From: Crambe crambe
Lineage: Eukaryota; Porifera; Demospongiae; Poecilosclerida; Crambeidae
Length of the DNA stretch: 64,000 bases
Assembly: GCA_963924555.1 (NCBI GenBank)
Contig: OZ004582.1
Span: forward strand, 1,798,001-1,862,000
Reading direction: 5' to 3'
Position 1 is the stretch's first letter. Every line of letters starts with the position of its first letter. The notes beneath the pieces are model-generated. The model ran no database searches, had not been told where the DNA came from, and was given only the letters and a program-made list of their open reading frames with translations. Below, in pieces: positions 1 to 64,000 of the stretch. Made by a program: the position numbers and the translations under genes.

Positions 1-590
1 CTCTATGGTCTCTCCTGAATCTCTATAGTCTCCTCTAGTCTTCTATAGTCTCCTCCAGTATTCTGTGGTCTCCATAATCTCCTCAGTCACTCCTGAATCT
101 CTATAGTCTCCTCTAGTCTTCTGTAGTCTCCATAGTCTCTTCAGTCTCTCCTGAATCTCTATAGTCTCCTCTAGTCTTCTGTGGTCTCTATAGTCTCCTC
201 AGTCTCTCCTTAATCTCTATAGTCTCCTCAAGTCTTCCGTGGTCTCCATAGTCTCCTCTAGTCTCCTTAGTCTCTCCTGAATCTCTATAGTCTTCTGTAG
301 TCTCCATAGTCTCTTCAGTCTAGTCTTCTGTGGTTTCTATAGTCTCCTCAGTCTCTCCTTAATCTCTATAATCTCCTCAAGTTCTCTGTGGTCTCCATAG
401 TCTTCTCTAGTCTCCTTAGTCTCTCCTGAATCTCTATAGTCTCCTCAAGTCTTCTATGGTCTCCACAGTCTCCTCTAGTCTCCTTAGTCTCTCCTGAATC
501 TCTATAGTCTCCTCTAGTCTTCTGTAGTCTCCATAGTCTCAATAGTCTCCTCAGTCTCTCCTGAATCTCTATAGTCTCCTCTAAAGCAGC
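1..590. repeat. CT-rich minisatellite
   Basis: A tandem array of imperfect units of about 60 bp built from shorter words such as TCTCTATAGTCTCCTC and TCTTCTGTAGTCTCC. Units vary in length through gain and loss of these sub-words. The array starts before the window edge. Its right end runs into the 3' end of a transposase pseudogene, so that on the minus strand the reading frame continues into the repeat and would encode repeats of ETIEIQERLRRL. Confidence 0.9.
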
Positions 591-591
591 T

Positions 592-1315
592 AAAATAATG
601 TCATGTATTTCTGAATCACTGGAGATTTGAATTAATGCATCATTTTCTCTTAAAATGCTTTTCACTTTTGTGAAACATTCTTCAATTGGGTTCATGTCAG
701 GAGATTAGTTCCATTAAAGGGGGTTAGATTTGGTAAAAGAATGCGTTCTACGAAATTGCAGGATTCCATCCTTGCTCATAGCACTAATTGCTGAAAAGCG
801 TTTACCTCTTATTTCAGAAACAGCTTGCTTTCCTATTAAGGAATAGCCATACTTTCTTAGAGAGGAGCGCCTGTCAGTGCCAGTTTCATCTACAAAAACT
901 AGCATTTCTGGTGTATATATGGTCATTTCATTTGCAAATTTCTGCCTAAGTTCTTCACATTGTTGTTGTGCCCGTAATGCTAGTTTTTTGTGTGAGAAGC
1001 CACACTTGTGTAGAAATTTGCATATACAGGAGGTACACTAGTCGACTGTAGAATACTCTTCAACTCATGAAGGTAGGTAGCAGGGTTTTCCACTATAGTA
1101 GTAATCATTGAAATCTCATCCTGTGCACTCAACTTCTTCAGAGGAACCTCTCTGTAGCCTTGTAAGCTACACACTGTTCCAGTTTCTTCAAACAGGCCCA
1201 CAATTCTACACACAGTACATAGCTATCTCAGCAAAGGTAAAACCCCTGGTAAACCATTCTCCACCTTAAGTCACTGGAGTATGCCTCTGTTCTCTGCGGC
1301 TGAAGGACACTAGAC
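592..1315 (-). pseudogene. Tc1/mariner/IS630-type transposase, broken
   Basis: A cut-and-paste DDE transposase fragment. Reading from 1315 downward: an N-terminal helix-turn-helix (TEAYSSDLRWRMVYQ, then after a frameshift CRIVGLFEETGTV), a linker GFSHKKLALRAQQQCEEL, the first catalytic Asp in MLVFVDETGTDRRSSLRKYG, RGKRFSAISAMSKDGIL, and the C-terminal Glu motif NPIEECFTKVKSIL near 690. The stretch between the first Asp and the Glu is too short and lacks the second Asp, so this copy is internally deleted. At least two frame changes are visible. It ends in the minisatellite and abuts a copia fragment near 1310-1430. Family assignment rests on motif spacing read by eye. Confidence 0.8.
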
Positions 1316-1429
1316 ATTCTTGGACTAAGACTCAAATTCAAATTTAGTACCTCAAAGGTTAAGGTTTGTGGTGAAAGTGTAATGTAAACTGTGGTTTTGG
1401 GACTGAATGGTTCCTGAGGCAAAGGTGAG

Positions 1430-2345
1430 GAAATTTGCTGTAAAGTACACATTACAACAGCGTGAATAATCATCAATAGAAGTCACAAAACATTTGCATC
1501 CTCCAATGGACTCAGTGGGCATCGGGCCACACTCCAGACCTCATGTAGAGCGAATCTCTCCCACTAATTCGAAAGGCACACGGTGCATCTTGCCTTCAAC
1601 ACATCCCTGGCAAAACGCGAGCTTCATCTTCTTGGGCATCTTTACACCAGACACCAATTCTTTCTGAACAACATCCTCAAGTTGTTGCTCATTCAAGTGG
1701 CAGAGTCGTTGATGCCAGAGATCAGCATTGCCTTGCTCCATTGAAGCCACTGTTGCATACTCTGATGGGAGAGGTTGACAATCGAGTCGATAAGTTCAAT
1801 ACAGTACACGATAGAGCACAGCACGCTTGGGATCACATTCTCGAAATAGCGACTTTTCCCATCCCCACTGCCTCTACAGTCTTCCCATCACCCAGACCAA
1901 CCTTTTCTGGGTTTTCAAACTCGACATAGTCCACCAACAGTTCCTTTTGTCGTATCATGTGACTGAGTCCACCAACCACTGCTCAGACTGGGAGGGCCAC
2001 AGTGAGCCTCACCTGATTTCCGTCTGTTGACTTTGTGGGCTGGTTCGACATTTGATTTCTTTGAGGCAGGACAGAAACGACGGATATGCCCTATCTCACC
2101 ACACCCATAGCACCTCACTACCTTTCTAGGTTTCTGGTGAAATCCAATGAGTGCTGATTCTTTGGTTGACCACTTGAGTATTCAGCCTTCTCTCGCTGCT
2201 TTCTTTCTTCATGGAGCTCAATTTCACTTCATCAATGCGGGATTCCAGTGTAGTCAGTCACCAGAGCCGAGTAGCTCAATGGCAAGCTGCCTAGGAGCAT
2301 CACAACCTGGTCTTCCTCTGAGATGGGGGCACCAGCAGATCAGTG
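1430..2345 (-). pseudogene. Ty1/copia retrotransposon gag-pol fragment
   Basis: Read from 2345 downward, this is a copia-type polyprotein fragment. First comes late Gag (EEDQVVMLLGSLPLSYSALV), then a CCHC zinc knuckle (CYGCGEIGHIRRFC near 2110), then the gag-pre-integrase domain (DLWHQRLCHLNEQQLEDVV and FCQGCVEGKMHRVPF, 1541-1720), then the start of the integrase core (CGPMPTESIGG...DDYSRCCNVYFTAN, about 1540-1435). The aspartic protease expected between the knuckle and the pre-integrase is largely missing or unreadable, and several stops and frame changes are present. Both ends are truncated and no LTR was found. Confidence 0.85.
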
Positions 2346-2439
2346 ATCTCCTGAGATACACCTATTTGCACACGTGATATGCGCGTGCGCGTACCATGCC
2401 TAGCTAGCTAGCTTGCAAGCGCTGGATGTTTCGTGTTTG

Positions 2440-3420
2440 TCAATGTGACTGTGTCGTTGTAATGCAGCCAAAACCAACAGCAAGAGAATGTAACGTGTCA
2501 CTTGTAGGATCTCATCAAGCTAGAGTTACTGTGAATAATGGATCTTCTTCTTCTAATACTCAACCAACTCTTACTTCAGGATTGGCATGTGCTAGAGGTG
2601 TGAACCCTCGAACTCAACCTTCTACTATTGTTCCAAAATTGCTAATAAAGGCAGTGTGCAAGCAGGAAAGACATAACTAAAACGTTCACTCTCCGGAATA
2701 TCAATTCAGATCTAATGAAGACACGTGATCAATTGAAACAGGTAATTAGCACACAGTTGTCTCATGACTTAACTAGTGATTTTGATGTTGGCTATTATCA
2801 AGCTTCTGTGGTAGTAAGCATTAGAAGTCCACATGATGTAATGGAGATTTGGAATGAGGTGAAGAAGGGAGTTAATGTTATCCTTTGGTGTGATGGACTT
2901 AAGGAAAGCTACCCAGCAGTAAAAAAGAGGAAATGGTCCAAGAAAAGTGTTGACTCAAACTCTGATTCTGGTGATGATATAGTTGAAGTGTCAGCTTCTA
3001 AGAAAAAGAAATCTGACAAGGATGAAAAAATAGTGGGTGAACTGAAGGAGTTACATGGACAACAGTATAGTCCAATGCAGATCGTATTTGGGGAGAAATG
3101 CTCATTGGTGGTCTGTGTTAGAGCAGGTGGGAAGGAACCAAAAAAGAAGTCTCTGATGTTGCTGAAGTGTTAGGTGAAGTTGCTAAGCATGTCTCGGCTG
3201 CATTTTCTGGAGTTGCACCCAGACATAGCCCTAGCACTACTGCCACTTATAAAGTTTTAACAGTCACCATAGTAAAAGCCATTGTAATAAAAACTCTTGG
3301 AATGTTGCTTGTTTGAAAGATGCAATCATTTTGTGGTAAAATGAGTACTCTGACTAATATATCTGACAGTTTTAATTTCATAGCTAGAGCTATAATTTAG
3401 GTAATGTCCCCAACTTGTGC
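2440..3420 (+). pseudogene. unrecognised protein with WCDGL motif and Lys/Ser linker
   Basis: The main open segment (about 2640-3173) reads ITKTFTLRNINSDLMKTRDQ, then FDVGYYQASVVVSIRSP, EIWNEVKKGVNVILWCDGLK, then a low-complexity acidic/Lys region with KKRKW and SKKKKSDKDEK that looks like a nuclear signal. After a one-base shift in an A-run near 3143 the frame continues as EVSDVAEVLGEVAKHVSAAF. The globular start is followed by a charged linker, a layout common in transposon-borne proteins. I do not recognise the family. The upstream Ser-rich frame from 2426 may be its N-terminus in another frame. It lies 0.2-0.4 kb upstream of an OTU-type exon on the same strand and could be the same gene. 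Confidence 0.4.
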
Positions 3421-3615
3421 GCTCAAGGTCTTGGCTGGATGCAGTTGGAATGAATTATTGCAGTTAGCTCTGGTTGTTGAGAAAACTGTGGCAACCACTC
3501 ACACAGCAAGATATCACCCGAAGCATAATTAGGACTGCAATGTACACTACACATTGATAACTAATTGACTTCAATAATTATTTCTGATGTTTTATTGCTA
3601 TGTTATACTTTCATA

Positions 3616-3789
3616 GGTGTCAAAAGCAACTAATCAGAAAGATACCACATGGTTTTCTAATTGGAAAATCACTATGTGATGGTAATTGCCTCTATAACTG
3701 TTTATTTGGAGATGAAACCAAAGCTCATGCCTTACGCCTGCAAAGTGTACTCAGTGCAGTTAGACATTTTGATTTTTATGTGGAGAAGG
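3616..3789 (+). CDS. exon of an OTU-type cysteine protease domain
   Basis: A single exon-like segment preceded by TTTCATAG and followed by GTGAGAG. It encodes FLIGKSLCDGNCLYNCLFGD and then AHALRLQSVLSAVRHFDFYV. The D-G-N-C core followed by a helix with HALRLQ is the signature of OTU-family deubiquitinating proteases, in which Cys is the nucleophile. The second half of the fold with the catalytic His is not visible downstream, so the gene is truncated or continues beyond an unrecognised insertion. OTU domains are frequent in animal transposons, and I infer such an origin. Confidence 0.55.
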
Positions 3790-4755
3790 TGAGAGATATA
3801 ATTATTATTATAACAATTTCAAGCTACATCATGATCATTCATTTTTTGTTATCAGTAAAAATAATATGATAGACCATATCTACGCACTTTCCCCTCTTCC
3901 TCTCTGAAACTCCACTCAGTGACGTAGGAAGATGGTTTTGAATAGGGGGGCCACCTAAGTAATAGTCAAGACCATGCCTATTTTTATCTACTTCCTGAAA
4001 TATGCCTTTGTAGCTGGACCAACCTGTCCAGGAGGACAACCTTCCAGTCCATGTCTGCTCCAAGTGCTTGAAGAGAGTTTGTTGCACTAGAAAAGGCCTC
4101 CATAGACCTAGCTGCATTTAGAAAGTCAGTGAAATCATCAGTCTCTGAGAATGAAGAGAACCAAGGAGACTACTGGTGAGGTGGGAGTATCACCTAACAC
4201 TCTCCGGGAGAGACCTCATTCTAAGATAGCAAGAAGACTCCCTTTTACAAGTAAAATATACTATACACTTGCACACACACACAGAGAGACTCAAAGTAGC
4301 ACACTTGCATATAGCAAACATCAATTATGGCTAGCTATAGCATTCAGGATCAACCACTTCAAGTCCTGTGAGAGGGGCAGGATGTGGAAGAGCCGGGTTG
4401 ACTGAGAGTCCTTTGAGAGGAGGCAAGGATTCTGCAAGGGGGACATAGAGTTGAGAGACAAAGGCATGTCTTATTGTAACTCCAGTGACCCCACCATCTA
4501 GTCCATCTTCAGTTCTCCAGACCTGCTGCACAGGTTCACACTTTAAACTCACACTTTACCAATGATATAATGCATGGTATTCATACAGATGAGAATGTGC
4601 AGCCTCTGAGGAAGAGTATGACTGTAAGCATACTTTTATATTATACTGATAATTGAATTATTGTAAATAAGTATAACATTCAATGTAATAGGTCTCATCT
4701 CTGTACACTGAAGTGTTAGGACCAGCAGAGAGCAGCTCTCCTTGGTGGGCATGCC
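3790..4755. other. interval without recognisable gene
   Basis: About 1 kb with only short frames and no family motif. It contains a small CA run near 4272. Nothing else is supported. Confidence 0.5.
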
Positions 4756-4756
4756 C

Positions 4757-4832
4757 CATCTATAGCCAAGGCCATAATGGACGATGATGATGTGAAAGAG
4801 GCCATCATCAAGCTGTTGCTGAGGAAGAGTGT
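4757..4832 (+). repeat. short coding-like block repeated near 58.34 kb
   Basis: In one frame this reads PSIAKAIMDDDDVKEAIIKL. The block at 58339-58425 reads LSIAKAVMAQDDIKEAIVRL. Substitutions that keep the amino-acid class suggest both descend from a coding sequence in a repeated element that I cannot name. Here it sits directly against the end of a gypsy pol fragment. Confidence 0.5.
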
Positions 4833-4834
4833 AC

Positions 4835-5965
4835 CTACCTCTGCAGGCTAACCACAACTTCACCCTTCCATGCCATCAGCTGGCCACCGTCAAATGGAAG
4901 GGCATGATGGCCGATCTTGAGCAGAAGGCCCCATTGTTGTTCCAGATAGTGCACAGCAGAATGGACCACCTTGATTTTGTGGTTGTACAAGTGCTGTATT
5001 TTGTAGGTGCTATCTGATAGACTGGCAAGTGCACGATAAGGGCCTGTCCATGGCCGATGAAACTTCTTAGCCAGGCCTCGCGGCACCACAGGGCTAAATA
5101 GCCACACAAGAGTTCCAGGTTCATGAGGATTCCCATGCACTCGTTTATTATAAAATTCCTGCTGGCGCTCCAGTCAATTCCCAACATGTTGACGGACTTT
5201 AGTAAATGCTGCAGTGAGGGTATTCCTGAGGTTTTGAACATAAGAAGGAAGATCCTTCAGTGGTAGGTCAAAATCACAACTGTACAAAAGATCAACAGGG
5301 AGACGTGCCTCCCTGCCAAACATAAGGAAAAAGGGGGAATAGCCAGTTGTAGACTGTTTGCTAGAATTGTATAGGCCATGCAAAGCTTTGGAAGTTGCTC
5401 TTCCCAATATGGTGAGAGCTCTGTGAGACATGTAGACAGCAAGGTGCGATTAAAACGCTCTATCAGTCCATCACATTGTGGGTGATAGGGGGTAGTGCGA
5501 GTTTTATCGATTAGGAGGAGCTTGCAAATCTCTTTGATCACATCAGACTCGAATATCTACCCTGATCCGAATGAAGTTGTTCAGGGAGAGAAAAACGACA
5601 AAAGAGCTCATCCACCAACTTCGTGGGAACGGTGGTGGCTTCCTGGTATGAGCCTAGCCTCCATCCACCGGGTGAAACAGTCACCTGCAACGAGAACATA
5701 TTTATTACCACTTGCAGTTTCAGGGAGTGGTCCCAGGATATCCATGGCAACTAGCTGCATACTTGAATGGACTGAAGTGCAGCCCTTGGTTTAGCACAAG
5801 TGGCACAGGTGCGACACCAGTCGCGGACATCATTATACTGACCAGGCCAGTAGAAGCGTTCTGTCAGTTTACTGAGCATTTTCTCTTCACCCTGCTGTGC
5901 AATTCATCTTGCGCATACAAGATGCCATTAAGGAGCTGAAGCTGATCCCAGAGCTGGAAAAGATG
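4835..5965 (-). pseudogene. Ty3/gypsy pol fragment 1 (integrase and C-terminal domain)
   Basis: Read from 5965 downward: the zinc-binding region before integrase (LWDQLQLLNGILYA), the start of the catalytic core (NMFSLQVT...), EATTVPTKLVDELFCRFSLP with the second-Asp segment [26 protein letters not shown] with the catalytic Glu, then [16 protein letters not shown], and a chromatin-side C-terminal domain (GTLVWLFSPVVPRGLAKKFH, WTGPYRALASLSDSTYKIQH). The frame shifts at least three times. Its upstream part is replaced by the LTR-like end of a second gypsy element, so this element was the insertion target. Confidence 0.85.
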
Positions 5966-5969
5966 CCTA

Positions 5970-6171
5970 GTAGCTGAGCTTCGATGCTGGTGTAATGTAA
6001 TGAGATTACAACGAGAGAAAAATGAACTAGCTAGCACACAACTCAAGAATAACACATGTGGTAGTCTTTTTTGTAGCACGTGCTAAAGAATCTTCTAGTT
6101 CAGGGTTCAAAGTTCTAGCTAAGGGTCCAAAGTTCATGTACACTACATCACTCCCCCCCCCCCCCCCCCCC
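5970..6171 (-). mobile_element. probable 3' LTR and G-rich polypurine tract of gypsy element 2
   Basis: On the minus strand pol of element 2 ends, then a run of 19 G (C at 6153-6171) ends in GGAG. The next bases are TGATGTAGTGTACATGAACT, a typical place for a 3' LTR to begin after a polypurine tract. The unique stretch runs about 180 bp until gypsy fragment 1 coding resumes near 5965. No second LTR copy is present for comparison, so the boundaries are inferred from position. Confidence 0.5.
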
Positions 6172-6179
6172 AGTGGCTC

Positions 6180-8440
6180 ACGACACGTAGGAAGAGAGGT
6201 GCTTTGGCCAGTGGACGTGTCGTCCCGAACGGGTTACTCGAGCTGGTTGTGCGGAGGTTGTTTTCTAAGGTTCAATCGGTGGATTGGAAGATGGAGTGAT
6301 GTGCATGTCATGATTGGTGTCCAAATGTGCTGGTTTAAGGCGATCCAAGGAGACTGTGTCTGTACGGCCATTAATGTCTATGGTGAAAAACTTGTCTGTG
6401 CATTTTACTACCAGATAGGGTCCATCATATGGTGGTTGTAAAGGTTTCCGGACTGCATCATGCCGTATGAAGACATGGGTGCATGTTGACAATTCTTTAT
6501 TGACATGACTGTCCCTTTGTGTAGAACGTGGAGGGCAAGGACGTGTCTGCTGCATATGTGCCTTGAGGTTAGATACATAATCCAAGGTATCCAGGGTAGA
6601 GAGAACTGAAGACGGTGTAAAAAATGCTCCGGGTAGCCGTAACGAAGTTCCATAGACCATCTCAGCTGCCGTAGTTTTTGTGTCCTCTTTGAGTGCTGTT
6701 CTAATCCCTAGCAGGACCAGTGGTAGAAAGTCATCCATGCTGATGGGTTCTGTTGAGCTTTGAGGGCCGCTTTCAACTGTCTGTGAAACCTCTCCACCAT
6801 TCCATTTGTGCGGGCACGATTGGAGCAAAAGTCATGAGTGAATTCCATAGGTATTCAAATTGTCGGCCACGATCCGTGATTATGGTCGAGGGCACTCCAA
6901 AGCGAGCTATCCAGCCACTAACAAAGGCTTGGGCCACAGCATCTGCTGTGATTGTAGAGAGGGGAAAAGCCTCCGGCCATCTCGTGAATCTGTCCACGCA
7001 TGTAAGGAGTAAATCCTCGAGATGTTGGCAACGGTCCTACTAGGTCAATGTGGACCGTGTCGAATCTGGCATCTGGTGGAGAGAATGGAGAGATTGGAGT
7101 GACTGTATGTCGCTGAACTTTTGCCCGTTGACACTGGGTGCAGGATCTTGGTCTGGTACTGTTATACGGTTTAGAGCCCGATAGTCGCCACACGGGCGCC
7201 AATCTCCCGTGGTTTTCTTAGGTACCATATGCAAGGGTGATGACCATGCACTTGAGGAGGCACGAATTATCCCTAGCTGCATCATGTGATCGAATTCCTG
7301 TCTGGCAACACGTAGGCGTTCTGGAGCCAAGCGTCTTGGTCGGGCTGAAACTGGAGACCCTGTTGTCTCAATGTGATGAGTGACCTCATGTTTCACAGGG
7401 CTGCCTGGTGAACACACTTGAGTGAGTGCTGGAAACTCCGACACTAGCTTGAGATAAATGTTGTCAGGTTGCTTTGGCAGGATGGACGGGCTGGGTGAAA
7501 CCTCTGGCGAAAGGATTCTTTGAATGAAAAGTTGTGTAGCTCTCCAAAGTGTCGAAGGAAGTCTGCTCCTATTATTGGCTTCTGGATGTCAGCAATGATA
7601 AAAATCCATGGGAAGGAGCGGCGTAGACCAAGATTGAGAGTTAGGGAGCGCTTTCCATAGGTGGTGATGGAGGTGTTATTCACTGCAGTCGTGAGTTTGT
7701 CTGGAGAGTGTTTCTGATCAGAGAGAGAAGGAGGTAGGACGCTGACCTCTGTGTGTTTTTATCAACTACATAGAAAAGGCGACTGTGTTGGTCAGGGCCG
7801 GCAATGCCTGTCGCCATCAGCGTCCGGCCTGGGAGTTTAACTCCCATGAGCACAGTTGCTTGCATTTCTGAGCTGCCTCACCAAATTTGGCATGGTACCA
7901 ACATAGTGTGTCTTGTGGTGAAGTGGATGGGGCTGGACTGGCAGTACGACGAGGTCTGGATGTGCTGCGTCAGCGAGGAGTTCGTGTAGCCAGAGACTCA
8001 ACGAGGGAAGTCAGGCGAGCTACCTCTTCTTTGAGCTGTTTGATCTCAGAGGTGTCCGCAAATGCGAGAGATGGGAGTGGGCGTGGCTACTTCCATCACC
8101 TTGTCAGCCATGTCTGCAAGTTTGTCCAGCTCCATAGAAGCATCAGCTGAGGCTAGGACCATTCTGACGTTGGCGGGGAGCCTCTGAAGAAACAATTCGC
8201 GAAGAAAGGAGTTGCTCTCTGGTGCACCTAGCTTATCTCCTAGGAGCTGTTCCATCCGTCGTAGCAGTTGTGTGGGTTTTCTGTCACCGAGCTCTTCGCC
8301 ACTGATAAGCTGTTGAAGTTTGCGTTGCTCCGAGGCAGCAGTACGTTTGATTAGTTAGTTCTTGAGCTTCTGGTACGGGTTCTCTGCTGGTAGTTTGAGC
8401 AAGAGATGTCTCTCTGTACTCTCCACATGGCTAATTCTAG
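6180..8440 (-). pseudogene. Ty3/gypsy retrotransposon 2, gag-pol with internal deletions
   Basis: Read from 8440 downward. Gag: [18 protein letters not shown], then [20 protein letters not shown] and [17 protein letters not shown]; its end reads CWYHAKFGEAAQKCKQPC. Protease: SRLFYVVDKNT is joined directly to EVSVLPPSLSDQ, so the stretch with the catalytic D-T/S-G is missing; [16 protein letters not shown] follows. Reverse transcriptase: [20 protein letters not shown], which stops at TVPDQ and continues straight into the pre-integrase zinc region ([18 protein letters not shown]), so the RT palm and RNase H are deleted. Integrase: [46 protein letters not shown], then GIRTALKEDTKTTAAEMVYG and PYDGPYLVVKCTDKFFTIDI. 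The copy cannot be autonomous. Confidence 0.9.
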
Positions 8441-8589
8441 TATGGGGCATATAGAAAACTTACTCTTCCTACTCTGAAACTGACACAGAGGCCTGCCTAC
8501 CTTTGGTTGTACATCTAAAGAGGATGTTCACAAGGGTTGTACTGTAGATGAAGAAGCAAAAATGGAAGTAAACCGAGAGAGAATCTAAT

Positions 8590-9990
8590 GATGACCATGA
8601 TGTCACTCCATTTATTCCTGATGTGCTGCTCCCATATGAAACCACTCAAGAACCTACTATGTATGAACTAGAATGCAAGTCTTCTGTATCTGGCTGGGAG
8701 AAAATCAGGCCCAATATGTTAACTGCAGTTACGGAATTTACTGCTATGCCTTTCGATCAGCTATGCTTGAATTGCCAAGGTACAGCTTCACTTCGCTGTG
8801 GACCTTTTGGTTCTTACTGTTTGGAATGCTTTAACAAGCTGCACAAGACAGTCAATATTTTTCATGTTGCAGAGAAATTTGAGGTGAGAACGTGCAAGGT
8901 ATCTGAATGGTGTGCTATTATAGATGTTCGGGGGGCTAGGGGAGGGGGTGAATCCCAACTGGGATTCCCTCCAAGAGGGAGTACTCACAGACCATTCCCC
9001 TAATGGATATGTAGTTATTTCATAATTAGGATAGCAGTTATGTAACTGTCGAAGGCAAATGTCGCATAGACATTCGACTGTCACACTTGTGCAACACAAA
9101 AAGGGATATCAATCTTCAGTGTATTGATGAATATGGTTCGTTCTTTATAACAGTAATACAAAGTAACATTATACTTTAAAGTATACTTCCATTAAGCTTT
9201 GAACACTCTGTTCAGTTTGTTTGCTGTGATTGTGAACCAGTTGCAGTTACATTGACTAGAGCTGAGCTATGGCCAGCAACTCCTCACCATCCCTGATTGG
9301 CATTTACGTTTAGTTTATTGAATTGGGCTGAAGCACTCATGCTTGAATGCCAAGTTGCTATGAGAGATTTCTGCACTGCCCTTTACTTTAGTTGTCCATT
9401 CAATGTTTTGAAGGTATGTGTGATTATAGCACCAGTATTGTGTCAAGTATTTGCATGCATATACTTTAGAGATGAGATATTTATTCATCTTTGAGAGACT
9501 CCTTTGAGGAATACAGGTATAGAAACTTTTAAATCACTGAATTCTGTTCCATGAGTATAAAATAGGTACCTGAAGCATGAGCTACGAAATCTTCACTTCC
9601 TAAGTGAACACCTTGTTTCTGGTAATGTATGCCCAGCTTGCCCTAAGGTGCCATTATAGCATTATAGTGTATGAAAATTCATTATTGTTTCTTATAAAAA
9701 GGACAATGGAAAGATTGTATATTCAATGGACGCATTGTTTGGATTGCCTAGAAAGAAAGTTGCTGGCCAGAGCCATAGTTATATTTTCATGATCAGGCAG
9801 CTGTTGATGAATTTGTTGAGTGTTATAAGCCATACATAACAGGAAATGATGTAAATTCCTTCCTATTATTATTGATTTTGTAGCAGGCAGCATGTTACGA
9901 AGCAGCACCAGATATAAATCATTAGAAGCTGGAAAATTTATTAACTTAAAACATGGGGAAAGGTAAGGTCTATGTATGTAATGCTAGATA
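8590..9990 (+). pseudogene. KDZ transposase copy 1, N-terminal half
   Basis: KDZ (Kyakuja-Dileera-Zisupton) DNA transposase exons. The first long exon (8623-8883) ends in a Cys cluster CLNCQGTASLRCGPFGSYCL then FNKLHKTVNIFHVAEKFE, the CxC-type domain found in front of KDZ transposases. Next come FVCCDCEPVAVTLTRAELWP, one in-frame TGA, then FTFSLLNWAEALMLECQVAM (9303-9415), SFEEYR, a YLKHELRNLHFLSEHLV...CPACPK exon, DQAAVDEFVECYKPYITGND, and a final segment near 9900 reading GSMLRSSTRYKSLEAGKF. Exon borders match those of the better copy at 52.3-55.4 kb. The next exon is cut at 10103 by the CACTG element. A stop, shifts and the insertion make it a pseudogene. Confidence 0.85.
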
Positions 9991-10799
9991 CAAACTCTCA
10001 CTGCAGGAAGGCTGGCATGTTTTCTGTTGTTGTTGACATTTGAATTCACATTTAGATTACTAATCATGCATTTTATCATTTCTAGAAACCAACTTGGATA
10101 CTACACTGTAAAAACGGTTGTGTGTGTAGCACACCAAAATCTTTGCACACCCTTGGTGTGGTACTATTTAGGGAGTGTTCAGCACACCTAGCAATTGAAT
10201 GGTGTAGACTTCACACAGAGATTATGGTGTGCAACCCTTTAAGGTGTATACAACACACCTTATGATATTAAAGTGTACTGTACACACCATTGCAAGTGGG
10301 CATTTCACACCCTATCGAAAGGCAGCTGCATGCATGAATCATGCAGTGCAAAGGTCAGATAGCTATCACATGGCTACTGATTTTACTGAAGATGTTAATA
10401 GCAGTTAGCTATACACCTGATATCTCCCAGTCTATTAATCTTTCAACCATCAGTTCTGGCACAATAAGAAAACTTGATTTTGATATGCTTAAGGTAAGAT
10501 GTATACAATGTGAATGATCATAGCTAGCTAGCTATAGCTTCTAAAGCTGGATTCACTTTAAAGCTATTTGTAGCTATTATAGCTACATGTCTAGCTATAA
10601 TTTTAGGCCCACAGGCATTCTTAATTGAAGCAGGCCATTGGGCATAGTATACAGCTATAGCACCAGTATATATATTATTCATAATGTATGATGACATGAG
10701 CCTCTGCAGTTGTGAGCAAGGGAGAGGTAGATATAATGTGACCAATGAATTTTACTGCCCATTAGGGAATGGCTTTTTGGGTCTCTGAGATCACTGTTC

Positions 10800-11402
10800 A
10801 AACTAGCTATAATAATTATTAATTACATGCAGCCTCCAAGAAAGCCTAAAAGATTGGAAACAATACGACTCAAGCGAATAAGATACAGATGGACAAAGAA
10901 ACATGCACTGAGATGGAAGTGAAGAAAAGAAGCACATGAGAGAAAAGAAGCACATGAGAGAGAAGAGAGCAAAGAAATGGAGTTGCGAGAAAAGGAGAAA
11001 CGGATCGAAGAGGAACATGCTGAAATGAAAAGGCTGAGAAATATGGAGCAAAAAGAGCAATATGAAGCATTCGTTGAAGATATTAATATGAAATACAGAC
11101 AGGCTGAGAAAGAATCACATACACAACAATCAGACTCTCTACTTTTGCCAATACAGATGCAGTCAGAAAAGGCGGTTTCACAAAGTTTGACAAACAAGGG
11201 ATTGAAGCTTAGTAATATTGAACGTACTGCTATAGTTGCTGAGGTCGAGAATGACAAGAGAGCTGAGTTAAATGCTCTATTATATCGTAACTTAGCAGAG
11301 CGACTGAAAAGGGAAAAGCGTGAATTAAACGATACTCTGAACCGGAAGATAGAAATCGTCCAGGATTTCTGGAGAAATCAACTATGTGAAGGAAGTTCAA
11401 GA
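10800..11402 (+). pseudogene. truncated coiled-coil protein frame
   Basis: A highly charged frame (open from 10977) reads EKEKRIEEEHAEMKRL, then KREKRELNDTLNRKIEIVQD and FWRNQLCEGSSR. Heptad-like E/K/R spacing predicts a long coiled coil. It stops abruptly at about 11402, where the sequence switches to the 3' part of a minus-strand C2H2 gene, so an internal deletion probably joined two gene ends. I do not recognise the family. Confidence 0.4.
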
Positions 11403-11779
11403 ATGAACAATACCAAATGTTTCATCTCATCATTTTCTTGTGTATCATAACCATTTTCCTCACAAATCAAAGAATCATCTTCATTGTCTTCATCAACATT
11501 TATTGTTACATTTTGTTCTTGTAGAGAAGGTACTAAGTTCAGAACTTCCCTGTGTTTGCGGTACAGATGTTTCTTAAATGAATAGAAATTAGTGTAGGTC
11601 CTGGGGCATTCTTCAATTCCACAAATAGTGTGAAAATTTGGATCGTGGGCGTGTACAGCAGCCATATGGCGCAATACTAGCTTAAAAGTAGGCGCTGCAT
11701 ATCTGTGACAAATCCAACAGGTAACCTTCATCTTTATGACATGTACTATTACTATGGCATCGATAGTGCGCATGCGCAT
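11379..11779 (-). CDS. C2H2 zinc-finger protein, first exon (transposon gene)
   Basis: The frame starts at 11779 (or at an internal Met at 11731). It encodes KVTCWICHRYAAPTFKLVLR followed by HMAAVHAH, then CGIEECPRTYTNFYSFKKHL with YRKH: two C2H2 fingers, the second CX4C...HX4H. An acidic tail follows (NVDEDNEDDS). Such double fingers commonly open proteins encoded by animal DNA transposons. Downstream exons are missing because the sequence breaks at about 11402. The gene is divergent from, and overlaps by 8 bp, the plus-strand gene starting at 11772. Confidence 0.6.
11767..11778. promoter_or_regulatory. palindrome TGCGCATGCGCA at a divergent start (NRF1-like site)
   Basis: The perfect 12-bp palindrome TGCGCATGCGCA matches the consensus recognised by NRF1-type factors in animals (GCGCATGCGC core). 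The two outward genes have start codons inside or touching it (plus ATG at 11772, minus ATGs at 11779 and 11773). This suggests a bidirectional core promoter whose binding site also supplies start codons. Use in this organism is inferred. Confidence 0.45.
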
Positions 11780-12997
11780 ATGGGCCGAAAAGCAGCTGCT
11801 GACATCTTACCTCGAGGATCTAGAAACGAATGGAATAGCCGCTGCTGCACTGACCGATAAGCTTGTAAGTAAGTAGCTAGCATAGCCAATAGACGTGTGT
11901 GTGTTACTAGCCAGGTTGATTATTCTTTTTATATCTGTTAAATAATAGGTAAGAATGACATCAGTGACTGTTCTTGTTACCTAATTTTGGATAAGAAGAA
12001 ACTCGTAAAAATTCCCCTCAATCATAAAGTTGATAGCGACTTACAATTTTTAACAGGAGAGTTCATAAAGCTATTTTCTGTTGAAGACAGCTCTAATGTT
12101 TCAGTGACTTTTCAACAATATGATAGTGGATGGGATGAATATATTGATCTTGATTTGACCGATACTCTTCTGCATAAGGACAAGGTTAAGGCTATTGTAA
12201 CTTCAAAGACATCAAGTGGTATGCATGAAACACTACCAGTGTCACGCTGTTACGATTTATCACCTTCTTCAGACACATTCAGTGATGTAAGTAATTGAAT
12301 TAAATAGAAACTTATTAGTACTAGTAATATGCCAATTATTTAACTTATATATAAAAGGTAGGGCTCACAATAACAGTCAGTCACAGGACATTTTCTGGTC
12401 AATTTCTTCATTTGTTCAGTCATTTTCTGCCTTTATCCGACCAATTTTCCTATTATAGCTATACATTTAAAACTGCTATTAGATAATCATGTCCTGAGTG
12501 TTGTTACTGTGAGCCCTGAAAAGGTTTGCGTTTTAATACTGGCTATATCATTTCTCTCTTTTAGTCTGCATCAGTAGATACACCAACTGCTTCAAGAGTC
12601 AGCATGCATCGCAGAACGTGTCTTCTGGAAGATGATTCAAATAGCTCTGAGGGTGATGATGGTGGTGTTAAACCCCTTCAAGTCCAACTTGCTGCTGTGA
12701 AGAAAAGAAAGCTTGTCAAGAGTGAAGATGACAATATACCATTGCCTGACCCCTTTCCTCTCCCCAAGAATTATCGATCTGATGTAGAAATTGCACTGAA
12801 ATCGGGAGAACTTACTCAAGAAACTAGAAGCACCTTTTTATCTGCAGTTGCTTCAGCAATGCTAAATTACAAAAAATATCCAAGTAAAGATGACCACTGC
12901 TGCATTGCTCGAAGCATCATAGTGAAGTATCCATTTATGAAGTCACCAGTAGGAGCAACATATGTAAGTATTAACTGTAGTTTCCTGCTTCCAGGTC

Positions 12998-13031
<34 letters not shown>

Positions 13032-15653
13032 CTAACCGGTGACCTGCTTTCGGGTCTTGTAGGCAGAATCATTGTGTATGTGTGTTTCTGACCGGCGACC
13101 TGCTTTCGGGTCTTGTAGGCAGAATCATTGTGTATGTGTGTTTCTGACCGGCGACCTGGCGACCTGCTTTCGGGTCTTGTAGGCAGAAGCATTGTGTATG
13201 TGTGTTTCTGATCGGCGACCTGCTTTGGGTCTTGTAGGCAGAAGCATTGTGTATGTGTGTTTCTGACCGGCGACCTACTTTCGGGTCTTGTAGGCAGAAT
13301 CATTGTGTATGTGTGTTTCTGACCGGCGACCTGCTTTCGGGTCTTGTAGGCAGAATTAGTGTTGTGTATGTATGTGTATTTCTGACCGGCAACCTGCTTT
13401 CGGGTCTTGTAGGCAGAATTAAGTGTTGTGTGTGTTTCTGACCGGCAACCTACTTCAGGTCTTGTGGGATGAAGTGTGTGTTTACTGTGTACCTATCTGT
13501 GCGATAACTAGGTATCATTTCAATGATGTATTACCTTTATTTTGTAGGGAGGTATAGTGAAATCATTGAGTGACAGGTTCAAAGAGTTTCGGCGGAAGAA
13601 AAAACCACGAAAGCCAAGAGATTCTAACCCTTCCCAAGTTTTGGTGGCTGCTAAACCAAAGTCCCCTGGTATCACTTGTCCTATCACCTCTCCACAAATT
13701 CCTCGAGGAGAGGATAAAACATCTTTTAATAGACACAATAATGTGCTAAAAGCTGAGTGGAAAAAGAAATCACATAACCAGAGCCTCGTGGATGAATTGA
13801 TGGAGCAGTCATTTGCAATGCGTTGGGATGATCTCCACTCAGAGAGCCACGACCTTGACTCAGTATTTGATAGTTATCCTTTTCTTCAAAGCAACAGCCA
13901 TGTAAGTTGATCATTGGGTACAGTAGAATCTTGGTTATCTGGACCTCAGCACCTTGATTATCTGGCACATGGCAAATTAACAATATTCTTAACAATTTTG
14001 GTGTGTGTCAAATAGAATTGCCATGGAAAATAATACTCTTTCACCTATCCAGATAACCGAGGTTCTATACTGTAGTCAACTATATCAGTCAACATGTACT
14101 TTTCACTTTTCTCGTGGGCTGCTGCTAATCAAAATTTTTATAGCTAGCTCTCTAGGTTATTTTTGAGCTTCCAATTCCGCTTTCATGCAGTGCTCACTCT
14201 TTTTTTTTTTAATGTAGCTGATCAGAGATCTTGGGAGATATCTGAAGTGTGACATTGTGAAGCAGTCAGATGAAAGGTTGAACATGATTGTTCCAAAAAT
14301 ATTGAGACAAGCAAAGCTTGAAATGGTTAGCAACACACGTTTGAAAAATGCTGTAAAAGACCTTGATATTGACGGTGAGTGTAGGTACGTAGCTATAGGC
14401 TTGCATACAAAGAAAAAATTTTTTGGTGGAAGTCAGGACACGCATGCTTATTACTAGCTATTAATCAGAATATCTACTCTAATATGATGCATGGATCCCC
14501 TTGCCCTGGTGAAGCCTCTGTGGCTAGCTATAGCTATAGATTATTGTTTAAATTTAATATTTTTATAAAATAACTCTTGCAGATTTTAATATCCCTGTGG
14601 CCATAATGTGCTTAGTGTATATGCTTCCAGATGTAAGGACAAAGCCAGATAGTAATAAAGTTATCTTCTTTACTGAGGTAAATTAATCACTATGGGAGTG
14701 TACTAGCTAGCTGTGACAGATTCCATGACCCATATGTAATGACTATTTTGTATTGTGAAAAATTATGACTAAAATACAGTTTAAAGTATTGTTTTGGACA
14801 GCAGTTTTTCAAATAAAACTTTTGCCAAATTTTCCCACTATACTTTATAATAATAATCATGTATACATGCTGCACATGTGCACTCCAAAGAATGTAGCAT
14901 GAATGAGCAAAAAATTCAAAGCAAGTAATAATTAATGACAGTAGATCCTCACTAACTTAACAGCGCTCTGTCACAGGGTGCATTTTGAACTTTGAACTTT
15001 TGTGTGTAATTGTAAGTCAGCAAGAGTAACCTAGTTTCAAGTTAATGAGGATCTACTGTAATAAGTTTTGAGTTCATAATTAACAACACAGTAATGAGAG
15101 TATGGCTTTTCTCCTTTTGCTCTCATTGCTCTTCATATAACTCCTAGACTGGATCAGAACTTTCTCACTTTCTTTTGGTTTGCTCTCTCATATCCCTAAT
15201 GTTTACAGTAGTTTGGCTCACTAATCTTAAATGTAGAATTGCTTCAGTGCACATGTGTAACTATCACCAACATTCTTTCTATTAGTTTGGTGTGATACAT
15301 AATTATGACTGTGTTTTGTTTTTTGTTTTGTTTTTTAATCTAGGGTGCTGCTAATGTTGAAGGTATTGCCAAAGATAACAAGTTACTGAATCCATATAAT
15401 AATAATGGTTATTGGATCTCCGAAGGACCAGGACCAGGCTTTTTTAGTGATCGATGCAAAAGTTATAATGGAAGTTCGTATTCCTATGATTCCGTTATTG
15501 CTAATGGCATCTTTTTTTGTCTTTGATATATGTTATACTCCAACCTGTTCAAACTTTTACTCGTTTATGGAAGTTATTGTCATGAATTATCCTATTGATA
15601 AGGCCCCGGCCTCTGTCAAACATTTGTATACTAGTTTATTGTCCAAGAACTGA
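11772..15653 (+). CDS. transposon-borne multi-exon protein, SAMD3-like family (tentative)
   Basis: Seven exons with clean GT..AG borders: 11772-11868 (MRIWAEKQLLTSYLEDLETN, SAM-like helix), 11949-12286 (VKIPLNHKVDSDLQFLTGEF), 12565-12963 (PFPLPKNYRSDVEIALKSGE, then FLSAVASAMLNYKKYPSKDD, SIIVKYPFMKSPVGATY), 13548-13901 (SLSDRFKEFRRKKKPRKPRD), 14218-14374, 14583-14677 (VAIMCLVYMLPDVRTKPDSN) and 15344-15653. The C-terminus reads DQAFLVIDAKVIMEV and FFVFDICYTPTCSNFYSFME. Phases agree through exon 6. In exon 7 the frame changes within an ATAATAATA run near 15395, so the copy is probably inactive. The layout matches a family I recall from fish and corals annotated as SAMD3-like; this is from memory, and no function is known to me. 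Confidence 0.6.
12998..13490. repeat. intronic minisatellite, about 58-bp unit
   Basis: Seven to eight tandem units inside intron 3 of the SAMD3-like gene. The unit is made of TTTCTGACCGGCGACCTGCT, TTCGGGTCTTGTAGGCAGAA and a TGTGTATGTG linker, preceded by a (GT)n run at about 13000-13030. Units differ by small indels. Confidence 0.9.
13919..14074. mobile_element. short MITE with TACAGTAGA termini
   Basis: The left end TACAGTAGAATCTTGGTTAT is matched by the inverted right end ATAACCGAGGTTCTATACTG, giving an element of about 156 bp without coding capacity in intron 4. One-ended relatives are seen at 49612 (AGTAGACCCTTGGTTATCTG) and near 47460-47525. Confidence 0.7.
14938..15059. mobile_element. 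short MITE with ACAGTAGATCCTCA termini
   Basis: ACAGTAGATCCTCACTAACT at the left is inverted as AGTTAATGAGGATCTACTGT at the right, with about 80 bp between. It has the same ACAGTAGA start as the MITE at 13919 and is probably of the same family group. It lies in intron 6. Confidence 0.7.
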
Positions 15654-15668
15654 CCATGATTCTCAGTT

Positions 15669-15671
<3 letters not shown>

Positions 15672-15730
<59 letters not shown>
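15672..15730. repeat. (ATT)n microsatellite
   Basis: About 19 ATT units without interruption. A second (ATT)n run lies at 38988-39027. Confidence 0.95.
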
Positions 15731-15945
15731 TTCAATTTTCAGCTGGGCTACTAATAAGAGTGTGTGATGAACCCACCAATATAAGTGTGCAAAACACACA
15801 GATTAATGGTGTGTGAGGAACGCTTATAATAGTGGTGTGTTAAGCACACTTCAAAAAGTGTGTCTATTGGGACAAAGCTGACACACCACATTAGGTGTGA
15901 GGTGCCCACTTTTTTTTTTACAGTGTACCATTATTGTTACTGTAG

Positions 15946-16888
15946 GCTGGATAAGAAATTGAAAGAGATTGAACGAAAACATCTCATATCTGCCAGGTGG
16001 ATGCCAATGGATGCTGAATACATCCAATGTGAACAGCAACTCATTGCTAACAAGAGGGAGCAGCTATTATTAGGAATTTGGAAAGCCTCACGGAGGCGAA
16101 TGTTTTTACTGAAGCTGAAGTCAAAGTATGCAGGTACACAGTAACATGATAGGTGGTTCTGGAGTTAGATAGAATAATCCAGCTATAGATCAGCATAGGA
16201 GCCATGCAGCATGAGATGCATGTGCCCCCTTTCCGAAGTCTACATTTTATTCATTTATAATTTACAGATGGTCAAAAGATTGTTGCAAGACTATAATGAC
16301 TGCCGTCCTGTACATAATATTACCATTGCTATGGCCTTAGACCCTTCTGTGGTTGTAAAGGAGTGTGACCGATTTGGAAATTTTGACAGTAGAAAGCATC
16401 AGATGATAGAAGCACATTTAACAATCTGTCGATCTAAAGAAGAATTCGAACTATTGAAAGATGAGGCTTGCAATGTTGTTCAGTTTTATTCTGAAAAGAA
16501 GAAGTTTATTATGATTGATTGTTTGCATTTTTTGAGCTATAATAATTATAAACCTCATTAATATAATCATGGCTACTTGTGATAGGTAAATACCCTTTCT
16601 TGCAATGAGCCAGTGCAGCTCTTCTTTTCAGTAAGCTCTTTTCTGAGTGTGGCAATGCTCTCCATATCGATTTTTTGCTGTTTTTTGAGGTTCTTTAGGA
16701 TGAACTTATGCTTCGGGCACAACACTCTGATAGGTTGGTGTCTTCTTAAACAGTTGGGGACTAGGGTTGAGAACCTGCTGAAGAAGAGCCTTCATACATA
16801 CCAAACTATTAACAATGAAGATCAGTTGCCTTATGTTTCAGATGATTCTTCAGGATCTGATGATGACTCAAGCTATTTCGAAACTTAA
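15946..16888 (+). pseudogene. KDZ transposase copy 1, C-terminal part
   Basis: After the CACTG element KDZ coding resumes behind an acceptor TTACTGTAG: LDKKLKEIERKHLISARWMP, then AEYIQCEQQLIANKREQLLL and ASRRRMFLLKLKSKYA (to 16132), a short intron, VKRLLQDYNDCRPVHN, HLTICRSKEEFELLKDEACN and VVQFYSEKK (16267-16500). A last frame near 16770-16888 ends in a Ser/Asp-rich tail DDSSGSDDDSSYFET. Compared with copy 2, the exons for YDVACILSKHL and the ERLWS motif are absent, so the middle of the transposase was lost. Confidence 0.8.
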
Positions 16889-17043
16889 GTACTCATCACT
16901 GTATTCACAATCATGTACTTTGTCCCATATTTTATGTAATAATGTTGGTACTATAACAGTGGGTAATAAGTGTTGGCGGCATGCACTTATAATAATGAAC
17001 TCGAGTTGCACAATAATCATTACCACAATAATTTTAAAAGGTG

Positions 17044-19190
17044 TCAATGTGACTCTTTTGCAAGTTGGTCAAGGTCATTATTACATGCCGTACATCTCCA
17101 CTTTGCTTTCTGTGATGGTTCAGTTTTGATACCCATACAGTCTTGGTGGTACCAAATGAGACAGAAGTCACACATAATCATAGGTAGTGATTCATCATTT
17201 GGCATCTTGCATAAACAGTAGACTTTTTCCACCACGGTATGTCGAATGCGAGTACCCAAATGGATTTTTCTTTCACCAACACATGTACAGGGGAATAGTG
17301 ATAAATGTTGCTCATCCAGACATTTTAATAAGTGTTGTCGCAGACACAATACATCCCAGTTATATTTAACTGGGTCTGCACCACCCAGAGCTAACTGTGT
17401 GGCTGATGCTATGACATACAACCCACAATCATTAGAATTAGTTTGAATTTTAACATTCATAATCTGAAACCGTACGCTATGGATACTAGCAAGTGGCTTA
17501 AAGAAAGAGCAAATCATCCGTACTGTCAAAGGGCTTATGGATGGTGTTCCACTGCTATCGTATATATTGGATACCGTCACCCAGTGATTTCTGTTGATAT
17601 GCAAAATTTGAATGAAAGGGCCTATAGGGAGTGAACGAAACGTTTTGCACAACTGAATCCAAATATACTGCTGTTGGACTGTACTTTGAGCAATGATTGT
17701 GCAGCACAAATGATACTGTCGGTTAACCATGCAGTAGAACTCTCCAGATAAACCGATCCTCTGGCCACAGTTTGAGTTGCGGGATTCACATTTTTGGTGG
17801 ATGTGGGGGAGATGTATGATGCTCAGAAGGTGAGTTTGTTGTGAGCAGATTATGAAGGACTGACTACAGTTTCTGGGAGGTTGTTGACAAGACTGATCAG
17901 TGCAAGACCCTGATACCATAGGAAGTTGTAACTAATTTTATATCGGTAAAATTAGAGAACTAACCATGGCCAGACTGCTTAGTACTTGACTTTTTGAGGC
18001 GGTCTGGAGGTGGGAGTTTATTATTAGCATCTGATTTAGAATAAAAATGTAACAGCAGTGAAAGGAGGCATATTAGAAAACTATTAGTACTTGACTTTTT
18101 GATGTGGTCTGGAGGTGGGAGTTTACTGTTACCATCTGATTTAGAATAAAAGTGTAACAGAGGCATTATTAGAAAACTAACCATGGCCAGACTACTTGAC
18201 TTATAACAGCAGTCAGGCATATTAGAGAACTAACCATGGCCAGACTGCTTAGTACTTGACTGTTTGAGGCGGTCTGGAGGTGGGAGTTTACTATTAGCAT
18301 CTGATTTAGAATAAAAATGTAACAGCAGTGAGGCATATTAGAGAACTAACCATGGCCAGACTGCTTAGTACTTGACTGTTTGAGGCGGTCTGGAGGTGGG
18401 AGTTTACTGATTTAGAATAAAAATGTAACAGCAGTGAAAGGAGGCATATTAGAAAACTAACCATGGCCAGACTGCTTAGTCTGATTGAGACAAAAATTAA
18501 AGGGCATATAAGCAGCACTTGTAACAAACCTTGGCTGGACTGCTTAACAAACTTCGGCTGAAGAACCATGGTACAATCTGAAGTACTTGCAGCTTGGGCA
18601 TCATCTTCAAAAAATCCAAAGGCCATTGCCCGATAACCTAGCTGTTCAAGGTTCCTAAACTGAGAAATTATTAACCTTGAGTAACATCCAACATTTTGAC
18701 GATCTACGTACATTCTCAGTAATGAAGTGCCAGAGTTGCATGGTTGTTATTTGCATACCTTCATACCCCAACACCGAATAGTATGTATAACATAGTGAAT
18801 AGACCATAATATTATACTAACCTGAGATTGAATTTTTTTGAAAACCTTAGCACCTTCCTTCTTTATGTCTCTCACTGACATCAACTCTGGCTCTTTATCA
18901 CCCTCCTCCTCCTCTACCTCATTCAAAATCTCCACTCTTCAATGGATAGGTCACGATAGAGATCACTGGCTACTTTATTAAAGTTTCCAGGACCTTCTTT
19001 CATGGCTACCTTTCCACCTCAGGATACTATATTCATAATAAAGTGATGAAGGTTATGTTTTATGTATACTTACAATCACTCTCTCCAAAATGTTTCAAGT
19101 ATTTCTGCCAACGAGACTGCTTTGGTTTCATTTTAACTGGAACTTTTGCAGTTTCGGGCCTTTTGGTGTGTCTAATTTTATGCCTTTTCT
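17044..19190 (-). pseudogene. KDZ partner gene: HMG-like region, Ulp1 protease and PHD finger
   Basis: Read from 19190 downward: a basic exon (KRHKIRHTKRPETAKVPVKM, SRWQKYLKHFGESD), an HMG-box-like exon (GPGNFNKVASDLYRDLSIEE, a frameshift, then LMSVRDIKKEGAKVFKKIQS), LEQLGYRAMAFGFFEDDAQA, a repeated mini-exon region (17960-18530), and a long last exon. That exon holds an Ulp1-type SUMO/ubiquitin-like protease: WLTDSIICAAQSLLK in one frame, then after a shift the catalytic His in NRNHWVTVSNI and Gln/Cys in QTNSNDCGLYVIAS. A C-terminal PHD finger follows (VYCLCKMPNDESLPMIMCDF, CLIWYHQDCMGI, WRCTAC). It converges on KDZ copy 1 with about 150 bp between the ends. The protease triad residues are present but the frame is broken. 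Confidence 0.75.
17960..18530 (-). repeat. tandem exon-plus-intron units in the Ulp1-PHD gene
   Basis: About six units of roughly 110-120 bp. On the minus strand each full unit has an acceptor (TTCTAAATCAG), a 66-nt exon-like block (KLPPPDRLKKSSTKQSGH and variants) and a donor (ATGGTTAGTT), so an exon and its intron have been duplicated together. The 66-nt length keeps the frame. Two units are truncated or lack a splice site. Confidence 0.7.
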
Positions 19191-19544
19191 TAAGAATCCA
19201 TCTCTGCAAGGGTATAATATTTTTATGTGCAAAACTGCATAACTATGATGCTTGTAGCATAGCTATAAAATTTCCACTACCAATGATGTGGGCACCCACA
19301 CTAATGTATATTACTATGGCTTAATGGAGAGCTGATGAAGTTCCTCATGCAATGGAATCTGAGCTAACGGTCACCTACTATATAGCAGTCAGGGGGAAAC
19401 TTTCATCTGAAACCTGCCTACAGTGTGGGCCACAAAACAGAAGGTCACTTTTGGAACACAAATATTCTTTTTCATGCTGTTGTTGTTCTGTGAGAACAAT
19501 TTATCATTGCAGTACATTTTGAGATGAAGGAGAATTCTTGTACC

Positions 19545-19715
19545 TTTTCGACTTTTGCAAGGTCCACATCCCTGGACACGACGTGCCCTGAAGAAGGAGC
19601 ACTTTCGTGGCTTCAGCTTGAGGCCAGCATCAGAGATTCATTGCAAACTAGCTGGAGGTAGTGAAGATGCCCATGGAAATCCTTCCCCCAAATGATGATG
19701 TCATCCATATGTGTG
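19545..19715 (-). pseudogene. Ty3/gypsy reverse transcriptase scrap
   Basis: Read from 19715 downward: YMDDIIIWGKDFHGHLHYLQ (the catalytic Y-x-D-D box), then after a shift AGLKLKPRKCSFF, then GHVVSRDVDLAKVEKV. This is the palm region of a gypsy-type RT. It is cut off exactly where a MITE end begins at 19716. Confidence 0.75.
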
Positions 19716-19855
19716 ACCGGCTCTGGGAAAACCCTCCGTCCGGAGAAAATTTAAAAATTTTTGTTATGGTAAAATTTATTATCTCTACGGCCCTTTGGCT
19801 CTTTATTGCGCAAATTTCAAAGCTATAGCTTTTATGACGCCTGAGGAAGGGAGTA
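19716..19855. mobile_element. one-ended copy of the TGTGACCGGC MITE
   Basis: It begins TGTGACCGGCTCTGGGAAAA and matches, over about 135 bp, the reverse complement of the right end of the element at 39863-40482 (including CCCTTTGGCTCTTTATTGCG). Similarity stops after GACGCCTGAGGAA; the other end was not found. Confidence 0.75.
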
Positions 19856-20401
19856 TCTAAAACACGAACCGGACCAGCGCGCACCGGAAGCATGCCGCGG
19901 CCGCGCGCGGGTACCGAATGTAGTGCGCATGGGCATTGTATGACTTCAGAACACGTGTCGGGTTGAGTGAAGATCATTTTTAGTACTTTGAAGCCCACTT
20001 ATCCAGCTATTAAACCAAAAGCAGAAGAGATATATTTGCATCTACTTAATTGTGACAAAACTAAAGGTAAATCTAAATTCATAGCTCTACAAGTAAGAAT
20101 TGGTTAGCTATAATTATATATTCATATATTCATAACTCTGGCTGCAGACAGAACCAAACTGATACCTAAAAGTGACCCCAAAGTCAAAAAAAGCTATTAT
20201 TTCACTCTTTTGCCCTCGGATCCAGACGATAGGTTCAAGAAACATGTTTATTTTCTGGTTCATGAGCAGCAACAAAGAAGAGCTGTATTGGTGCACTACA
20301 TAGGTGATGAAAGCAAGGCAGTCCCTTTTCCACACCAAAATTCTAAATATAGCCAGAATTTCTATCGTACTTGCCCTTCTCATACATTACATCTTTCCCT
20401 G

Positions 20402-20764
20402 TTTGATGGTTTTTGAGATGTGGTATTATGGTAGTAACCCCTTAATGACTTGACGGAATTCGAAGAATTTCAAATATGTTGTGGGGATGTTATACAGATG
20501 TAATTTCATATAATTCCCCCTGATGGTTTTCGAGATATGGTATTATGGTAATAACCCCTTAATGACTTGAGGGAATTGGAAGAATTTCAAATATGTTGTG
20601 GGGAATTACCAGTACGTTATACATATGCAATTTCATAGAATTCCCCCTGATGGTTTTTGAGATATGGTATTATGGTAATAACCCCTTAATGACTTAACGG
20701 AATTCAAATATGTTGTATGGAATTACTAGTATGTCATATATATTATGTAATTTCATAGAAATCC
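20402..20764. repeat. three tandem copies of a 120-125 bp unit
   Basis: Units start at about 20402, 20520 and 20645 with TGATGGTTTTTGAGATATGG and contain AACCCCTTAATGACTT. The third unit has lost a short block. No coding potential. Confidence 0.85.
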
Positions 20765-20889
20765 CTTTTCTTATTAAGGAGTTATAACCGTTTGTCATCA
20801 TTGAGAGATACCTATACAAGTCCTGTATAGGGGGCGCGCACACATTGCCAGAGTGAATAGAAGAAAACAAATAACAAAATGACCAAAAA

Positions 20890-20976
20890 AAAAAGTCGTA
20901 ACTTTGCTTTTGGAACGACAACAACAAACACGTCGTAACTTTGCAAATTATTTTTGGAACAACAACAACAAACACG
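20890..20976. repeat. short direct duplication
   Basis: GTCGTAACTTTGC followed by TTTTGGAACGACAACAACAA occurs twice, about 40 bp apart, just beyond the truncated 3' end of the Helitron helicase. Confidence 0.7.
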
Positions 20977-20993
20977 TTAGGATAGGAATGGTC

Positions 20994-23900
20994 CTACTCT
21001 TTGGTGCACAAACGTGAGGCTGCCACATCCTGCTCCACCAATATAATATGCTGTGCCACAAGATACTGCATTCCGTACCCCAGGCAGCGAGGTTCAAGGA
21101 GAGGAAGCCACCACCCCTCTTCCCTCATTCCATCTGCATTCAGTACTATGCAGTGGTTGCAGAATGATAGAAATATCGAATCCAACCAGTCCTGATTTAG
21201 CTTTTCAAGTTGTTTGGCTGCCTTTTGGTGCCATTTTGCAGTGGTTCGGGTCTCGTCTACGTCATCGGTGCATGGTTTGACATGCACCTCTGACTCCAAG
21301 TTGCGCAGCATTTCCTCATTGAGCACATCACACTGTTTTCTGGTTGGAAACAAGCACACGGGATTTTTTTCCAACTCCTGCAGTTGTACCAGCTTTTCAA
21401 CTACTGGAGTATCGATAGCACGTTATTTCAGAATTGTAAGAATCTCTTTTGTGAGACTACCACATCTCACTTTACCTAGAATATCAGGGAACTGACTGTC
21501 TTTTTTCTGTCTTTCGTTAATTGTGAGCTCGTCATAATGGACACAGTCTTTCCAGATATTTATTGATCCAATGCATCCTAACTTGTGGACAATGGCAGCC
21601 CTACTCATTTTTTCAAACACAGGGTTGCCATTGACTGGTTGGAGTTGGAGTAAGTCCCCAACAAAGAGGACATTCTTTCCTCCAAACCAGTGATCTTCCC
21701 CAAAGATTTTTTGCATTCTCATGTGCACATAGGTCAAGTTTAGACTTGACACCATGGACACTTCATCGATGACAAGCAACTTAAGGGAACGAAGTGTCGT
21801 TTTCATCACTTTCTGAGCATCCTTTGACAGTGACCAATAGCCAGCTTCCTTGCCCTCGTGTTCGATAGGCAACTGGAACAGCCTGTGTATGGTCACGCCT
21901 CCAACATTGAACGCAGCCAAGCCAGTGGGCGCAGTGATAGCACACTTCAAACCCTCTGACGTCCATAAGCTGTCAACTAATGCCTTTACGGCCTCTATTA
22001 CAAAAGACTTACCAGTACCACCTACACCACTGACAAACATTGCAAAGGGCTTGTAGTCACAGAGACACTGGCCCTCTTCGTGTTGTTTCTGGTGTATCAA
22101 ACTATTACGGATGGTGTCATAGACCCTTTTCTGGTCGGCGTTCAGCATGTTCTCCCTTTGTTCTAGAGTGAGGTTGTCAGGGATTTTCTGATTCATGTCC
22201 TGTATGTCCTTTATTGCATGCTTAGCCTCTCCAAGCATCTGCATGTTATCATGCTCTTTGTTTTCTAAGTTCTTCGTGATTTCTGCCTTTCTTGCTTCAT
22301 TTATTTTTCTCACCTTAGTCTCAGCATTGAGCATTGTCTGTAGCCTCCTGTGATAATTGGAACAATCATCACTGTGGGGCAGGAGACGATTGAAAGCTTC
22401 TTCAGCAGTTTCATTTTCTCTTAGAAGAGCACCCTCATCTCTGAAGGGTACAAAGAGAAGAATCAGAGAGTAATAGTAATCTTCTCTGTTTTCCTGTTTT
22501 GCAGGATCAAACATTTTGTGGTTGACCAATCGAGGTTTGTTGAGTTTCCTGTATATTCTGTCCTCTGTTTCATGCCAGCGTAATTGGCAACAAAGTCATG
22601 AAGGCAGATGTCCTCCAAGTCGTCAGGTCTTTGTGGGTAGTAAGTGGATAGGAAATTATGAGTAAATATATTTTCACTCTCCGGATCTTCCGATTCCATT
22701 TTTAACAGCTGGTCATGCGTTTTTACCCTACGCTGCCTTTTGTGAGGCATGCGAACATCAACCCATTGAATGGCTCATAGAGGTGGTCTCCACTCAAGTG
22801 GTCAGCAGCTTCATGCATTCCGCATTCACGAGACTATAAGAACATGCAGCCAATACTGAACAGCTTGCTGCATAGGCTCTTGTCATCTGTAATGCCCTCA
22901 TACTGCTCTTGCAGATGACCATGCTCGTATTTGGTAACATATCCACTGACGTAAGTGGATACAACCATGTCCCTGTCACCCACAAATTGTATATCCATAT
23001 TTGCTCCCCAGTTCAGAAGAAGCAAGGGATTGTAATCATTAACCCTTACTTCGCTAGGTGCTCGTGCTATTTCGCATATTTTTTGGAACTTTTTACAGCT
23101 GGAATCTACATTATTTATAACAGCACTTTCTCTCTTTGAACGTGGAAATCCAAACTTGCACGTAGTTAGAAACACAGACCCACGCTTGCGTTTCTTTCTA
23201 CAGTAATCGCTGCACTTGTGCAACTGGTACTTTGTAACCATGTGGTGCAGTTCTGGATTGTTTTCCTTGTCAGGAATGTGGCAAGCGAGAATCCAGGACA
23301 GCACCACATCTGGATCATCTCTATGATTGGTGCATCCTTTATCCATAGGACCGCATGATAGTGTGGTGCTCCACGTGCCTGGTACTCTTTTTTCCAGTAA
23401 AAGTGCTCTACTGGACCCAGGACTTCACCCTTTACAATGAATGCCTGAAAGAAGGCGTGAAATTTGTGAGAAAACTGCCTCGATACCGAAACAGGATCCT
23501 CAGTGCAGAGTTTATTAATGCTGTATTTGTCTGGAACATTGTTGACAATTCTTAGGTACTCAGCTATGTCAGGTGACTCATATTCCACACAGCTGAAGGT
23601 TAGGAATAGGCTTTGAGGCCCCAGATCCCGCAACATGCACATTAATTCACCCTTCCTCCTGTACCAATACTGTTTCGTGCCACGAATGGACTGAAACATA
23701 GTGGACAGGTTAGCTTCGAGTTTTTGGTCACTGGCTGTGACCTTCTGGAGAATGTTAGTCACTGTTGTGGGAATGGATTTTGATGTCTTAAGCAAATTAT
23801 ACACACCAGCTTTTAACTCCCTTGACTCCTTCTCCTTTAGGAGATAAAAGACATACTGAGAGTATATCTCTCAGTGTGTAGCACTGGAACCCAGCAATAT

Positions 23901-25221
23901 CACTACTTGAGAGGCTTTTTCCAGCACAGTACTAGAGGTATTACTTACCACTTCAATAACTTCCTCGGCAGCAGAGTCTACAGATTCACCGCAGACATCT
24001 TTGTAGCAGCCTTTACCTGATTTACATCTACTAAGCTTCGCCACACTACATTGCCTTTGGTGGGCTTACTGTTCACTATAATGTAAAGTTCAGGGTTAGC
24101 AAGAGATCCTTCAACCCCATCAAGAGTCTCTAGAGTCTTGTCCAGGGGTAGGGGTAAGAAAAACATGTTACCCTTACAGGCTTTAAGCAAATTGTAGGAT
24201 GGCACCTTGTTTGTATAAGTGCCCAACCTGACTATAGTTTGAAAAGCTTTCGCTCGTTGAATGAGCTGTTTGCTCAACTCATCCAACACGCTCAGCTCTC
24301 TACATTTTGCGAAACTACTTTCAAGCTCATGAGACAGATTGACTTCATTACTGAATAGATCATCAAAGGTGATTTCAAAATCCCTCATTAAGCTGTTAAA
24401 GTCTCCACGGTGTAGAGCTTCATCAAGGGAAGCAATATTTTTATGGCTATTTAATGCTGAGTACACACATCTTAAGAACGACCTCAACACAGGATAGTGA
24501 GTCGATGCTGCTCTTAGGATTCTCAGCTTACTTTTGCAATCACTGCCAATGTGACAGATCAAACTATGTCCCTTTAATTCCACAGAGTTATAGTGTACTA
24601 CGTTACTATCAGGCTCATTTGCTGGGACAATGATTACCTTAGCATACTTGCTATTTGGACATTCATCACACTCATCCAAAACTTTACGTATTTTCTGCAG
24701 GGACTCATTAAATGCTGATAATGCATGACAAATCAGATTGTGATAGAGTCCTACACATGTCATTGCATTTCCATGAGCGTGGAACCACATGCTCCACGGT
24801 ATTTTTGTCATCATCAAGCAATCTATATTTTCCATGCTCATCAATACAAATAATGCTTGGTCTATTATGAACATAGGAACTTTCATAATAATATGGTTCA
24901 CCATGAGCACAATGTGAACCCTCACCCAAATCACTCTCAGATATACTTATTTTATTAATTGCTCTTACCATTTTTAACAAGGAGCCAACTAGATGCCTTC
25001 GTATCTGCAGCACCTTCTGCTATAGAGGATGCAGCTCGTCTAGAGGTTGCTGCAGTCATTTTAATAGCTATTTTTTCATGCTGATCTTTAAAGGACTGCA
25101 GCATTTGTCTAGATCTTAATTTCAATTCTTGTCTATGAGCTCTATTGTATTCTTGTGATCGTAATTTCAATTCTTGTCTATGAGCTCTATTGTAGGCGGC
25201 GCGCGCGGCCGTCCGAGTCAT
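20994..25221 (-). mobile_element. Helitron, RepHel gene (degenerate)
   Basis: A rolling-circle transposon protein read from 25221 downward. The N-terminus has duplicated YNRAHRQELKLRS words. A long region to 23978 ends PELYIIVNSKPTKGNVVWRS. The Rep domain (23804-22834) has ANLSTMFQSIRGTKQYWYRR, DLGPQSLFLTFSCVEY, the HUH-type motif ARGAPHYHAVLWI and the Tyr segment VVSTYVSGYVTKYEHG. A linker reads YPQRPDDLEDICLHDFVANY. The PIF1-like helicase (22529-21423) has Walker A FVSGVGGTGKSF, Walker B LLVIDEVSMV, APTGLAAFNVGGVTIHRLF and FVGDLLQLQPV. The helicase end is lost after PVCLFPTRKQCDVLNEEMLR. Frame changes near 23.9, 23.3, 22.8 and 22.5 kb make it inactive. No 3' CTRR end was found. Confidence 0.9.
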
Positions 25222-25250
25222 CCCTACATAGAGAGTGCTACCGCACTCTC
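25217..25250. other. perfect 9-bp hairpin at the Helitron 5' side
   Basis: AGAGAGTGC, loop TACC, GCACTCTCT lies a few bases outside the first Met of the Helitron frame, next to CATCCCTACAT. The same hairpin with one change is at 28657-28680. It could be a Helitron terminal hairpin or part of the fold-back unit next to it. Confidence 0.5.
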
Positions 25251-25254
25251 TGAT

Positions 25255-25480
25255 AAGTGCAAAAAATTTCCCCTAAATAAAAAAAATTATGTAGGGATGG
25301 CTCTAAAATTCTATGAATCACAGCCTCGTATCGAAACAATCTCTACATTTACAACTACCAATAGCTAGCTGTAGGCAGTGGATGTAAATGTAGGGATTGT
25401 TTCAATACGAAGCTGTGATTCATAGAATTTTAGAGCCATCCCTACATAATTTTTTTATTTAGGGGAAATTTTTTGCACTT
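25255..25480. mobile_element. fold-back element with 97-bp arms
   Basis: The left arm 25255-25352 and right arm 25384-25480 are near-perfect inverted repeats around a 31-bp loop. The ends are AAGTGCAAAAAATTTCCCCT and its complement. Each arm contains GTAGGGAT (or its complement) twice, once outside and once near the loop. No coding capacity. Two related but sequence-divergent fold-backs lie at 45890-46382 and 59630-59867. Confidence 0.85.
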
Positions 25481-25489
25481 ACTTGTTCC

Positions 25490-27700
25490 CATCCTGTTTC
25501 TTTGAGCTTTGCTCTACTGTTACTATTCTGTAAAATTAAGTTATGGGCATTGCAACAATAGGACAAAATGCTACAATGCTATTTTGATACTAGTTACAGT
25601 AACGATTATTTACCTATCACACCTTCATTGGTTATCATGTTTTCTGAGAAAGAAACCAAGAGCAGTTACAAATGCAATTAGAAGAGAATCCATGGATAAC
25701 TACTAACCTCCTCCTTCAGCCATCTCTAGCTCACATAATACATTCATTCAGTATTTATAATTTTTTACCATAGAGAGTCACCAAGTCTAGTGAGAACAAT
25801 ATACCTAGTTAAAGTTGCGTAAGCAGGCAATACTTAAACTAAGTAAGTGGTTAGTAATGAGGCTACTAACTTACCACTTTGGACGAAAGAAATCGCTAAA
25901 CTTGATGCAGTCAGCCTGTAACTAAGGCCATCCCAACGTGGAAATAATTATTTTCGCGAAAAGTGCATGCGGCAAACGTGCCAATTAATTGAGAGGTGGA
26001 GTTTCCTATCCAGGGTGCGCAGTACACAACAAAATATCCTCGGGAGTGTTACGATCCGTATTCAGACACTGGCCGTTACAGGTCCGTGTACGTGCCATAC
26101 CACACACGCACATTAGTCCAAACGGTTGAAGGGGCGTGGCTGTGCGAGGCAAGCTGGCCCTGTGGATGCAGGAGACCAACTATCTAAGAAAGTAACTTAA
26201 AATTCTCAAGACAAGTAGCGCTAAGACCACAAACACATTCATCCACTCATTTTATCGTGTTGATTTTTTAATATTTTTTTATAAAATATTTTATTAATAA
26301 TTATTGAATTGATAATTAATTTTTATTACTGCATATTCATAATGTTATAATGTCAACCTTTACCTGTAAAACAAGAAAACAAACATGAATGACAAATATC
26401 ATAGTGAACTACAGCATGCAATAGTTAACAATCACTAAAATCATATCTAGAGGAAGAAGCATGATAGAGCAAGTTAGGGAGATTGATTGTACAATAGGTT
26501 GTGATACATGTAAAAAAATAGGTCTTTTTTTTTTTTTGGCGGAAATTATCAGCAGCTGTCACTGAATCAATTTTATGCTGCTGCCACTCAAAATGAAAGC
26601 AACTCCTTTGCCACTAACCTACCAGAAGTTCAAGTAAGTTAAATTAATTACTTATGAGCATGTACTAGGGCATGTACTAGCTAGGTAGTAATCACATACT
26701 GTAATTAATATAACAAGATGGGCTAAGAAAGCAGCTGCTACTGTGCAGGTACTTAGCTACTGCAACAACTGATAGTTTGATGTTGCTTTTGGTTTATTGT
26801 TGTTATTGGGGAAGGGGGACAGAATAGTAGGCATGTAATAAATTGTTAGGTGACAGAATGTCATTTTATCAGAGAGTAGATAGTATTCTGTAAGTAGGGA
26901 TGGCAGAAATGACCATTTTCTTTCATATGAAAAAAGTGTTAGTCTGTGTAAAGTTGTTTGATATCACTGATTATTTAGGAGGAAAACTGGATAATGATGG
27001 TAAAAGAACAATAATTATGTGGTCATAACTCTAGAAGTTGATTGTGTCATATGTGAAAGGATCATGACTGCTAAGAAGATGAATCTGATGATGAACGAAT
27101 CATAAAAATTTTAGATTTACAGGGTTCTGCCCAAGGTTCTTGACTGGTGGCCAAAATTTATTTGCCATGTCCACTTTATAAGATTATGTTCATTTAGGGG
27201 TCCCTTTGGATGATAAAAACCATGACTGATTTGTAGTATCAGACAGTGGCTTATTGTTGATGCTGTTCTGGAGGAGTTTGAGCGGACAAGCCATGCCCAT
27301 TCCGCAACCTCTGATACCACTTCTTCCAAATACAGCAACTGACTTGAAGACTTCTAGAATACCTTCAGTGTGCTTAAAGAGCGCAGTAGCGATTTCTTAA
27401 ATTGCTGTTTTCATTTTCATCTGGTTGTTCATTATCATCATTATACCACTCTACTCAAAAATGACTGGGCTATAATCCTTTATCTTTAACTAGACATGGA
27501 TTTTTATAACAAGCAATCAATTTTCAGAGCTCTAGATGTAGGTTATCAAAATGGTGCAGCCACAATAGCAATGCCCCCTGCTCATTAAGAGAGGATGGGG
27601 TATGACCCATGAAATTTTTGGTGTATTGGGCTATTTTGTTCTAAACAACTCTGCCCTAACAGGTTACAAAAACGCCAATGGACTTTAGTGCAGCACACCA
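25490..27700. other. AT-rich interval without recognisable gene
   Basis: About 2.2 kb with short frames only, very AT-rich at 26250-26400. It contains one copy of a 23-bp sequence (26002-26024) whose inverted copy is at 34063-34085, and a T-run at 26525. Nothing else is supported. Confidence 0.5.
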
Positions 27701-27709
27701 AGTACAAGT

Positions 27710-28205
27710 ATAGATCATTTTTTGTCGGGGGTGTGTAGTCACATGATAAAGTATGATGATCCTTACCTAAAAATCGTTCTTACGTAGGGCAGAAGCTTCA
27801 AGCTGGCTAGCTGTGAAGAATGCCTTCTAGTTGCTGTGCAATAGGCTGCACTAAGCAGTACAGCAAAGAAAAAGGACATTCCTATCAATTAAAATCTCCA
27901 AACTGGATGTTTGGCCACTTAAACATCATCAATCCACATAGCTCCAGGTATCATTGGATCAGGCAAGTCTTCTTTGTCAATCTTGAGCTTTTAAGCATAC
28001 ATGATAGATATTCTAGAGAAGTATAATAGGATCGCATAAAATGCTCTGATACAGGCATCTATAGCTTGCTCTTTAAAAAATAATATTAGCTGCCATTGTT
28101 TCTTGCCCTACGCAAATGTGACTAGCACGCACCCTAGCTAATCGCATGGATGGGTCTATTATATGAGCTGATGAGTCACACCCCCGACAAAATGGTCTAT
28201 ATTTG
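27710..28205. mobile_element. mini-element with GTCGGGGGTGTG inverted ends carrying a THAP exon
   Basis: At the left ATCATTTTTTGTCGGGGGTG; at the right the inverse, CACACCCCCGACAAAATGG. The interior is about 500 bp. At 27820 on plus it encodes MPSSCCAIGCTKQYSKEKGH, the start of a THAP zinc finger (C2CH), followed by scrambled sequence. THAP domains open P-type transposases, so this looks like an internally deleted P-like element that kept its first exon. Confidence 0.6.
27820..27895 (+). pseudogene. THAP zinc-finger first exon
   Basis: MPSSCCAIGCTKQYSKEKGH followed by SYQL carries the first Cys pair of a C2CH THAP DNA-binding domain. The later Cys and His are not found in frame, although YHWIRQ further on may be the WI segment. 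See the enclosing mini-element. Confidence 0.6.
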
Positions 28206-28238
28206 ATAATACAGTATACATTCATGTACTGTGCAAAA

Positions 28239-30296
28239 ATGGGCACTTACAAACTAGATAGAGGGTCCGCTTCAGAAGCACTATACATGCTGGAGAAGGC
28301 CCAAGTGGACACAATTGATATGTATGTGGCAACATACCATGATGAAAGAGAGGTATGTAACATCTCCAGATCGGATTAAATGAGTTTTTGAAGGATGAGC
28401 ACTACAAGCTTCTGCCAAGAAAGACATCCTATGAAGTACAGGTTAGCATAATAAGAGGAAGCATGTGATGTGTTGACCCATAAATATTTTGCTGTAATTA
28501 AACTATTTTTGAATTGTCTAGCAATCTACCAGGGAACTAAGTAATGACCTAAAGGTAATTCAGATCAACTCATCAAAAATGCACATTCACACTTATACTT
28601 CACTTCCAGAGTTCTATAAAAGGAAAGAATAAACAGGTATAATCTGTAATCAGAGAGTGTGGTAGCACTCTCTATGTAGGGTTAGTCTGGAATGGGTGTG
28701 GCTTCTCTCATATATTGAATGATATAATTATAATTATGATTTCAGCATCACTTTATCACTTGTCAACTTGTATAGCATAAACCACACAAACCACCAGTGA
28801 AAGCTAATGGAAAGGAAATTAAGAAGGTAACAAGCATTACTAATTGAGTGATTACACAATTATGCATAAGTCTTTCCACTTAAATAGCAAACACAACCAA
28901 CAAAAGAAACAGCAGTAAGTATAAAACCCTCTCACTTAATACCAGTTCACACATTTGTACACATGAAAGGGGATATCTGGTTCAGCAGTAACTGCCCACC
29001 AGCAAATAACTGTAAGTATTACATATTACAAATCATCACTGGTTGTTGCTGTTTTTACTGCATGAAGGAGATGCCCACTACATCATTGGTATGTATTAGC
29101 CTAGCAATATCATTGAAATTAGGATTATGCATTATTTTTTCATAGGCACAAATATTAACTGAAGTTAAATTATCAAATGTGGTGTCCAGTATGGAGAAAA
29201 AACAAAATTATTTGATGTAAAAAGAACAAAATATGTGGTATGGTTATAACATAAAAGTAGTGTTGTGGTGCAGGTTTGACTCCTAAATCTTCAATTAGAA
29301 CCGTTTACAAACTGAACCATGCATACCTTCACTGGGCCAAAGAAAACTGTCCAACTTCCGAACAGATGAAAGAAGGAAGGTAAAAATTATTGAAGGCTAA
29401 CCCTCAAAAGTTGTGTATGTAGATATTTAACAGGTTAAGTATTTTAATTATTAAGAATGATCTATAAAGGATTCAGTATAGAGTCCACAAGTGCCTGCAT
29501 GTAAATATACTGCTTGGAGAACTGTATATTACCATAACCCTTGTGCAGTCAACAAGTCTGCTAGCTAGTCATACTCATTATCTAGACAATGCACATGCAT
29601 ACTACGGATATTATGTTATAGCATGCCATTACCTGAAGTCATAAACACTTAACGAGTGTAGCTATATAAGGACGCTTCTATTTTTTGTATCACCCTGATG
29701 AAGGCTAGAGTATTCTGGTTGAAACATTAGTTTGTTTCATAAGCTAATATAATATTAACAATAATAAGTACTGCCAAGGGTGCATTGAGCCACGAGTGGC
29801 AAGAGGGCATATAACTAGTGTACACAGCAAAATGTAGATTTAAGCTATCCAGACTTATGCTACAATGTGTGCACTATAGAGCTTTCGCTACTCAATAAGG
29901 TACTTGGCATATGCCCCTATCAGAACTACAGTGAACGAGACACTGAAACTCTGGCTTCCCAGATAATAAGGTCAATCAAAGGACCAACAGATTATAGTAC
30001 TGAGAAAATATACACCAAACACCTTACCTTATTGGTAAGTCAAGAAGTCCTAGTGTCCTACTCCTTCAAGTAATTCCTCCTATCTTTAGAGAATCTACAT
30101 AGAGAAGAACAGGGAAGAAGCATCTGTGGAGAAGTGGTTGTACTCTAATTTTTCCAAGTGGCTCCACGTAAACTTTGAAGATGGGAAACCCAATTCCTAT
30201 GAATGGATGGAAATAATGACATCATCATCTTCTCCATCCTCCTCTCAGGATCCCTCTCAGGATGCAGCTGAAACATCAACCATAGTTTTAGATTGA
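28239..30296 (+). CDS. unrecognised multi-exon gene
   Basis: A chain of small exon-like segments with GT..AG borders: 28239-28352 (MGTYKLDRGSASEALYMLEK), 28370-28441 (IGLNEFLKDEHYKLLPRKTS), 28522-28554, 28610-28636, 28776-28826, 28888-28914, one near 28945-29011, about 29145-29215, 29274-29379 (SIRTVYKLNHAYLHWAKENC), 29900-30034 (VLGICPYQNYSERDTETLAS) and 30090-30296 (EEASVEKWLYSNFSKWLHVN). It ends in a Ser-rich tail and TGA at 30296. Most phases agree. The gap between the first two exons is only 17 bp, too short for an intron, and the join near 28.95 kb is unclear, so the model or the copy is imperfect. It has no transposon signature that I recognise and could be a host gene. Confidence 0.45.
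28655..28690. repeat. copy of the AGAGAGTG hairpin
   Basis: CAGAGAGTGTGGTAGCACTC followed by TCTATGTAGGG is the inverted counterpart of 25220-25252 with one mismatch in the stem. It lies in an intron of the 28.2-30.3 kb gene. Confidence 0.6.
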
Positions 30297-30361
30297 CTAT
30301 TATTCCCTGGCATGGTTTTGCATAGTCTATAAAACCCTGCATTGCTAGTTTATGCTAGTGT

Positions 30362-30420
30362 CGCATAGCCAGACCCTTTCCTCTTGAGTTGGTAAAGAGT
30401 CTGGCCATGTGAGACTAAGT
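30362..30420. repeat. GCATAGCCAGACCC palindromic repeat
   Basis: GTCGCATAGCCAGACCCTTT at the left is inverted as AGAGTCTGGCCATGTGAGAC at the right about 58 bp later. A related copy lies at 33613-33692 (CCAGACCCTTTCTTTCCCCC ... GGGTCTGGCTATGCAAGACT). Probably a short MITE family. Confidence 0.6.
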
Positions 30421-30730
30421 TTATGTGTATGCCTGAGTGTCTAAACTATCCCTGGACCAGACCCTTTCCCAGTCCCTTCCCTTGTGTTGGTATGGTGCAA
30501 TCTACCCCTTGTCTAACACCTATGGATTCACGACCACTTGTTTAATGCTAGCTTACCTGAGCACAAGCTACTATAGTGAGTAGGTCAGCACATGCACATC
30601 CATCCATCATCGCACACGCATTCGCATGCACTATCTTGGTCACGTCAACGTATGCCACACCCCCTGTAGTCCCACTTCGAGCTTCTGCGCATGTACACAG
30701 TTTGCGATCCATGGAAACAAATTTTGCAGA

Positions 30731-31378
30731 ATGGATCTGGAGTGCAAGATTTGCTGCAGAGAATTTAATTACAGGTCTTGTTATCTTAGACACTTAAAAA
30801 CGAAAAAGCATGAAATAAATTGCAGATACAAGAGCATCATTAGCGAAATGTAGAAATAAGCTATCTGATTGTTAATTTCTATGGTATGTATATGATGCAA
30901 AAGACACTGGTCAAATTGATATGAGTGAGAACTCTGAAATGGAATGGAGTAGTATTGATGGCAAGGTAGCAAACATTGATATTGAAATCATAACTTTAAC
31001 ATTCATTCAATAAAGGAATTAGAACTTGATGAACAACATGGAGCTCGAGATAGTGGCAATGAAGAAATGGCAGATACAAATGATACCCCAATAATTGATG
31101 AAAGCATGATATATGATTATAATGCTGATGCAGATGATCAGGTGAGTAATATTCATAATGCATGAACACTAGCCTACTATCTATGATTCCGTCATAAAGA
31201 TAAGTATGGAATCATCAGAGAGCAGCCACGATACTGATAGTGAAGGTAAACATATAGCTATACTGTTTATTAATTTATGACTAATGTCAATATTACACAA
31301 TTCAGGAGAACATCTGGAGTATTTTCCGTTTCCCTCGAAAATTAGTGCAGCACTATATATATATATATATATACAAAT
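30731..31378 (+). pseudogene. C2H2 zinc-finger gene, 5' exons only
   Basis: Exon 1 begins at 30731: MDLECKICCREFNYRSCYLR then HLKTKKH, one C2H2 finger. Acidic exons follow (about 30890-30965 ending EMEWSSIDGK; 31016-31141 ELELDEQHGARDSGNEEMAD; 31203-31244 ESSESSHDTDSE; 31306-31365 EHLEYFPFPSKISAALY). The last exon dissolves into a (TA)n run at 31360-31376 and the rest of the gene is missing. Finger, acidic stretch and YFPFPSKI resemble the N-termini of transposase-like proteins of animal DNA transposons; the exact family is not recognised. Confidence 0.5.
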
Positions 31379-31689
31379 AGTCTCTTACCAGTGGTAAGTA
31401 GCTTAATATTATATTGTGTACAGCTAGTGAAACCTGCCTTAAAGACCACTTATATCCAGACACCACCTTCTATAAAGACCACTTAACTGTGTTCCTAGCA
31501 CACTGTAGGCAGGTTGCACTGTCACTACAGTCTGTAGTCAAATTTTTGCACCTTTATTCAGAGTGAAAAGCAGTGGCGTAACTAGAGTATGGCTGAGTGT
31601 GGCCTTCACCACACCAAAGCTAGCTTTTAATTTCTGTGAATGAACTTTGACCTACACATGTGCTGAACCCTGAACCATCACCATGTCTA

Positions 31690-32833
31690 TGCTGCAGAAA
31701 CGGAAACAACAATGAAAGTTGTCTAATTTTTTTTCCTGCTAGCTCTGCTGATAGCTCTAGTTCTAGTCTAAATACTAGCACTACTGATACTACTACTAGC
31801 ACTACTGATACTAGTGTAGATTTGGTAGATGACATTGTCAACAGTCCTAGATCTAGCCCACAAGTTCCAGAGTGTCCAGTTGTCCCCCCTGACCCTGGTG
31901 ATTCAAGTTTGAAGTTGAATGCTCTTTCTTGAGACTGTAAACATCATTTAGTTACCCTTGGACCATGCCAGCCACATTTGGCTAGCTACCCTATTTATCA
32001 ACACAAAGGACAGAAAAGGTCCTTTCAAGCAAAGTGGTTTTGCTTACCTTGCTGTAAAGAATGGCTGGAGAATTCATGCAAGACCAATAAGATGTACTGT
32101 TTTGCATGTAGAATGTTTGGAATACCATGTGCTGAGAAAGGGGAGGAGAATTGGATATCAGTTGGTGTAACAGGGGGTCATTGGAAGAACAGTGTTAAGC
32201 GTATCTGTGAACATGCATCTACACAGTACCATGTGTCTAATATGGTGTCACTAAAAACCTACTTACAGGCCAAACCAATTGATGGTCAGTCAACTGGATC
32301 AGCAAAGAGCAGAAGAACAATCGAGACGACAGAGAGAAATATCACACAATCGTCAAGTTCTTGTTCATTTATTGGATATAATCAAGCTACTAGCTAAATA
32401 AAATCTCTCTTTTCGAGGTCATGATGAGAGTGCAAACTCATTAAATAAGGGAAACTTTCTGGAACTTGTTTACCATCAAGCCAAGTATGACCCTATTCTT
32501 CAGAAAATCAGGGGAAAATGCCACTTATCTGTCACCAGAAATTCAATTGGGGCCATGGCTGACAAGGTACTTGATGATATCTTGACAGAGGTGAAGGAAG
32601 CCAAGTTTTTTTCCTTGCTAGTGGATGAGACACCAGATATTGCACATCAAGAACAAGTATCATTTATTGTGCGGTACGTAGATTCTAAATGTGCTATACG
32701 TGGACAAGGATATGATGGAGCTGCAAGCATGAGCGGACAATATTCTGGCCTTCAGAGTAGGATTGCAGCTGAAAATGAAAAGGCTATATATGTCCATTGT
32801 CATGCTCACAACTTGCAATTCACTGTAACATAA
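31690..32833 (+). pseudogene. hAT-type transposase with TTF zinc finger (ZMYM1-like)
   Basis: A Ser/Thr/Asp-rich start (31730-31930) is followed by a TTF-type zinc finger: SYPIYQHKGQKRSFQAKWFC, then CKTNKMYCFACRMFGIPC and WKNSVKRICEHASTQYH. The DUF4371-like region reads SLFRGHDESANSLNKGNFLE, ILTEVKEAKFFSLLVDETPD (catalytic Asp) and QVSFIVRYVDS. It then jumps to IRGQGYDGAASMSGQYSGLQ and YVHCHAHNLQF, so the middle segment is deleted, and it ends before the C-terminal dimerisation domain. Frame changes occur near 31.97 and 32.4 kb. Such proteins move hAT elements. Confidence 0.8.
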
Positions 32834-32999
32834 CTACAACTGCAGTTAAGACACGAACTCTGCCAACCAACTAGCAAAGCACGGTATGAAGAAAACATTG
32901 GGGTTGCCTCATTTCAGGGATCCCGATTAGAGGGTGTTTACTGTATTCATGCAGTATTTATTGTTATATTGAACTACTCTCTACATTTGTCCCCTGCTA

Positions 33000-33085
33000 G
33001 CTAGCATGTATAATCCCCCAAACAAACAAACAACAAAAAACAAAACTAAACAAAACAAAACAAAAAAAAACACAAAAAAAAATTA
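33000..33085. repeat. A-rich low-complexity tract
   Basis: CAAACAAACAAACAAC passing into repeated AAACAAAAC and A9 runs. It directly flanks the LINE scrap on its 3' side in minus orientation, as a T-rich rather than A-rich tail. Confidence 0.8.
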
Positions 33086-33089
33086 AATT

Positions 33090-33420
33090 CGTTAACTTCT
33101 GAACCTTCTCCAAGGCTTTACACCGTGTCATTAAATGAGGATCCCAGACTGGTGTAGCATATTCCACAAATGGTCTCACATAACCTGTAACAACGTCACA
33201 TACTCCATAGATGCGTCTATAGATCAACCTAGCTTCGATATCGATATGATGTGATTGCAGAGAGGTCTCCTTTCCACCAAAATCACAGACACTTGCCCAC
33301 TGTAGTGGAGAGCTCAGCAGGTGAGCCAATCTGAGGGACAAACTAGAAGCAATGTCAAATAGTATTGCTATAAAGATGGAATGTCTCACTCTGAGTAGTA
33401 AAGCCAAAAGAAAGCAGCCA
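33090..33420 (-). pseudogene. LINE reverse transcriptase C-terminal scrap
   Basis: IYGVCDVVTGYVRPFVEYAT followed by PVWDPHLMTRCKALEKVQKL is the conserved end of a CR1/jockey-like RT domain (VRP.LEYA..VW.P...). The upstream frame is degenerate. A related but different LINE scrap lies on plus at 39078-39600. Confidence 0.7.
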
Positions 33421-34150
33421 TCCCAAGCTAATGCTTCAATGGCTTTTGCTTCAATGCATGCAGTCCTATCTCCTGTGTCAGTGTAACTGAAGGAACATCA
33501 GGAGCAACAGAAGGATCAGCAGCCATGATAAAATGCAAAACAACCATAGTAACCACGGCGGTTATCGCCTTACCGCTAACTAAGTCAGGACAAAACGCTC
33601 TACGGGAGTTGACCAGACCCTTTCTTTCCCCCACCCCCAAGAAAAAGGAAAGAATTGGGTCTGGCTATGCAAGACTACAACCGAGGCGCTTTTGTCAAAG
33701 TTGCTGTTCTGACAAGATCCTTTCAAGGCAGTTAAAGTGATATTCAGCCCCTACAGCTCACAGTTGCAAATGCTAGAGACAATATATGTCAGCTAATACA
33801 AAAACCAACATTACTATTCCATGTAGCTAAAGTTTACATGCCTTTTGATCAGAAAATGGGCAACAGCAATTGATTCCATCAAGTATGAGAGGGATTACAG
33901 TCCCATTAACCACTACAGTAGTATTCTCTTTTCACAACGATTAATATAATAATGATGCTGCATGCGCGTGCGCATCTGTCAACGCGCCACGGTTGTGCAG
34001 TTCATTGGGGGTTTCCAATCCCGTAAAACCTCTTATATCTATGATCGATCATAGACACTATATACTGCGCACCCTGGATAGGAAATTGGAATTTTTTCAG
34101 TGGTCACATCCGCTTTTCGGGGGGCGTGGGCGTGCAGCTGGATCCTGACG

Positions 34151-34475
34151 CTATCCTGACATATTGGAGGAAGTTACAAAACAAGAAGAGTTCAGTCTTG
34201 ACACTCCAGTAAACAAAAGTATCTTGAAAGATATAGAGGACATTGAAAGCAGGGCAGAGAAGCCCCTTTTGCTATTTACAACCTTAGAAAGGGAATGTTC
34301 GGAAATTATCAGCAAAGGAGGCAGTCTACATTCAGTTGAATTGTTGCAGAAAAGATATTTTGTCATTTTTCAAGGCTCCTGCTCGAACACAAAGTATGCA
34401 GCGACAAAGGTGTCTAGATGACATCGAAAAGAATGCCATTCGATATGCATCTGGGAAGCTTATGAAGAAATAATT
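34151..34475 (+). pseudogene. unrecognised coding fragment
   Basis: An 85-codon frame (EEVTKQEEFSLDTPVNKSIL, KPLLLFTTLERECSEIISKG) runs in a shifted frame into QRCLDDIEKNAIRYASGKLM. The last words resemble the end of P/THAP transposase-associated proteins, but the match is weak. No complete domain is visible. Confidence 0.3.
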
Positions 34476-34699
34476 ATAGCAAGGATGATTCAGCAAAGAT
34501 TAAAAAAGGCGATACATTAGCTAGTACCTGAGCTGCGAGTCGCACATTCGTCTTCGAGTAGGATGTCGACTTCAGATGCTCTAATTTGAGTCTCTTGCCA
34601 ATGTACAATCCTGTCTCACTTTGTGTTTAACAAGATGGTACCACATTATCTTTTGTCCATTAATCTAAAGACTTAAAATATTAATATTAATAGCTATGT

Positions 34700-34945
34700 A
34701 GATATCATTAGATTCCAAGTTCCTTTCTCTGTAGAATTTGCCCATGCATTTCTTGTTGTTTTTATAAGATGCGGGACATCAGAAAAAAAGTAAATGTCTG
34801 TGCCTGTGATCTTGGAAAAATTTTCTGTTGGGTTTAGCACCATCACACACAAAAGCAACGACATTAAGTCCAATTTGCTCAATGCGTCGTGTTGCTTCCC
34901 AAATGATAGCATTTAAATCAATTCCCACAACACCTGTGTTATAGC
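34700..34945 (-). pseudogene. P-element-like (THAP9-type) transposase scrap
   Basis: In one frame NAIIWEATRRIEQIGLNVVA then FVCDGAKPNRKFFQDH, and after a shift DIYFFSDVPHLIKTTRNAWA. The CDGA Asp and the D-x-PHLIKTTRN motif are characteristic of the RNase H-like core of P/THAP9 transposases. Only about 80 codons remain. Confidence 0.7.
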
Positions 34946-35224
34946 TAGATGGATTAGATAGAGCTGCTTTTTTGTAGGTAGATTTTATCCACCATCTACT
35001 TGTAGGAGGGGGTTGAGGGGTCGACTACCACTTGTGTAGAGGGTTTGAGTGGTGTCATTACTATAATGGTAGTAGTAAAGTAATAACCATTATTTTCAGT
35101 TTTGCTGTGTTGTTTGGACTACCTCCAAGAGTAGTCGATATGAAACATTCGCATTCATTAATGAGATTGTCACAAGAAGAATGTAAACTCTTATCAGGGC
35201 AGGCTGACAGGAAAGGTACTTTTA

Positions 35225-36212
35225 TGAACGCCCGGATGTTGTTGAGTATCGGTTTTACGTAAGATGGTGGGTCTTGGCTTCCTTAACGGTGATAATGCTC
35301 CTACTGAAGATGCAAAAAGGCACTCCCTGGTGATATTGAACCCCCTCGGCCCGAAGTAATGGATAAAACTGTGATAATTTTCCATGATGAGACCACTTTC
35401 CAGGCAAATGATGACCAACCCACACTTTGGGCAGAAAAAGGCACTTGTGTAATGCGTCCAAAATCAAAACGTTCCGATATAATGTTGTCAGATTTTATTG
35501 AAGAGAGGAATGGATATTTGTGTTTCACTGAAGAGGAGTATGAGAGGGCAAAGTTGGTAGATAAGTCGGCTAAAATGTATGCACGTAGGTTTTTGGAGTA
35601 TGGGGAAAACAAGGAAGGCTATTGGACATCGGAGAAGTTTATGGAACAAATTAAGGATGTGGTTAAGCTTGTAAATTTTAAGTACCCCAGGAGTGAAGGT
35701 TGGCGTATTGTTTGGATTTTTGACCATAGCAGCTGTCATGCAGCAATGGCAGAGGATTGGGGGGGAGGGGGGGGGGGGGGGGGGGGGGGGGCAAGGCACA
35801 GAAGATGACTTTTGCAAATGGTGTGGCGAAGGGATTAAAAGTTGTGTTGGAGGAACGAGGGGTGCTGTATGAGAAGTCGAAGATTGAGCGATATTTAACC
35901 GAGGAATGCAGACATTTAATGTACATGTTACCTAAGTACCATTGTGAGTTGAACCCTATTGAGAGAGTGTGGGCACAGGCAAAGCGTTATACCAAGGCAT
36001 ATTGTAAATACAACATAATGAGTTTGAGAAATAACATTGTCCCGGCATTAGATACAGTAACCATGGATAATTTTCGTAACCATTTTAGAAAGGTCAGACA
36101 TTATATGTTTGCATACTTAGAGGGTGTCCCTGGTGGTTCTAAGCTAGAAAAATTAGTTAAGGATTACAAAAAGGTTATAAAGTCACATCGTCGGATTTCG
36201 GAACATCAATAA
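35225..36212 (+). pseudogene. DDE transposase (Tc1/IS630-like superfamily) interrupted by a G-run
   Basis: VGLGFLNGDNAPTEDAK, then a one-base shift, PGDIEPPRPEVMDKTVIIFH with the first Asp in FHDETTFQANDDQPTLW. The second Asp lies in IVWIFDHSSCHAAMAED. A run of about 32 G (35759-35791, one A) follows where some tens of codons are expected. Coding then resumes with QKMTFANGVAKGLKVVLEER, YLTEECRHLMYMLPKYHCEL and NPIERVWAQAKRY (catalytic Glu), ending at TAA 36212. Upstream scraps RPDVVEYR near 35230 belong to its N-terminus. Apart from the G-run and one shift the catalytic core is well kept. Confidence 0.8.
35759..35791. repeat. poly-G tract inside a transposase frame
   Basis: About 32 G with a single A, replacing coding sequence between the second Asp and the Glu half of the transposase. 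Other long C/G runs are at 6153-6171, 41486-41503, 41988-42002, 49284-49299 and 49932-49954. Confidence 0.9.
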
Positions 36213-36412
36213 CTTGTGCTATAGATCTTTTATTTATATTTATCAAAATTTTGCTCTTACAGAAGTTTAGAATAATGCATTAGTGGTGTACCTGTATGAT
36301 TTCATAATTTTTTAATCAGTTTTGTAGAAGTACATAGTGTTTTCATTAACCGATTTCATATCACTTCACTATATTTATTTCATCTAGCTAATCAGTCTGT
36401 GCAGTTTGCTCA

Positions 36413-37310
36413 CTTCACCATGCCAGTGCCTCCAGCTGCGCACCCCCTCCCAGAAGGTAAGGAACTATACATAACGCATTTTCATTCACTGCTCTTACAA
36501 TTACATCATCCAGTGCCACCTCCAGCCACGCATCCCCTCCCAGAACGTAAGCTCCACTCTCACAATTACATCCACCTCCAGCTGTGCGCCCCATCCCAGA
36601 AGGTGAGCAACTATCCCAGAAGATAAGCAACTATGGAAATTTCTCCACTCTCACAATTACATCATCCAGTCCCACCTCCAGCTGTGTGCCCCATCCCAGA
36701 AGGTGAGCAACTACATGTATGTATAATTATCACATTCACTGCTCTCACAATCCAGTGCCACCTCCACGCCGCTCCCTCTCAGAAGTAAGCAACTATGGAA
36801 ATTTCTCCACTCTCACAATTACATCTTACATCATCCATCCCAGAAGGTAAGCAACTACATGTATGTATAATTATCACAACTACATGTATGTATAATTATC
36901 ACATTCACTGCATCCAGTACCACCTCCAGCCGCACGCCCCCTCCCAGAAGGTAAGCACTATAGATAGCACATTTCATAATCTTACAATTACATCATCCAG
37001 TGCCACCTCCAGCTGCGCGCCCCCTCCCAGAAGGTAAGGAAGATAACACATTTCATGATCTTATAATTACAAAGGTGCATGGAGGGGTAGGGCCAGGGCC
37101 AGGCGGAGGGGGAGGGGACGTCAACGGTTCTGCCCATTCCCGTGTGAGTACATACTTAACTATTTTCCACCAACACATAACATGCATCACCATAATCTAT
37201 AATTCCAGACCCAAACATGTACAATGGAAATCGTAAGTAATATAAAACAGTACAAAATCACTTAGCTATGGCTACTTCTCTTTTCCAGTACACTTTCATT
37301 ACCATGGGAG
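36413..37310 (+). other. mini-exon array A (proline-rich) with three downstream exons
   Basis: Eight tandem units of about 75-95 bp. A typical unit has an acceptor CATCATCCAG, a 33-nt block TGCCACCTCCAGCTGCGCGC + CCCCTCCCAGAAG, and a donor GTAAGC. Joined in phase these encode repeats of VPPPAARPLPE. They are followed by an exon at about 37074-37140 (VHGGVGPGPGGGGGDVNGSA, donor GTGAGT), a 24-nt block near 37208 (CCAAACATGTACAATGGAAA) and one near 37290 (CACTTTCATTACCATGGGAG), each with GT..AG borders. Some units have damaged splice sites. No start exon was recognised. Either a repetitive proline/glycine-rich protein gene part or decaying copies of one. Confidence 0.55.
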
Positions 37311-37788
37311 GTAAAAAGTAAGTCAAGCATCATAACATGTACACACAGGAGGTAGCACACGTGCCACAAATTACTACTCTTATTTGCTCATTCCCCACAC
37401 CCTCCCTCATACAAGACAACCAAACGTCTAGTATTCAACTTAATGTTTCATTCTGCTCTCATTTGCACTGCACATGCTCATCCATCCTCCCTCATGTAAG
37501 ACAACCAAACCTCAACAACTATTATTAAATTGAATGATCAATCACTCCTTATTGCACATGCCCACACACATTAATTGAAAAAAGAAAACACCGAAATCTG
37601 GGTATTAGCTAAGTGCAGCCATTCATTTCTTCAGGTTCTTCTTCACCACTGCACCTTCTCATTCTCTGCCAAGTGAAGATATTGAAGCCTCTTCATCAGT
37701 CAATCATCCCTGACGAATATAACATTCAAAATTAATCATTGAGCTTTTCTTAGCATATATTTGGAAATAACTACTTCTTATGAATATG
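36413..37788. repeat. segmental duplication, copy A (copy B at 44160-45776)
   Basis: The mini-exon array, the Gly-rich exon, and about 500 bp of downstream non-coding sequence (for example TTCATTTCTTCAGGTTCTTC and GCATATATTTGGAAATAACT) recur in the same orientation and order about 7.8 kb away. Copies differ by indels, including about 60 bp extra near 45.1 kb in copy B. Confidence 0.9.
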
Positions 37789-37872
37789 GTCTGACCTTAG
37801 ATACTATATACACAATAAAATATCCATGGGTCGTTATGGAATACCAACTGCGACAAAAATCAGTTTCTAGTC

Positions 37873-38194
37873 CAATCATCATAATCGAGAACTCGATCAT
37901 CGGCACCAAAGTGTTGCAGATGTAGAACAGGAGGTATTGAGACAACAGTTCATCTATAAATAGGTATGTGCATTCATCGCTGTAAAAGCTTAAGACTAGT
38001 AAAGAAACATGAACTAGATGTAGAAGCAAACATTACCTACTGGTCGACAAGCATACAAAAAATCGCAATAGTGAGCGCGCGCATTCGAATATATACGCAT
38101 CCGCATTAGTAAGTTGCCCACGCCGATTATCGAGTAGCAGCTATTCGAGAATTAACATCTATCGATGATCTGAGTTCTCGATTATGATGATTGG
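37873..38194. mobile_element. element with 31-bp inverted ends
   Basis: CCAATCATCATAATCGAGAA at 37873 is inverted at 38163-38194 (GTTCTCGATTATGATGATTG). No coding content. Probably a MITE of about 320 bp. Confidence 0.65.
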
Positions 38195-38206
38195 ATCGGG
38201 CACTAA

Positions 38207-38324
38207 TTCTGAAGTGAGAGGATAAAAACAATACTGATGATCTGTATTGCAGTCAGTGCCTATGGCTAGATAATTCTGAAGTGAGAGGATAAAAACAATA
38301 CTGATGATCTGTATTGCAGTCAGA
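38207..38324. repeat. 53-bp direct duplication
   Basis: TAATTCTGAAGTGAGAGGAT ... CTGTATTGCAGTCAG occurs twice, about 65 bp apart, without mismatch. Confidence 0.85.
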
Positions 38325-38329
38325 CCAAT

Positions 38330-38985
38330 TTGCTATATATAATTCGGGAAGGAATATAGTCTAAGCCTAGCTACTCACTCAAGAAGCCTGGGTTGAATCA
38401 AAAAGGAGAAAACCAATCAATTTAACATAATTATTATTTCAAACTCTCAGTAGCTAGTATCATTATTGTCACCCTTCCCTTAATTTTGTGCATATAAGGC
38501 AGGCTTATCATGGCAATGAAATCGAATTGAACTGATTAACTGTTCTTTATAGGATTGTAGTTGATAATAACTAAGCTGAGTGCTGCTGTTAAAAACCCAC
38601 TCTGTCTCAGCAGCAGCTGATGGCATGCAACTGAACGAAGTGTGGAAGTGTTGTACCAGCAACTGATATGGCAGGTGTCCAATGTTTGGAGATTTGTAGA
38701 TATGAACTAGATTATGCTATTTTGCATACAGCACACAAAATAATTCAGCTAGTGGCACTATAAGAGAACAAGGCCTATCCTAAAATTATGCTGATTGACA
38801 ATAAGTAGCGGCATAGCGGTATATTATAATTCGTCACAATACATCCATAAATTTTCTCTTCAGTGAAGCAATATTAGCTATATGCACAGCTTGACTGTAG
38901 CTATATATATAAGCAACCTGCAGTAGGTTTGGGACAGGGATAACTTAGAAACTCATTTCCAGTTGAGTATAAGGGATAAATCCTG

Positions 38986-39027
<42 letters not shown>

Positions 39028-39060
39028 CTTATTATTTAGCTTGACAATCAGTGAAACCGT
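38330..39060. other. interval without recognisable gene
   Basis: About 700 bp of AT-rich sequence holding only an (ATT)n microsatellite at 38988-39027. Confidence 0.5.
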
Positions 39061-39077
39061 GAGAGAGTGACTCGTGG

Positions 39078-39600
39078 ATGACATCCCATATTATCTTGGA
39101 TGTTGCTGCTGGATCTGTGAGTGGATTGAATATCAACAAGGTCAAGGTGATGGTTGTGTCAAGATTCAAGAATAACAAACCCCTCTATCCACAACTTGTG
39201 CTGCAGGGTAAATCACTGGAATACATTGATCTGCTGTTGGGTGTTACCATCACAAGTGATCTTTCCTGGAGGACACACATTCTTGAGACGATTACCATGG
39301 CCAAATGTCTCCTTGGCAGGTACTCGGGAGGGTGACTGATCCTTCCTTAACTTGACTATACCATGTATCTGGGATCCTCCCCACAAATTGTATATCGAGA
39401 AACTGGGGAATGTTCAGTCCTTTGCTGCTGGTATAGTGATGAATGATTGGTCATGTGATCCAAGCTTCAGTGGTCAAGTCATCACTCCACTCCACTCCAC
39501 TTTTTGGCACCACAAATCATATTTCCAATATGCTGTTGTGGATGCTTGGAACAATGTGTCTAATTCTATTTCTTGGACATGGTTTTTAAGCACAGGTTGA
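39078..39600 (+). pseudogene. LINE reverse transcriptase C-terminal part
   Basis: LNINKVKVMVVSRFKNNKPL, then GKSLEYIDLLLGVTITSDLS with WRTHI, KCLLG; after a break CIWDPPHKLYIEKLGNVQSF, FAAGIVMNDW and YFQYAVVDAWNNVSNSI. This is the thumb/connection end of a CR1/RTE-like RT; SDLSWRTHI is a typical conserved block. Stops lie between the two halves at about 39335-39350. The start is lost in a microsatellite region. Confidence 0.75.
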
Positions 39601-39862
39601 GACCACTAGCTAACTGTCAAACTGTAATGCAAAAACCGTTGGAAGATGGAAGTTGATTTTAGGAGGACACTAGCTGGACATGCTTAGCTAACTATGACCT
39701 AAAAAATGAAGAAAAAAATCTGCCTTTTGTGGAACATTGTGAGTCTGGCACCCATCACCCATTTCCGATTCAAATTCCCCCACTTGCACTACTCCATAAG
39801 GAAGCCTATATGAATTATAGAAATTAGCTATGAGCTAAAGAAAGTGAATCCAACGCTCATTT

Positions 39863-40482
39863 GTGACCGGCTCTGGGAAAACCCTCCGTCCGGTGCAAAA
39901 ATCAATTATCAGATATGAGCACGTTTAGTTGGCAGTGCCAAAATTTGGCTAAAAATTTTTTTAAGCATAAATGACAACTATGATCCTTGAACAAAGCACA
40001 GATGAAGTTTGGAGCTCAGACTACAAGTACAAAGGCTTCAAATGAAGCGCTAAAGTTAGCTAGTCAGCCATTGAAGCTTCGTGCACGGAGATTCTAGTCA
40101 GGCTGAAATTTATTGAACTTTAGGCAGGCTTTCCAGCTTATGCGCTGGGAAATATGAACTTACTAAGCTATTTGCGTTACCTTCGGTACCTTGCTTCTCT
40201 TCTCGGAGCTTTGGTTGGACCTTTCTCGAGCCAAAAGGCAAGAAACTAGCTTCTTACTAACTACAGTTCGAAACCCCACCTACCGTCAATTTTTCTCGAA
40301 AAAACAATAACGCTAATGGACGCTACCTCGATCTTTCTAAGAGCTGTTCCTCAGGCGTCATAAAAGCTATAGCTTTGAAATTTGCGCAATAAAGAGCCAA
40401 AGGGCCATAGATGATAAATTTTACCATAACAAAAAAATTTTAATTTTCACCGGATGGAGGGTTTTCCCAGAGCCGGTCACAT
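39863..40482. mobile_element. MITE with long TGTGACCGGC inverted ends
   Basis: Left TGTGACCGGCTCTGGGAAAA CCCTCCGTCCGGTG and the right inverse CACCGGATGGAGGG ... CCGGTCACA give ends of about 34 bp with one or two mismatches and an element of 620 bp with no coding. The right part also occurs inverted at 19716-19855, where it cuts a gypsy RT. No clear target duplication was found. Confidence 0.85.
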
Positions 40483-40489
40483 TTTAGGT

Positions 40490-40556
40490 AACTTCTTGTT
40501 TTTTTTTGGTTTTTTTTTTGTTTTTTTTTGTTTTTTTTTGTTTTTGTTTTTTTGAA
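40490..40556. repeat. T-rich low-complexity tract
   Basis: Runs of 8-10 T separated by G, immediately next to the MITE right end. Confidence 0.85.
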
Positions 40557-40559
40557 AGA

Positions 40560-41487
40560 AAGGTGTGGTCACCCTTGGTATGACATGTGAAAAGAAAATA
40601 TATATCCTTGCTGAGTTTCGGACCCCTCTGAGCTGTACAAACTCTAACATACAAGTTGCCTGTGGCACTGCATGCCTATAGGGTAAAATTTATTAGCTAT
40701 TGTAGGAATAATTAGAACAGCTAGGACACATGTATAATCTTATATAAAATTTAAATAATTTTGCATGTAGCTAACTACAGAGGAACCTCTCTATAGTGAC
40801 CACAATTGGGGAATGAAGTTTCAGAGAGATTTTTTTTCCAAAGTAGCTATTAGCTAGCTAGCTATTTGACTAACTTTAGACACGTGGAGACCCAATTTGT
40901 TGAGTGAGTATGGCTTAATTGAGATGAGAGCCTGACCTGGTAGCATTATTGTTGAATATAAACTTAGCTACCACCAAATCTGACTCAAATCACACTGAGC
41001 TCTTATCTCATTAGCAGCATCAATTATTGTGAGGTCATAGATGTAAATCTGAATAAAAGTGGACTAGCTACAAATTTATACTTTTAGTGCTGTCTTCTGA
41101 CTTAGATAGCTTTAACCAAAGAATCAAGTTTCTCATGTGGTAGCTGGTTACGACATAAACTAACATCATATACTCTTACTGTAAGAGCTGCAGGATCAAA
41201 TAATTACTATGTATTATTAAGGAGGTAGCTATTATGTATTTACCAGGTGTTCTAGAATCTCCAGTGTACAACTCAATAGTGATATACCTATATTTATTGG
41301 AACCACTTCATGCTATTTGTCACGTGCATTTCCTTCAAGTACACTATAATGTGGTTCACCCTATGGCTTCATATAATTATTGGTTATCTGAATTGCATTA
41401 ATGTTTACATGATTAAAAGTAGCTATAGCACCTAGCACTAGAAATAGCTACAACCTATTATGTACAAAAAAAATAAGAACAACAACC

Positions 41488-41518
<31 letters not shown>

Positions 41519-42360
41519 CAAAAAAACAAAAACAAAAAAAAAAACCGGTACAAAAAAGGTGATGCTTACATTTCTTTCATGAGTGGAAAAAGAGTATATC
41601 ACTTGAGAAACCCACTCATGTAGTAAATTATAATATTAGCTATTTTATAAGTCTATAGCTAGCTATGGATATCCAGAATAATGTCTTTATTTTCAAATTC
41701 TTTATCTTCATCAGTTGCTTGCATTCAAATTCTTTTTCCTTTAAAGTGATTTGCTTCTTAGCTATTGATGTTTGTAGGCTGATCTACTGCAGTGGAATCC
41801 AAAACTTCATAGTGAACACTTCACTATACTGTCAGAATACTCTTAGCATGCATAGTAATTTTTGGATAGGTATAGACATGAATTGGCATGCTGGCATGAC
41901 TATATATATAATGTATGCGTATAAAATAACTGAAAATGTCACTGAATAGCCAAAGTAGCTTATTTAGTTGATGGCAGATATTTAATTGGGGGGGGGGGGG
42001 GGTGTGGACACCAGATAATGTATCCATGCATGCCGATAGAAATTAGAGTTAGCTAGTGCTTGAATCGAAGGAATCTATTCTTCAAGAGTTGCTGCAGGAG
42101 TTAAGTAGAGCAGTACTTTGTCTGCACCAGGTTTGGGCTTGGACCTCCTTCTCACTGCTGCAGTAGCTTTGGGTGTCTGGGATTAGGAACTGTCCGAAAT
42201 TAGGCCACCTTACCTTACTGTAAATGAAACTGCTATCATATCGTCTTCTACCTTGGGTGGGTAAGGGTCGCCGCTGCGCCAGACTAGCTAGCTAGCTAGC
42301 TAGCGAGCTCTATCTATGCAACGATCTTTCCCTACCTCCTTGAACTTGAACCTTTATCAA
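40560..42360. other. AT-rich interval without recognisable gene
   Basis: About 1.8 kb with TAGCTA-rich sequence, a C18 run followed by A-rich sequence (41486-41545), a G15 run (41988-42002) and a TAGC tandem (42283-42304). Short frames show no family motif. Confidence 0.5.
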
Positions 42361-42362
42361 AC

Positions 42363-43808
42363 ATGGCCGAAGCTATTCTTGATGAGCTTGAGAGGATCAT
42401 AGTTTTGATAAGAAATAATTTTGAGACTTGCTCAAGAGATGAAATGGAGGCCTATATCGATGGAGCTGAAATCTTGTTACGAACATCTTGAACCTCTTCT
42501 TTCTGATGGCTCAGGTGGTGCAATCATCAGGGAAATTCAACATTTAGTGGCTGGTATGGTAACTGAGTATGAACAGGAAGTTAGAAGAGTAGTTGTGCGG
42601 CATTGTGGACGCCCAAACTTGGATATTCCTGAGCAGCAGTTGTGGTTTCTCCTTGAGCATGGGTTCAAAGTTACAAATATAGCTGCTGCTCTACCCGAAC
42701 AATACAGAGAAGAATGAGAATATTTGGTATAGAATTCAATCGCTATAGTAACGTGGCATACGATCAGTTCAGAGTATACTCAGAGCAAATGGGCTAAATT
42801 TGCAAAGAGAAAGATTGAGGCAATCTCTTTGCCGTGTTAATCCCAATGGACTTGAACAAAGACTTCTAAGGAGTCTTCATCGCAGAGAGTATCGTGTAGC
42901 TTGTCCTAACGCTCTAGGCATATTGATGGTAACCATAAACTCATATGATGGAGAATTGTAGTTCATGGAGGGATTGATGGGTATAGTCGGGTTCCTGTGT
43001 ATTTGAAAGTTGCAGGTAACAACAGGGCTGATACTTTATGCTGCTTTTATGGAGGCTGTAGAAAAGTATGGTTTGCCTTCCTGAGTCCGTGCTGATCATG
43101 GTGGGGAGAATGTACAGGTTGCACGGTTATGTTGGTTCACCCAGAACATGGCTCACATCGGGGAAGTTTTATTATGGGCCGCAGTGTACATAATCAGTGA
43201 ATAGAGCGCCTTTGGCGTGATCTTTTTGAAGGTTGCATATCATTTTTCTACTTCCTCTTCTATTCCCTTGAGGAAATAGGTATATTAGATCCCGACAGCA
43301 TAGTTGATCTCTGTGCACTGCATTTTGTCTATCTTCAGCGAATACAATCTCAAGTTAGTATTTTTCGTGAAGCATGGTGTAACCATCCTCTCTGTACCGA
43401 ACATAACCACACTCCTCACCAACTCTGGATTTTAGGGATGGCTGCAATGTGTATTGAATCAGTGAAATTGGTGGTAAGTGTAGAATCACTATTTATCCAT
43501 AACCCCATAGAGGCAACAATGGTCACTGACCATAATTACACCTGCTGTTAAACCTACACCATATCAACTTATAATTGTTGTTATTGATAACTGTAGGATC
43601 TGAATATGGGATAGACTGGGAAGGGCCAGTTGGTACTGACAATGATGATAATAGTAACATGGTGATTGTACCCGACCTTCCATTGCTTACTGACCAGCAA
43701 GCATCAGAGTTACAAGGGAAACTTGGTCATCACCCAGACGAGTCATTTGGCGTTGAGTACTACATTCTGGCAAGGGCTTATGTCTCCCAACTTTACCATG
43801 CACTCTGA
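42363..43808 (+). pseudogene. IS3EU-like transposase with retroviral-type integrase core
   Basis: An N-terminal frame MRLAQEMKWRPISMELKSCY, then IPEQQLWFLLEHGFKVTNIA (HTH-like). Across several frame changes there follow NPNGLEQRLLRSLHRREYRV, a segment whose first Asp is mutated or out of frame (VVHGGIDGYSRVPVYLKVAG), RADTLCCFYGG, a degenerate second-Asp box around WWGE, and SVHNQ.IERLWRDLFEGCIS with the catalytic Glu, then LCALHFVYLQRIQSQVSIFR and HTPHQLWILGMAA. An intron (about 43473-43597) precedes GSEYGIDWEGPVGTDNDD and DESFGVEYYILARAYV. HNQ.IERLWRD is typical of the IS3EU group of animal transposons, as I recall it. Multiple stops make it inactive. Confidence 0.75.
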
Positions 43809-43829
43809 TCCTTTCAGTATTTTGGTTAT

Positions 43830-44160
43830 TTTTATACTTCAGTTTAAGAATTCAAATTCATATACATGTGAGCCCAAAGGCATCAAAAGCAAAAGGGTGG
43901 ACATAATGATTAGGTAAAGCACACCAGGAATTTGAGCCAGCAACCTAGGTTCTGGGTTTTCAAGCCCTGTCAATAAGGAATGGACCAGTCTGTCTTCCCC
44001 AGGAAGATAACTCCTCTCACTCACTGGAGCCACACGATAATAGAAGTCGGGCGAAGGGTGGTTTCCCTGATTAATATATCCACACCTCGGATCAGCAGAG
44101 AAAGCTGTTTAGTCCTAAGCACTTTGTTAATACCTAGCAGGAAAGGCTAGGTCGTTCAGA
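43830..44160. other. interval without recognisable gene
   Basis: About 330 bp upstream of duplication copy B with no convincing coding or terminal repeats. A weak tRNA-like box on the minus strand was considered and rejected. Confidence 0.4.
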
Positions 44161-45776
44161 GCTATGGAGAGCAACTATGGAAATTTCTCCACTCTCACAA
44201 TTACATCATCCAGTCCCACCTCCAGCTGTGCGCCCCATCCCAGAAGGTGAGCAACTACATGTATGTAGAATTATCACCTTCACCTTACAATTACATCATC
44301 CAGTGCCACCTCCACCCGCATGCCGCCCCCTCCCAGAAGGTAAGCAACTATGGAAATTTCTCCACTCTCACAATTACATCATCCAGTGCTGTGCACCCCA
44401 TCCCAGAAGGTGAGCAACTACATGTATGTAGAATTATCACATTCGCTGCTCTTACAATTACATCATCCAGTGCCACCTCCACCCGCACGCCACCCCCTCC
44501 CAGAAGGTAAGCAACTATGGAAACTTCTCCACTCTCACAATTACATCTTACATCATCCAGTGCCACCTCCAGCTGTGCACCCCATCCCAGAAGGTAAGCA
44601 ATAATTATCACATTCACTGCTCTTACAATTACATCATCCAGTACCACCTCCAGCCGCACGCCCCCTCCCAGAAGGTAAGCACTATAGATAGCACATTTCA
44701 TGATCTTACAATTACATCATCCAGTGCCACCTCCAGCTGCGCGCCCTCTCCCAGAAGGTAAGGAAGATAACACATTTCATGATCTTACAATTACATCATC
44801 CAGTGCCATCTCCAGCTTCCCACCCTCACCCAGAAGTGCATGGAGGGGTAGGGCCAGGGCCAGGCGGAGGGGGAGGGGACGTCAATGGTTCTGCCCGTTC
44901 CCGTGTGAGTACATACTTAACTATTTTCCACCAACATATAACATGCATCACCATAATCTATAATTCCAGACCCAAACATGTACAATGGAAATCGTAAGTA
45001 ATATAAAACAGTACAAAATCACTTAGCTATAGCTACTTCTCTTTTCTAGTACACTTTCATTACCATGGGAGGTAAGAAGTAAGTCATGCACTCTAACACT
45101 ATAAAACATTTCATTTGCCTAAGCTGCACAAAATCCTGCCATCAAAGCTGCCAGCATCATAACGTACACACAGGAGGTAGCACACGTGCCACAAATTACT
45201 ACTCTTATTTGCTCATTCCCCACACCCTCCCTCATACAAGACAACCAAACGTCTATATAGTATTCAACTTAATGTTTCATTCTGCTCTCATTTGCACTGC
45301 ACATGCTCATCCATCCTCCCTCATGTAAGACAACCAAACCTCAACAACTATTATTAAATTGAATGATTGTGCTCCTCTACAATAATGCTTTTCACTCCTC
45401 AGTACTGTATCCACAACAGATAGCTACTCATCCTTCATGTCAGTCATACTCTCCTCCCTCAAGACAACAAAACATTCTTCAGTCCTATGCTTGCAAACAA
45501 TACCGATTGCAAATTAACCCTCAGCAGGCATGCACGAGAGGGTACTCTCAATACAAAAACTGCCCAATCACTCCTTATTGCACATGCCCACACACATTAA
45601 TTGCACCAATAATTATGAAATTTGGGTATTAGCTAAGTGCAGCCATTCATTTCTTCAGGTTCTTCTTCACCACTGCACCTTCTCATTCTCTGCCAAGTGA
45701 AGATATTGAAGCCTCTTCAATCATTGAGCTTTTCTTAGCATATATTTGGAAATAACTACTTCTTATGAATATGAAT
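44160..45776 (+). other. mini-exon array B (copy B of the segmental duplication)
   Basis: Eight units of the same 33-nt mini-exon with flanking splice sites at 44208-44815, with coding variants such as VPPPPARHPLPE. The last unit lacks its donor and runs directly into the Gly-rich exon (CCCAGAAGTGCATGGAGGGG), which shows the intended reading frame: LPE-VHGGVGPGPGGGGG. The downstream 24-nt block and GGTAAGAAG block follow as in copy A. Non-coding similarity continues to 45776. Confidence 0.55.
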
Positions 45777-45889
45777 AGCTACACAAGTATTGTTATATAA
45801 TCTTCCATATCCAGTGCTATGTACTTACCAAAGAGGAACATTTCAATTTAGCTATATAGCTAGCTAATTACAAAGAAAAAAAATGGAAA

Positions 45890-46382
45890 CAAGTGAATGC
45901 AAAATATTCTTCAAAATAAAAAGTGAAGTAGGGATAGCAGTTAAATTTAGCTGCATTCCTATCACTCCTACCCCTCCTGAAATTTCAATATCCACGCCCA
46001 TATATCTTAAATCCCTACTCTTCACTCCCCCTTCAGCAATAAGTGAGTCATACCCGTACCCATCACCAAACTCAAGAATCACAGCAATAATATTATTACA
46101 AAACTACTATTCCTACTTCACTCCTAAGGAGGCCTAGAAGTGAAGTAGGAATAGTAGTTTTGTAATAATATTATTGCTGTGATTCTGGAGTTTGGTGATG
46201 GGTACGGGTAAGGGGTTACTTGACTCACTTATTGCTGAAGGGGGAGTGAAGAGTAGGGATTTAAGTTGGGTGTATATATGTTCGTGGATATTGAAATTTT
46301 AGGAGGGGTAGGAGTGATAGGAATGCAGCTGAATTTAACTGCTATCCCTACATCACTTTTTATTTAGAAGAATTTTTACTTG
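45890..46382. mobile_element. giant palindrome (fold-back element), about 490 bp
   Basis: Two arms of about 235-245 bp meet at AAGGAGGCCT near 46128-46138. The ends are AAGTGAATGCAAAATATTCT on the left and the diverged inverse on the right. Each arm carries GTAGGGAT near its outer end and again halfway (AAATCCCTACTCTTCACTCC). Small indels distinguish the arms. Confidence 0.9.
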
Positions 46383-46384
46383 TA

Positions 46385-46629
46385 ATAATAATAATAAGGA
46401 TAATAAATATAAGATCGACGCCCCGACTTACTGGCCATAGTCATCAAAATTCTGCTTTGGCCATCTGTTAGAGCGGCACCTAGAGGCTGATCTTTTGCTC
46501 TTAGTTTTGACTAAGGCTCTACTTCACTATTCGATAGCACTCGGCACTAGCCTAGCTTTCTACGCCATTTTGAAGCGCACGTCGTTAGGGGGCGGGATTA
46601 TGGGCGGAGCCACGTAAGCTTAGCTAGGT
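46385..46629. other. interval before the KDZ element
   Basis: Non-coding; it includes GC-richer sequence GGGGGCGGGATTATGGGCGG near 46589. Confidence 0.4.
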
Positions 46630-46636
46630 CTTCAGT

Positions 46637-46720
46637 CACCCAGTTCTCACAGAAATTACCAAGTAATCACCTGGAGGTTCATAGGTCAAATTATCAGGTA
46701 GTACCTCAGTCACATGTGAG
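46637..46720. repeat. left terminal inverted repeat of the KDZ element
   Basis: 84 bp beginning CACCCAGTTCTCACAGAAAT and ending GTACCTCAGTCACATGTGAG. It differs from the right copy at about three positions. Confidence 0.92.
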
Positions 46721-46774
46721 TTCACGGTAAGGATCGTCCAATAAACCTAAATTAGCAAAAATAATTTCAAAATC

Positions 46775-49700
46775 ATGAAGAGGAGGCCCAGGACCATATT
46801 CACTCCTGAGCAAAAGGCTGCTCTGGAGGCAGCCTACTCAGGTGGAGGGATTAAATCTAGTGAAGAGATAGATAAACTTTCCCTGGAACTAAAATTGAGT
46901 CCATCTGTGATCGAAGTGAGTTGGATAGGAAAGCTACTCAGGTCTGATAGCTTGCTAGGTCCTTAGCTATCATCTGTAGAGCGTTTGCATATGATGTCAT
47001 AGCATATAGCAACAGCTTTGCAACCTAGTATTATGTCTGTGAGAAGCTGTGTGCACCAATGGCCACTGTTGCTAGCTAAATTGATGCTGTGCAAATGCTC
47101 TATTCTTGGGAGCCTTGGTTTTACCATACAGTCTCTTGTTCTCAAAGATTGTACTGGGATACACGTTGGTGGATAATTAAGTAAACAGTACTCACAGCAC
47201 CTGTCCTCTCCTCTTACACCACACACGCACACACACACACGAATGAAAATGGGACATCAGACTCGCCAGAGGGTCTGGAAAGCGAGACAAGTGTAATCTT
47301 ACTATTGAAATGAAATCTCCCATAAAACACAGAGGATATAAATTCGTCCTCCAGACCATCTTCATCACTAATCCTAATAGCTTGGGACTAGTTCCCACTC
47401 AGATTAGTGCATACATTTGGGACGTTGTCAAGTTCCTAGAATGCACCTCAAAATAGCCATGAATATAGGTGTTCAGATTAGCGAGGGTTCGGATTAACAG
47501 AATTAGGATTAGTGAGGGTCCACTGTACAATACACAATGCTGAAGGCCCTAGCATTGGAGATTTTAATCAAGCTTCTACGAAGTAGAGGCCAATAATGGG
47601 GTAGCTCCTTTGTATGGACTCAAACTGTACCAAGCATAAAGAGCCTCATGGCTACTCTTAGTCGTATGTAACTCTGGTACAGGAAAATTTTTCCCCTTAG
47701 CTTAAAATGCTTAGATCTTCACTGGTTTGCACTACTTTGGCATGTTGGTATCTATGCTTGTGTAAACTGATACCCTTTATCAAGGTAATATCATGATCAT
47801 TGCATGCAATCAATTGTTGCATGCAATCAATTGTTGCATGCAATCGCTAGGCCATAGTGACCTTTTGGCATTAATACCTTGTGTGGAGATTACCGTTGAC
47901 ATTATTTGCTGCATGTGGTTGGTCACACAAAGTACGTAGGATAAGTGTTGCAACGTTGTAGAATGCATGCAACAGTGAAGCTAGTGCAATGTGCATGCAT
48001 TTTTCTGTGTGATTTGACATTTGACATGATACAATAACCTTTATCCCAATTATTGTTATATGTGTCCCCCATCCGGCATGGTGGGCATGTACCAAACCAA
48101 TATGCCTTTTTCACATAAGCCTGAGGCTACCTTTTGGCTGATCAAAGGACACTTTAAAAGGTTACCACTGCTTACTACAGAGAGTCTCAGGCATATAGTT
48201 TTTAACCTGAAATAGCTCTACTCACTGCCTATTTTGTGCCTATGTGTAAAAACGGAGATTGACTGCCATCATTACAATTTTGGCAGCCAAGGTAGCCATG
48301 GTAATCTAGTGAAAAAAAAAGCCTATTATGTACATACATAGATTGCTTGGTTTACATGTACATCCACTTTGTTTAGAACTGGATAGGGAACAAGCGACAG
48401 AGCAAGACAGGAAGGCCTCCAAGAAAACTCACCAAACCAAATGCATACAATGTTTTTACTGGCGATTTTTATAAATCTGAAGGTAATTTTTTTGGTTTAT
48501 CTTCTTACAATTATTATGAAAAAAGTTTGTTCTTAGAGGGAAAATCTATAGAATCACATGCCACAAAGAATAAGATTGTGGCCGAGAGGTGGCGAGAGCT
48601 GTCGGTATCCGAAAAAGAGCAATACTTTGAACGCAGTAGAGCTTCTTCCTCAGATAATCCAGTTCCAGAGTGTTCCTGGAAGGAAGCATGTAGAATATTG
48701 AGAAATTTTGAATCTAGTGTGAGTATGGATATTCAATCCAATTTCAGTGGGTACTGTGTGTGCACTGACCAGTAATATCCACTAAAAGGGATGGATTGGC
48801 AGGGTTCTACAAATTTTTACTCTATTATGGAACTACATACAAACTCTATCTCATGGGCATCTAACTCTAGTATGTATACAGGGGGGCAATAATTGATCAC
48901 AAGTGTAGTTATACACTTTCTGTGAGCTTGCGTTGAAGTCAGAGAAATTTCCTTCTCCTTCAGCCAAATATTTTGAGGAAGAAACTAACCAAGTAAATGG
49001 AGGCTTAAGCTTGATTAGTGAAGATCCACTATGCCATCATGGAGGCAATAATAATAGTATGGTGCATTTACGTACTCAGGTTTCTTGGGCCGAACAGTGT
49101 GACATACAAACCATGTATGTGGTGTGCCATGGGCAGAACCATTACTGTGGGCACTTCTCTGGGAAAGAAGTACTGGACGCAGCACCCTCATGTGCCTGAA
49201 GAGTTCCTACTAGCAGTGAATGCAGGTACAGTACAGTCTAATACACACGTCCTGTTCAAGTAGCTGCTCCCCATCCCCCCCATCCCCCCCCCCCCCCCCA
49301 CCTCCCACCTTTATCAAGGTTTAGAAAAAACACCCAGAGAGGAATATTTTGTTGAAATTGCACTGTGTAATCAGGCCACCTCTGTATCGAGGACAACTTT
49401 TCTTGTCCCAAGGGATGAATATATAGCATAATGTGTGCTGGAAGAATGCGTACATTGTTTACGTATGTAATGATATCATGTAATTTTTGGTCAATGAATA
49501 GACTTGTAGGGTTACCATAGTGTCGTACCTCAATCTAACCCTATTACCTTAGTAGTGTGAAATTTATCTGACTCCATTTAGTGCACCTAGCGAAATTGCT
49601 ATGCAGTAGACCCTTGGTTATCTGGACCTCAATTATCAATATTTGGATTGGTAAGTGATTCATGGTGTTTTCTTTGCAGTGCATTAAATGGAATTCAATA

Positions 49701-51305
49701 AAGTTTACTCACTATTTCACTCATCCAAGTCTATGCTCACTTTGACTATTCTGTCAAAGACTGTAAATTTAAATGATGAGCAACTGTACAGTGCAACACC
49801 TGTTTTCTTAGAGTAGCTCCTATGGGGTTTCTATGGGGTAGGCCCTTGGATATGTGTTTGCACCTCCCCTTGGAGAGAACTTGAACATGCTGGCATATTG
49901 GATCCTGCCCCCTTAGACCCTGATTTGCCCTCCCCCCCCCCCCCCCCCCCCCCCAATTGTGTATAGTCCTAAAAGAAACCCTGCTCCTACATTAAACTTG
50001 TATTTGCTGCTAGTACGTATGTACCTACTTGTGTATGTATAATAAGAAGGTGGTTTCATTAGGAATCATGATTCTCGTAAATGGGTTTAACCACATGGTC
50101 TTACCTTAGACAATTTGTGTTATACTTCATTTTAGAAAGGTCCAGTATTTCTGAAGAGACTAACAGGGGGCGTGAACATTGGGAAATGCTTCGTAAATCT
50201 GTTCAAAATATTCTTAATTTGAAATATGGTAAGTTGTATTAAGTTTCTCTTAGTAAATTTCACAAGTACTTCCATTTTATATTATAGCGATGGCAGTTGG
50301 AAAACCCAAAGCTAGGGTTCCATACTCCTCCATTTCAGCATTGAACGTGAGGGGTTTTCCGGCTGATCTAAGATTTGGGCCTCCCTCGTCCTTTAGTGAG
50401 CAAAGCTTGAAGTGTATACTCAACAATGCAGATGACATTGAGTTCATTGGTATGTTTGGTAATAAATGCAGTGACCATCTATGTAAACATGTGCCCTTTT
50501 TAAGAGATGTGTAATCAATAGAAAGGCAATCATTTTTAGGGGAGGCATGTCTCTTGTTAAGGGTAAGACCTAAGGATGATGTGAATGTGATGCATTTCGT
50601 GTTATTGGGGCACACTAACTTGTCTGTTGTAGAAGGTTGTGGTTTGGTGCATTGAGGTTGTATCCAGAGGTTGTCTTTATTTAGAAAGTCCTTATTGGAG
50701 GTTGTACTGTACATGTGGATAACCTACATAAATCCCTAAATCTTTTTGTCTGTAGATGTGGACAGTACAGATTCCATTTCAATGCACGCTGATCACTCTT
50801 ATGCTAAACAACTTAAGGACCCCATCAAGCTACCATCAGTAAAACGAAGGAGGATTAGTGCAGCATCTGTTTTGTCTGATACCAGCAATGTTCAGTTCGA
50901 AGAGGTTCTTAAAACTCTGGTGTCGAACAGTTCTGAAGCAAGAGACAGGGGAAAGGCGAAATTGAGAACACTGAAACCAGGATCTAATACTGTTGTGTCG
51001 CACAGTTCTGATAAGTCTAGTTCTGAAGCAAGAGACAGGGGAAAGGCGAAATCGAGAACACTGAAACCAGGATCAAGTGTCCAGGTTCTATTTAATAGCC
51101 ATTCGCTCAAGCAACAGTAATGGAGGGTACCTTGCTGCACGGTAAAGACATACCTAGTGGTTATGTGAAGATCACTATAAACAGTTGCAAGAAGGATATT
51201 CAAGTTCCTCTACAAATAGTGGGAACTTTTGATGAAGAGGATGATGTACTGAGTTCAGGTCTGATTACAGCCTGGAAGCTAGCTGACCTTATCTCTGATC
51301 AATGA
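46775..51305 (+). CDS. transposon-encoded homeobox and HMG-box protein
   Basis: Exon 1 46775-46915 (MKRRPRTIFTPEQKAALEAA ... SLELKLSPSVIE) holds homeodomain helices 1 and 2. After a 1.46-kb intron, exon 2 48377-48482 begins NWIGNKRQSKTGRPPRKLTK, the recognition helix, and goes on to PNAYNVFTGDF. Exon 3 48537-48718 completes an HMG-box-like domain (KIVAERWRELSVSEKEQYFE) and ends CRILRNFESS. Then 50136-50228 (SISEETNRGREHWEMLRKSV), 50288-50449 (KARVPYSSISALNVRGFPAD) and 50756-51117, which has a twice-repeated SEARDRGKAKLRTLKPGS. Another exon probably lies between 48.7 and 50.1 kb to fix the phase. A final block EGTLLHGKDIPSGYVKITIN (51120-51305) is in another frame, so one shift or an unseen splice is likely. 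It presumably binds DNA in the nucleus and assists or regulates transposition; that role is inferred. Confidence 0.75.
47772..47840. repeat. tandem 19-bp repeat
   Basis: Three copies of GCATGCAATCAATTGTT in intron 1 of the homeobox gene; each unit is itself near-palindromic. A short CA run is at 47221-47240. Confidence 0.85.
48780..50130. other. long intron region with poly-C tracts
   Basis: Between HMG exon 3 and the 50136 exon. It contains C runs at 49284-49299 and 49932-49954, a one-ended AGTAGACCCTTGG MITE relative at 49612 and several short frames without family motifs. At 48955-48985 an acceptor-exon-donor pattern (PNILRKKLT) may be a small exon. Confidence 0.4.
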
Positions 51306-51367
51306 AAGGTCATTATTTGTGTGTCGTTATTGTGACATCATCATTCATCTTTCTGATCAAAAGGTCA

Positions 51368-52336
51368 TTACATACTGTCATTCTTTCTGGTCAATGAAAG
51401 GTCATATTCATCTGTATTTAATAATGGAGTTAATGTTTTTGAAGAAATATGGACCATTAAATCTTGAACGCCTAAGGTCTTCTCTACTTGATTTAAGTAT
51501 TCTGTCCAGATCTTCCTTATGCCATCAGCTTCAGGAACTGAATGGACAACAATACCATAGAATATCACTGGTGCAAGTATATTAATGTACCAGAACTGCT
51601 TGATGGTGGGCCTGTCTTAATCAGACTCAATATTGCTTCGTCTTCGCTGCTTAGGATGTTGCTGAACTCCCTACTTCTAATTTCCTGTGATAATGATGTA
51701 TTACATTATAAATTACTTAATACCCATTGCAAGCATACATACCTTTAGAAATTCTTCACGTTCAAACCGTTCTTTTGCCTGCTTGCTAGCTTTTTCCAAA
51801 GCTTGAGCAAATTCTTCATCTTCGCTGCCTTCACTTGACTCATCTGGCATAAACATTCACAACGATGGTAAAGACTGGTGTCATTCTTACCGTCTGAAGC
51901 CTGTGGGAGACTTTTTGGAGCCTGTAGTGAGGGATCCATATCAGTCCCATGCTCCTCTTCCACAGCCTGTGGGGGATCCATTTTCCTACGACCCCTTTCC
52001 ATGAGCCTTGGGAGTCCAGTGTTACGCCTCTTCACAGTCAGTGGGGGGTCCACATCGTCCAAGGTCCTCGGGAGTCCAGTGTTGCGCCTCTCTGCAGGCA
52101 GTGGGGGGTCCACATCATCCAAGGTCCTCGGGAGTCCAGTGTTGTGCCTCTCTGCAGGCAGTGGGGGGTCCACTTAAAATAACTCTTACTGTAATTAGTA
52201 CCTTGACACCAGACACTTGTTCTGTTAGTACACTGGTGGTCTGCAGAGGAAAAGGGACTTCAGGAAGTTCGATTGATTTAGAAAAAAACTTGATACAAGC
52301 CCTGATCTCCTGCTCATAATAACGCTGCTTAATTTT
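51368..52336 (-). CDS. C-terminal extension of KDZ copy 2 or separate gene, with 20-aa repeats
   Basis: Directly after the KDZ stop (TAA, 52337-52339) the same frame stays open for about 70 codons (KQRYYEQEIRACIKFFSKSI, ELPEVPFPLQ). In an overlapping frame a tandem 60-bp repeat encodes DPPLPAERRNTGLPRTLDDV three times (52173-51995), then MERGRRKMDPPQAVEEEHGT. Behind a donor (GACGGTAAGAAT) come an exon DESSEGSEDEEFAQALEKAS (51845-51747) and another beginning EIRSREFSNILSSEDEAILS (51697-51580), then a shifted frame IFYGIVVHSVPEADG. Codon-like structure and splice sites support real exons, but the links to KDZ are not certain. Confidence 0.5.
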
Positions 52337-55300
52337 TTAAAGGGATAGAGCTCCACAATTGAAGTTGGAAGATAAAGTTTGCCGTTGTAAGATAGCATCC
52401 GCTAATAAAGCATGCTGTTGAAGGAAAAACTGAACTACATTGTTCATTTCAGTTTTAATGAGGTCAATTTCTTCAATGGCTCTGTTCTTCCTTGCTAATG
52501 CATTGATTGCATTTATTCTAACAGACCTTGGTACCTCCAGGTATGACTCATCATCAGGAAGAGGAGAAAGCCAAACTGAAGATGATAAATTTGTTACATC
52601 TTCCCACGACAATTGTTCTTCCGGTGTAACAACGCTATTGTACTCAATAAGAAGAGATCTCAGTTTCTTGGAGTCAGTTGTAATCAATCGACACAACCTT
52701 GTTGCCATACTATGACCCTCTGCAACAACAACCGGGTTAAAAGTTATCATTGGTTAATGAACTTATTCTTACCAGCAAACTTAGCCTTAATAGACAACAT
52801 GAACCACCGTTCTCGAGCTATTACACCAAGCTTCTCTAGTAGTTTCCCGCCTTCACTATTAGGCTCTGCATAACATAAATTATTATAATACCTTATCATC
52901 ATAAACACTCATTAAATACCTTGTCTATTCACACATGATTGTTCAGAACTCAACCAATTCTTAATTGTTTCTTCTTCAAAAGATACTATAACAGAAATGA
53001 TAATAGGTACTTTGATGGTATTAATTTTAGCTTGTATGTACCTTGAAATCCAGAGGTCAATTCGAAGAGTTTCTCTTCAGATTCCAGTCTGACCTTTTCA
53101 GCTCTGTTAAGTCGCATACAAAGCAAAGTCTCTAAGAAACAAAATTATTAAAAATTCAGCAATCAATTATCATGACAATCATATTAACTTAAATCCATTG
53201 CAGTAAGCCTAGCAAAGTGAAGGAGAGCATCGGTCAACACATCAATACGGTGTGAGGGCCTCATTTCCTTCGTCATGCGAGAAAACCTTCTCATGAACGA
53301 CCACAATCTCTCACAAACCTCACCATCAGACAAAGCAAATCCTTCTTTATAGCGAGGACTCATTGAGAGCTACATCAATTAGTTCAAACATGACATACGT
53401 ACACCATAAAATCCACACACCTGACAGTCCATTCTGTGACCATGTATAGCAAATTCAAAGAAAGTCAACAAGTCACTTCTGCTCTTTCCCTGAATAATCA
53501 GTTAAGTGATGAGACAACATAGAGGTACATACATTCAAATACTTTGTACCTTCAAATGCTTACTCAGAATGCAAGCTACATCATAGAGAAATAGCACTTT
53601 GGAGTGTTTTTCAGAGCGCTTCTTAATCATTTCAAGAGCATAAACAATATAAGAGATTCTATGATAGTTATAAATAATTACATTATTAACCAAGTCAGTA
53701 ATGATAATATCAATCTGACCTTTCACCATGCCTAAGATTGAATAAACGATAAGGAAACTCATGTCTACAAGAAATTCCAATCACACCAGTCTCATCCAGG
53801 GCTTTATATCTTGATTTTGACCTCAAAAGATTCCCGGCTAGAAATTCACTACACTCCTCAAAAGAGGGGGGGGCCTGACACTCTTTCCAGCACTTTTTTC
53901 CTACACAGTCCGAAGTGGCCATCAATGGCCAAAACAAGTGGACCATCGTTATCACTCTAAGAAAGCTTAGAAAGATGACATTATTCAATTGCATGCAGCA
54001 GTTACCTTTGGGCATGCAGGACATTCAGTTCCATTACTGAGGTCTTTGCACACCACACGAAGATGTCGAAGCTGATTCTTCAGATACCTACGTATGTAGA
54101 GCAAGAGGGTACAGTTTTATGCTACCACCATAGGTATCAAATAACCTGTATTCCTCAAAAGCATTTAGTAATAGTCTGTAAAAATCTATGCGTGTCTTCT
54201 CAATTATCTATCAAAATTATCTCATAGTATCCAGTCACAGACAGGTAACTTTTATAAGTATACCTGCATACTAAGCAACAAAGTGCATTAGTGAAATCTT
54301 TAACAGCAACCTGACATTCCAAAAGTAATGATTCTAGTAGATCCAACAGTCGAAACTGAAATGCAAGCTGTGGACACTGTGGTGTAGCAGCAAAATAGCC
54401 AAGTTTAATTAAGATATCCGGTTCACTAAAGCAGCGGCAAAATTTAAACCTAATTTTGCGTTGTGCACCTATTGTGTTGTCAAAAGGAGGTTAAATTCTA
54501 TATCACTGACATTAATACATACCAAAGCCACCAACACAGGTTAAGTCACGAAAATAAGCTGTGTCACATTGGTGATCCCTAATAAACAGTGTGGAACATA
54601 CACGTCCTCCTGTAAAATTATGTGCACATCATCATGAACTTACACTTTGAAAATCACACTAACCTTCCACAATAAAAGATCATGGAATAAATTAATACTA
54701 CTATGCAATTTCTGCGTGCATTCCATGCATAAATGTGCACCACAGTAGCTATCTGTAAAGAGCAAATTGAGCACCCTTGAGTCAAGGAAGGACTGCAAGA
54801 TTCAATCAATGGATTTAACAATTGTGATCGTATTTTCTCCCATGCTTCAGCAGATTTTGTTTCCCGACACTCATGGGTTCTCTTACATGGAAAGGTGGTA
54901 TCCTACACAAAAACAACCAGGGAGGTCATCATCAGGTGATAAGAAAAAAAATAATATTGGCGTTAAAACACCAGTACCAACTACAGCAAAATTTATCCAG
55001 AAACAGATTATAACAATAGCTCATCATCAAGGACTTCCATAGCCTGGCTGTTCACAGTGTTTGCGTGCATGCGCCAGTTTGCTTTGAAGTTTACTTCTGC
55101 TAGCCCAAAGCAAATTGGTGTATGCATGAACACTGTATACCAGGCTCTTCTGAAGAGCCTGTGAGAACTTTCAGATATCTAGTGTCACACTAGAAACTGT
55201 TCAAAAATATTTAACACTTACCATAGCAAAGTCGTCTCCACAGTCGTCTCCAGCTGAAAAATCTTCATTGCTGTTATTAATAGGAGTTAACACATTCTGT

Positions 55301-55428
55301 TGCCTGCTGGGTCCCCTTGAAGCCACAAGAGGAACTGAAAATCTTGTTATTTTAAGTTTAGAAGTTTTAGAAGATATCAAGTTTAGTTTAACAGTAGCAG
55401 GTCTTCTCTTCTTTCTAATAGCTGACAT
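52337..55428 (-). CDS. KDZ transposase, copy 2 (about 14 exons)
   Basis: Exon 1 55428-55222 (MSAIRKKRRPATVKLNLISS). Then an exon from about 54902 with the Cys cluster GCSICSLQIATV and, after a small deletion or shift, CGAHLCMECTQKLHSSINLF. Further exons: RVCSTLFIRDHQCDTAYFRD; FKFCRCFSEPDILIKLGYFA ending LLLECQVAVKDFTNAL; FYRLLLNAFEEYR; YLKNQLRHLRVVCKDLSNGT with ECPACPK; DGPLVLAIDGHFGLCRKK ... GNLLRSKSRYKALDETGVIG and SCRHEFPYRLFNLRHGER; YALEMIKKRSEKHSKVLFLY with DVACILSKHLK; GKSRSDLLTFFEFAIHGHRM; SPRYKEGFALSDGEVCERLW with SFMRRFSRMTKEMRPSHRID. Four short C-terminal exons lead to TAA at 52337. These motifs define KDZ transposases, which cut and paste by an RNase H-like DDE core. Two local shifts (Cys-cluster exon, CCCCCCCC tract near 53.87 kb) may inactivate it. 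Confidence 0.88.
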
Positions 55429-55542
55429 CACAAAGCCAAGAAACAATAGACAGTACAGCTAGCCACCAGCTAGCTAGCTAGAATTATATTTTTAATATTA
55501 CTTTCGCTCAATTGGGGCATAAGGACGACCCTATGCTAATGC

Positions 55543-55626
55543 CTCACATGTGACTGAGGTACTACCTGACAATTTGACCTATGAACCTCCAGGTGATTAC
55601 CTGGTAATTTCTGTGAGAACCGGGTG
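55543..55626. repeat. right terminal inverted repeat of the KDZ element
   Basis: 84 bp from CTCACATGTGACTGAGGTAC to GTGAGAACCGGGTG; inverse of 46637-46720. Followed by the target duplicate CTTCAGT. Confidence 0.92.
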
Positions 55627-55685
55627 CTTCAGTACGTTTAGCTAGTCAGCTCACTTCACCATGCCATGCACATGTCATTTAGCTA

Positions 55686-55975
55686 CATTTTTTTTTTTTT
55701 TTTTTAATAATGGAATTCGATTATACACAGACAAACAAACAAGTCCAAGTCATGGCACTCCGTCTAGAGAGGGGGGGAGAGATGGAGGCGATGTAGCCAT
55801 AAACAGGCGTTGCCACGCCACAGGGCGATGGCTAGTCGACCAAAGAGGTGCTTGGAAGAGTTGGAGGAATCTGTAGTACCCACTCTGTCTGCGATGGCCT
55901 TGCCAATGGAGCGAACAGTTTGAATTGTGTCGTCAGCAAGACCCCCTAATGTGATGAGCTTTATTTGTAGGTATT
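55686..55975 (-). mobile_element. retrotransposon 3' end with poly(A) tail
   Basis: On the minus strand a frame ADDTIQTVRSIGKAIADRVG continues KHLFGRLAIALWRGNACLWL, then about 100 bp of sequence ends in A17 (T run at 55689-55705). A short possible target repeat TTAGCTA flanks it, but that word is frequent here. The shape (5'-truncated, poly(A)-tailed) fits a LINE or LINE-mobilised insertion; the protein is not recognised. Confidence 0.5.
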
Positions 55976-56147
55976 AGCTAGTTGCTACTGTCTTGCATCC
56001 CTTGATCTGTGCAGTTCTCCAAGCAATATTAGGCACTGATGATAGTTCAAAATGAGAATGCAGACTCCGTAGTGTGGACACTGCTAGCAAGCATATGCCA
56101 ATTTAATAGATGGTATAAAATAAAGTACTTCTGCTCTTATTGATGCA

Positions 56148-56476
56148 GTTCTGACTTTGAAGTTAAGGATGAGCCAATATGAAAAACCACCATCAAAGTA
56201 TATGGCTGAAAGTGTTCTTAAGATTCTTCTGAATGAATTGATCCCCTCAGATAAGATTTGTCATAAGCGGCCTACCCATATCAACCAAGCTGCTATATGG
56301 TCACATTCTGGATCTCACCCACAGTCATTTAAAGTATTTAATGAAGACAGTGGTCATATATCAATTGAAAAATGTGCTCCTGGTGCTGAAGGACACAACA
56401 TCGTACAACTGCGCCGTCTCCACAGTGTACATCCAGTAAATAATCAATTTAAATGGATGATAGCCTTTGTTACTGG
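56148..56476 (+). CDS. unrecognised exon
   Basis: An exon-like frame between GATGCAG and GTAAGTAT encoding EKPPSKYMAESVLKILLNEL, HINQAAIWSHSGSHPQSFKV and LRRLHSVHPVNNQFKWMIAF. It has good codon continuity over 109 codons. No motif that I can name; it may belong to a gene whose other exons are lost. Confidence 0.4.
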
Positions 56477-56881
56477 TAAGTATAATAATTCTGCCTTTGT
56501 TACTAATATGATTTTGGAAAGCTCATTTGTCGGCAAGGTTTCATGGAGATGGAGATCCCCAAATAATATATAGATTGTGACAGTACTTGGGAAAAGGTAC
56601 GTTTTCGTGCAAAAATTGAAAATGGAGTTATTAGTACCACGCTATAACTCATTACCTTAGATACTACGCTTGAGGCTAAATCTGAAACCGCCACAGAGCT
56701 ATAAGCACTAGAAGTGCACCACCTCAGAGAAAGATTGAGTAAGCGTTTTGCAATAACATTACTTCCGGTCAATACCCAATACTCCGTAAATCCTAACGTG
56801 CGTCCGTATAACGCGATGACATCATTCAATTTTTCTCACCTCGTGTAGCAGCTGTGTGGAGAAGAAGAAGACTGCTTTCTT

Positions 56882-57156
56882 TTGAACTCAGGAAAGTATA
56901 AGAAAAAATCGGTTGCAAAATTATTCACTTACGATCGTCTGCCCTCATCATTTTCCAAATCATCTTCGGTGTCCATAAAAATCCCTAGGAAACCGCAAGA
57001 CCGGGAATATCCTGCGAAAAATCATTTGATTGGGAAAATTTGTCTTAATTCTTCAATGAATGAAGATCAAATCTTTCAAGAAATACGTTCATTTTTTGCA
57101 ATTCCAATGAAGAATTCCAGTTTAAAGTATTACAAACTGCAGGTGGCGCGAGTAAA
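56882..57156 (+). pseudogene. unrecognised coding exon cut by an LTR
   Basis: The frame encodes YKKKSVAKLFTYDRLPSSFS, PRKPQDREYPAKNHLIGKIC and LNSSMNEDQIFQEIRSFFAI. It runs up to 57156, where a gypsy LTR begins, so the insertion truncated it. Family not recognised with confidence. Confidence 0.4.
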
Positions 57157-57362
57157 TGTTTGATCTTGACTTCCTTATCAAATTCTTATGAATGGACTGC
57201 TGTGGACGACTTGTTAGTTTTAACCTTTGTATCATTGCCTATTCATCTGTGGTTATTGGTTTTTGTAATTAGCATGCTATAAGACGTTCTAGAACTTTTT
57301 AGTTCAGACTTTTGTAGCTATCTATATAATTGTTGTTATTGAACTTTCCTTCAACTATAACA
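57157..57362 (+). mobile_element. 5' LTR of gypsy element 3
   Basis: A 206-bp segment that starts TGTTTGATCTTGACTTCC and ends CTATAACA, immediately followed by TTGGCAACGAGGATGG. The TGGCAACGAGGAT string is a typical gypsy primer-binding site and leader start. The matching 3' LTR is not in the window. Confidence 0.6.
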
Positions 57363-57377
57363 TTGGCAACGAGGATG
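57363..57377 (+). promoter_or_regulatory. candidate tRNA primer-binding site
   Basis: TGGCAACGAGGAT directly after the LTR CA end, overlapping the first gag ATG (57375). Confidence 0.5.
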
Positions 57378-58235
57378 GCGACTACAGTATGGATCACTTC
57401 CAGAGTTTAATGCAGAAAACGAGTCTGTCAAGTCCTACACTGCTAGGGCTAAGATCTATTTCCTACATACAGGCTTCAGCTGCATTGGTGGAAAAACTCA
57501 TGATATCCTGGAAAGTCTTCTCACTCCAGCTCCTCTGCCCTGGACACTCTAGTTTTAACGCTAGAAGAACATTTTCAACCTAAGCCAAATGTGATCGCTC
57601 AATGTTTTACCTTCCATCAAAGGAATCAGAAGCCAACCGAAAGCATTGCAGAATATCTTGCTGCTCTGCGAAAGCTTGCAATTGACTGCAATTTTGGTGC
57701 AAAGGAGGTACTGGAAGCAACTTTGGAAGATCCGTCTTGTTGGTGGAATCAAAAATACCGCTCTACAGAAGAAACTGCTATCCACGAAGAATCTCACTTT
57801 CAAGGATGCGTGCAATGTAGCCAAGAGTGTGGAAGCTGCTGAAGCTAAAGCTAAAGCCATTGGCAATGCACATGCCAGTAAGACCACAATAACTTCAGTC
57901 CATACTGTGGCAAAGTATAAGCAGAAAAGAGATAAGCCAAGCACCGTGTCTCCGCTCGATCAGAGCAACAGCCGTGTTACCGTTGTGGCAGACAAAATCA
58001 TCTTCCCTCCACTTGCAAATTTACTGATGTTCGTGCGGGAAGAAAGGCCATATTGCACCAGTGTGCCGCTCCCGTCCAAAGCAACCGCAAGCTCCCAAGA
58101 AGCGACCACAATACTGGGTATTGATGCTGCACCAGATGTAGAGGAGGAGGAGCTCTACTTATTTGCTCAATCTTGCAAAAAATTAAAATTGTTCGTAGAC
58201 CGTCCTCGCGCATGCGCAAAAAGCTCTGCTTAGTT
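57374..58235 (+). pseudogene. gag of gypsy element 3
   Basis: Capsid-like Gag: YGSLPEFNAENESVKSYTAR, THDILESLLTPAPLP, then in another frame LEEHFQPKPNVIAQCFTFHQ, SIAEYLAALRKLAIDCNFGA and LLSTKNLTFKDACNVAKSVE. A CCHC-like knuckle CYRCGRQNHLPSTC and a second knuckle remnant (GHIAPVC) are readable in a third frame near 57975-58070. At least three shifts. The pol region is missing, replaced by the short repeat at 58339 and a Tigger fragment. Confidence 0.8.
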
Positions 58236-58338
58236 ACATCGAGGGCTCCGTAATGGCTAAAAGATTCTCTTGTGAGGTCACCATTAATTCTCAGCACCAG
58301 CTGAGAGTGAGATTGAAACAGCTCTCATTAGTGAGAAT

Positions 58339-58425
58339 ACCCTATCCATAGCCAAGGCTGTAATGGCTCAAGATGATATCAAAGAGGCAATTGTCAGGCT
58401 CCTGCTGGAAGAAGTGGATGAACAG
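58339..58425 (+). repeat. short coding-like block shared with 4757-4832
   Basis: Reads LSIAKAVMAQDDIKEAIVRL then LLEEVDEQYL. See the entry at 4757. It joins the Tigger fragment directly. Confidence 0.5.
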
Positions 58426-58918
58426 TATTTGTGAAAAATATGGAATTGGACGAACTACTGTTGGTGATATTAAAAGAAATCGAGAGAAGATATTGGCATT
58501 TAAAAAAGGCATGTTGGATATGGGTATGACTCGTAAGGCTAAGGTAATGAAGCTTAGTGATAATATCCAACTAGAAAAAGCTGTATATATTTGGTTCAAA
58601 CAGAAGTGCATGGAAGGTGTTCCAATTAGTGGGCCGATGCTCTGTGAAAAAGCCATGCAGCTTAGCAAACATCTACTTGGTGATACAGCTACATTTGTAG
58701 CAAGTGATGGCTGGAAATGGAGATTTTGTAAGAGACACGGTATCAGAAACTTATCTATACATGGAGAAAAATTAGATGCTGACAAGCCAGCTGCTGATGA
58801 ATTTGTTACTGTTTTTTCCCGGTATGTCAAGGATGAAGAGCTATCATTGGATCAGATTTTTAATTGTGATGAAACTGGCCTGTATTTTCGTTTACTGCCA
58901 GATCAAACTAATGTTTAA
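58426..58918 (+). pseudogene. pogo/Tigger (jerky-like) transposase, N-terminal half
   Basis: It begins inside the first helix-turn-helix (ICEKYGIGRTTVGDIKRNRE), then the CENPB-type second HTH: LEKAVYIWFKQKCMEGVPIS, ASDGWKWRFCKRHGIRNLSI with HGEKL, and the beginning of the DDE domain ELSLDQIFNCDETGLYFRLL with the first catalytic Asp in NCDETGL. It stops at TAA 58918 and lacks the second Asp and third acidic residue. The N-terminal psq-type start is also lost. DNA-binding parts are in one intact frame. Confidence 0.85.
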
Positions 58919-59299
58919 GGATCAAGGCTGAAGGTAAGGATTTGCAAAGAAATTATGAGAAATTGTGTGTGAGGCATGCAGTTATGATACATAGCTAGTT
59001 TTGGGTAGACATGACTTACCACTTTGCAGTGATGAATTTTTATTTCTGCAGGGGTTTAGCAAGGGATGGCAGTATGGTGGTAAAGTAATACGTGACTTAC
59101 TATTTCAATTCAAGTACAGCAGTGGGAAGGACTGAGGAAATCTTGTTTTTATATTAGTGCTGTGATGGGCTGAGTTAGTCTTTGGACCTTGGTGCGCATG
59201 CGCGCGTGAATGAGCTTGGATTGCATATTGCGTCACGGCAGTTGGTGAATTGTTGTGGTAAAGTCCTGTATCAAAGCAAGTTAGGATTGTAATGGGTAA

Positions 59300-61400
59300 G
59301 TAAAAGTACGTTCATGTGGTGGGGATACTCTTATCCTTTAAGATGACAGAGAGGGAAAGCACATAATTAAGTGTGGATGCAAGGGTCCTAGATGTGTAAG
59401 TTGTGTGATGCAGAATTTAGCAGATTAGTTGAAGAGTGTATATTATTTATTGTTATTTTTTTAGAAGGGATTGCATGGCTGGAATGGATGAGTACATCAT
59501 TATACCTGCGAGAGCTGTTGGTACATAGCCATCTAGTTCATCAATGTAAGTGGTGAATAATGAATGATTATATGTGGTAGTTCACAGGATGTTGTGACCT
59601 CTTATACGTACTGCAGTACTGCAGCATTTCGTGAAATGAAAAAAGATGTAGGGATGACCACTGCTCAAAAAAGTAAGGAAACAAGAAGGATGGAATCTTT
59701 GTTCTGTATATCCAGCCAACAATCCCTACATATACGTCGGGTAGCTTCAGATTATAGTGTAGTAATGTACGTACATGTAGGGATTGTTGGCTGGATCATC
59801 CTTCTTGTTTCCTTACTTTTTTGAGCAGTGGTCATCCCTACATCTTTTTTCATTTCACGAAATGCTTTTTCCCTTACTTGTATACATACAGGTGGTATAG
59901 ATCAGACACTCACAACAGAGATATGCATAGCTAGATGTACAGGAAGGTAGCTGGATGCTGTGTTGTTTGCTAGAAGGTTTATGATTATGAACAGAGGCTT
60001 ATTATCGTGTAGATAGTATTTACGATTATTAGAAGGCACACTATTGTTTTCCTGCATAAGGAGGTAGGGGATATGTGCAGTATTGGTTTGCTAGTGAAAT
60101 GGTATTGGTGACATAAGAGCTGTTGGTACCTAGTGATGTAGCGCATCGATGTAAGTGCGTAACTCACAGGATGTTGTGACCTCTTGTAGTGCACTACATT
60201 GGAGAGTACAGATAGAAAGCACTTATTTGAGCTTGTCCAAAGTACAAATTCTGCCTTGATTCATACAGAAAAGTGATGATTGAATGATTTGTAATTGATT
60301 TTTAATGGATTAAGCACAGCTACAGATACATGTTGTGAGAAAGAGTAGTGCTTAGGGATTGTTTTTGAATTTGTGGAGAGAAGCATGGATAACGATTATT
60401 GCAGCTAGGTGACTGATCTGATTTGATTGTGTTCAGTTTGTTTGATTTTTTGTTACTTATATCATAATGATACATAAAGGTAGTTGTAATTCTGATTTAT
60501 ACTAGGCCGGTGGATGGTTCGCTATTTGTATGAAAAGTGAATAATGATGTATTGAAGAGATGGTAGCTAGAATGTGACTTGGGACATGCTTGATGTGAGC
60601 TGTAGCCTAAACCTTGCTGTTGGGCTTGATTTGGATTAATTAAACTTCAAATTCAATGAAGGGAATAAATACAATCTTGTTTGCTGAAGTGGGTATATTT
60701 ACCACATGCTAAAGCTGGTTCGATTGTATGGTGTCTGTTTATAGTAGCTATGTGGATTATGTGAGGAGGGTATGGTAGATATGAAGGAGTGGGGATACCT
60801 CTGTGTTTATTAAGATGACCAGGGGTATTTATTCAAAGGACATAGATAATTAAGTGTAAGTTGTGTGGTTCCTTAGTGTTGGACATGAAATGATACGATT
60901 TAGGTACTTTTTATTGGTTTGGAAATTTGTATTAATGAAGGTGTATTTGTATCTGTGAGATAAGATGAAGTGTGTGAATATATTGGTGTTAGCATTTGAA
61001 TGTGATGAGGATTGGTGAGTGTGTGTGATATTTCACTTGTGGTTATGATTGTAGATGTGTAGCATTGTGTTTTTAGTGTTGTGGTTTGGGTTGGCTGTTG
61101 AATTCTCAGGTGGTGTGCAGTAATTGTGTTGTACTGGTACAGATTTTTGGGAAAGGAAATCCTTCTCAGACAGTTGATATATAGGTGGTATAGGTCAGGC
61201 TGTGTTGTTTGATGCTTATTGTTAGAAGGCACATCGTTATGAACAGAGGCTTAGCTATTAGGGTGTAGATAGTGCTATTTTGCAATATTGGTTTGCTAGT
61301 GAAATGGTATTGAATGGTATTAGTGACATGGAAGCACTTTTTAAGGAATTGTTAAGTTTTGAAGGGTATGGTATGAAATAGATGGTGTGGTTTCTTTTAT
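59300..61400. repeat. diverged duplication, about 1.2-1.3 kb unit
   Basis: Segments in 59330-60180 recur in 60740-61320 in the same order: TGGGGATAC ... AAGATGAC, CATAATTAAGTGT, GGTGGTATAG.TCAG, TATGAACAGAGGCTTA ... GTGTAGATAGT, TTGGTTTGCTAGTGAAATGG. Inside the first unit, GATGTTGTGACCTCTT with GAGCTGTTGGTACATAG also occurs twice (59512, 60114). Non-coding. Confidence 0.6.
59630..59867. mobile_element. fold-back element 3
   Basis: Left arm ATTTCGTGAAATGAAAAAAG ATGTAGGGATGACC ... CAACAATCCCTACATATAC and the right arm inverse, ending CATTTCACGAAAT. Arms of about 85-105 bp around a loop of about 45 bp. The left arm has about 18 extra bases. It has the same four-fold GTAGGGAT layout as the fold-backs at 25255 and 45890. 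Confidence 0.85.
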
Positions 61401-61815
61401 TTGGTGTACAGGTGATTCGAATTGATGTGGTTCAAGCTACTCCTGAGGACTAAATTAACAAACTATGCTAACTTATTGTTATGGTCTAATTTTTACTTTT
61501 GTTGCTGTCAGTAATTTTGTTGATTTAACTGTTTGATTTGATAATATTATAGTGATGTGAATAAATAGCTGGCCCTACTATTTTAGTGTGCATTATTTAG
61601 GAAAGTGGACCTTGTTTTAATCTTGGATCATTTTGTTTCGCTCTTATTAGAGCTCATCAGCATGGTTTACCCATGGACAAAATGACCCAGATTATAATCT
61701 TGGATGGTTTTGTTTTGTAACATTGTTGATTAACATTGTAACATTTGATGATTAACTAACATGTAATAGTGGCAAATTCACTCCTTTTTTTATTTATTAT
61801 TTTTTTTTTTTAAGC
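61400..61815. other. interval without recognisable gene
   Basis: T-rich sequence; nothing supported. Confidence 0.4.
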
Positions 61816-61824
61816 TTTCTTTTG

Positions 61825-61960
61825 TCACGAGCTCAGGTGCATAGCACCTGGCATGTATGTCATAATATGACATAATCAGGTACATATGATACCTGACATC
61901 ACATGCTTAAAGACATGTGGAAGTCACTAGCTCAGGTATATAACACCTGGCACATACAAA
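61825..61960. repeat. cluster of short palindromes in a 101-bp direct repeat
   Basis: AGCTCAGGTGCATAGCACCT at 61839 and AGCTCAGGTATATAACACCT at 61929 are direct copies, each a CAGGT..ACCTG hairpin. Between them lies CAGGTACATATGATACCTG, a third hairpin, and TGTCATAATATGACA, a fourth. Confidence 0.6.
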
Positions 61961-62102
61961 TATGACAGAATTTGAGGTGTATCTGCCACTCCTGATGATT
62001 ATGATGACTAATTGTATAATTAGGATACAGTTACTGTCTTGTAGAAATGAATTTTATTGCTGCACTTGGGAGAGAAGTATTATTAACAATAATTATTATG
62101 TC

Positions 62103-62560
62103 TTAATCAATTTGGATTGGGTCAGTGTTAGGGATAGCTTTCACAGTCATAACCACATTGAAATGACTCCTATGATTTTGTAAATACATTGCCTTTTGTG
62201 TTATGGGAATGATGAAGTCCTGATCCACTTCCTGAGGAGTTATTCTGACCCAGTTATATGAATCAGGTACATAAGTATATACTGAAGTTCTCAGTAAATG
62301 TGCAGGAGTTCTAATTTCATTATCAGTCCCCCAAATCCCATCTTGGTCCATGTTAGTGCTCCTTAAATAATCACTAACATAAACCGGGTCAAGCACATTT
62401 CGCATGTGGTCTATAATTCTTTCACGGACTTCTCTGTAGTGAGAACATGAGCCTGTTATTAGGTATGAAAGGGATCTAAAGAGACAATTACCATCTCCTT
62501 GAATTGATTTATAAGAGCAGGACGTGTTAGGGCTAAATTGGGGCCACCTGGGCTCACACC
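62103..62560 (-). CDS. OTU-family cysteine protease domain
   Basis: Read from about 62540 downward: SIQGDGNCLFRSLSYLITGS (catalytic D-G-N-C), SHYREVRERIIDHMRN, YVSDYLRSTNMDQDGIWGTD, EIRTPAHLLRTSVYTYVPD and the C-terminal His strand NHRSHFNVVMTVK, ending at TAG/TAA near 62103. The fold core (Cys and His parts) is complete in one frame. Upstream frame WQLEACNLLGLPLYGPNGVS joins only through a shift near 62525. OTU enzymes cleave ubiquitin chains. The isolated setting and frameshift suggest a transposon-derived copy. Confidence 0.75.
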
Positions 62561-62699
62561 ATTTGGACCATATAATGGCAAGCCTAGTAAATTACAAGCT
62601 TCCAACTGCCACTCTGAGTCAACAGAGTGAAACCTTAGATCATTCCATACATATCTTGTATATGAAATAAAATGTCGTTGAAAGTGAAAATGTCCTTTT

Positions 62700-63180
62700 A
62701 TTTTTCACTGTGCATACTTTTATGTCCGTAGTACAAAAAGTGGATTTCCACATTTGTTATAGTTAAGGTCTATTATCCAATGAGAACCTTCCATTTGGAC
62801 CAAAGATTAAGGTCAACCACTATCCAGAACCAGATGGTACCAGGTAAGTTCCCACAAACTGCCACAAAGGTAAGAATTTTGCCCTTTTTTAACCCCTAAA
62901 TATTGTAGTTAAGGTCTCTTATTGATACAACCCAGCTTACTTGGTACCAGGTTTGGACTCTTAATCATCACTAGTTCTTGAGATCGTCTAAGTTTTATAC
63001 CGGGTGGTACAGCCAAAAAATAGATGCGGTCAGATATCTCTACGTCACCAGGTAAAAATATGCGCAGTGGTTACATCACAAGAGCGCGATTTACCGCCAG
63101 TTGCCCGCGCTTGGATATTTTCTCCAGCCTTGGCAGTACAGCTTCTCTTGTATTGTGGCATAATGTACATAATTATTATT
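62700..63180. other. interval without recognisable gene
   Basis: Non-coding; nothing recognised. Confidence 0.4.
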
Positions 63181-63182
63181 GT

Positions 63183-63314
63183 AAGTTGATTCATACAACA
63201 TTGCATAATAATAATGACTGCTGATTTTTAGCTCCTTATTATAGTGACGAAACACAATGGCCTCCTCCTGGTTATTGTCGGTTGATTCATACAACATTGC
63301 ATAATAATAATGAC
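63183..63314. repeat. 37-bp direct duplication
   Basis: GTTGATTCATACAACATTGC followed by ATAATAATAATGACTG occurs at about 63184 and 63280 without mismatch. Confidence 0.85.
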
Positions 63315-63639
63315 TGTGGTTTATTAATAATTATTGTTTGTATCTACACATAATTATGACTTATCATTGTAGCTCCTACTTCAGCAGCATAGAACTATGG
63401 AATTGGAATCAGATTCCAATGAATTCAATTCAATGCATGACTGATTATAAATCAGTTAATGATTCCATAAATGAATTTTCATCTATTAAATCAGCCGATG
63501 ATTTTGAAATCACTTATGAATCTACACCAGTGATTCTATACATGATTGATAGATGATTCATAGTCGAAACGTCTATCAAATACGTCATAGATCCATAGGT
63601 GATTTTTATCTATAAATCAAATACAAAATCAGTCATTTA

Positions 63640-63790
63640 TTTCATTGAAAGATTACCTGTGTTACCTGCCTTACATACATTACTTACATTCTGACATTAC
63701 AGGCATTACCTGCCTGACATTACCTGCCTTACCAACATTATGGGCATTACCTACCTTACCGAACAGACATTAGCTACCCTTAATGGGGCT
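63640..63790. repeat. CATTACCTGC microsatellite-like array
   Basis: Repeated words of 10-12 bp around ACATTACCTGCCTTAC, imperfect, about 12 copies. The stretch before it (63390-63630) is rich in ATGATTC/GAATCAT words. TACACATTTCCACCCC occurs twice at 63866 and 63945. Confidence 0.7.
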
Positions 63791-64000
63791 TTACATGTTG
63801 TTTTAGTTTTTTCAATTTCTAGATACATCTTACATGAGCCCACTACCTAAGTTCTCCCTGAAGCTACACATTTCCACCCCATTGCTTGCATTTCATACTG
63901 AATGTTGGATGTTACCAATCAGAGTTCAGGGCACCAGAATACCATACACATTTCCACCCCGCTGAATACTATGAATTGTGGAATAAACATTAATGAGTTG

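Follow-up and report, generated by a model that had tools for sequence, protein, structure and literature searches.

The DNA analysed here probably contains a cut-and-paste KDZ transposon with two genes of its own: a transposase, and a DNA-binding partner that combines a homeodomain, an HMG box and an I-repeat and acts in transposition. The stretch (64,000 nucleotides, called the window below) corresponds to C3:1798001-1862000, and the genome that we searched comprises 143 Mb in 119 contigs, labelled C1, C3, C5 and so on. We read the element as moving by cut-and-paste through its KDZ transposase because of its terminal inverted repeats (TIRs), its target site duplications and the type of its transposase. 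This reading also leans on general knowledge of DDE-type elements. We label the element Kyakuja-like by its ends and the length of its duplication. The element is recently mobile. Its partner gene is an accessory gene of a kind that we did not find in print in the papers searched, and the role that we give to the partner is the one that its domains alone suggest.

The window element is 8,990 bp long. Its left TIR (46637..46720, plus strand) and its right TIR (55543..55626, minus strand) each measure 84 nt, are 96% complementary and enclose 8822 nt. The heptamer CTTCAGT flanks the element as a target site duplication on the left (46630..46636) and on the right (55627..55633). A 41-nt pattern of the outer end has two matches in the window, precisely at the two TIRs, while none are expected in shuffles. 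The termini of the family are CACCC..GGGTG, that is 5'-CA..TG-3'; the left TIR of the window begins CACCCAGTTC, the family's other ends CACCCGGTTC. Two convergent genes lie between the TIRs, the partner on the plus strand and the KDZ gene on the minus strand. Their ATGs lie just inside the TIRs, by 54 nt for the partner and by 114 nt for the transposase. An earlier sequence-only reading had proposed both the flanked 84-bp inverted ends and the two converging genes with starts close to them, and both proposals hold.

Searching the genome with the left TIR yields seven places, which are three pairs and one single end. Besides the window element, the pairs delimit a copy on C5 (C5:5536652-5547563, 10,912 bp, duplication TACATTG) and a copy on C1 in the opposite orientation (C1:9539642-9549981, 10,340 bp, duplication TAAGTTT). 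All three two-ended copies have a 7-bp target site duplication, each with different letters. Both ends coincide in 3/3 pairs and we saw no copies with differing ends, which the sequence-only reading had named as a refuting outcome. The three copies sit on three contigs, in unlike flanks and in both orientations. Their substitution distances amount to 0.7-1.0%, in keeping with the fairly recent movement suggested earlier. Hence the proposal of a KDZ transposon with a convergent homeodomain-HMG partner is borne out by three separate insertions. A further copy on C20 is one-ended and retains the KDZ-side TIR only; homeodomain exon 1 and the TIR on that side were not found in the fetched stretch, and a protein search did not find them nearby. 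The fifth copy of the KDZ gene (C3:5383843-5385881) has no TIR or partner matches.

The window element is inserted into a dispersed repeat of the host, and other copies of this repeat provide empty target sites. A search with the joined flanks gave at least 72 matches, at least 38 of which are left-flank matches elsewhere (40 of 1389 candidates scored). We fetched eight of the 38. Seven of these eight carry CTTCAGT single and uninterrupted in the same left context, as predicted for an insertion at this site, and the eighth is without these letters. These empty sites are paralogous, not orthologous. Immediately beyond the site, the fetched repeat copies are about 86 bp longer than the right flank of the window element. 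For the C1 and C5 insertions, a search of the genome for a continuous empty site found none.

The KDZ transposase gene runs on the minus strand from its ATG at 55428 to its stop at 51713. Like the partner gene, it was modelled on copy C1 as predicted exons without transcripts, and the model has 17 exons and 1035 amino acids in C1. The exon region of the CxC1/CxC2 cysteine cluster lies at 54200..54490 (CxC1 E 5.1e-11 for the C1 model, 4.8e-13 for the window exon). The exon region of the KDZ domain lies at 53710..54024 and contains a gap private to the window copy at about 53863. In the C1 model, the KDZ domain (PF18758) covers residues 321-531 with an E of 8.5e-42; a single window exon gives 1.6e-6. 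Both the KDZ and the CxC1 match of this model exceed their Pfam cut-offs. Exon 16 contains a 60-nt tandem repeat (51998..52177) that differs in length from copy to copy.

Of 7996 scored candidates of the protein set, at least 41 are KDZ relatives at E 0.01. The named ones come from sponges, corals, a hydrozoan, echinoderms, fish, Priapulus and a fungus. Demosponge proteins make up several of the nearest named relatives, and many of the sponge, coral, hydrozoan, echinoderm and fish proteins are recorded as 'uncharacterized'. The top relative comes from a metagenome and has no name. Among viral contigs, a single pattern match to KDZ relatives is unconfirmed. We aligned the KDZ protein of the window family with nine proteins chosen from the 41 relatives, ranging from sponge to fungus. 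D326, D445 and E500, together with other residues, are invariant in 10/10 of the aligned proteins. These three are likely the catalytic acidic residues of the KDZ core.

The partner gene runs on the plus strand from its ATG at 46775 to its stop at 51305. Its model has seven exons (46775-46915, 48377-48482, 48537-48718, 49080-49225, 50136-50228, 50288-50449 and 50756-51305). Exon 1 (46775..46915) encodes helices 1 and 2 of the homeodomain, and a phase-0 intron before NWIG separates them from helix 3, which begins at 48377. Helix 3 and the HMG box occupy exons 2-3 (48377..48718), and the GTF2I-type I-repeat occupies exons 5-6 (50136..50449), interrupted by a phase-1 intron after LKY. The C-terminal part holds a conserved stretch. 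Within exon 7 there is an in-frame repeat of 90-nt spacing (50929..51074), of which copy C1 has one extra unit. The boundary of exons 3 and 4 is the least certain, with two options of equal score: the 542-aa model uses one, and alignment A1, the 340-aa search and the dN/dS estimates use the other.

In the 542-aa model spliced from copy C1, Pfam places a homeodomain at residues 3-55 (E 5.9e-10, over the cut-off), an HMG-like stretch at 62-118 (E 0.006, below the cut-off) and a GTF2I repeat (PF02946) at 262-328 (E 2.8e-10, over the cut-off). PDB matches of the homeodomain-HMG stretch are engrailed (1.8e-8) and TFAM (1.8e-5), while all ten of the I-repeat belong to the TFII-I family (best 4.8e-6). 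The HMG box named in the sequence-only reading is backed by the TFAM match and by the box of a second family described below, which exceeds the Pfam cut-off. Thus calling the partner a homeobox/HMG protein was right for both domains and missed the I-repeat. Pfam detects only domains of DNA-binding type and no catalytic domain in the partner model, no convincing family in its C-terminal stretch, and no TET/JBP dioxygenase in the model of the partner or of the transposase.

Relatives of the partner are few in the protein set. Searching with the full partner gave no relative at E ≤ 0.01 in a set of 7996 scored candidates. An alignment of three partner-type proteins, each of which has one I-repeat stretch according to Pfam, finds four metagenome fragments (P0042-P0045) among 7121 candidates; in this alignment, A1, the second row began with 71 wrong residues. 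GTF2I is over the cut-off in P0042 and under it in P0043 and P0044, and P0045 has no Pfam match. The C-terminal stretch of the partner recurs in P0042-P0044. An AlphaFold prediction of P0042 from a three-sequence input was useless (mean pLDDT 34.6).

The sequence-only reading called the transposon complete, and this is true of its structure and wrong for its reading frames. Compared with copy C1, exons 4 and 7 of the window partner show gaps of 2 and 4 bp, respectively, and gaps in the KDZ exons measure 15, 16, 19, 10, 83 plus 1, 15, 25 and 266 nt. Among the KDZ losses, exon 7 is missing about 84 nt, its 3' end included, and the 266-nt gap lies in the tandem-repeat exon 16. In an alignment of four copies, most of these gaps are private to the window copy; the window, C5 and C20 copies share a 90-nt gap in exon 7 of the partner. 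Local codon alignment of the window copy gives two frame-breaking indels and one stop in KDZ and two frame-breaking indels in the partner. The C5 and C20 copies have frame-breaking indels too, plus stops in KDZ. Copy C1 is open in both gene models, partly by construction, since the models were built on it.

For KDZ, dN/dS between C1 and the window, C5 and C20 copies is 0.34, 0.30 and 0.22; against the incomplete copy at C3:5.38M it is 0.62, with 4 of 15 exons outside the comparison. Binomial chances of so few replacement changes in KDZ are 0.03, 0.01 and 0.002, with small counts and an expected replacement share of 0.78 that we set by hand. For the partner, the corresponding dN/dS values are 0.57, 0.48 and 0.74, based on 8-11 changes per pair and not clearly below 1, and the binomial chance for the comparison with the window is 0.33. 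In the second family, partner dN/dS is 0.24, 0.32 and 0.39, and one pair is without change.

This second family has the same type of partner. Scanning the genome with PF02946 gave nine matches at E ≤ 0.01, and for eight of these a convergent KDZ match is no more than about 11 kb away. The I-repeat of the C5 copy is frame-shifted and was found through a protein search. Further KDZ-linked places came from searching with the partner of the second family. We grouped the KDZ matches into 31 loci, and 14 of these have partner exons nearby: four in the window family, nine in the second family and one remnant (C3:2.75M). For the other 17, genome scans and protein searches at the sensitivity used detected no partner. 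These counts are lower bounds (one scan scored 66 of 149 candidates), and copies inside a family cannot be counted as independent; the linkage of KDZ and partner therefore rests on two families. Members of the second family carry partner exons convergent beside KDZ on C9, C1, C8, C16 and at five places on C10. The five C10 copies lie within 0.7 Mb and may be a segmental duplication.

The two families are well separated in sequence. Their transposases share about 24-67% identity across aligned pieces, and their partners share about 25% in an alignment with an N-terminal error in the second-family row. Both have the ends CACCCGGTTC, apart from the left end of the window element. The TIRs of the second family are about 90 nt long. 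Its element on C16 (C16:5234763-5244629) has a perfect 7-bp duplication (ACGTAAG), the one on C10 (C10:197755-206824) has imperfect flanks (TGTACCA versus ACTACCA), and for the one on C9 a left end was not found within 10.5 kb. As a partner site we also considered an internal TIR motif, ATTATCA/TTATCAG, and rejected it: it amounts to two shared 7-mers, a number reached by 17% of shuffles.

Intron positions also agree. In both families, a phase-0 intron directly before NWIG splits the homeodomain and a phase-1 intron after LKY/TKY splits the I-repeat. The HMG box and the GTF2I repeat (E 1.8e-7) of the second family are over their Pfam cut-offs. The homeodomain is under its cut-off (E 0.068), and we therefore assign it by position, intron and the NWIGN motif. 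Against the PDB the second-family I-repeat has four weak matches, all to the TFII-I family (best E 0.027). The second-family partner has neither frame-breaking indels nor stops in the five exons compared (4/4 pairs). The exon 1 that we first proposed for this partner turned out to be a dispersed repeat with roughly a hundred genome matches, and a better exon lies upstream.

A host homeobox gene outside any transposon, which the sequence-only reading had named as a possible objection, was not found as a close copy. There is one distant relative, at C20:489339-491065. Its homeodomain-like, HMG and I-repeat exons have the same order as in the partner, it carries the same two introns as the transposon partners, and it is 28% identical to the partner. 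The homeodomain-like exon is under the Pfam cut-off (E 0.066), HMG_box_2 is at its cut-off and GTF2I is over it (E 2.3e-9). The best PDB match of its I-repeat is GTF2IRD1 (1.1e-7), and one of the ten matches is an adiponectin chain. Used as a query against the whole genome, this gene matches only itself. The interval C20:488500-498400, with only 0.8 kb of upstream sequence, yielded no credible KDZ piece, and genome scans gave none nearby. Open frames of 852 and 234 amino acids flank it on the opposite strand, and we take these to be putative host genes. The lone gene is a host-gene candidate: it may be the source or the sister of the transposon partner, or may descend from it by domestication. 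The element is not refuted by this gene, which matters for the question of where the partner came from.

We propose that the partner would bind the long TIRs, with the homeodomain and the I-repeat serving recognition and the HMG box bending the DNA. Together with the transposase it would bring both ends of the element together (synapsis). The partner may also drive the promoters of the element, because both genes begin just inside the TIRs. The window copy, unable to make either protein intact, would be movable only with the proteins of another copy.

The layout could in principle be an artefact of assembly or segmental duplication. The cluster of second-family copies on C10 may be such a duplication, but the window, C5 and C1 copies differ in contig, flanks, orientation and 7-bp duplication, and further copies of the host repeat have the target site without an insertion. 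We regard an artefact as extremely improbable. A different concern is that the partner might be a captured host gene that travels as a passenger and has no part in transposition. The lone, single-copy relative without detected KDZ, the 17 of 31 KDZ loci without a detected partner and the unclear selection on the window-family partner all point this way. However, a convergent partner has been kept in two KDZ families with transposases as divergent as given above, and its frames are intact in the five exons compared in all four second-family pairs. Moreover, the lone gene is only distantly similar to the partner, and therefore any capture must be old. On balance, a mere passenger appears rather improbable.

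Possible but doubtful is a role of the partner outside the transposition complex, as an anti-silencing factor or transcription regulator of the element comparable to the fungal TET/JBP genes. Both genes start directly inside the TIRs, fungal KDZ elements carry a chromatin gene (accessible text of PMC12730594), and I-repeats of the TFII-I family have roles in transcription as well as DNA binding (PMC8155576 and PMC3438194, in the portions available). Against such a regulator stands the partner's set of domains, which are of DNA-binding type only. Whatever the partner does, the two-gene architecture may already be on record, be it in a repeat database or in another paper. This is unlikely in our judgement, even though our search was one of papers and KDZ proteins are common as 'uncharacterized' records in several animal groups. 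Among the papers searched, we found none with KDZ together with GTF2I and none with a KDZ transposase together with a homeo- word; a looser search for a KDZ transposon with homeodomain and HMG had no paper naming a KDZ transposon among the matches listed. The available text of the 2025 KDZ paper (PMC12730594) has no mention of HMG or homeo-. We continue to favour an accessory protein that acts in transposition.

Such a partner would be a second kind of cargo for KDZ transposons, after the TET/JBP genes of fungi (PMC12730594, accessible text), and one that has been retained across two KDZ families of one genome. The near-identical copies of the element make transposition and TIR binding assayable. 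The partner also places an I-repeat outside the TFII-I family, and this makes the origin of TFII-I testable; the available text of a 2012 paper calls I-repeats unique to the GTF2I family (PMC3493543). Our literature search for I-repeats outside that family found nothing useful. I-repeats are not otherwise known from invertebrates. Tentatively, the I-repeat, the hallmark of TFII-I, may be an ancient DNA-binding module of animals, housed in KDZ transposons within homeodomain-HMG-I-repeat accessory proteins. The vertebrate TFII-I genes, a family tied to Williams-Beuren syndrome, might then have arisen from a transposon gene of this sort, or else from the old host gene that the transposons, too, had captured.

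The KDZ name is said to have been founded in a 2014 paper. Among the known systems, Kyakuja elements resemble ours in their KDZ transposase, their 7-bp target site duplication with 5'-CA..TG-3' termini and an extra gene other than the transposase (Kojima 2025, PMC12730594; this and the following as far as the accessible text goes). They are found in Laccaria and other mushrooms, and two Laccaria families are without TIRs, unlike the elements described here with their TIRs of 84 and about 90 nt. The extra gene differs as well: it encodes a TET/JBP dioxygenase, for which an anti-silencing or regulatory role has been proposed (PMC12730594), in contrast to our homeodomain-HMG-I-repeat protein. Zisupton and Dileera share the KDZ domain, and Zisupton also the TIRs, but both have 8-bp duplications (PMC12730594) instead of 7 bp.

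The partner shares the I-repeat (PF02946) with the TFII-I family (GTF2I, GTF2IRD1 and GTF2IRD2). TFII-I has six I-repeats (PMC8155576, in the portion available), whereas the partner has one. A homeodomain and an HMG box are added in the partner.

In PIF/Harbinger, a two-component transposon, a transposase is accompanied by an accessory Myb-like DNA-binding protein. The domains of both proteins are unrelated to those of the KDZ element. What the two systems have in common is a transposase and a DNA-binding partner between the same ends, with the function of the partner being a prediction in the element described here.

The element in the window is inserted in a dispersed repeat, which occupies window positions 46397-46636 and the right flank of the element and matches at least 38 other places. 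Both genes of the element contain tandem repeats, of 60 nt (window 51998-52177) and 90 nt (window 50929-51074), and the lengths of these arrays vary among element copies. Two insertions, of 637 and 716 bp, are private to the copy on contig C5 (C5:5536652-5547563), where they lie at positions equivalent to 49051 and 51704 of the window. These insertions are perhaps other repeats nested inside the element. About 8 kb from this copy lies a further, diverged KDZ gene (C5:5555981-5557950).

Five loci of the second, diverged KDZ family lie inside 0.7 Mb of contig C10 (198-893 kb), a cluster that segmental amplification may perhaps explain. Some second-family elements contain a dispersed repeat that matches about a hundred places and to which a short open frame (MCGYSDAK...) at C9:8531246-8531458 (positions 247-459 of the fetched stretch L054) belongs. 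The same repeat adjoins a fragment at C3:3652742-3653133, which contains parts of the I-repeat and HMG exons known from the second family. There is no KDZ match near this fragment, which is probably a remnant.

The C-terminal stretch of the partner, GTxLHGxxIPxGY...ITAWK, is common to the three metagenome protein fragments P0042-P0044 and has no convincing family match in Pfam. All three fragments match GTF2I, one of them above the cut-off. Homeodomain-like, HMG and GTF2I exons also occur together in a single-copy gene at C20:489339-491065. No KDZ sequence was detected near it, and it is possibly a host relative of TFII-I.
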